A DNA stretch of 38,797 nucleotides from Heliophilum fasciatum (GTDB lineage Bacteria; Bacillota; Desulfitobacteriia; Heliobacteriales; Heliobacteriaceae): assembly GCF_004341395.1 (NCBI RefSeq), contig NZ_SLXT01000026.1, positions 1 to 38,797 on the forward strand, read 5' to 3'. Made by a program: the position numbers and the translations under genes. This document shows positions 1 through 38,797 of this stretch, one piece after another (positions within the stretch are counted from its first letter, which is position 1; each line of letters starts with the position of its first letter). The notes under the pieces are model-generated. The model did no database searches. It was given only the letters and a program-made list of their open reading frames with translations, and had not been told where the DNA came from.

Positions 1-1
1 A

Positions 2-526
2 CGGTTTGCGGCTATTTTCTTGATTAATTTGGAAAAAACACGGTTTCAACGGATACCATACTTGGTTCCATTGGGTTCCTGGACGGACTCTAATAACAAA
101 CTCTCCGTCAGCAGTGTCAAAGGATGGGCCAAAAACGGTGGTGGTTACTGCGCTGAAGAAGACCGGGCACAACGACATACGTTAGCCCTGCGTGATGTGG
201 CTTATGTTATCAAAGCCGACGTCGTTCTCCGGCCCCATGCCGATGCTGATGTAGCTAAATATCGGGATATTTTCCGGAGGCGTGTGCAAAAAGGGCAATA
301 TCACCACACTCCCTATTTGGGATGTCGCGAGTTTTCAGCGCATTTCTCGCCGGTCGATGAGGCGGAATCGCCCATTCCGTGGAGCGACGATTTAGGACGC
401 ATGTTATTTGACGTGCGTTATGATCAAGATTCATCCGGACGGGGACAGCCTATTTTCTTTCATGCTTTGATTGAAGATGGGATCATGAAGATACCACAGT
501 CGCTTTATGAGAGGAGAGATCGCTAA
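2..526 (+). CDS. cas5c: Cas5c (type I-C Cascade subunit / pre-crRNA endonuclease), 5'-truncated by window edge
   Basis: The reading frame is open from the first bases of the window, so the true start lies upstream. The visible part (about 175 residues) lacks some 40-60 N-terminal residues compared with the usual 210-240 of Cas5c. Seen: the conserved PYLGCREFSAHF segment typical of Cas5c/Cas5d, and a basic KTRFQR stretch near the cut edge. In type I-C there is no cas6, and Cas5c both binds the 5' handle of the crRNA and cleaves the repeat (family knowledge). Its stop codon directly abuts the TTG start of cas8c, so the genes are translationally coupled. A cas3 gene is expected just outside the window on the left but cannot be seen. 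Confidence 0.9.
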   Translation, partial: RFAAIFLINLEKTRFQRIPYLVPLGSWTDSNNKLSVSSVKGWAKNGGGYCAEEDRAQRHTLALRDVAYVIKADVVLRPHADADVAKYRDIFRRRVQKGQYHHTPYLGCREFSAHFSPVDEAESPIPWSDDLGRMLFDVRYDQDSSGRGQPIFFHALIEDGIMKIPQSLYERRDR

Positions 527-2332
527 TTGCTCATTCAACGATTGACAGAGTATGCGGAGACAGCAGGAATCCCACCGACAGGGTATCGGGAAGGGATCTT
601 ACATTGGTGGCTTGATCTTGATATGGAAGGAAATTTGCTGTCCCCCGAACCGATTCCATTGGTTACCGAAGAAAAAAAGAAAAAAGGAAAAATGATCGTA
701 CAACCAAGCGTCGGCAACCGAACCGTAGGCATTGTTCCCAATCTTCTTGCCGATAAAGCTGAGTATGTTTTGGGTATGCCCAAAGCAAAACCGGACCCCA
801 AAACAGAGCAACGACACCGTTCATTTGTCGAGTTGGTACGGGATTGCGCCAAGGTTACCGAAGCAAAGCAAGTTCAGGCAGTGCTGTTGTTTTTAGAACG
901 TTTCCAATGGGGTGACAGTTCCTTTCAACCAACTGGCATGACGGAAAGTGACATTGTAGCCTTTCGAGTCAATGGGGATATCGTTACCGATCTTGAAGCC
1001 GTACGGGCCTATTGGGCCGATAAGTATTGGCAACGCATGCTTGAAGAAGATGAAGCGAAGCCAAAAAGCAGTCGCAACAACAAAGCGGAAGCAAAACCAA
1101 AAAACGAAAGAAGCAATGAACTTGTCGAATGTATGGTATGTGGTTGCCGCTGCAGTCCCGTACCAAGGCACCCATATAAGTTGCCACGCATTCCAGGGGG
1201 ACAAACGTCCGGAAATGCATTGATATCAGCAAACAATAATGCCTTTGAATCATACGGATTGGAAGCGTCACTGATTGCGCCGATGTGCGCTACTTGTGTT
1301 GAAAAGTATGGTAAAGCAGCTATTCAATTAATTCAGTCTGATGAGAACAGCCTAGCAGTTGGACCTCTGCGTTATATTTTTTGGACAAAAGAACCAGTGG
1401 AATTCTCTTTTGTTCATTGCTTAACACAACCAGATCCCAAAGAAGTCAAAGCACTTCTGCTTTCGGCTAAAAAAGGGAGCAAGTTTGACGTCCAAGATAA
1501 AAATGCTTTTTATGCAGCCGCTTTATCAGCAAGCGGGGCGCGGGTTGTGTTGCGCAACTGGATTGAATGCCCTGTGCAAGAGGTTTCCCAAAACCTCGCC
1601 CGATGGTTTGAATTGCAAGATTTGGTGGGGACAGATGGGCAACCGGGTGAGCCGATGGGATTATATACCCTGGCAAGCTCGCTGTACCGGGATAAAAAAG
1701 ATGCACAAAAAAGCATGGTTGCTCAAGTTCCTCAGTCCATGCTTCGGGTTGCCATGAGCGGCGGTCCCTTGCCAACATGGTTACTCTATCAAGCGGTGAA
1801 ACGCAATCGTGCTCATGATGGACTTGATTCACTGTTTACGCTACGGGCACGAACAGCGTTGATTAAAGCTGTACTATTATCACAGCCAGGAAGAAAAGAA
1901 AGGGAGGGTATTATGGCCAGTTTGGATCCAAACAGTCGAGATACGGCCTATCGTTGCGGCAGATTGCTGGCGCTTCTCGAATCGATTCAAGAACAAGCCG
2001 TAAGTGCGCGCGCAACCGTTATTGATCGTTATTTTGGGGCAGCTTCGTCGTCACCTTCTACGGTATTTCCGATGTTGCTGCGGGGAGCACAAAATCACCT
2101 CGGTAAGATGCGCAAGATAGAAAAGAAAAAGGCAGCTTACAAAGCGTTGCAAGAGAAGATGGAAACTGTACTTGTAGGGTTAGAAAAATTCCCGAAAGTA
2201 TTAACGTTGGATGAGCAAGGTCTTTTTTCCTTAGGTTATTATCATCAGCGAGCGGAAGATCGTGCTTCCATGCACAAACATATCGAAGCCAAGAATGCAA
2301 AAAACGAAAAAAATAATGGAGGGAAAGAATAA
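527..2332 (+). CDS. cas8c: Cas8c (Csd1), large subunit of type I-C Cascade
   Basis: 601 residues, a normal length for Csd1/Cas8c, which recognises the PAM and helps recruit Cas3. The N-terminus (LIQRLTEYAETAGIPPTGYR) and the central block GGQTSGNALISANNNAFESYG are family hallmarks. Around residues 200-270 there are paired cysteines (CMVCGCRC and, after the central block, CATC) that could form a zinc site; I infer this from spacing only. A lysine-rich linker separates residues 1-165 from this core. The TTG start follows the cas5c stop directly, with GAGGAG about 12 nt upstream. The stop TAA shares one base with the ATG of cas7c. The C-terminus is highly charged (EKNNGGKE). Confidence 0.93.
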   Translation: MLIQRLTEYAETAGIPPTGYREGILHWWLDLDMEGNLLSPEPIPLVTEEKKKKGKMIVQPSVGNRTVGIVPNLLADKAEYVLGMPKAKPDPKTEQRHRSFVELVRDCAKVTEAKQVQAVLLFLERFQWGDSSFQPTGMTESDIVAFRVNGDIVTDLEAVRAYWADKYWQRMLEEDEAKPKSSRNNKAEAKPKNERSNELVECMVCGCRCSPVPRHPYKLPRIPGGQTSGNALISANNNAFESYGLEASLIAPMCATCVEKYGKAAIQLIQSDENSLAVGPLRYIFWTKEPVEFSFVHCLTQPDPKEVKALLLSAKKGSKFDVQDKNAFYAAALSASGARVVLRNWIECPVQEVSQNLARWFELQDLVGTDGQPGEPMGLYTLASSLYRDKKDAQKSMVAQVPQSMLRVAMSGGPLPTWLLYQAVKRNRAHDGLDSLFTLRARTALIKAVLLSQPGRKEREGIMASLDPNSRDTAYRCGRLLALLESIQEQAVSARATVIDRYFGAASSSPSTVFPMLLRGAQNHLGKMRKIEKKKAAYKALQEKMETVLVGLEKFPKVLTLDEQGLFSLGYYHQRAEDRASMHKHIEAKNAKNEKNNGGKE

Positions 2333-3255
2333 TGACGACGATTCCGGCCTATTTGAATCCCGAAAAACGCCATGATTTTGTGTTGCTTTTTGATGTGAAA
2401 GATGGCAATCCCAATGGTGATCCTGATGCAGGTAACTTGCCACGGATTGATCCTGAAACCATGCAAGGACTTGTCAGCGATGTATGCATGAAGCGCAAAG
2501 TAAGAAATTGGGTAGATGTAGTGTATGGTACAGACAGAAGCAATATGAAAATTTATGTACAGAACAAGGAAGCATTGAACTCTATTCATGCCCGTGCCTA
2601 TGAAGCGATTAATAAAAAATCGACCGGAAGCAAACAAAATGCAGGAGATGTAGAGGAAGCCAGGAAATGGATTTGTAACAACTTTTATGATGTTCGCACC
2701 TTTGGCGCGGTCATGACGACCGGTGTCAACTGCGGACAAGTTCGCGGTCCAGTACAGTTGACCTTTGCCCGATCGATTGATCGCATTATTCCCCAAGATG
2801 TTTCCATCACGCGGATGGCCGTCACGCGCCCGGAAGATATGGTTAATTTTGAAGTTGACGATGATGATAACGACAATAACAAAAAGAAAACGAATGAAAT
2901 GGGACGCAAGAGTTTTGTCCCCTATGGTTTATATCAAGGATTTGGGTTTTTCAATCCGACGCTGGCGGAACAAACCGGTTTTTCGCAAGAAGACTTGCGT
3001 ATCTTCTGGGAAGCAATGATGAATATGTGGGAAATCGATCGCTCGGCAAGCCGGGGCATGATTGCTTGCCGGGGTCTGTATATCTTCACCCATGATAAAA
3101 AATTCGGCTGTGCGCCGGCCCATCAGTTGTTCGAGCGTATTAGCGTGAATTTGTTAGATGATGTAGAGGCTCCGCGTGACTTCCAACAATACGAGGTTAC
3201 GGTTAACGAAGATAACCTGCCCGAAGGAATTACCCTGACACGATTGGTCGGATAA
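2332..3255 (+). CDS. cas7c: Cas7c (Csd2), backbone subunit of type I-C Cascade
   Basis: 307 residues, a typical Csd2/Cas7c size. This RRM-fold protein polymerises along the crRNA spacer. Diagnostic N-terminal motif FDVKDGNPNGDPDAGNLPR and downstream blocks FYDVRTFGAVM, CGQVRGPVQLTFARS and SVSITRMAV-like (here DVSITRMAVTR). An acidic/lysine insert (DDDDNDNNKKK) at about residues 178-190 precedes the conserved YGLYQGFGFFNP segment. The ATG overlaps the cas8c stop by one base (TAATG), and cas4 starts two bases after its stop, so this is one operon. Confidence 0.96.
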   Translation: MTTIPAYLNPEKRHDFVLLFDVKDGNPNGDPDAGNLPRIDPETMQGLVSDVCMKRKVRNWVDVVYGTDRSNMKIYVQNKEALNSIHARAYEAINKKSTGSKQNAGDVEEARKWICNNFYDVRTFGAVMTTGVNCGQVRGPVQLTFARSIDRIIPQDVSITRMAVTRPEDMVNFEVDDDDNDNNKKKTNEMGRKSFVPYGLYQGFGFFNPTLAEQTGFSQEDLRIFWEAMMNMWEIDRSASRGMIACRGLYIFTHDKKFGCAPAHQLFERISVNLLDDVEAPRDFQQYEVTVNEDNLPEGITLTRLVG

Positions 3256-3257
3256 AC

Positions 3258-3893
3258 ATGGCGGGAATGGAAGAATGGGACGATAAAGACCTTGTGATGA
3301 TTTCCGCAATTCAGCATTACAGCTATTGCCCGCGCCAGTGTGCATTGATTCATCTGGAACAAACATTTACTGAAAATATTCACACGATTCAGGGAAGATT
3401 TGTTCATGAAAAGGTGGATCAACCGGATTCGGTGATTACCGAAGGAATACGCTATGAAACAGCGTTGCCGCTTTGGTCGGGGCGTCTGGGGTTGATTGGA
3501 AAAGGCGATCTTGTAGAGTTTCATGGAGATATCCCTTATCCCGTGGAATACAAGCATGGCCGAAAAAAGCATCAAATCCATGATGAGTTACAGCTATGTG
3601 CTCAGGCGATGTGCTTAGAAGAGATGTTGGATTGTGCTGTTCCCAAGGGTGCTGTTTTTTATTTTTCATCACGTAAGCGAAGAGAAGTGCTATTCTCACC
3701 GATACTGCGCCAAAAAGTTGAGGAAATTACCCTGCATATCCGTGAATTATTCAAGGACGGTCAACTTCCGCCAGCCGTTGCCGATACACGATGTAACGAA
3801 TGTTCTTTGAGTGAATCCTGTGTCCCAGAATTAGTTGGAAATCGTTCGACACTTAAACGGCTAACTAAAGAGTTGTTTACTGTTAATCAATGA
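3258..3893 (+). CDS. cas4: Cas4 exonuclease of the type I-C adaptation module
   Basis: 211-residue Cas4, a RecB-like nuclease with an iron-sulfur cluster that trims prespacers and selects PAM-proximal ends with Cas1-Cas2 (family knowledge). Seen: YSYCPRQCALIH near residue 20 with the first cluster cysteine, the nuclease residues in the GKGDLVEF and YPVEYKHGR blocks, the QLCAQAMCLEE motif, and the C-terminal cysteine cluster CNECSLSESC. The start is uncertain: ATG at 3258 has no convincing ribosome binding site, and in-frame ATGs at 3267 and 3297 are alternatives. It sits between cas7c and cas1, the standard I-C order. Confidence 0.93.
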   Translation: MAGMEEWDDKDLVMISAIQHYSYCPRQCALIHLEQTFTENIHTIQGRFVHEKVDQPDSVITEGIRYETALPLWSGRLGLIGKGDLVEFHGDIPYPVEYKHGRKKHQIHDELQLCAQAMCLEEMLDCAVPKGAVFYFSSRKRREVLFSPILRQKVEEITLHIRELFKDGQLPPAVADTRCNECSLSESCVPELVGNRSTLKRLTKELFTVNQ

Positions 3894-3918
3894 ACTTCCA
3901 TCAGCATGGAGGGATGAA

Positions 3919-4950
3919 ATGAGTGTTCTGCTAAACACGTTGTATGTCATGACGCATGGAACTCGCTTACGACTGGATCATGAGACGGTATGCATGGAAG
4001 CGGAAAATGGCAACAAGCAACTAATACCGCTTCACCACTTAAGTGGCATTGTTTGTATTGGCAATATCATTGTCAGCCCTCCTTTGATGATGAAATGTGC
4101 AGATGAAGGGCGTAGTATTACTTTCTTAGAAACCAATGGTGCCTTCAAGGCCAGAGTAGAAGGACCTGTTTCCGGTAATGTGTTGTTACGCCAGGCACAG
4201 TATCAAATGCTTGGGCAGAAAGAGAAACAAGTCGAGTTAGTGCGTGCAATGATCGCAGGTAAGATTCAAAATATGCGTAGTTTGCTCATGCGGGCTGCCC
4301 GCGAAACGAGTCATGAAGATGATGAAACGGTGCTTCGTAAAGCGGCCAACGCACTGGCAATCGCTTTAAAACACCTTCAAATGGCCGATGACATAAACCA
4401 GATCCGGGGAATTGAGGGTGAATCCAGTAAAAACTACTTTCAAGCATTCTCCGCAATGATTCGTGTCCAGCGGGATTCATTTCAGATGAACGGAAGGAAT
4501 CGCCGGCCACCGCTTGATCCGATCAATGCAGTACTATCATTTTTATATACGTTGCTCATGCATGACTGCAAAGGGGCAATCGAAAGTGTTGGCCTTGATC
4601 CCCAAGTAGGATTCTTGCATACACTACGTCCGGGGCGGCAATCACTGGCCCTCGATATTATGGAGGAATTACGCTCTATATTTGCTGATCGATTGGCACT
4701 CACCTTAATAAACCGTCAACAAATCGGCCCGAATGATTTTGAATCTCGACCAGGTGGTGCTATCTATCTGAATGAAAAAGGGAAGAAGGAGGTGGTAATC
4801 GCTTATCAAAAACGAAAGCAAGATGAATTATTACATCCGGTTTTAAATCGAAAAGTAGCCTTTGGACTAATCCCCTTTGTTCAAGCAAGACTGCTGGCCC
4901 GATATATGCGCGGTGATGCAGATAGCTACATTCCCTACCTATACAAATAG
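3919..4950 (+). CDS. cas1: Cas1 integrase, type I-C
   Basis: 343 residues, the expected Cas1 length. Catalytic residues are visible as E166 (GIEGESSKNYF), H234 (GFLHTLRPGRQSLALDIMEE) and the acidic D246/E249. With Cas2 it integrates prespacers at the leader end of the array at 5447. The ATG at 3919 follows a GGAGGG site 7 nt upstream, supporting this start. A 25-base gap separates it from cas4, and cas2 follows after about 23 bases. Confidence 0.97.
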   Translation: MSVLLNTLYVMTHGTRLRLDHETVCMEAENGNKQLIPLHHLSGIVCIGNIIVSPPLMMKCADEGRSITFLETNGAFKARVEGPVSGNVLLRQAQYQMLGQKEKQVELVRAMIAGKIQNMRSLLMRAARETSHEDDETVLRKAANALAIALKHLQMADDINQIRGIEGESSKNYFQAFSAMIRVQRDSFQMNGRNRRPPLDPINAVLSFLYTLLMHDCKGAIESVGLDPQVGFLHTLRPGRQSLALDIMEELRSIFADRLALTLINRQQIGPNDFESRPGGAIYLNEKGKKEVVIAYQKRKQDELLHPVLNRKVAFGLIPFVQARLLARYMRGDADSYIPYLYK

Positions 4951-4973
4951 TAATTTCATGATGGGGTGATAGT

Positions 4974-5264
4974 ATACAAATCTTAGTCACCTATGATGTA
5001 TCAACAGATACACCGGAAGGGCGAAAACGGTTGCGTAAAGTGGCTCAGGCATGTAAGGATTTTGGTCAGCGTGTGCAAAAATCAGTATTTGAGTGTACAG
5101 TAAGTGAAGTTCAATATGAGCGATTTGTGCATAGATTGTTGGCACATATTGATAAAAAGGAAGACAGCTTACGCATCTATCGATTAAGAGAGCCAAAGGA
5201 AACCAGTGTAAGGGTTTATGGCATTGATTTGTATGTTAATTTTGAGGAGCCACTTGTTTTTTGA
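4974..5264 (+). CDS. cas2: Cas2, type I-C, apparently with a non-canonical ATA start
   Basis: The frame encodes a full Cas2 of about 96 residues: QILVTYDVSTDTPEGRKRL, then GQRVQKSVFEC and the C-terminal VRVYGIDLYVN. Cas2 is the ferredoxin-like dimer bridging two Cas1 dimers. There is no ATG, GTG or TTG in frame between the upstream stop (TGA at 4959) and the conserved first beta strand. The expected start position holds ATA (4974), about 7 nt after GGGGTGAT, a good Shine-Dalgarno match. The first canonical in-frame start (TTG 5031) would remove the beta-1 strand with the conserved YDVS aspartate. Either ATA is used, the gene has lost its start codon, or there is a sequencing error. Confidence 0.88.
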   Translation: MQILVTYDVSTDTPEGRKRLRKVAQACKDFGQRVQKSVFECTVSEVQYERFVHRLLAHIDKKEDSLRIYRLREPKETSVRVYGIDLYVNFEEPLVF

Positions 5265-5446
5265 TTGGTGCGCGAACCTATATCGCTAGGGAAATTATGG
5301 GGGGGTTCGCGAATGTGAAAAAAGATTGATGGGACAAGCATTGTAGAAAAAATAGCGAAGCAAAAAAGATTGAATTGTACGGTTCAACAAGTGGTTCGCG
5401 AAATTAACTTCTGGGGCACTGTTAGATCAGGGGATCCAGCCTCGGT
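5265..5446. promoter_or_regulatory. Leader of the type I-C array
   Basis: 182 bases between the cas2 stop and the first repeat, without an open gene. It holds an inverted pair CGCGAACC (5271-5278) and GGTTCGCG (5304-5311), and a second direct copy of GGTTCGCG at 5393-5400, about 47 bases before the first repeat. A/T-rich tracts lie between them. The orientation agrees with the repeat ending in ATTGAAAC on this strand and with the degenerate repeats at the far end. It is expected to carry the array promoter and the integration-recognition elements. Confidence 0.8.
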
Positions 5447-8400
5447 GTTGCACCCAGCTTGATTGCTGGGTGAGGATTGAAACTTTAATAATTACCGTAT
5501 TATGATACCCCGACAATTGTTGCACCCAGCTTGATTGCTGGGTGAGGATTGAAACAGGTTGTGTTTTGCGAATTGATCGGCCTCGTTGAGGGTTGCACCC
5601 AGCTTGATTGCTGGGTGAGGATTGAAACAAAGCAGCGCTGATGAACGCCGGGCGGCGATCAAGTTGCACCCAGCTTGATTGCTGGGTGAGGATTGAAACG
5701 AAAACCTATACCAATCCTATCTCCAAGCCAGGAAAGTTGCACCCAGCTTGATTGCTGGGTGAGGATTGAAACTCGTAGTGGACCCATTTGGTACGGGAGG
5801 GGGTGGGTTGCACCCAGCTTGATTGCTGGGTGAGGATTGAAACTACACGATCGTGGAACTTAAAAAGACGGTAGACCGTTGCACCCAGCTTGATTGCTGG
5901 GTGAGGATTGAAACTCCGCTGGTTGCGTCACCGCTTCCGCTGGGGGCTGCGTTGCACCCAGCTTGATTGCTGGGTGAGGATTGAAACAATACACGGTAAG
6001 CGGCCCATTGGACCACCCTGTCCTGTTGCACCCAGCTTGATTGCTGGGTGAGGATTGAAACGACGCCCAAGTAGTCGAAAAAGTGATCGGGCTGCGTTGC
6101 ACCCAGCTTGATTGCTGGGTGAGGATTGAAACACATGAATTCCTCCATTAACCCCGCAGCCGGGACCGTTGCACCCAGCTTGATTGCTGGGTGAGGATTG
6201 AAACTGCACCTGGTAGACGGGGCCCGCTGGCTGCTGGTGTTGCACCCAGCTTGATTGCTGGGTGAGGATTGAAACCGACAAAGCAATACCCCCCACCCTT
6301 TCCGGGCAGGGTTGCACCCAGCTTGATTGCTGGGTGAGGATTGAAACCAAGGTAATCACCCTACCCCTTCATTTTACGTCCCGTTGCACCCAGCTTGATT
6401 GCTGGGTGAGGATTGAAACCGCACGCGGAATTGAAACCTAACCATCCATACTCAGGGTTGCACCCAGCTTGATTGCTGGGTGAGGATTGAAACATCATGT
6501 TAGTTTGCCACCTCCGTGATGGTTTGTGTTGCACCCAGCTTGATTGCTGGGTGAGGATTGAAACGGCAAACGGATACCCCCCACCCTGCCCAGGATAGGG
6601 TTGCACCCAGCTTGATTGCTGGGTGAGGATTGAAACACTGGTCGAAATCTGTCCTACTTCGTCAGGGTATAGTTGCACCCAGCTTGATTGCTGGGTGAGG
6701 ATTGAAACTCACCCCCTGAATGAATATTTCCATCTACATACTGTTGCACCCAGCTTGATTGCTGGGTGAGGATTGAAACACCCCCAAAGCAGCAGCCCCT
6801 TACAGCCTGATTCGTGTTGCACCCAGCTTGATTGCTGGGTGAGGATTGAAACCGTTGTCCCGTAATTGCTCTTTTTCCACCCCGTGGTTGCACCCAGCTT
6901 GATTGCTGGGTGAGGATTGAAACGATAGACGAATCAGGCGTACCTGTGCCAAGCGTTAAGTTGCACCCAGCTTGATTGCTGGGTGAGGATTGAAACTGTT
7001 ATCACTAATGAAGGTTTTCAAATGGCCGATGTTGCACCCAGCTTGATTGCTGGGTGAGGATTGAAACTTCATAACTCATGTTATCATACATATGGCAAGC
7101 ACTGTTGCACCCAGCTTGATTGCTGGGTGAGGATTGAAACTTGACGTGGGGACGGTTGACGGTGCAGAAGTGATTGGTTGCACCCAGCTTGATTGCTGGG
7201 TGAGGATTGAAACAATTTAAGGGGATTTTATGTTTAGCCTGAGTCATCGTTGCACCCAGCTTGATTGCTGGGTGAGGATTGAAACCGTATCGATTGACTT
7301 TTCTGTGCTTGTATTCAACCGTTGCACCCAGCTTGATTGCTGGGTGAGGATTGAAACCCAAGAGAATCAAACAATGGTTTAAGTGCCAAATGGTTGCACC
7401 CAGCTTGATTGCTGGGTGAGGATTGAAACGCCTACCGCCTTGATGACAGCATCGCCGTAGCGACTGGGTTGCACCCAGCTTGATTGCTGGGTGAGGATTG
7501 AAACATCACGCATCTTGATGTACCAGTCGGTGATGTCGCGTTGCACCCAGCTTGATTGCTGGGTGAGGATTGAAACAATACGCAGTAAGCCGCCCACTGG
7601 ACCACCCTGTCGTTGCACCCAGCTTGATTGCTGGGTGAGGATTGAAACTTCCCAGCGGGGGCGGTAGATGATCCGCTGCTGCTTGTTGCACCCAGCTTGA
7701 TTGCTGGGTGAGGATTGAAACCCCAAAGACGGCCACGGACTTTGCCCCGCTGATGGTTGCACCCAGCTTGATTGCTGGGTGAGGATTGAAACCGATTTCG
7801 TTCATCATCCTTCCACCTCCCGGGTTGCACCCAGCTTGATTGCTGGGTGAGGATTGAAACAGCTATGCGCCCAAACCGGGTGCAGACGAAATCATGTTGC
7901 ACCCAGCTTGATTGCTGGGTGAGGATTGAAACTACGCCGACGACGTGCTCAACGGACTATACGTGCCGTTGCACCCAGCTTGATTGCTGGGTGAGGATTG
8001 AAACGATAAAATTACTACCCGGAATCGCTACCCTGGCCGTTGCACCCAGCTTGATTGCTGGGTGAGGATTGAAACACACTGGCGATATTGACGTCATCGG
8101 CGCCAAACGGGTTGCACCCAGCTTGATTGCTGGGTGAGGATTGAAACACCCTCGATGATGACGAGGGGCTTTGTTGGGTCGCGTTGCACCCAGCTTGATT
8201 GCTGGGTGAGGATTGAAACAATTCCAAGCGAAGGCAATCCCACAGGAAGATCTCGTTGCACCCAGCTTGATTGCTGGGTGAGGATTGAAACCAGTTGCCG
8301 CCACGATACGGGAGTCGCTATCGGCGTTGCACCCAGCTTGATTGCTGGGTGAGGATTGAAACCGGAGCACCGGGAATTGAACAAGAACCGCATCAAAGTT

Positions 8401-9230
8401 GCACCCAGCTTGATTGCTGGGTGAGGATTGAAACACGTCCGAGTTAATAACACTCCACTCGACGCCCTCGGTTGCACCCAGCTTGATTGCTGGGTGAGGA
8501 TTGAAACAAGTTGAAGCAACTACCGAGTGGTGGCCGATTCCCGTTGCACCCAGCTTGATTGCTGGGTGAGGATTGAAACATGGGGCTAGTATAGCTTATT
8601 ACCGTAAATTTTTTTAGTTGCACCCAGCTTGATTGCTGGGTGAGGATTGAAACACAGTACGGTTTACGCGCATCTTTGCATACTTGCCGTTGCACCCAGC
8701 TTGATTGCTGGGTGAGGATTGAAACTAGCGATGAAGAATCTTCCGATTTGGTTGTGGTTGGTTGCACCCGGCTTGATTGCCGGGTGAGGATTGAAACTTC
8801 AGCACATCGATGAGCGTATGGCCGATTTTAATGTTGCACCCGGCTTGATTGCCGGGTGAGGATTGAAATACCCGAAGCGAGATCAAGATGGATTCCACGA
8901 CTGCGGTTGCACCCGGCTTGATTGCTGGGTGAGGATTGAAACAGCTACGGCGGCAACGAAAACGTCGAGGGCATGGCGTTGCACCCAGCTTGATTGCTGG
9001 GTGAGGATTGAAACATTCCACGCAGAATGATAACGTTGTGCATTTTGGCGTTGCACCCAGCTTGATTGCTGGGTGAGGATTGAAACACTGTCTGGTTCTC
9101 CAGTCCGGTTTTCGCCGTGATTGTTGCACCCAGCTTGATTGCTGGGTGAGGATTGAAACACGTAATTCTCGACGCAAAGGTATCCCTCACTTTGTTGCAC
9201 CCGGCTTGATTGCCGGGTGAGGATTGGCTT
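5447..9230 (+). CRISPR. CRISPR array 1, type I-C, 53 repeats / 52 spacers
   Basis: 37-base repeat beginning GTTGCACCCAGCTTG and ending GAGGATTGAAAC, with spacers mostly 34-37 bases (range about 31-38). Each repeat can form an 8-bp hairpin CACCCAGC/GCTGGGTG around a TTGATT loop, as expected for Cas5c-processed repeats. Repeats 1-46 appear identical. Near the far end, the copies at 8761, 8833 and 9194 carry paired A-to-G and T-to-C changes in the stem, and 8906 carries only one of them. The last repeat (9194) also breaks down at its 3' end (GGATTG then GCTTGAAAA). Leader end is left, trailer right. Translated open frames across this array on either strand are artefacts of the repeat. Confidence 0.99.
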
Positions 9231-9402
9231 GAAAATATGCAACTCCAAAAATGATCGTAAAGCCGAATAATAAAAGGAACGAGCAGGAGAAGAGACGTGA
9301 AGAGAGAAAAAATGAAGAACGAACCTGAAAAAAGGCGCACAAAAACAGAGTCGCAAGGGTGAGAGTTTGCGGCCCTGAATTCCATGTGGGATGGGGATGT
9401 CG
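9231..9402. other. Purine-rich trailer after array 1, no gene seen
   Basis: A purine-rich stretch of many short A and GA runs follows the degenerate last repeat. I see no intrinsic terminator hairpin here, unlike after arrays 2, 3 and 4, and no credible coding region. Confidence 0.5.
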
Positions 9403-9609
9403 CTAGCTTCCGGTTCGTGGTTTGGGCGGGCGTCCCCGGCGACGAGGAAGGGGTTTTTCTCGATCGCTGGGACGCTCGTTTTTATCATGAGAAGAAGCTT
9501 CTTTCAAGGCGGATGCTTTTGACCGACTCTTTTGTGGCTTCATTTGTTCATGTTCATCATCCCCAAGTACCGACATCGTGTTCACCACCGTTTGAGACGA
9601 AGCCGGCAA
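9403..9609 (-). CDS. Small basic ORF of doubtful reality
   Basis: A 68-codon frame on the minus strand (TTG at 9609, or ATG at 9576). The peptide is hydrophilic and low-complexity and ends in a run of arginines followed by GRPPKPRTGS, which resembles an AT-hook (GRP core). No good ribosome binding site is visible and I recognise no family. It may be a remnant of a larger decayed gene, since the surrounding 600 bases hold nothing intact. Confidence 0.2.
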   Translation of the reverse strand: MPASSQTVVNTMSVLGDDEHEQMKPQKSRSKASALKEASSHDKNERPSDREKPLPRRRGRPPKPRTGS

Positions 9610-9831
9610 ACCGTCATGTTTAAGTTACATTCACAAAAGGCGGTGCACAAAGGGGGCTGCGGTGCAGTTTAAAACGCGCGCTCAATGGCCGCAAAATTCT
9701 CTTGCTAGTACGGTAATCATCCCTGATCCATTGCATCGCGCAACGAATGAGATGATAATAGACGGAGACCATATTTTGGTTTCATTGATGTTGATTTAGA
9801 AAGATTGATATTGATGCTTCGGGAGGTAGCG

Positions 9832-11049
9832 ATGGAGAGCGAGAATGCACAAGTAATCTTCAAAGCCTTACGTGTAGTCACACCGGCGTTAGCCCACTAC
9901 GTGTATCGGCATCTTAAAAATCATTTTGGCGAAAAATGGTGGGACGAAGGCGTGTATGCCAAGCTGCGGGAGCATCAGCGCCGTGGACTCCCGGTCAAAG
10001 GCGATGATCGGACGCTGCTGAGTAAGATGGACATCCATCTTTCGGCCACCATCATTGTTACGATTCAATGGAACGATGTTTTTTCCAAGATCGTACCGAT
10101 ACGCTTTCGCACCTATTGCCGGGAATTGATCGACATCCGAACCTTTGACAGCGCCCATCTCGGCGACGAAGAACTCGATGATCGTGACGTTGACCGTTCC
10201 ATGGATACGATGCGCAGGATAGTAGCAGAGATTAACGATCAAGCAGCCTTCGATAAGCTTATGCTTATCTCGCCGCCGAGAAATCAAAAAGTTGTCGAGA
10301 TCTTTATCGAGAAGCCCGTAGAAGTCATCGTTGAAAAGCCAGTGGAAGTGATCAAAGAAGTCATTGTTGAAAAACCGGTTGAAGTGATCAAACCAATTGA
10401 GATTATCAAAGAAACGATGTTAGACGTGGAAAAGAAGGGGGAAAAGCCCAAGGAAAAGAATCTGATTCCTATCCGACCCTTTATGCTCAGTGAACTCTTT
10501 ATTGATTTTCTCAACTTCCTGGAACCCTACAGGGAACCGATAAAAATGAAGAATAAAAATATCATCAAGAATTTACTCATCGAATATGCCAATAAAGTGG
10601 CGGGCACCCGTGAAGGGGATACGTTTTTGCGCAATCTGCGACAAGAGTTCGGCGGTTCCCTTCAAGCACTTATTCATTGGTTAGACCATATGCGTAAGAT
10701 TCACGATTGTTCGGTGATCATTGATGGTTCTGGTTGTTTTCGGCTGGGCCTGCTCTGTAATCCTCTCTTTACCGGACTGGCCACCAGGCTGAACAGTTAC
10801 GATGATTTTGATGGCCCGATCGTGGAAAAATCCTTCCAGGAAGTTATCAAACGATGGTGGAGCGAGCCGGAACTCAAAGATAAATTTGAGCAATATCTGA
10901 ATGACTTTTATTACAACTGCGATGTTGATCCCCATAATTATGATGACCTAGCCCTGCTGATCAAAGTGTACTTAACTGAATTAAACGGTGGCATGTATCC
11001 GTCTGTTTATTGTGAAAGATTCAAAAGCTTTGTCTGTGGTGAAAAATAA
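9832..11049 (+). CDS. Swt1-type HEPN-domain protein with PVEV repeat linker
   Basis: 405 residues from ATG 9832, chosen because GGGAGG lies 6 nt upstream; a TTG at 9805 is in frame but has no such site. Residues 1-135 match the Swt1-like HEPN domain: LRVVTPALAHYV, GEKWWDEGVYAKLREHQRRG, a WNDVF motif, and IRTFDSAHLGDEELDD. R103 and H109 form the R-x5-H pair typical of HEPN ribonucleases. Residues about 156-195 are a tandem linker of EKPVEVI-type units. Residues 210-405 are a helical domain I do not recognise. It stands alone between array 1 and array 2 on their strand, flanked by gene debris. Swt1-HEPN domains occur in anti-phage ATPase and restriction-linked loci (family knowledge); a defensive RNase role here is inference. 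Confidence 0.75.
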   Translation: MESENAQVIFKALRVVTPALAHYVYRHLKNHFGEKWWDEGVYAKLREHQRRGLPVKGDDRTLLSKMDIHLSATIIVTIQWNDVFSKIVPIRFRTYCRELIDIRTFDSAHLGDEELDDRDVDRSMDTMRRIVAEINDQAAFDKLMLISPPRNQKVVEIFIEKPVEVIVEKPVEVIKEVIVEKPVEVIKPIEIIKETMLDVEKKGEKPKEKNLIPIRPFMLSELFIDFLNFLEPYREPIKMKNKNIIKNLLIEYANKVAGTREGDTFLRNLRQEFGGSLQALIHWLDHMRKIHDCSVIIDGSGCFRLGLLCNPLFTGLATRLNSYDDFDGPIVEKSFQEVIKRWWSEPELKDKFEQYLNDFYYNCDVDPHNYDDLALLIKVYLTELNGGMYPSVYCERFKSFVCGEK

Positions 11050-11090
11050 TCTATGCCGCTGCGTAAAGCAATTCCGGATTCGTGACGTAA

Positions 11091-11261
11091 ATCGGTCAAC
11101 AGACGGTGTTGAATCGAGCCGGCAAACCGGAAAGTCGCTCGACGTTTAAAACGATTCGTGAAGTCATGGAGCCCATGGAGATATTGATTGTACATACCGA
11201 ACATGGACTCGTCCGTAAAATCAAACGCTCAACACCGCAGCGACTGTCCCATCTTATTTGA
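11091..11261 (+). pseudogene. Fragment of a decayed gene
   Basis: An open frame of 56 codons with coding character (TFKTIREVMEPMEILIVHTE, then GLVRKIKR) begins directly after an in-frame stop and has no ribosome binding site. GTG at 11106 is the first possible start. It looks like the C-terminal end of a longer protein, possibly a transposase, but I cannot name the family. Confidence 0.35.
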
Positions 11262-11343
11262 TGCGGCAGGCTTTAGTCCTGCAATTTTTGCGGATCCCTA
11301 TACCCCGGCATGGAATATCTGGGTACCCGAGTAGCGATGCACG

Positions 11344-11523
11344 CTAATTCTTTTTTGCTGATCCCTTAGCCTCGAAAAACGGGTTGCTGTAATTGGCGGC
11401 CATCATTGTGCCGATGAGGTACATGGCATCGTCCGTTTTTTCCATATCCAGTGCTTCCGTGACGGCCCAAGCTGCGCGAGAGCGATCGAGCGGTTGCTTA
11501 TCGCTTTCAAGCAGGCATCTCTC
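11344..11523 (-). pseudogene. C-terminal fragment of an unidentified protein
   Basis: Minus-strand frame of about 60 codons, opening after an in-frame stop and without an ATG at its beginning. The peptide has strong protein character (DRSRAAWAVTEALDMEK, then MMAANYSNPFFEAKG) and ends in a lysine-rich tail and TAG. It is best read as the 3' remnant of a gene whose front part is gone. Family not recognised. Confidence 0.4.
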
Positions 11524-11579
11524 TTACAGTATCGCTTATCTTCATTGTAGCATACCAATCATTGCTTGATGTTTTAATG

Positions 11580-11792
11580 TGAGTTGGGTAAAATAAGGTT
11601 GATTTAATAGTAGGTTTTTGTGAAGCTACGAAGAGTGACCACGGTATTGGGCTTGGATGAACTTGGTATTTTCGCAAGAGATGGCGGTTTTGAAACGGTT
11701 TGGGGTGTTGCGAAAAAAGGAGGTTTTTTAAGGAGAGGTACAGGGTTGAAAAGCCTTGATTTTACTAAGTTTTTTGTTTGGCTTCGGTTGCG
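11580..11792 (+). promoter_or_regulatory. Leader of CRISPR array 2 (I-A-type leader)
   Basis: No gene. Three blocks are shared with the leaders of arrays 3 and 4 and the relic array: GGTAAAATA at 11587-11595; an inverted repeat TTTTCGCAA (11669-11677) / TTGCGAAAA (11708-11716) enclosing two CGGTTT copies 11 bases apart; and AAGCCTTGATTT at 11751-11762, ending 30 bases before the first repeat. The shared order and spacing suggest integration or promoter elements. Confidence 0.8.
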
Positions 11793-14700
11793 GTTGCAGT
11801 AGATGACCCGATGGATAGGGGATTGAAACGAAGAATCCATGGTTGATAAAATCAAACGCATCAATGGTTGCAGTAGATGACCCGATGGATAGGGGATTGA
11901 AACTTTAGGCGCAACCGTTGAAATGGACGGTCAGAAACGAGGTTGCAGTAGATGACCCGATGGATAGGGGATTGAAACTTGCAAACACTCTCCTTATTCT
12001 GCTTTGACACATAGTTGCAGTAGATGACCCGATGGATAGGGGATTGAAACTTGCACAATTGAATTCTTTCTTAGACGAAACCGGCGTCGTTGCAGTAGAT
12101 GACCCGATGGATAGGGGATTGAAACGCCGGACGTACCGCTTCCCGACTGGATTGAATTCGGTTGCAGTAGATGACCCGATGGATAGGGGATTGAAACTAG
12201 ATGGTCTGGTTTAGGCTCTCTATTTTAGCTAATGTTGCAGTAGATGACCCGATGGATAGGGGATTGAAACAACACTTCTTTGGCTCCCCGGTGATCCCTG
12301 ATGACCTGTTGCAGTAGATGACCCGATGGATAGGGGATTGAAACCACATTTTTGAATCACTTTCCAAATCCCCCTTTCGGTTGCAGTAGATGACCCGATG
12401 GATAGGGGATTGAAACATTAAAACAGATGAAGCATTTGTAATGCATATGTATCGTTGCAGTAGATGACCCGATGGATAGGGGATTGAAACGTATCTTCTT
12501 CTACAATTCCACCAATGATTTGCCCGGTTGCAGTAGATGACCCGATGGATAGGGGATTGAAACTTACTTATCCTTACTTACACCCAAACTTCTTCATCCG
12601 TTGCAGTAGATGACCCGATGGATAGGGGATTGAAACTTATCATAATTAACAACATATTCTGTTATTTCTACAGTTGCAGTAGATGACCCGATGGATAGGG
12701 GATTGAAACTTTGAAAGAACATTAAATGAAAACTTTAATCCATCAAGTTGCAGTAGATGACCCGATGGATAGGGGATTGAAACATTGAAAGAATGCCGAA
12801 TTTTTTAGCCAGCCATTTTACGTTGCAGTAGATGACCCGATGGATAGGGGATTGAAACGTTTGATTCCGCGTGGAATAGTTGCGGGAGTGTATCGTTGCA
12901 GTAGATGACCCGATGGATAGGGGATTGAAACTTGAATACCTTATCGATAACATTATTCATTTCTTCCAGTTGCAGTAGATGACCCGATGGATAGGGGATT
13001 GAAACTCATAAACTATTCGATAATATTCATTATTTTTTACAGTTGCAGTAGATGACCCGATGGATAGGGGATTGAAACTACTTAACAAATAAGCGTTTCT
13101 TTAATCGCCTTATAGTTGCAGTAGATGACCCGATGGATAGGGGATTGAAACCGCCTTTTACAATATCCAAGAATAAATAATAGTCAAGTTGCAGTAGATG
13201 ACCCGATGGATAGGGGATTGAAACTTTGTCCAATTTACTGTCTGTCCGCTATGGATTTTTGTTGCAGTAGATGACCCGATGGATAGGGGATTGAAACATG
13301 TTGTGTTCTTATGTTCTCTGTTTCTGTACCCATTGGTTGCAGTAGATGACCCGATGGATAGGGGATTGAAACAACTAATATCTCGCCTGCCACGTACAGC
13401 TATGGCGTTGCAGTAGATGACCCGATGGATAGGGGATTGAAACAACGGTTGCAGACCGTTACTGACCGTTGCCAACCGTCCGTTGCAGTAGATGACCCGA
13501 TGGATAGGGGATTGAAACCCCAAACCAATTCCAAAGCAATGGTCTGGGAAGTCCGGTTGCAGTAGATGACCCGATGGATAGGGGATTGAAACGTTAAATC
13601 ATTAATTAATTCTTCTGTTAATTTAAGTTGCAGTAGATGACCCGATGGATAGGGGATTGAAACACATCGGGATCGATGGTAGTAACTACAAGAAGTACGG
13701 GTTGCAGTAGATGACCCGATGGATAGGGGATTGAAACTGGCCTTTGACGGCCCCAAGCCCTTGATCATGCCGCTAGTTGCAGTAGATGACCCGATGGATA
13801 GGGGATTGAAACTGCGGAATCCGATGCTGACTTCTTTTTTGATGCCAGTAGTTGCAGTAGATGACCCGATGGATAGGGGATTGAAACTTAAAAAACAAGG
13901 ATTCTGGCATACATCCAGAATCGAAGTTGCAGTAGATGACCCGATGGATAGGGGATTGAAACCGAACACGACGTCACCGTCTTCACCTTGCGACGGATCG
14001 TTGCAGTAGATGACCCGATGGATAGGGGATTGAAACACAATACCGACAAACTTGCTGATTCCGTTAAAGAAAGTTGCAGTAGATGACCCGATGGATAGGG
14101 GATTGAAACAACAACTAATATAGTAGCGCAAGATTGCAAAATCATGTTGCAGTAGATGACCCGATGGATAGGGGATTGAAACGGACAAAGCCTTGAGCCA
14201 AGCCCAATATGTCGAACTCGTTGCAGTAGATGACCCGATGGATAGGGGATTGAAACACTGGTTTGGCTGAAAAGCGAAACGGCACCGTCGTCGAGTTGCA
14301 GTAGATGACCCGATGGATAGGGGATTGAAACACACTTCTTCGTCTAAGGCATCCAGCGTCTCCTGATGCGTTGCAGTAGATGACCCGATGGATAGGGGAT
14401 TGAAACGCTCCAACCCCGCGTCCACAACCTCGACCTTCGCGGTTGCAGTAGATGACCCGATGGATAGGGGATTGAAACCTGGCCTACTTATAACAATATC
14501 ATGGACAACGTGGTTTTTCGTGTTGCAGTAGATGACCCGATGGATAGGGGATTGAAACTCGTTCAGGGCTTGGATAGGATCTGCTTTTTCTTCGTTGCAG
14601 TAGATGACCCGATGGATAGGGGATTGAAACTTTCTTTTTCGCACTGCCGCTGCCAGTTATCTTGTTTTGTTGCAGTAGATGACCCGATGGATAGGGGATT

Positions 14701-15148
14701 GAAACCGTACAGCCGGGCACCGATCAGCACCGGCGCAATGGGTTGCAGTAGATGACCCGATGGATAGGGGATTGAAACTTCACAAAGAATATCCTCGGCT
14801 CGCTGCTTTTCGTCGTCCGTTGCAGTAGATGACCCGATGGATAGGGGATTGAAACGTCTGCTTACTACGAAGTTCCCGTTCTCCTTACCTTGTTGCAGTA
14901 GATGACCCGATGGATAGGGGATTGAAACGCCCAACCCGGAGATGACCGCCTATACATGGGTGGAGGTTGCAGTAGATGACCCGATGGATAGGGGATTGAA
15001 ACCGTACAGCGATCCGTCCACGCAGTATAGGCAAGAGCACGTTGCAGTAGATGACCCGATGGATAGGGGATTGAAACCATGCAACCTTGTGGAATGCGTA
15101 CCGATGATACCGGTGTTGCAGTAGATGACCCGATGGATAGGGGATTTT
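11793..15148 (+). CRISPR. CRISPR array 2, I-A-type repeat, 46 repeats / 45 spacers
   Basis: 37-base repeat beginning GTTGCAGTAGATGACC and ending GGGGATTGAAAC, near-perfectly conserved. Spacers are mostly 34-38 bases, with exceptions of 40 (14779-14818) and 43 (14479-14521). The last repeat (15115) loses its final bases (GGGGATT then TTCAG), marking the trailer end. The array therefore runs from its leader on the left towards cas3 on the right, and stops at an intrinsic terminator. The spacer at 13444-13481 contains three internal near-copies of an ACCGTT-type motif. The same repeat is used by array 3. Confidence 0.99.
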
Positions 15149-15168
15149 CAGTCGTGCAAAAAAATATT

Positions 15169-15214
15169 AAAAAACCCTTAGGATCCTATATATGGATTCT
15201 AAGGGTTTTTTAAT
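15169..15214 (+). terminator. Intrinsic terminator after array 2
   Basis: Near-perfect hairpin: arm AAAAAACCCTTAGGATCC (15169-15186), loop TATATAT, arm 15194-15211 ending in TTTTTT. There is a single G-T wobble. It ends the array 2 transcript before the cas3 operon; the A/T symmetry would allow activity in both directions. Confidence 0.9.
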
Positions 15215-15396
15215 ACAATCTATTGACTATTGCATATTTTTTGGCATTATTAAGAAAAAACTATCCCCTAAAAACGGGTCACGGAGAAAAAGACATAGTA
15301 TATTTTTTCAGTCCCGTATACCAGTGATTCCGGTCAGTAAATCCTGTTTATCATAACATAGCGCGAAATAATGGGCAAATAATTTAGAGAAAGTCA

Positions 15397-15425
15397 TTGA
15401 CAAAGATATACAACCGACATAGAAT
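15397..15425 (+). promoter_or_regulatory. Putative sigma-A promoter of the I-A interference operon
   Basis: TTGACA (15397-15402), 17-base spacer, TAGAAT (15420-15425): a full -35 and a near-consensus -10, about 62 bases upstream of the cas3 GTG. It lies after the array 2 terminator, so the cas operon appears to have its own promoter. Confidence 0.6.
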
Positions 15426-15487
15426 ACAAATAATAGTGAGTATAATTTTAACCCAATATTCTATAACTTTATTAAAGGAGGTATGCC

Positions 15488-17980
15488 GTGAAACTTGACT
15501 TAGATTTTACATTCCGTAAACTTGTGCCAAGCGAACCATATCCTTTCCAACTGGAAGTAGCCAAACAGATCTTTGCCAATGAGCGCGTGATTTTACGTGC
15601 CCCAACAGGTGCCGGCAAAACGTGGACAGCCCTACTGCCTTTTCTGCATGCAAAATTAAATAAGCAGGTATGGGCAGATCGCTTGATCTATGCCGTTCCT
15701 TTACGAACACTGGGCAAAACGCTGTATGAAAGCACGCAAAAAGCGTTAGATGAAGCGTTCCCCGGAGCTTTCAAAGTCACGATGCAAACCGGTGATACCC
15801 CGATGGATCCGTATTTTCAGGGAGACATCATTTTCTGCACGATCGATCAGCTATTATCGCTATATATCGGACATCCCTATGCAGTCGGTATTAAACAAAG
15901 CAATGTGCTAGCCGGTGTAATGTCCGGAGCCTACTTAGTTTTCGACGAAGTTCATTTACTGGACATTACCAAAGCCTTTGCGACAACCCTAGATGCCGTA
16001 CGGCGTTACCGGAACCTAGCGCCGGCCTTGATAATGACCGCGACACTGTCTGATGCATTGGTGGAAGAAGCGGCGAAACGATGCCAGGCCACTGCGATAC
16101 GGGTTGGTGATAAGGAACTCCGGCATATTCGCCAGCGACTCCCGGTGCAGCGCTATTATCAGCGCAGAGATGAACCAATGCAGGCAAAAAATATTGTTAA
16201 TGAGCATCAAGAGTGGGAGAAAACCCTGGTTATGGTCAACACCGTGGAACGGGCTATGACAATGTATCAAGAAATCAAGCAGATATGTCAGGAAGAAGGC
16301 AGGGAAATTTCCCTTTGGCTTTTGCATGCGCGATTTCTACCACGCCACCGTGCCCATATTGAGCGGCGAATTATTGATCTGTTTTGTAAAGGCGGTGAGG
16401 GAACCGGTATTATCGTAGCCACCCAAGTATTGGAGGCTGGTGTTGACTTTTCTGTGGATGTACTTCATAGCGAACTGGCCCCGGCGAATGCTTTGATTCA
16501 ACGAGCCGGACGGGTTGCCCGTTATGGCGGAATCGGCAGAATTTACGTTTATGATGTATGGAAAACCCCCGAGAAGCCTAGTGTGGCTGAAACACTGTCG
16601 AATGTACAATCAACCGAAAAACGGCGCGATTACGCTCCATACTTCAATGAAAAAAATGATACAACCATTCAACTGATGATGGATCAAACATGGGATGATC
16701 TGCTCACACTATGTCCGGGGCCGGTTGATTATAGGGAAGAGTTAGCTTGGGTCAACCGGATCCACAGCAGACGGGATCAAAAACGCATGGCCCGTCGCTC
16801 ATCGAAAAATGTGGCTGATGATGTAGTCAGAGCGATGGACAGCCCGAGCAATCACTGCCTCCGCGAGTTGGTTCGCGATGCACCATCACGGTATGTACTG
16901 ATTCACAGCAACCCGCAAACGCTGGATATGCGCAAAGCTCCTGATTTATTTGCTGTTCGCCCGAATACATTACAGACTGTATTGGACAAGCATTTGGAAA
17001 AGGGAGATTGCTGGGGATTTACCCTTATTGATAAAGGGCAAAGGTGGGAAAAATTACGAGATTCAGCGGAAGCGGCGCGGTATATGATCATCGCCCTTTC
17101 ACCGAAATTGGCTTTTTATAGCTCGGAAGTAGGCCTACAACTTGGGCAGTCCGGTACGTTTGAAAGCCAAGAAAATCTACATGAAGTACCCAAGGAAGAA
17201 CGCTATAGCTATCGTTGCGAAACGTTATTGCATCATCTACAACTGACCGTGAAAGAGTACACAAACCAAGTGATGCACTATCAAGCGGCTCAACTGCGTT
17301 GGTCCAAAGTCTGGTCATGCTTGCCGGAAGATGTGGAGTGGGTCGGGCGTGTGGCGTGTGCCGGTCATGATATGGGCAAAGCTTGTGTGGACTGGAGCAA
17401 GTGGGCGCAACGTTATCAAGCAAGTGTGTCAGGGCAACCGGTGAAGGACCTTTTAGCCCATACCGACTTTGATCCCCAGAATGAACACATGCGCAAAGAG
17501 CAGTATCGCTCTGGCAAACGTCCAAGCCATTCCCTCCAAGGCGCGTGGTGGCTATTGCAAACGCTGAGCCTTTTATATCAAGGTGTTGGCGACGAACCAA
17601 CCCAACAACGAATGCGGATTTTTGCGCTGGTGATTTTCACAGCCATCGCCCGCCATCACGGAGCATTTACGCAGTCCCTTGATGCCGATGCGTCCATAGC
17701 GGTGTTGCCGGATCCGCTGGTGCGATGGCTCGATAAAGTATTTCAGTTGCCGAGCGATAAGAATGATCATGCTGCTGCGCCTCGCAGCCACGGCAGCGTT
17801 GCTGATAAAGTTCCATGGCAATGCTACAAGAAGGATGCGGAAAAAATCAGAAAACAATTGTTTACCCCACGTCCGAATGGCATCGATGAGTATCCCTTTC
17901 TGTTTTCCCTCTATGTCGTTCGCCGATTACGTCTTGCCGATTGGGATTCACAACGTATAGTCAACTTTCCATTACCGTGA
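15488..17980 (+). CDS. cas3: Cas3 helicase-nuclease with C-terminal HD domain
   Basis: 830 residues. The superfamily 2 helicase comes first: Walker A APTGAGKT (K44), DEVH box at 153-156, TAT motif at 184-186, motif V around VLEAGVDFSVD, and motif VI QRAGRVARYG near 338-347. The HD nuclease follows at about 575-760: LLHHLQ, AGHDMGK (H627 D628), PSHS (679-682) and ARHHG (721-725). This is the reverse of the usual HD-helicase order in I-B, I-C and I-E Cas3. It fits a fusion of the separate Cas3' and Cas3'' of type I-A; type I-G Cas3 also has a C-terminal HD. It unwinds and degrades target DNA after Cascade binding. GTG start with AAGGAGG upstream. First gene of the effector operon. Confidence 0.93.
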   Translation: MKLDLDFTFRKLVPSEPYPFQLEVAKQIFANERVILRAPTGAGKTWTALLPFLHAKLNKQVWADRLIYAVPLRTLGKTLYESTQKALDEAFPGAFKVTMQTGDTPMDPYFQGDIIFCTIDQLLSLYIGHPYAVGIKQSNVLAGVMSGAYLVFDEVHLLDITKAFATTLDAVRRYRNLAPALIMTATLSDALVEEAAKRCQATAIRVGDKELRHIRQRLPVQRYYQRRDEPMQAKNIVNEHQEWEKTLVMVNTVERAMTMYQEIKQICQEEGREISLWLLHARFLPRHRAHIERRIIDLFCKGGEGTGIIVATQVLEAGVDFSVDVLHSELAPANALIQRAGRVARYGGIGRIYVYDVWKTPEKPSVAETLSNVQSTEKRRDYAPYFNEKNDTTIQLMMDQTWDDLLTLCPGPVDYREELAWVNRIHSRRDQKRMARRSSKNVADDVVRAMDSPSNHCLRELVRDAPSRYVLIHSNPQTLDMRKAPDLFAVRPNTLQTVLDKHLEKGDCWGFTLIDKGQRWEKLRDSAEAARYMIIALSPKLAFYSSEVGLQLGQSGTFESQENLHEVPKEERYSYRCETLLHHLQLTVKEYTNQVMHYQAAQLRWSKVWSCLPEDVEWVGRVACAGHDMGKACVDWSKWAQRYQASVSGQPVKDLLAHTDFDPQNEHMRKEQYRSGKRPSHSLQGAWWLLQTLSLLYQGVGDEPTQQRMRIFALVIFTAIARHHGAFTQSLDADASIAVLPDPLVRWLDKVFQLPSDKNDHAAAPRSHGSVADKVPWQCYKKDAEKIRKQLFTPRPNGIDEYPFLFSLYVVRRLRLADWDSQRIVNFPLP

Positions 17981-18027
17981 TTGTGCAGAAGTAGAAGTCG
18001 CAAAATCAGATCAGGGAGGTGAAACCT

Positions 18028-19809
18028 TTGACAACAACCTATTTTCGTGTAATGCATACAACGGGAACCTATGCCGATGCGTTAGAAGCGATGGGATTGG
18101 CTTTTTTCTTAGATCTGCTCATGCCGGGGCGTGTACAACGTGTTCGCGATCTGGGGGCCTACTACCAAATCGAACTGGACGGCCAGCTCGATCCGGCAGA
18201 TTGGCAAATTGATGACACACAGCACCAACCAGGCTATCCTTATTTTGCCGCAAAGAAATTTTCTGCCATACCGGAACATTACGCCTATTATGACTATGAA
18301 GCAGAAAAACAACGCAACGATTCCTACTGGAGCCGGATCAAATCGTTAAAAAATCAGAAGCTGCTGACTGATGAGATGCGCCAGTCTTTGCAAGCAGATG
18401 AACCGAACCCCCGGCATGATTTAATGAAGAATATGTATGTCTTGCAGGCCTTTGGCTCGCACAACGCCTTGCTGGAACGGATTTCGCAAGAAGAGCCTGA
18501 ACGGTTCCGGGCGGCCATCATCGAGAAGCTGCGAGCGTATGCCATGATCTCATTCACACCGGTGCAGACCCCATCAGTGGATTGTGTGGAAATTGTAGAT
18601 GGCAAGAAGGAGAAGAAAAAGAAAACCGTAGGTAAAGATAAATGTTTCGCTCCTACACTTTCCGCAGTACAGGTATTTAATCCGATCGTAGGCAAAGGAG
18701 TTAATCGGACGAAGCCAACAGGAACGGGTCTTGCAGGCTTACCCTCCACCTATGTGGATTGGTTTAGCGAGTACATGCGCTACATTGCTATTCATAAAGT
18801 GGCCAACGCCTATTCTGTTGGCGATGATATTAAGTTTGTTGTGTTACTGCCTGCCGATATGCCTTTTTACAAGCTACATCAGTTGGGGACCGACTTAGTC
18901 AATATACGAATATTCAAACGAACGTCCTGTCAGATTGATATTCAAGCGAGTCTTGGCTTAGCAAAGCGGTTACTGGAACACTCTCGGCAAAAGCAAGAAG
19001 AAGTCGAAGAAGACCTTTGGTTGAATACAACGCCCAAAGAAATTCTGGACGGACTGGCGGTTGGCTATTTCAAAAGCTTAGGTACGGGCAAGGCGTTGAC
19101 CAATATTGCAACCATCGGCTTGCCGGGATGGTTCCCCATTCAAACGTTGGAAGATGTCAATGACTGGTTAGACATTCTTGACGAACATCAACAGATCACC
19201 GAACGATTGAATGAAGATCATTCCGAAGAAGCCGATCTTCTCTACCGATACCGCGATTTTCTTTCCTCGGGCAGGCTCAACGATCTGCTGGATTTTGCCA
19301 CGGGATATGGCGTGTTTGTGTTTCGCCAAGCAGCACGATCGGATCGACTGTTGCGCAGGCTGAGTGAGAACAATTTGGAAAGGTTGGTGACGGCCTTGAA
19401 CTCCCGGTACAGTACAATTGTCCATAATGAAGGATTTCGAGCGATTGCCGATGCAATTCGTCGTGCTACGGTCGCTGAGCAGTATCGCCGGGCTAAGGGC
19501 CAACAGGTCTATGAAGTCCGATACGGCCTGTTGGCCGATCTCAAGCGCAAAGCCAAGTCAAAGAAGGAATTTATACTCCTTTTAGGTGATTTTATCAGTT
19601 CCTATAATTATGAAAATGCTCGGCGAGCGGAACTGAAAAAGGATTCGAACGACGATTGGCTGCGCCGTCCGAACATTGCAGAGTCCCATATCGTTGACAT
19701 CATTGCTTTGATTGACGAATTCGGTGTGGAAGCAGTGGCCATGCTTCTTGCCGCTTTCGGCGCTGCCAAACGGGATGAACCCCAGGAGAAGGAGGATAAA
19801 AAACCATGA
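18028..19809 (+). CDS. cas8a: Cas8a-like large subunit (Cas8a1/Csx8-like by context)
   Basis: 593 residues from TTG 18028, chosen because GGGAGG lies 8 nt upstream; a GTG at 18019 overlaps that site. Located between cas3 and cas7, the position of the Cascade large subunit, which binds the PAM and recruits Cas3. I recognise no catalytic motif. A lysine-rich tract (GKKEKKKKTVGKDK) lies near residue 195, and the segment TRTYFR-like N-terminus (here TTTYFRVMHTTGTYADAL) resembles Cas8a1/Csx8 proteins of Firmicutes. No separate small subunit (Csa5) is present, so the C-terminal helical region may supply it (inference). Its stop overlaps the cas7 ATG by four bases (ATGA). Confidence 0.7.
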   Translation: MTTTYFRVMHTTGTYADALEAMGLAFFLDLLMPGRVQRVRDLGAYYQIELDGQLDPADWQIDDTQHQPGYPYFAAKKFSAIPEHYAYYDYEAEKQRNDSYWSRIKSLKNQKLLTDEMRQSLQADEPNPRHDLMKNMYVLQAFGSHNALLERISQEEPERFRAAIIEKLRAYAMISFTPVQTPSVDCVEIVDGKKEKKKKTVGKDKCFAPTLSAVQVFNPIVGKGVNRTKPTGTGLAGLPSTYVDWFSEYMRYIAIHKVANAYSVGDDIKFVVLLPADMPFYKLHQLGTDLVNIRIFKRTSCQIDIQASLGLAKRLLEHSRQKQEEVEEDLWLNTTPKEILDGLAVGYFKSLGTGKALTNIATIGLPGWFPIQTLEDVNDWLDILDEHQQITERLNEDHSEEADLLYRYRDFLSSGRLNDLLDFATGYGVFVFRQAARSDRLLRRLSENNLERLVTALNSRYSTIVHNEGFRAIADAIRRATVAEQYRRAKGQQVYEVRYGLLADLKRKAKSKKEFILLLGDFISSYNYENARRAELKKDSNDDWLRRPNIAESHIVDIIALIDEFGVEAVAMLLAAFGAAKRDEPQEKEDKKP

Positions 19810-20753
19810 GTTCCATAACCTCACTGTCGATTTGCGCCCGGGTCACTTTGGACATGCATAGCCTTAATAATGAAGGCTCGGAAGGGAATCAACTGCAAAC
19901 ACGGATGGTCCATATTGTCGATCAGAAGGGGGAACTGGCGGTAACGAACGCAATTAGTGGAGATATGTTAAAGCATATTCAAAACGAGAATTACATTGAG
20001 ATTGCTAAAGAAGAAGAGCTAAAGCTTTGTTCCGGCTGCGCTCGGGTTAACGCTAACCGGATCAATGTGGATCGTGATTTCTTTACTTTGATTGAGAAGC
20101 TTGATAATAAGGATAATATCGGCACATTGCGTGAACTGCTCAAATATTGTGCCGGCGATGATGTGGAAGGAATTTTGATCACAGAAGGCAAGCGATCGGT
20201 AGCTCGTAAGTCCACCGTGGAATTTGGTTGGCTCGTCGGTATTCCTGAGCAAACCCGGTCAGAATCGTATTTTCATGTTAAATTCGATCCGGAGGGCCGC
20301 GGCGGCGGCTCCGGTTCCGAAGACGGCTCAAACACGGGGCAAACGATTTTTTACCGCCCTGCTAATTCGGGTGTCTATGCCATGGTGCTCAACCTGGAAT
20401 TGGACCGAGTGGGCTTTCATGATATCACGCGAGAATATGTGATTGATGATGAGGAACGGAGCAAACGGCAAAAAGCCTTGATCCAAAGTGTGTTGCATAC
20501 CTTTATCAAACTGGCCGGGGCACACCGGAATACACAGCATCCCCACTTAATCAATATGACCGGTGTGGTGACGACATCGCGTAATATGACACCGGCACCG
20601 ACGATCTCGCCGTTGAAAGATTCCTTTATCAAAGAGATTGTTTCGGTAAAGGAGCAATTAAACCGTTGGAGCGGTAACGATGTACAGTGCCGAGAGTTTA
20701 CGAATCTCGCGGAGTTTGTTCAAGTCATGACGGATGTAGCGGAAACGCTGTAG
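19806..20753 (+). CDS. cas7: Cas7 (DevR/Csa2 family), Cascade backbone
   Basis: 315 residues. The N-terminus SLSICARVTLDMHSLNNEGS is the hallmark beta strand of the DevR/Csa2/Cst2 Cas7 families, followed by AISGDMLKH (the conserved I-S-G-x-x-L-K/R-H segment) and, in the centre, EFGWLVGIP. A glycine/serine insert (GRGGGSGSEDGSNTG) sits near residue 165. It forms the crRNA-binding filament of the effector complex. ATG overlaps the preceding stop by four bases, and GGAGGAT lies upstream inside cas8a. Confidence 0.9.
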   Translation: MSSITSLSICARVTLDMHSLNNEGSEGNQLQTRMVHIVDQKGELAVTNAISGDMLKHIQNENYIEIAKEEELKLCSGCARVNANRINVDRDFFTLIEKLDNKDNIGTLRELLKYCAGDDVEGILITEGKRSVARKSTVEFGWLVGIPEQTRSESYFHVKFDPEGRGGGSGSEDGSNTGQTIFYRPANSGVYAMVLNLELDRVGFHDITREYVIDDEERSKRQKALIQSVLHTFIKLAGAHRNTQHPHLINMTGVVTTSRNMTPAPTISPLKDSFIKEIVSVKEQLNRWSGNDVQCREFTNLAEFVQVMTDVAETL

Positions 20754-20766
20754 GGAGGGATTCCCT

Positions 20767-21477
20767 ATGTGGGTTACGTCGACCTATGAGTTATCCAATT
20801 TATTTTCCTTGCGGGTGTCTTCATCCACGAGTTCTGGTGGAAAAAGCCATTTGATTCCGACGCCCTATGTGGTGAAAATGGCGCTGATCAATGCGTCTTT
20901 TCGCTGGGACGGGCGGGGCAAGGAGGACTTTTCTTGGATACGACCACTGACGATTGCCTTTAAGACACCGCAAAAGATAGTAGTGAGCAATCAGTTTGTA
21001 AAAATCATGAAAGAAGCAAGAGACGGTGACGATACGTACCAGCAAACGGTTGGACTGCGTCAGTATGTTTATTGGGAAGGGCCGCTGGGAATTGCTTTTG
21101 AGGTGTCGGCGTTATCGGCAGCATGCAGGGAGCGATTGATGCGCTTGTGTTCGCTGACTAATTACTTTGGCAAGCGAGGCAGTTTTGTGCAATTCATGGA
21201 TGCGACAATGGTTGAAACGTTGCCGGAGGGGTATTCATTTTTATTTGATGAGATTCAACCGGACCATGTGCATCAGGTGATCACGAAGGGCATGCTGATT
21301 CAACTGATGGATGATATGGCCGGAAAGGCAAGTTTTGAGACGTTTGACAGCTATTCGCCGGCGCGCATGAAACTGTTTGAAGATCGTGTGTTCAAGCCTG
21401 TTGTACTTTCCAGTGTTAAAGGAGCGTCGTCTCGTGGATATACCATGTATGACAACATTTATTCATCCGAAACTTAG
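20767..21477 (+). CDS. cas5: Cas5 subunit of the I-A-type Cascade
   Basis: 236 residues. The N-terminal SNLFSLRVSS followed by SHLIPTPYVVKMALINASF is the Cas5 pattern (RRM beta strand, then the P-T-P-x-x-x-K/G-A-L motif). It caps the 5' handle of the crRNA. ATG at 20767 follows GGGAGGG by 9 nt. The end overlaps the start of cas6 by 30-44 bases. Subfamily assignment relies on gene order (cas7-cas5-cas6). Confidence 0.8.
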   Translation: MWVTSTYELSNLFSLRVSSSTSSGGKSHLIPTPYVVKMALINASFRWDGRGKEDFSWIRPLTIAFKTPQKIVVSNQFVKIMKEARDGDDTYQQTVGLRQYVYWEGPLGIAFEVSALSAACRERLMRLCSLTNYFGKRGSFVQFMDATMVETLPEGYSFLFDEIQPDHVHQVITKGMLIQLMDDMAGKASFETFDSYSPARMKLFEDRVFKPVVLSSVKGASSRGYTMYDNIYSSET

Positions 21478-22429
21478 CTGTCAGTGCTTACGCATCACCG
21501 TTGAGGCAGGAGCACAGGGGTTGCTCCTGCCTCCTTATCCGGGATCGACTCTGCGGGGGGCCTTAGGACGGGCGCTGCACCAATTAGCTTGTACAGCTAG
21601 CAAAAATATGGATTGTGAGGGGTGCTTTTTTCGGCAGGTATGCCCGGTAACGTTGCTTTTTCGGCCGATTTTGCCGGAAGGGCGGGAAGGTTTTTTTGCT
21701 AAGGGGCAAGACTTGCCGGCCCCCTTTGTGTTGCGGCCGCGAACCCATGGAAAAACGCAGTTTTACGCCGGGCAGCGCTTTGATGTGGATTTGACGGTGT
21801 TTGGCAAGGTGATACCGTATCTTCCTTATCTATTGGCAGCGCTTACTCAGGCGGTGGAAAAGGGGCTGGGAAAAGAGCGACGAAAAGCTGTGATTGTGGA
21901 TGGAGCGGTGATTAACCCGCTGACGGAAGAGAAGCATCCAGTGTTTGACGGCGAAACTTGGGCGCTGACGGGTAGTCCGTCGATTCAGCCGGAGCAGGTA
22001 GCACAGGCGGTACAGACGCTTGCGGGATTGGAGAGACTGAAGGTGCGCTTGGAAACACCACTTCGGCTGAAAGCGGATGAACATTTGCAGAATCGGATCT
22101 CAGCCAGTGTACTGGTTCGGGGGTTGGCAAGGCGTATCTCGGTGTTGGCAGCTTTTTATGGGGAGGAGCCGTGGGCCGAAGATTTTCCAGAGCTACTTCG
22201 TCTGGCCGAGACGGTTGGCGTGGAAGTGGATCACTACCGATGGGTCGATTGGGAACGGTATTCGAGCCGGCAGGATTGCCGGATGAAGCTGGGCGGATTA
22301 GTGGGGGAGTTGGTGCTGAGCGGAGCGGGATTGGAGAAGTTGTTGCCGCTGTTTGTGTGGGGGCAGCTTACGCATGTGGGGAAGGCGACGAGTTTTGGGC
22401 TAGGTGCCATGCGGGTGAGTTATGAGTAG
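21434..22429 (+). CDS. cas6: Cas6 pre-crRNA endoribonuclease
   Basis: About 331 residues from GTG 21434 (AAAGGAG 9 nt upstream), or 326 from ATG 21449. Family signs: PYPGSTLRGALGRALHQLAC at the front, a cysteine set CEGCFFRQVC, PYLPYLLAALTQAVEKGLGK in the middle, and the C-terminal glycine-rich loop HVGKATSFGLGAM that binds RNA. This is the PF10040-type Cas6 seen with type I-A and III loci. It is the only intact Cas6 in the window, so it presumably processes arrays 2, 3 and 4. Overlaps the end of cas5; last gene of the effector operon apart from the RHH gene 135 bases on. Confidence 0.92.
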   Translation: MDIPCMTTFIHPKLSCQCLRITVEAGAQGLLLPPYPGSTLRGALGRALHQLACTASKNMDCEGCFFRQVCPVTLLFRPILPEGREGFFAKGQDLPAPFVLRPRTHGKTQFYAGQRFDVDLTVFGKVIPYLPYLLAALTQAVEKGLGKERRKAVIVDGAVINPLTEEKHPVFDGETWALTGSPSIQPEQVAQAVQTLAGLERLKVRLETPLRLKADEHLQNRISASVLVRGLARRISVLAAFYGEEPWAEDFPELLRLAETVGVEVDHYRWVDWERYSSRQDCRMKLGGLVGELVLSGAGLEKLLPLFVWGQLTHVGKATSFGLGAMRVSYE

Positions 22430-22564
22430 TGCATGAAGGAGGTGTAAAAAGGGGTAATGTGTATGAGGTGCTTTTATATTGTAAAAAAAACCAACCAAAT
22501 TCACATAAGGAAAAAGATAGAATAGAGAATGATTAGTTGTGAAATCCAAAGGAGGGCTTCGAGC

Positions 22565-22834
22565 ATGCCAGGAATCCCAGATGATAAAAAATTTATTCGT
22601 ATTTCCGTACCTGTAAAACTTGAACCGTTCATTGAAGCGCTGAAAACGGCAAAACAAACTACGTCATCGCAATTTTTCCGATATGCGATTATCGAAGCAT
22701 GCCGGGAAAGCGGCATTACGGTAGATGGTGCTACTATTGATGATTTAATTATTGAACTAGCAGAAGACGATCGCCGTCGGCGTGAAAATGATCCGCGTCG
22801 AAAATTAAAGGATGAGGGCGCAATTTTGGATTGA
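22565..22834 (+). CDS. Small ribbon-helix-helix-like DNA-binding protein
   Basis: 89 residues from ATG 22565 (AAAGGAGGG about 10 nt upstream). The pattern is a short beta strand (KKFIRISVPVKL), a helix (EPFIEALKTAKQTTS) and a second helix (SQFFRYAIIEACRESG), which fits a CopG/MetJ-type ribbon-helix-helix fold. A long charged tail (EDDRRRRENDPRRKLKDEG) follows. No known Cas family. It lies between cas6 and the relic leader, so it could regulate the cas operon or the leaders; that is inference. Confidence 0.65.
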   Translation: MPGIPDDKKFIRISVPVKLEPFIEALKTAKQTTSSQFFRYAIIEACRESGITVDGATIDDLIIELAEDDRRRRENDPRRKLKDEGAILD

Positions 22835-22934
22835 TATGTACATCTAGCGTTGAAACGGTCAAGAGGAAGAAGTGACGGAACGATTTTTTTGCGATGATTT
22901 TTCTGACGGTAGGCCGAATTATCACTTCACGGAT

Positions 22935-23135
22935 GGAATGGGTAAAATATTAATGATGGTTTATGTTCTCTAGAGAGCAACAGCAGGGACTACGATTTGG
23001 ATTCTCATTCCATTTTTGCAAAAGATAGCGGTTTTTCAACGGTTTGATGCCTTGCGAAAAATAGCCGGTTTTTTAATGGCGAAGTAATGCCGGAAAGCCT
23101 TGATTTTGCTGGGTTCTTTATTTGGTTATGGTCGC
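22935..23135 (+). promoter_or_regulatory. Leader of the relic mini-array
   Basis: Shares all three leader blocks: GGTAAAATA (22941-22949); the inverted repeat with a degraded left arm TTTTTGCAA (23013-23021) and intact right arm TTGCGAAAA (23052-23060); and AAGCCTTGATTT (23095-23106), 29 bases before the first repeat. It is closest to the array 4 leader (both have GGTTTGATGCCTTGCG and ATGGAATGGGTA). Confidence 0.75.
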
Positions 23136-23230
23136 GTTGCAGTGAATGCCCCGATGGATAGGGAATTGAAACTTGGGAGTACCGCTACAATGCCAAGGTG
23201 TATGATAAGTTGCAGTGAATGACCCGATAA
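23136..23230 (+). CRISPR. Relic CRISPR mini-array: one full repeat, one spacer, one broken repeat
   Basis: A full 37-base repeat at 23136-23172 (begins GTTGCAGTGAATGCCC, ends GGAATTGAAAC) differs at several positions from the array 2/3 repeat. A 36-base spacer (23173-23208) follows, then a repeat start at 23209 that collapses after GACCCGATAA. This is a shrunken array placed between cas6/RHH and cas1. Confidence 0.85.
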
Positions 23231-23243
23231 CTAGCGTCCATAG

Positions 23244-23290
23244 AAAAACCCATGCACAGGGAGCGCCTGATGCATGGGTTTTTTTATTTT
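23244..23290 (+). terminator. Intrinsic terminator after the relic array
   Basis: Hairpin AAAAACCCATGCA (23244-23256) / TGCATGGGTTTTT (23271-23283) with a 14-base loop and a following T tract. It occupies the same place relative to the last repeat as the terminators of arrays 2, 3 and 4. Confidence 0.88.
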
Positions 23291-23402
23291 TGGGAATGTT
23301 TATCCCTAAGCATTATCGGCAATAAAAGTAATTGTATGGGTTATTTTGGATTTGGCTAAATGAATGGTTTATAAAGTTCTCACATTGTAGGGAGGCGATC
23401 GT

Positions 23403-24467
23403 TTGCCAATTGATCTTGATTTACAGATGATCATCGATGAAGCCGGAGAAACAGGCAAAAAGCATTTGCTCATCAACAGTTTCGGCTCCAGCGTAGGAAA
23501 AAAGAGTGAGCGTCTGGTTGTCAAAGAAAAGGGTCAAGTGACCGAAGAGTATCCTTTTTTTCAAATCGAACAGATCACCGCCATGTCGTCCGGCGTTTCG
23601 CTGAGTACCGATGTGATCGAAGAATGTGTCAAGCATGGCATCGTGATCAATCTCCTGGATTTCCGAGGTATTCCTTATGCCACAATGTTCACACCGGGAG
23701 TATTGGCGACTGTCAAAACCCGGCGGGAACAGCTACAGGCTTATAGGGATGAGCGGAGTGTCATGCTGGCCAAGGCTTTTGTCACCGGGAAGATGCGCAA
23801 TCAGATCAATGGGCTTAAGTATTTTGCGAAATATCGCAAAACAGCAAGGCGCGAAGTGTATGACATGATCACGAACGTGTGCGCCGCAATGGAAAAAACA
23901 GTCGATGAACTCAAGACCATTGAAGGGACAATGATCGATGATATTCGTGGGCAACTTCTATCAGTGGAAGGTCGGACGGCCCATGCTTACTGGGAAGGCG
24001 TAAAGTATCTGCTCGGGGATAAGGTAAGTTTTCCGGGACGGATCAACCGAGGGGCCACAGATCCTGTGAACTCATTGCTCAATTACGGCTATGCCGTGTT
24101 AGAAGCGCGGGTGCAGGCGGCGATTTTACAGTCAGGGCTGGATCCTTATGGCGGGTTTATGCATGTCGATCGCCCGGGGAAGATGAGTTTGGTCTATGAC
24201 TTGATTGAAGAATTCCGCCAGCCGGTGGTCGACCGGGTCGTCATTGCGCTGGTGACGCAAGGAACAGCGATGGACATGGCGGGGGAATTGTTGGCCGATA
24301 CGACCAAGCGCTTGTTGGTTGAGCGGATAGAGGAACGCTTGAATAGCACCGAACGCTTCGACCGGAAAAAGTTCCCGTTACGGGCGATCATTTTGAGGCA
24401 AGCGCGGCGAATGGCGGCTTTTTTACGGGGTGAAAATACGTATAAACCTTTTGTTTGCAGTTGGTAG
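23403..24467 (+). CDS. cas1: Cas1 integrase of the I-A-type module
   Basis: 354 residues. Catalytic residues: E189 in SVEGRTAHAYWEG, H254 in GGFMHVDRPGKMSLVYDLIE, and acidic D266/E269. It is clearly a different Cas1 lineage from the I-C copy at 3919. TTG start at 23403 with GGGAGG 8 nt upstream. It is separated from the effector operon by the relic array and its terminator, so the adaptation genes probably have their own promoter in 23290-23390. cas2 follows after six bases. Confidence 0.96.
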   Translation: MPIDLDLQMIIDEAGETGKKHLLINSFGSSVGKKSERLVVKEKGQVTEEYPFFQIEQITAMSSGVSLSTDVIEECVKHGIVINLLDFRGIPYATMFTPGVLATVKTRREQLQAYRDERSVMLAKAFVTGKMRNQINGLKYFAKYRKTARREVYDMITNVCAAMEKTVDELKTIEGTMIDDIRGQLLSVEGRTAHAYWEGVKYLLGDKVSFPGRINRGATDPVNSLLNYGYAVLEARVQAAILQSGLDPYGGFMHVDRPGKMSLVYDLIEEFRQPVVDRVVIALVTQGTAMDMAGELLADTTKRLLVERIEERLNSTERFDRKKFPLRAIILRQARRMAAFLRGENTYKPFVCSW

Positions 24468-24473
24468 TGGGCT

Positions 24474-24761
24474 GTGAAAACGCTGGTGATCTATGACATT
24501 GAAGTGGACAAAGTGCGGACGAAAGTGCTCAATGCTTGTAAGGATTATGGGCTGCAACATATCCAGTACAGTGCCTTTTTCGGCGAGCTTAATACCAACC
24601 GGCGTGAGGAGCTGCGGCAACGGCTACGACGGATTCTCGGGACAACGGTGGGTAAGATTTATTTGTTTCCCATATGCGATAAGGATTTACGGTTGGCATC
24701 GCAGGTGATCAACCGGCCGGAATTATTGATGGACGGTGCCGGCAATGAAGAAAATGGATGA
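24474..24761 (+). CDS. cas2: Cas2 of the I-A-type module
   Basis: 95 residues from GTG 24474. KTLVIYDIEVDKVRTKV with the conserved first-strand aspartate, then CKDYGLQHIQYSAFFGEL and the C-terminal KIYLFPICDKD: a normal Cas2. The extra C-terminal GAGNEENG tail is short. Six bases after the cas1 stop. Confidence 0.94.
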   Translation: MKTLVIYDIEVDKVRTKVLNACKDYGLQHIQYSAFFGELNTNRREELRQRLRRILGTTVGKIYLFPICDKDLRLASQVINRPELLMDGAGNEENG

Positions 24762-24819
24762 TGCGGGAAAGAAGCTAGGAATTTGATGCTTGGTATTAGA
24801 TGCCGGGCATTGGATATTG

Positions 24820-24960
24820 GACAATGGACATTGGTATTGGGCATAGGCAGTAGGGATTAGACAATGCGCATTAGGTATTGGGCATAGGCAGTAGGGATTA
24901 GACAATGGGCATTGGTATTAGGCATAGGCAGTAGGCATTGGACAATGAGCACAGGAATAA
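24820..24960. repeat. Tandem minisatellite between cas2 and cas4
   Basis: Three and a half imperfect units of 40-41 bases starting GACAATG at 24820, 24860, 24901 and 24941. Each contains ATTGGTATT-like and GGGCATAGGCAGTAGG segments. Weaker related sequence (TTGGTATTAGATGCC) extends left to about 24785. No gene. It separates cas1-cas2 from cas4-csa1. Apparent minus-strand frames here are products of the repeat. Confidence 0.85.
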
Positions 24961-24972
24961 GGGGTGAAGAAG

Positions 24973-25653
24973 ATGATGCTGAAGGTAACCGACATCAAGC
25001 AATATGTCTATTGCCCGCGAATCCCCTATTTTACCTATGTCTTGCCGGTCGCAAAAAAGATGACGCGGAAAATGGCCTACGGGCGAGAGTCTCATGATCG
25101 GCTGGATGAACTGGAAAAGCGGCGTACTTTTGCCGCCTATCGTGTGCCTGGTCAACGGGAGCACGATGCTCAGAGGTCGCTACGCCGGGAAGAAAAGCCG
25201 CGTGGGGATGTTTTTCCGGAATGGAAGCAGGGAGAACGGTTTTTTCATACGTACCTTTGCTCGATGCGGCTGGGGTTGGAAGGCAAGCTGGATGAACATT
25301 TGGTGCATGGAAAAGATATATTTCCGGTGGAATTCAAGGCAACATCACGGGGGCCAGGGCTGAATCACAAGTATCAGTTAACGGCCTATGCCATGCTTTT
25401 GGAGGAGCATTATCAACGGTCGGTGCGGCGCGGATATTTTAAGCTGGTCAGTCCGTTTCGGGATGAACCAGGCACGAAGGGACGGGAACGGACGATTCCC
25501 GTGGAAATTACGGAGGCCATGCGGGATCATGTGAAGGGGATTTTGGGCAAAATTCGTGCCATGATCTGGGCGGAGTCGTTGCCCGAAGTGCCGCGGCGGG
25601 GAAAGCAGTGTTTGGACTGTGAGTACCGGCGATATTGTGGAGATGTGGTGTAA
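24973..25653 (+). CDS. cas4: Cas4 nuclease of the I-A-type module
   Basis: About 226 residues from ATG 24973 (AAGGGGTG ending 7 nt upstream; an in-frame GTG at 24964 overlaps that site). YVYCPRIPYF carries the first cluster cysteine, GRESHDRLDELEKRR the nuclease histidine region, GLEGKLDEH and FPVEFKATSR the RecB-type acidic/lysine residues, HKYQLTAYAMLLEE the Q-x-x-x-Y motif, and CLDCEYRRYC the remaining cluster cysteines. It trims prespacers before Cas1-Cas2 integration. csa1 starts 18 bases later. Confidence 0.94.
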   Translation: MMLKVTDIKQYVYCPRIPYFTYVLPVAKKMTRKMAYGRESHDRLDELEKRRTFAAYRVPGQREHDAQRSLRREEKPRGDVFPEWKQGERFFHTYLCSMRLGLEGKLDEHLVHGKDIFPVEFKATSRGPGLNHKYQLTAYAMLLEEHYQRSVRRGYFKLVSPFRDEPGTKGRERTIPVEITEAMRDHVKGILGKIRAMIWAESLPEVPRRGKQCLDCEYRRYCGDVV

Positions 25654-25671
25654 CAGAAGGGATGAGCAGGG

Positions 25672-26616
25672 TTGTATTTTTGGACGTCGGAGGAGCAAAA
25701 GCGGTTGCTGCGCTATTTTTTACCAAGGGCGCGGCGAGAAGGGGTGGCCGAGGAACTGCGGGGGTGGAACTGGAATCAGCCGCCCTTATCGCCGATCTAT
25801 GAATGTTCGCTGGCGGTTTATGAGGTGGCCAACGGCTACTGTGATTCAGCCCGGGACTTGTACTGGCGGCGGGTGGAGCGGGTAAAAGCGGCACCCAATA
25901 AGGCGATGGTGCAAGGGCGGCTTTTTCATGCGCTGGTGGCCGGGATGATGGTGGAGACAAAGCGGCGGATCTACAAGTATGGGGTCGATGCTTATCCGGA
26001 AATTTTACGTGAGATCAATGAATTAGGCTTAAACGAACTTTTGGATGAGAAGACCAAGCAAGCGGGAAAAACGCTCGATGAAGAAACGCGAGCGCAGGTG
26101 CTGGACAAGATGAAGCTGCTGTTGGCGTTTGAGCGGGGGCGGATTGTGGCGCGGATGCAGGAGGTGCTGGTGAAGCAGCCCTATATCGGCGTTGATTCGC
26201 TGGCGGCGTTGACGGTGCCGGTGGTTGTAGAACATAAGCTGGATGGAAGTTTTCTGGGGCTCAGTGCCCATTTGAGTACGGATGCTTATCAGATGGGTGA
26301 ATCGATGATTGTGGATCTTAAGTTTGGGGAGCCGCGGCCTTTTCACCGGTTGGCAACGACGGGCTATGCGCTGGCGATGGAAGCGATGTATGAGTTTCCG
26401 GTCAATGTGGGTTGTGTGGTGTATGTGAGCTTTGCCGGCGATCGGGTGCGGGTGCAGCGGGATATTCATTTGATCAATGATGAACTGCGGCAGTGGTTTA
26501 TTGAGGCGCGGGATACGAAGGCGCGGCTGGTGGCGGAGGAACTGGATCCGGGGATGGCGAAGGAGTGCCAGAAAGATTGTCCCTATGCGGGGCGGTGTAA
26601 GGGAGGGGAAGCGTGA
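25672..26616 (+). CDS. csa1: Csa1, Cas4-like protein of type I-A
   Basis: 314 residues from TTG 25672 (GAAGGGA about 9 nt upstream). The front part (SPIYECSLAVYEVANGYC) followed by ARDLYWRRVE, GRLFHALVAGMM, a nuclease-like SMIVDLKFGEPRPFHRLAT block and a C-terminal cysteine cluster CQKDCPYAGRC match the Csa1 family, a Cas4 relative largely confined to type I-A adaptation modules. This is the main reason for calling the second system I-A-like. Likely works with Cas4, Cas1 and Cas2 in prespacer selection. Last gene of the adaptation operon; the array 3 leader follows directly. Confidence 0.85.
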   Translation: MYFWTSEEQKRLLRYFLPRARREGVAEELRGWNWNQPPLSPIYECSLAVYEVANGYCDSARDLYWRRVERVKAAPNKAMVQGRLFHALVAGMMVETKRRIYKYGVDAYPEILREINELGLNELLDEKTKQAGKTLDEETRAQVLDKMKLLLAFERGRIVARMQEVLVKQPYIGVDSLAALTVPVVVEHKLDGSFLGLSAHLSTDAYQMGESMIVDLKFGEPRPFHRLATTGYALAMEAMYEFPVNVGCVVYVSFAGDRVRVQRDIHLINDELRQWFIEARDTKARLVAEELDPGMAKECQKDCPYAGRCKGGEA

Positions 26617-26659
26617 ATTTTGTCGATAATGTGTAATGGGGCAGCTTGATGTTTATGGG

Positions 26660-26875
26660 AGGAGTAGGTAAAATAGTGATACGGTTGCTTTTCTTTTTAC
26701 TGGGGTGGGGTTGGTGCCCGCGGATACGGTTTGATAGTGGAGTATCTTGGCATTTTCGCAAGAGATGGTGGTTTTGAAGCGGTTTGGGGTGTTGCGAAAA
26801 ATGATTGGTTTTTTGGTGAGGGGGAAGGTCGGGGAAGCCTTGATTTAGCTGGGGTTTGGCGGAGGGATCGGTTGC
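26660..26875 (+). promoter_or_regulatory. Leader of CRISPR array 3
   Basis: Contains GGTAAAATA (26667-26675), the inverted repeat TTTTCGCAA (26753-26761) / TTGCGAAAA (26792-26800) with two G(G/C)GGTTT-type copies between the arms, and AAGCCTTGATTT (26835-26846) ending 29 bases before the first repeat. It is closest to the array 2 leader (GGTTTGGGGTGTTGCG is common to both), matching their shared repeat. Confidence 0.8.
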
Positions 26876-28534
26876 GTTGCAGTAGATGACCCGATGGATA
26901 GGGGATTGAAACGAATGTGATGTTGATTCTTCGGTAAACTGCCATTTCGTTGCAGTAGATGACCCGATGGATAGGGGATTGAAACTGGTTGTCACGGTTG
27001 GCAGCGGCGTTTCGATGGATGGTTGCAGTAGATGACCCGATGGATAGGGGATTGAAACGAATTAAGTAAGATACTAAAAACATGGAAAAGAAGAGGTTGC
27101 AGTAGATGACCCGATGGATAGGGGATTGAAACGATCGCTAAACGTGGGAAGCTGCTTCTTTGTCGATGTTGCAGTAGATGACCCGATGGATAGGGGATTG
27201 AAACAGTTGGAATTGACCATCGGGACGACGGTAACCGCAAGCTGTTGCAGTAGATGACCCGATGGATAGGGGATTGAAACAATCACCCCCTATGATATTT
27301 GATTCAGATAAGTGACAGTTGCAGTAGATGACCCGATGGATAGGGGATTGAAACTGGGCAAGGGATTCCTTTGGCGGGTATAATATGTTCTTGTTGCAGT
27401 AGATGACCCGATGGATAGGGGATTGAAACATACTGCATGGGGTTAGTAGCCCCAACAGTAGAATGGGTTGCAGTAGATGACCCGATGGATAGGGGATTGA
27501 AACTATCTTGTTCAACGAGGTAAGTTCAAAGACGTTAAAAGTTGCAGTAGATGACCCGATGGATAGGGGATTGAAACATGAATCTCACTCAGCTAGCAAA
27601 CATGCGTGAACAGTTGCAGTAGATGACCCGATGGATAGGGGATTGAAACCTAGTATCAACTTTTGCAAGCGAAATTAAATCGCCTTCGTTGCAGTAGATG
27701 ACCCGATGGATAGGGGATTGAAACCTTTGTGCCCTGCCGCTTCGAGAAGCGCTAATGCCGTTGCAGTAGATGACCCGATGGATAGGGGATTGAAACGGAG
27801 ACCGACAAGGGAATCACCGTCACCGTCAACAAGTTGCAGTAGATGACCCGATGGATAGGGGATTGAAACTTTTTACCGGGGAAGATTGTGGTGCAGCGGG
27901 GTTTTGGGTTGCAGTAGATGACCCGATGGATAGGGGATTGAAACCTTCTTTGAGCGCCGCCGGGACTTGAGCATATGTTTTGTTGCAGTAGATGACCCGA
28001 TGGATAGGGGATTGAAACGTCGCTTGGTTCACTATGAACACGATGGCCGATTGTACGTTGCAGTAGATGACCCGATGGATAGGGGATTGAAACTGCTTGA
28101 TGCACCGAGCATCGTCACCACTCAACCAGTTGCAGTAGATGACCCGATGGATAGGGGATTGAAACTTGCGCTGCTGTATCTCGCCTTGCTCGGCTAAGTC
28201 AAGTTGCAGTAGATGACCCGATGGATAGGGGATTGAAACCTTTACTTTCCTGCCTTGCTTGGCTGAACGACTTCGTTGCAGTAGATGACCCGATGGATAG
28301 GGGATTGAAACTGATAGTGGACTGCCTCTTTGCCAAAGTCGTTGTCATGTTGCAGTAGATGACCCGATGGATAGGGGATTGAAACCCCAAGGCTTCCCAC
28401 AAACGTATGTGATCGATCGCGATGTTGCAGTAGATGACCCGATGGATAGGGGATTGAAACAATCGCTTTGCTAAGGCATGATCGATTAAGGCTTGATGTT
28501 GCAGTAGATGACCCGATGGATAGGGGATTGAAAC
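26876..28534 (+). CRISPR. CRISPR array 3, leader-proximal part (23 repeats)
   Basis: Same 37-base repeat as array 2. 22 complete spacers of about 35-39 bases lie in this part. The spacer after the 23rd repeat (28498-28534) is split by an insertion sequence after six bases; the array continues at 29746. Together the two parts give 25 repeats and 24 spacers. Confidence 0.99.
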
Positions 28535-28548
28535 GAACTAATGCCCCA

Positions 28549-29609
28549 TCAGGCAACTTTTACCCGTTTTTGAAGGCGTAAAATCTCTTGAGATTTGGCA
28601 TTTTTATTTCGCCAGCGTAGGTAGGATTGAATCGCATCAGCTAACGCTGCATGATCAGGATAATCCGAGCCCGACAGCACAAAATGCCGTAAGGGCGCAA
28701 AGTGGCACTCGATCCGATTGAGCCACGATGAGTAGGTTGGTGTAAAGACAAGTTCCACGTTGTTTTGCTCGGCCCATTCACGAACAAGCTTCGTTTTGTG
28801 GGGCGAAAAGTTATCAAGAATGATATACAACCGTTCGGAACGATGAAACCGACGTCGTAGTACCTTGAGGAACGCAAGAAACTCTTTACTGGTTTTTCGT
28901 AAGTGATTATGCCCATAAAGCTTATCACCCTTGAGATCATAGGCAGCCAAAAGATGTCGAACCCCGTGCGTTCGACTGTAATCGGCGCGACGGCGCTGGG
29001 GTTTTCCTTTTGGAAACCAGCCTTTGCCGGGATATGGTCGGATCTCCAGTGGACCAAATTCGTCCACGCAAACTACACGTCCGTCGGTGGGTGGCGTTTG
29101 GTAGAGCGATTCGATGCGTTTTTTTTAACCTCAAACTCAGGATCTTTCGAACTTTTCCATGTTTTCGTGTTCTGATAGGTGATATTGGCCTTATCAAGAA
29201 TGACACGTACGGTTTCGGCAGTGATGGTCTTCACAATGCCTTTTTGCACAGCAGCGTTGGCCAGCTTGCTTAAGGACCATTGGGTGAATGGCATACCCGC
29301 AGCACGAGGCGGCATTTGAGCAAGTTGGATGATCATACTCCGTTGTTCCTCGGTAAATGTCGGTTTACGCCCGCCGCCGTAGTTAGGTTTTAATGAATCC
29401 CATCCGATTTTATTAAATTGATGAAGTACATCGCGAACATGATCTTCGCCACACTGATAGGATCGAGCGATTTCAGGCACTTTCATTTTTTGCGCCGAGG
29501 CAAGCAGAATCAAGGCACGCCGCATCGCAAACGATGTAGAGCCTCGGCGAGTAAGATGCAGTAGCTTATTTCCTTCTTCTTGGGTTAGTTCCCGTACGTA
29601 TACACACAT
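28549..29609 (-). CDS. IS630-family transposase, expressed through a -1 frameshift
   Basis: Two overlapping frames. The front (29609 to 29073; ATG 29609 chosen because GGAGG lies 8 nt upstream) has winged-helix/HTH features (SFAMRRALILLASAQKMKV, VRDVLHQFNKIGWDSL, GGGRKPTFTEEQ) and ends at a TAG. The back (to 28549) carries the DDE core: VVCVDEFGPL, YIILDNFSPHK, and SSWLNRIECHF with the glutamate. A slip back by one at the eight-A run (29119-29126 on the plus strand) joins them into DPEFEVKKKRIESLYQ, continuing smoothly to VDEFGP. Total about 353 residues, a normal IS630 length. The stop codon overlaps the left inverted repeat. Frameshift could be programmed or a mutation. Confidence 0.88.
29119..29126 (-). 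other. A8 slippery site in the transposase
   Basis: Eight consecutive A on the coding (minus) strand, in context GTT AAA AAA AAC. A -1 shift fuses the HTH and DDE frames. This is the only sequence in the overlap suited to slippage. Confidence 0.7.
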
Positions 29610-29745
29610 GGCCATCGCCTCCACCCATTCCTTTCGGCAGAGGGATGCTAAATTCCTTTAAATGTTAATTATTCCCACTAATTTTTCTAGGCTAACGTTC
29701 TCTGATGGGGCACTAAATTAGTCTCACCAATCATTCAGAACTCCC

Positions 29746-29858
29746 GTTGCAGTAGATGACCCGATGGATAGGGGATTGAAACTTTATGTAATCTACAAAG
29801 TAATTATTTCCTGACGGCGCACGTTGCAGTAGATGACCCGATGGATAGGGGATTGAAG
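29746..29858 (+). CRISPR. CRISPR array 3, distal part (2 repeats)
   Basis: A full repeat at 29746-29782, a 40-base spacer and a last repeat at 29823 that loses its final bases (GATTGAA then GAAC). The interrupted spacer ends at 29745. A terminator follows 13 bases later. Confidence 0.97.
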
Positions 29859-29870
29859 AACTGCAAAAGG

Positions 29871-29906
29871 AAAGGGACTTCCAATTCATTGGAAGCCCCT
29901 TTTACT
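29871..29906. terminator. Terminator between array 3 and the minus-strand gene
   Basis: Hairpin AAAGGGACTTCCAA (29871-29884), loop TTCA, TTGGAAGCCCCTTT (29889-29902), one A-C mismatch, with T-rich sequence on the right and A-rich sequence on the left. It ends array 3 and can also serve the convergent gene whose stop is at 29909. Confidence 0.8.
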
Positions 29907-29908
29907 TT

Positions 29909-30859
29909 TTAGTACCTGAATGTGAGTTGAAAAATGAACGGAGAAAACTGCGTGGTTTCTTTATTGTTTTTCAAAAACAAATCATAAGAAAAGAGTGCGG
30001 CCAGGTGAGCGATGCTGTGCCACACCTTCACACAGTTTTTTAAGGAATCCCTGTCATAAGAAGCTTCTAACAGGTCGGGAAAACCTTGCGCGGCTACTAG
30101 CATGTTTTTTTCGATCGTTGCTTCAGATACCATTTGGCATAGGGTTTTATAAATACTATCGTAGTTTTTCCAGGAATCCATATCGCTTACAGTTAACAAG
30201 GGTTTGCTGGAAATCTGGTTGCCAGAGGAGTCTGTGTTTATTAGTTTCCTTACCTTTGTAAGCTTGTCCTTTACAGGGAGATGAGGGTAGTTTACGTCCA
30301 ACGTATAATAGTAATAAAGATTTTCCAAGATGGTTTTTAATTCTTGATTCACCGTATCATATTGTCCGTACAACAAACTGTAGGCTAACCAGTTAAGCTT
30401 GTCTGATATCGAAGACATGTAGCAATAAAGGGTACATGAATTTAACAAGCCGGCATCCATTAGGTCATCACCAAGCAGGTGCAAAAAACTTCCAGACCAG
30501 TTGAGGTAGAAGTTTTGTATAAAGACGATTTCCCGTTTGACCTCTGGATCGATCATGGTATCTACGTATATTTCGCAATAATAGGGATGCATTCCAGGGT
30601 ATTTATCGATAATCTTCGCGATTTCTTGCCCTTTTTCGTTCAAAACAAGGGTCTTTTCCTGTTCATTATAGTGAAAGGCATCGTGGTATTTCTTGAGGAC
30701 GTTTTTAATGACAAGGGGATACTTTTTAGATATGTCATCGACATGAAGGCCCGGATTATCATAGATATCTTTGAAAAAATACATGTACACGATGGATCCC
30801 TCCCGATTGATACATAAATAGTCCTTGCCCCTACCAATGTTTGTAACAAAGTATGTCAC
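29909..30859 (-). CDS. Protein of unknown function divergent from the DUF4435 operon
   Basis: 316 residues from GTG 30859; no clear ribosome binding site, so the start is unsure. I recognise no family. Residues about 25-80 (IYDNPGLHVDDISKKYPLVI, then LVLNEKGQEIAKII) could be a winged-helix domain. The rest is helical and tyrosine-rich, and near the C-terminus KVWHSIAHLAALFSYDLF resembles the R-x4-H helix of HEPN proteins but lacks the arginine (inference). No membrane segment or signal peptide seen. It shares the 179-base intergenic region with the divergent operon, so it may be its regulator or partner. Confidence 0.7.
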   Translation of the reverse strand: MTYFVTNIGRGKDYLCINREGSIVYMYFFKDIYDNPGLHVDDISKKYPLVIKNVLKKYHDAFHYNEQEKTLVLNEKGQEIAKIIDKYPGMHPYYCEIYVDTMIDPEVKREIVFIQNFYLNWSGSFLHLLGDDLMDAGLLNSCTLYCYMSSISDKLNWLAYSLLYGQYDTVNQELKTILENLYYYYTLDVNYPHLPVKDKLTKVRKLINTDSSGNQISSKPLLTVSDMDSWKNYDSIYKTLCQMVSEATIEKNMLVAAQGFPDLLEASYDRDSLKNCVKVWHSIAHLAALFSYDLFLKNNKETTQFSPFIFQLTFRY

Positions 30860-31038
30860 GGTATGTCACAGTGGCTTACTTCGTCAGACTTTCACGAAAG
30901 CGGCTTCCATGGAAAGAGCATTGGAGGCTTTTGCTTATATTTTAAGTGAATTGTAATTCCCTGTGAATGAGAAAAGGGAGGAATCCCCCTGTTTTTGTAG
31001 AAAATAAATGAAATTATTTTACTATAGGGGGGTTCTTT
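30860..31038. other. Divergent intergenic region
   Basis: A tandem GTATGTCAC repeat (30851-30869) overlaps the minus-strand start. A small hairpin-like GGGAGGAATCCCCC lies near 30976. A/T-rich sequence with a TACTAT -10-like element precedes the AGGGGGG ribosome binding site of the DUF4435 gene. Promoters for both directions must lie here, but I cannot place them firmly. Confidence 0.4.
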
Positions 31039-31923
31039 TTGCGCCAACATCTAAAAAAAGAGCGGATATGCACAAAAGTGATCCTTTTGCGATCTCAACA
31101 TCCAAATAAATTATTTTTTCTGGTTGAAGGGGTTACGGACTCACGCTTTTATAGAAAGTTTGTGGATGGCCAAAGCTGTCACTTTGTAATCGGGGAGAGC
31201 AAAAGCAGTGTCCTTCAAGCCGTCGACACACTGGAAAAAGTAAAAGGCATCGATGCGGTAGCTGTTGTTGACTTGGATTATGATTTTGAAGAAAAAGCGT
31301 ATAACAAGCGAACGAATCTTTTCTATACAGATGGTCATGATCAGGAAATAATGCTCTTAAATTCCCCCGCTTTGAACAGTATCTTAATTGAATACGGTGA
31401 CCAAGAAAAAATCGCAATCATCGAAAAACAAACAGGAAATATTGTTAGCCAACTTGTCAAAGAGGCCGCTCTTCAAGTGGGATATCTCCGTTGGTATTCC
31501 CGTGAGGAAGAGCTTTCTTTGCGTTTCGATGGCCTTGACTTTTCTGCCTTTGTTTCTTCAGAAGACTTATCTGTGGATACAACCAAAATGATTCAAGCGG
31601 TTCGGGAGAACAGCTATCGGCCAGGATATGTGTCTGAAATAAATTTTTCCAATTGGAAAGCGAAGATGATGCAAAAGGGGATTTGCCCCTGGCTAATATG
31701 TTGTGGTCATGATGCTGTAAAAATATTGTTAATCGGCTTGAAGAGTATTTTCGGTTCTTATAACGCCCGTCATTTGCGTGAAGCAGCATTAGAAAGCGAT
31801 TTGCGTCTCGCCTATACGATTCATAATTTTGCGCAGACGGAGCTGTACCAAAATTTACTGCGTTGGGATGAGGAAAAGCGCAGATTTCTGATACGTGTCG
31901 GCCAAGCAAAAGAAGCCGTTTGA
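31039..31923 (+). CDS. DUF4435 / TOPRIM-like protein (AriB-like)
   Basis: 294 residues from TTG 31039, with AGGGGGG 6 nt upstream. Residues 24-40 (KLFFLVEGVTDSRFYRKF) and 74-82 (VAVVDLDYD) form the TOPRIM signature: glutamate E30 and the DxD pair D78/D80. This matches DUF4435, the fold of AriB, the toxic nuclease subunit of the PARIS anti-phage system (family knowledge). Length is close to AriB. It is followed after 38 bases by an ABC/SMC-like ATPase, the usual partner, but here the order is TOPRIM first, the reverse of the AriA-AriB order I know. Confidence 0.8.
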   Translation: MRQHLKKERICTKVILLRSQHPNKLFFLVEGVTDSRFYRKFVDGQSCHFVIGESKSSVLQAVDTLEKVKGIDAVAVVDLDYDFEEKAYNKRTNLFYTDGHDQEIMLLNSPALNSILIEYGDQEKIAIIEKQTGNIVSQLVKEAALQVGYLRWYSREEELSLRFDGLDFSAFVSSEDLSVDTTKMIQAVRENSYRPGYVSEINFSNWKAKMMQKGICPWLICCGHDAVKILLIGLKSIFGSYNARHLREAALESDLRLAYTIHNFAQTELYQNLLRWDEEKRRFLIRVGQAKEAV

Positions 31924-31961
31924 AATAGCGAATTTAACGATGAAGGTGGCTAGGGTTTCAT

Positions 31962-33299
31962 ATGAAGATTCAAAACCTATGGGTTGAAGGCCTTTTCGGC
32001 GAACATAATTACGAAGTTCCGCTTCATGAGTCGGGGATTACCGTCATTCATGCACCCAATGGACTCGGAAAGACGACGCTGCTGCGGTTGATCGATGGAG
32101 CACTGAACGGCCGTTTTTTTGAGCTACAAAAAATCCAGTTTGAGAAACTTGGGTTCTTATTTTCGGATGGCTCACGACTTTGTGTTTGTAAAGAACGTAA
32201 GGAACCGATGAAAATCGGAGAACAGGGACTGAAAAATATCTATTATGAGTTCCTTGATGCACAAGGGACTCCATATGAGTTTAAGCCTGAACATAAAGTA
32301 AGCTGGAATTATCCCTTAGGGCTGGTTGATGATCAATTACCTTTCCTGGAAAGAGTCGGTCCTGAGCTTTGGGAGCATAGAGAGACGGGTGAATATCTCG
32401 ATTATAAAGATGTGCTCAAAAAGTATGGAAATCGCCTTCCCATGGCGGCCGAATATGACTGGCCGGATTGGTTGAAGAAGATCCGTCGTCAATTGCCTGT
32501 TCACTTTATCAGTGCCCATCGGCTTTTAAAAGCGCCCTATGAGTTGAAAAGCGAAATTCACGGAGCAGAGCGGTTAGTGCCGGCAGTGCGTTATTTTTCT
32601 GAGCAACTGGTCAAAACCTTTCGGGCCAAGCTTGCAGCTTCAGCCGATATCAATCAAGCGTTGGATCGCTCCTTCCCCAGTCGTCTTGTTACTGAGGCAT
32701 CGAAAGAAATGCATGACAGTTCATGGTCGCAAGATTACTTGGAAAACAAATTGAATGATTTAGCCCATCAGCGTGCGCGATTGGCCCATGTAGGCCTGTT
32801 GGACACAGCCGATGCAGGTCCGCCGATCGGTAAAGTAGCCCTTGATGAATTCACTTGTCGTGTTCTCAATTTATATATAGAAGACATGGAGAAGAAACTG
32901 GCGGTTTTCTATGACCTGGAACGACGCTTAAATATGTTCCTGGCTTTAGTGAACTCCAAGTTTCAGCATAAGGAATTAGTTATCGATCGGGAGAAAGGCT
33001 TCGTCATTCAAAAGAGTAACTCTGGTCAATTCTTGCCGGTAGACAGCCTCTCTTCGGGCGAACAGCACCTGCTTGTCCTCTATTATCAACTGCTTTTCCG
33101 GGAGGAGCCCAATGAACTCGTCTTAATTGATGAGCCGGAACTATCGCTGCACATCGCTTGGCAAGGAGAGTTTCTCGATGACTTGTATCAGATACATCGC
33201 TTGAACGGTATTTCCGTAGTATTAGCCACTCATTCACCAGATATCATTGACGGGGAGTGGGAGTTGACAGTTGAGTTGGAGCAAAAATCTAATCGATGA
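31962..33299 (+). CDS. ABC/SMC-like AAA ATPase (AriA-like)
   Basis: 445 residues from ATG 31962 (GAAGGTGG upstream). Walker A HAPNGLGKTTLLRL at residues 30-43, ABC signature SLSSGEQHLLVLYYQ, Walker B ELVLIDEPELSLH, and the switch histidine in VVLATHSPDII near the C-terminus. There is a long helical insert between the two halves. This is the AAA_15/AAA_21 architecture of OLD, Gabija-like and AriA ATPases. With DUF4435 next to it, the closest model is AriA, a sensor ATPase that holds its TOPRIM partner inactive. The cyclase gene starts 9 bases after the stop, so the three are one operon. Confidence 0.85.
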   Translation: MKIQNLWVEGLFGEHNYEVPLHESGITVIHAPNGLGKTTLLRLIDGALNGRFFELQKIQFEKLGFLFSDGSRLCVCKERKEPMKIGEQGLKNIYYEFLDAQGTPYEFKPEHKVSWNYPLGLVDDQLPFLERVGPELWEHRETGEYLDYKDVLKKYGNRLPMAAEYDWPDWLKKIRRQLPVHFISAHRLLKAPYELKSEIHGAERLVPAVRYFSEQLVKTFRAKLAASADINQALDRSFPSRLVTEASKEMHDSSWSQDYLENKLNDLAHQRARLAHVGLLDTADAGPPIGKVALDEFTCRVLNLYIEDMEKKLAVFYDLERRLNMFLALVNSKFQHKELVIDREKGFVIQKSNSGQFLPVDSLSSGEQHLLVLYYQLLFREEPNELVLIDEPELSLHIAWQGEFLDDLYQIHRLNGISVVLATHSPDIIDGEWELTVELEQKSNR

Positions 33300-33308
33300 G
33301 AAGATGAG

Positions 33309-34763
33309 GTGATTCCTATTAAAGAACAGTTAATATTTGGGTATATCGCGTTTTCTGACTTAAAGGGCTTTTCGTCTCTGAATCCTGAGGAATTGAAAAA
33401 ATATCATGAAATCCTGTTGCCTAAGTTAGGTGAAGTTTTGGGCGGTTTAATAAAAAAGGCCATAGTCTATAACACTTGGGGAGATGCATTGTTTACAGTA
33501 TTTGAATCGGCGAAAGAGGCCACTGAATTTACCCTGCAATACCGTGATTTTTTTGAAAAGGAAGACATCACTATCCGCCCACGAATTAGTTTGCATTATG
33601 GTGAAGTTTCGGTTTTCAACGACCCGATTTTAGGGCGTACGAATGCCGTTGGAGAAAACATAAATTTGACAGCTCGAATTGAACCGGTCACCTTACCCGG
33701 TGAGATTTTTATATCTAAAGATGCCTATGATCAACTCATTATTATGTGTCCGCATTTGCGCTATGATCGGTTGGAATCGATTAAATTACCCAAAGATGCA
33801 GGCACAATCGATCTCTATTGGATGCGCCGCCACGAAGAAGTGGCGATGGGAAAAGAGTCGCCGAAAGAGCGGTTATATAGATTGCGCGATGATATTCGGT
33901 ACTTTGAAAAGGAATTAAAGCAAACGCTGATCCCCCGATTTTTTGCTGAAGACGTACCTTCGATTGTGGAAATCGATACGGCGCAGATCGGTAAATTTAT
34001 CGAGAATAAGAGTGCCTTTGAATTAGTTTGCTATGCTAATAAGTTAATGAATTCCGGCGATTATTTGAATGCCCTGGCCTGTGCAGACGCAGTAGAGAGC
34101 AGCGTAGAAAAAGTATTTGACTGTACCGTTCGTCCTTATGAAGGCAAGATGGCAGAAGTTCGCATCACCTGTCTATCTCATTTAGGTAGGTATGATGAAG
34201 CGGCCCAACTCGCTTTGCGGCTAATGGATAGAGATACCGCTAATTTTGAGCCCATTTGTTTACTTGCCGATCAGATTAAGAAAAAAGCACTAGCTCCATT
34301 GGAAGATGGCGTATCTTCTTGGTATGACATTGAAGACGATATTGAAAAATACAAGGCATTAAAACATGCCCGTTACTTATATCAATTTGCTTCACGTCGG
34401 GCCGGGGAGCATGCCTATTATCCTTTGATTAATTTTGCTTATCTTTCTGCTATGTTGGATCCGCTGGAACCCTCCGATGTAGCTGCATACATACTCCATG
34501 AATATAATCATTTACGGGGACGCCATTGGTGGGTTGATATTACGTTAGCAGAAGCGGCTATGCTCATGGAAGATTATACGGATGCCTTAGAGCGAGTGGC
34601 CAATGCCATTAAAATACACCAGCCCGATCCCAAAAAATTAGACATCGTGAGCAGGGATATTCGCTTGTATATAAAGGCTTTGCAAGAGCGGGATTTGAAT
34701 TTGGAACGTAATGTTCGGCCGATTCTGGCGGCAATCAATGAAGGGCTGAATTGTATTAAATAA
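33309..34763 (+). CDS. Class III nucleotidyl cyclase domain with C-terminal TPR-like region
   Basis: 484 residues. Residues 8-170 are a class III cyclase: metal aspartates D17 (FSDLKGFSS) and D59 ([14 protein letters not shown]), RISLHYGEV, and [18 protein letters not shown] with N119 and R123 in transition-state positions. All catalytic residues I can place are present, so it should be active; whether the product is cAMP, cGMP, cCMP or cUMP cannot be read. Residues 230-484 are helical repeats ([37 protein letters not shown]), TPR-like. No membrane segment. GTG 33309 chosen; the ribosome binding site is weak, and ATT 33318 lies better behind GAGGTG. Nine bases after the ATPase, so co-transcribed. 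Confidence 0.8.
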
Positions 34764-34765
34764 CT

Positions 34766-34900
34766 CTTCTGCGGAACCCCTCTTTTAGCCGTATTGGCTA
34801 CGAGTTTTTGCCCTTTTTACGGCTAGGTGAATGGATTCATGTCGGGAAAGGAACCGTCTTTGGCATGGGACGTATGCGAATTGCCGTTGTGGGGAAATGA
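34766..34900 (+). pseudogene. C-terminal remnant of a second cas6
   Basis: An open stretch of about 44 codons ending in TGA at 34898 encodes [20 protein letters not shown] followed by [14 protein letters not shown]. This is the C-terminal glycine-rich RNA-binding loop of Cas6; the intact Cas6 at 21434 has LPLFVWGQLTHVGKATSFGL in the same place. There is no start codon or N-terminal part: the sequence upstream belongs to the cyclase gene. It sits directly before the array 4 leader, as the intact cas6 (plus the RHH gene) sits before the relic leader. Confidence 0.85.
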
Positions 34901-34929
34901 ACAAGGAAAGGGGAGGGATTGATGTTTAG

Positions 34930-35153
34930 GTATGGAATGGGTAGAATATTGACGTGAGCTTATTTGAATCCCCAGTTAGGGATACGACGAGGGATAGCAA
35001 GGCTGGATTCCAGCTGGATGATTCTAGCATTTTCGCAAGGGATGGCGGTTTTTTAACGGTTTGATGCCTTGCGAAAAATCGTCGGTATTTGGACGGTGCA
35101 GTAAAGCCGGAAAGCCTTGATTTTGCTGGGTTTTTTGTTTGAGTACAGTTGCG
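34930..35153 (+). promoter_or_regulatory. Leader of CRISPR array 4
   Basis: GGTAGAATA (34940-34948), the best-preserved inverted repeat TTTTCGCAAGG (35030-35040) / CCTTGCGAAAA (35067-35077), and AAGCCTTGATTT (35112-35123) ending 30 bases before the first repeat. Between the arms, GCGGTTTTTTAACGGTTTG carries two CGGTTT copies 11 bases apart. Confidence 0.8.
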
Positions 35154-38100
35154 GTTACAGTGGATGACCCGATGAAAAGGGGATTGAAACGAACCTAAAC
35201 CGGATGCGCGCCTTCAAGCGTGCCTAGTTACAGTGGATGACCCGATGAAAAGGGGATTGAAACAATGGTGTGATTGTACTTGGAGGCGGGAAGTATGCTG
35301 CGTTACAGTGGATGACCCGATGAAAAGGGGATTGAAACAACGAAGGTTTGTTGCGCCGCTGTCGACCTTTGTCGGTTACAGTGGATGACCCGATGAAAAG
35401 GGGATTGAAACAGAATGATGAATTTGTGATCAGCTACGATCGCGGCGAGTTACAGTGGATGACCCGATGAAAAGGGGATTGAAACTTTCCAGTATCACCT
35501 GGTTGGCCAGTGCTTGCTCCGCGTTACAGTGGATGACCCGATGAAAAGGGGATTGAAACTCTTGAATACGATAACTGCCTAACTTTAATGTGATTGGTTA
35601 CAGTGGATGACCCGATGAAAAGGGGATTGAAACTCCAGGCATGGATCTCGTCCATCAGCGCGCCGTGGAGTTACAGTGGATGACCCGATGAAAAGGGGAT
35701 TGAAACACGGGGTGCGGGATGTGGCCGGGGTGGAGCGAGTACGGTTACAGTGGATGACCCGATGAAAAGGGGATTGAAACTTCCATATACTCCAAGCCTT
35801 TTTCCTCAACATACTTGTTACAGTGGATGACCCGATGAAAAGGGGATTGAAACCAACAAACGCCTTCTTCATCAATGGCACCGAGTATTGTTACAGTGGA
35901 TGACCCGATGAAAAGGGGATTGAAACAAGGGGATTTCTTGATTGCCATTGCCGCCCTTTCTGTTACAGTGGATGACCCGATGAAAAGGGGATTGAAACTG
36001 TTGGATATTCAAAGATGAAATTCATCAATTCCCGTTACAGTGGATGACCCGATGAAAAGGGGATTGAAACTATTTTTTATGAAAATCAGTATGAATATCT
36101 TTTGTCAAGTTACAGTGGATGACCCGATGAAAAGGGGATTGAAACGATAATAAATTAACTGTATTTTATCTTGTCGATGAAGTTACAGTGGATGACCCGA
36201 TGAAAAGGGGATTGAAACGTGCCCAGAAGGGGTATTTGGGGGTTTGTCCCACTGACGTTACAGTGGATGACCCGATGAAAAGGGGATTGAAACCGGATTA
36301 CCCGGATTGCGATGAATAAGCAAGAAGCGTTACAGTGGATGACCCGATGAAAAGGGGATTGAAACTTGTTGAATGCTTGTTGCAGCGGTCGGTAGGTATT
36401 GGGTTACAGTGGATGACCCGATGAAAAGGGGATTGAAACTCGCAAAGCCCTGTACTGTGATTATTTCCGTAGGTAAGTTACAGTGGATGACCCGATGAAA
36501 AGGGGATTGAAACATCGCGAAGTTGTTGACGTTCACGTTCGTTGGTATCGTTACAGTGGATGACCCGATGAAAAGGGGATTGAAACAAGAAGAATATGAA
36601 CTGATCCATGAACGTCTCCAATGTTACAGTGGATGACCCGATGAAAAGGGGATTGAAACTTGGTTGCGCCCCTTGATCGGGCGAATGTTTTCGTTTGTTA
36701 CAGTGGATGACCCGATGAAAAGGGGATTGAAACCTTTCCATGCTAGGACAGCCACAAGCTCCCAACCGGGTTACAGTGGATGACCCGATGAAAAGGGGAT
36801 TGAAACATTGCCGTGCTGCCGCCCAAGAGGCCCGGATTGCCGTTACAGTGGATGACCCGATGAAAAGGGGATTGAAACGGGCGGAACTCGGGTTAAAGCC
36901 TGACTATACACTGGGTTACAGTGGATGACCCGATGAAAAGGGGATTGAAACTTCTATCATACAAATCTACCTTTTTTACTACCATGGTTACAGTGGATGA
37001 CCCGATGAAAAGGGGATTGAAACAATCTTGATTCGTCAGCTTATCCTTCTCCGTGTGGAGTTACAGTGGATGACCCGATGAAAAGGGGATTGAAACTGGA
37101 AAACCTCGGCGGGATTCGCAAACGGGAGAAAGTTACAGTGGATGACCCGATGAAAAGGGGATTGAAACTCTCTTTTTTCTCGGTGTCCCGACGAATCCTA
37201 GAGCGTTACAGTGGATGACCCGATGAAAAGGGGATTGAAACGAAGCAAAGGCAAGATAACGGGGATCCAGTTCCCAAGTTACAGTGGATGACCCGATGAA
37301 AAGGGGATTGAAACTTACGATCGATTGGTCGTACAAGTCTTTGCCGTTTTGTTACAGTGGATGACCCGATGAAAAGGGGATTGAAACGAGTGATCGCATC
37401 AAGGCGAGTGTGGCGCCGGGCGTGGTTACAGTGGATGACCCGATGAAAAGGGGATTGAAACCGACATATACGATTAACAGCACGACCGGCGCTGTAACGT
37501 TACAGTGGATGACCCGATGAAAAGGGGATTGAAACACACAATCCTTTGGCAGTTACTTTATGTTCGCATCCAGTTACAGTGGATGACCCGATGAAAAGGG
37601 GATTGAAACGTTCAGGACTCCATTCAGTGTTTTTATCACCGTCGCGTTACAGTGGATGACCCGATGAAAAGGGGATTGAAACTATCCGCAGGGAGCAACG
37701 CGCTTACAGGGTTGCGAATGTTACAGTGGATGACCCGATGAAAAGGGGATTGAAACCCGTTGTCTTGGCCGGCGCGCCCGTTGTTGGCGACAGTTACAGT
37801 GGATGACCCGATGAAAAGGGGATTGAAACTGTGATTAAAGTCAAGCGCTTCCCGATTCGCGTCGGCGGTTACAGTGGATGACCCGATGAAAAGGGGATTG
37901 AAACCTGCAATATTGCGCTCCTTGGGAAGCATCTTTAGGGTTACAGTGGATGACCCGATGAAAAGGGGATTGAAACAGCCTTACTGCATGTTCAGCGATC
38001 ATATTTCCTTTCAGTTACAGTGGATGACCCGATGAAAAGGGGATTGAAACTCGAAAGGAGCGGTAGCGATGACAGTACTGGGATTAGTTACAGTGGATGA

Positions 38101-38267
38101 CCCGATGAAAAGGGGATTGAAACTGGTGGATCTTGGGGAGCAGGAGTTGTTGGGGCTGTGTTACAGTGGATGACCCGATGAAAAGGGGATTGAAACTGAG
38201 AGCCTTCTCCACGAGGCGTTCGACGCAGATGTAGGTTACAGTGGATGACCCGATGAAAAGGGGATTA
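35154..38267 (+). CRISPR. CRISPR array 4, variant I-A-type repeat, 43 repeats / 42 spacers
   Basis: 37-base repeat beginning GTTACAGTGGATGACC and ending GGGGATTGAAAC. It differs from the array 2/3 repeat at four positions (4, 9, 22 and 24). Spacers are mostly 35-38 bases. The last repeat (38235) is cut after GGGGATT. No cas gene lies beside it except the cas6 remnant, so it depends on the cas genes at 15488-26616 in trans, if it is used. Confidence 0.99.
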
Positions 38268-38341
38268 TCTTAGGTGTTAAAGAAGGTCTAGTCTTATACC
38301 GGTTTCTAATTTCATATCGAGGTTCCTTTAAGAGTAGAAAG

Positions 38342-38387
38342 AAAGACCCTAGTATTCTCATCGTAATGAATACTAGGGTCTTTTTTT
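38342..38387 (+). terminator. Intrinsic terminator after array 4
   Basis: Perfect 16-bp hairpin: AAAGACCCTAGTATTC (38342-38357), 10-base loop, GAATACTAGGGTCTTT (38368-38383), then more T. It lies about 75 bases after the last repeat. Confidence 0.92.
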
Positions 38388-38704
38388 ATGGTTTTAAATA
38401 CCATGTATGCTTATCAGAAAAGAGTTATCCAATCTTGAACGACCAGTTTTAGCAACGTATCTACCCCCTGGAATTTAACGAGAACTTAATCAAGAATTGT
38501 TGAAGGGGGTAACTTTTTGGCAGCTAGAAGAAGGTTTTTGGAATAAAACGTAGAATCCATAAAAGGTTTTTTTTGAGAATTAGAAACGTTTTAGGGGGAA
38601 GCCGATTGCGTAGATGTCGATGTGCTAGGAGATTTTCGAAAAGTTTGATGAATCACGAGAAACATCTTGGCCATAACGTAGTTCACTTAATTTATCCCAT
38701 ACTG
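38388..38704. other. No gene seen
   Basis: Stop codons interrupt all frames, and I recognise no protein segment, hairpin or repeat. The 74-codon frame opening at 38573 is rich in arginine and shows no family pattern. Confidence 0.5.
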
Positions 38705-38797
38705 GTTTCGTCAACACAAAAGTTGACCACCTGCGCTAGAGCAAAAGTTGACCGGCCCCTGATTTGCCATGGTAAATTGACAGATAATTCGGACTAA
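38705..38797. mobile_element. Possible IS21-type terminal sequence at the window edge
   Basis: Two direct copies of CAAAAGTTGACC at 38717-38728 and 38742-38753, 25 bases apart, preceded by TGGTTTCGTCAAC. Repeated AAAGTTGACC-type motifs are characteristic of IS21-family ends, where they bind the IstA transposase (family knowledge). No istA or istB is visible inside the window; the element would extend to the right. Confidence 0.45.

Follow-up and report, generated by a model that had tools for sequence, protein, structure and literature searches.

Gene content and surroundings of the locus

The window analysed here is a 38,797-nucleotide stretch of Heliophilum fasciatum DNA (contig NZ_SLXT01000026.1). 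It contains three adjacent plus-strand genes, encoding an AriB-like DUF4435/TOPRIM protein, an AriA-like ATPase and a class III nucleotide cyclase with a TPR-S region (Table 1). The open reading frame coordinates confirmed the co-directional arrangement described in the initial annotation: over positions 31039–34763 the genes are separated by 38 and 9 bp. The junction between ATPase and cyclase showed no terminator-like site, and the 9-bp spacing on a common strand points to co-expression; the cyclase gene is probably co-transcribed with the AriB-AriA pair. The motif sets across the DUF4435, ATPase and cyclase proteins are far beyond chance.

Table 1 Positions of genes, domains and neighbouring features in the window
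Feature	Position	Strand	Description
AriB-like DUF4435/TOPRIM protein	31039..31923	+	294 aa, TTG start; Pfam, PADLOC and fold match, invariant E30/D78/D80
AriA-like AAA/ABC ATPase	31962..33299	+	445 aa; AAA_21, PADLOC AriA, PDB AriA sequence match, motifs
Class III nucleotide cyclase fused to TPR-S region	33309..34763	+	484 aa, GTG start; divergent cyclase-TPR-S family member
Cyclase catalytic domain	33324..33845	+	Residues 6-179 in predicted model; metal Asp D17, D59; R123
All-helical TPR-S region	33978..34757	+	Residues 224-483 in predicted model; Pfam TPR-S at residues 271-379
316-aa ORF	29909..30859	-	Divergent from the DUF4435 gene
First CRISPR array	26876..about 29860		Interrupted by transposase-like gene
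Second CRISPR array	35154 onwards		
Leader-like stretch	26738..26857		Candidate CRISPR leader
Leader-like stretch	35015..35134		Candidate CRISPR leader
Transposase-like gene	28549..29624	-	Two ORFs (172 and 183 aa)

As also proposed from the initial reading, CRISPR arrays were found on both sides of the genes. The two leader-like stretches are 73% alike, and their position suggests that they are CRISPR leaders. The first array is broken by the transposase-like gene, with repeats near 28494 and 29742 on either side of it, and the second ORF of this gene has winged-HTH matches. Well upstream of the first array, starting at 11793, its repeat recurs in further exact copies. Spacers from the window arrays have no 14-mer in common with positions 29900–34800. 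The 316-aa ORF gave no significant Pfam, PADLOC or NCBIfam match and lies on the opposite strand, and it was set aside as a candidate partner.

The AriB-AriA pair

The first protein matches Pfam DUF4435 (52.0 bits, E=1.1e-13), and its best PADLOC model is AriB (E=3.5e-22). Its predicted structure (pLDDT 85.9) was compared with the PDB, where only two folds had E<0.001, both of them AriB from AriA-AriB complexes (8v46_D and 8ux9_A; E about 1e-4, prob 1.00, TM about 0.5). The structural alignment with solved AriB shows only about 16% identity, and direct sequence searches of the PDB with the window protein or a 10-sequence profile gave no match to AriB, so that the assignment rests on profile and fold. 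The TOPRIM residues E30, D78 and D80, earlier noted as intact, are present and invariant in sets of 10 and 16 aligned DUF4435 proteins.

The second protein matches AAA_21 (73.1 bits) and AAA_15 (58.2 bits). AriA is both its best PADLOC model (E=3.5e-28) and its best sequence match among solved structures in the PDB (E=3e-21). The Walker A motif, LSSGE signature, DEPE Walker B motif and switch His do not vary among 10 ATPases, in agreement with the initial description of an intact ABC-type site. Apart from the ATPase domain, Pfam revealed no nucleotide-binding domain in AriA or AriB.

The published PARIS rule calls for AAA_15 of at least 32 bits or AAA_21 of at least 27 bits, together with DUF4435 of at least 27 bits (PMC9122126), and the scores of the window pair lie above these thresholds. 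Like PARIS, the pair consists of two adjacent genes, with an AriB fold bearing the TOPRIM Glu/Asp residues and an AriA-type ABC ATPase with its motifs. The earlier suggestion of a PARIS-like pair is thus borne out by the Pfam thresholds, the PADLOC AriB and AriA models, the PDB match to AriA and the AriB fold. The logic of an ATPase with a TOPRIM protein is also common to OLD, Gabija and PtuA, but these systems match the window pair less well than AriA and AriB do.

The window departs from PARIS in its gene order, with AriB preceding AriA, and in the additional cyclase gene downstream. The order AriA then AriB is common in PARIS, although it is not part of the published rule. Comparison pairs were drawn from viral contigs, plasmids and genomes of the phylum, and AriA preceded AriB in 47 of these 48 adjacent ATPase-DUF4435 pairs, some of which are near-duplicates and hence not independent events. 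The single exception came from a genome of the window's family (G279), and a second genome of this family, additional to the 48 (G401), likewise has AriB first. The two genomes carry an orthologous AriB-AriA pair between similar flanking genes. In both, the ATPase gene is followed by an ORF of 111 aa, similar between the two (L089:6456-6791 and L232:7665-8000).

The cyclase-TPR-S protein and its relatives

The third protein matches Pfam TPR-S with 34.6 bits (E=3e-8, cut-off 27.6), so that its TPR region corresponds to a named domain, and Guanylate_cyc with 19.7 bits, just below the cut-off of 21.9. The fold is clear though the Pfam match is weak: every one of the 50 top PDB matches listed for the predicted cyclase model is a class III cyclase or includes the catalytic domain of one, confirming at the level of the model that this is a class III cyclase. 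The initial annotation, which saw a class III cyclase joined to a TPR region and linked it to defence signalling, is upheld. The cyclase residues that it listed as intact are all present; D17, D59 and R123 are invariant in 12 cyclases together with F15, N55 and W57, and N119 is frequent without being invariant.

By spacing, F15 (-2 from D17) and N55/W57 (-4/-2 from D59) occupy substrate-selecting positions. In class III cyclases, position -4 is usually Lys (ATP) or Glu (GTP), and the Asn assigned to this position makes a non-standard substrate possible. The window cyclase shares with Pycsar both metal-binding Asp residues of a class III cyclase, D17 and D59, and resembles EaPycC in carrying an aromatic residue two positions before the first of these. 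In EaPycC, a CTP cyclase, F100 and R142/Q144 stand at the matching positions, with D102/D146 as the metal Asp residues (PMC11224242).

Differences from Pycsar include the TPR-S C-terminus and the Asn/Trp at -4/-2 before the second metal Asp; the PADLOC match to PycC is weak (E=6.5e-4, over 74 residues). The window locus also differs in having no PycTM or PycTIR gene: the neighbours of the cyclase are AriA, AriB and the family-less ORF. A genome search found no PycTM, and the one TIR_2 match in the window genome is a TIR-Sel1 protein on another contig (C42, G000:C42:9798-11633; L100:6799-8634), unlinked to the cyclase. The cyclase has a branch length of 2.73, compared with a median of 0.46, and no settled place in the tree; a long branch with retained catalytic residues is compatible with a change of partner or with fast drift.

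Relatives were collected from a scan of genome contigs (best 80 of 220), a plasmid search and whole genomes of the phylum, giving 14 other cyclase-TPR-S loci (L005, L007-L018 and L002/L090). L003, from genome G309, was judged from the match, among other things, to be the same contig as L010 and was counted once; the cyclase-TPR-S gene of L018 is interrupted. The distribution is patchy: among 397 other genomes searched in the phylum, three gave a match, one of which was weak. A scan of viral contigs found no relative of the window cyclase.

As in Pycsar, PycTM or TIR genes are often found beside this family in other genomes. TIR, RyR or PycTM genes were nearby in 10 of the 14 loci (scan part, best 80 of 220), mostly adjoining and on the same strand, compared with four of the 68 loci that encode other class III cyclases in the same scan, a comparison that favours the cyclase-TPR-S group because the query set was drawn from the same loci. 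Independent Pfam assignments agreed for the proteins scanned. In genome G303, the cyclase has no recognised effector adjoining it.

The order cyclase-TPR-S, RyR, TIR is repeated at five loci from Syntrophomonadaceae and relatives (L009, L010, L011, L012 and L015), where the TIR protein carries a beta-helix in those scanned. The two-domain cyclase of this operon is about 31–33% identical to that of the window. There, RyR and TIR follow the cyclase, whereas in the window AriB-AriA precede it and a CRISPR leader-like stretch follows. In Cohnella lubricantis (L007:2984-10563), type I restriction genes are followed by a ThsB-like TIR, cyclase-TPR-S and another TIR. Three more loci (L117-L119) encode strong TPR-S matches with a different N-terminal part, two of the three weakly matching the cyclase-TPR-S profile, and a further small same-strand ORF adjoins each TPR-S gene. 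In the literature searched, we found no description of cyclase-TPR-S arranged with RyR, TIR or PycTM, and nothing relevant on TPR-S with DUF4435, on TPR-S in conflict systems or on the TPR-S domain by itself.

Relationship between the pair and the cyclase

The initial annotation had proposed the three genes as a candidate defence operon and knew of no described system that joins all three. On the latter point, the literature searched likewise yielded no such paper. Nine genomes of the window's family, searched with the ATPase and the cyclase, gave no second triplet. No cyclase was found near the other ATPase-DUF4435 pairs (0/48, with flanks of up to about 5 kb, shrinking to a few hundred bases where contigs end) or near the pair of G401, and neither ATPase nor DUF4435 was found in the flanking sequence examined at the other cyclase-TPR-S loci (0/14; scan part, best 80 of 220). 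The whole genomes of G279 and G401 contain no cyclase, though they hold the nearest relatives of the window pair. Within the samples searched, pairs in other genomes were never next to this cyclase, the outcome that the initial annotation had named as refuting its three-gene idea. What looks like an ordinary PARIS pair in reversed order, and a fast-evolving cyclase whose relatives lie beside quite different defence genes, leave the three-part system not supported; absence from these samples is not proof of absence.

We consider it probable that the locus combines a self-sufficient PARIS pair in reversed order with a Pycsar-like cyclase that is divergent and separate from it; the three genes probably share one transcript. 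In published PARIS systems, an AriA hexamer holds AriB until a phage trigger frees it, and AriB then cuts tRNA (PMC12409363; PMC11455837). In analogy to that work, the first two genes would constitute a PARIS-type abortive-infection module of the AriB-AriA lineage, in which the AriA-like ATPase complex would keep the AriB-like TOPRIM nuclease inactive, followed by binding of a phage protein to AriA, release of AriB, and cleavage of tRNA, stopping translation. The present analysis supplies the family assignment, catalytic residues and fold, while these mechanistic steps are carried over from PARIS. The cyclase-TPR-S protein would be a separate signalling enzyme, in which TPR-S most likely senses infection and the cyclase makes a cyclic-nucleotide alarm signal, a role suggested by the TIR, RyR or PycTM genes that accompany the family elsewhere. 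Its effector, for which no candidate was recognised at the locus, may be encoded elsewhere in the genome. Points against this reading are the co-expression suggested by the ATPase-cyclase junction, the lack of a known effector beside the cyclase, of PycTM in the genome and of a TIR gene on the same contig, and the failure of simple PDB sequence searches to recover AriB.

Alternatively, the cyclase-TPR-S protein could sense infection and gate AriA-AriB through its product or as a protein, with AriB-AriA in place of the usual TIR, RyR or PycTM effectors. The tight junction with the ATPase gene, where no terminator was found, and the retained catalytic residues are compatible with such a hybrid, the long branch would be expected after a change of partner, and the lack of any other effector near the window cyclase keeps the idea alive. 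We nevertheless regard it as unlikely, given that no second example exists among the 48 pairs, G401 or the 14 cyclases (scan part, best 80 of 220), that two genomes retain the closest relatives of the pair with similar genes on either side and no cyclase, and that Pfam recognised no nucleotide-binding domain in AriA or AriB besides the ATPase. The specific route from TPR-S sensing through a cyclic nucleotide to release or activation of AriB, a second-messenger input besides the PARIS protein trigger, seems improbable as well. Were the hybrid true, a nucleotide signal would feed into PARIS, and two defence logics that have until now been described separately would be joined.

It also appears unlikely that the cyclase works together with an effector encoded elsewhere, for example the TIR-Sel1 protein of contig C42, its place behind ariA being due to chance in a defence island. 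The company of TIR, RyR or PycTM genes in 10 of 14 relatives (scan part, best 80 of 220), the existence of one TIR-Sel1 protein in the window genome and the G303 cyclase that likewise lacks a recognised effector alongside fit this possibility, but that protein is encoded at an unlinked site and carries Sel1 repeats, in contrast to the beta-helix partners of the family. That the cyclase serves signalling outside defence and was brought in by chance is very unlikely: although no TIR, RyR or PycTM match lies close to four of the 14 relatives (scan part, best 80 of 220), most are found with defence-type genes, one (L007) lies beside type I restriction genes, and the family is patchily distributed in the phylum.

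If the favoured reading, a reversed-order PARIS pair with a separate cyclase, is correct, known defence families would be extended by a PARIS lineage with reversed gene order and by a divergent protein of the cyclase-TPR-S type, and the locus would point to a recurring arrangement of cyclase-TPR-S with RyR, TIR or PycTM.
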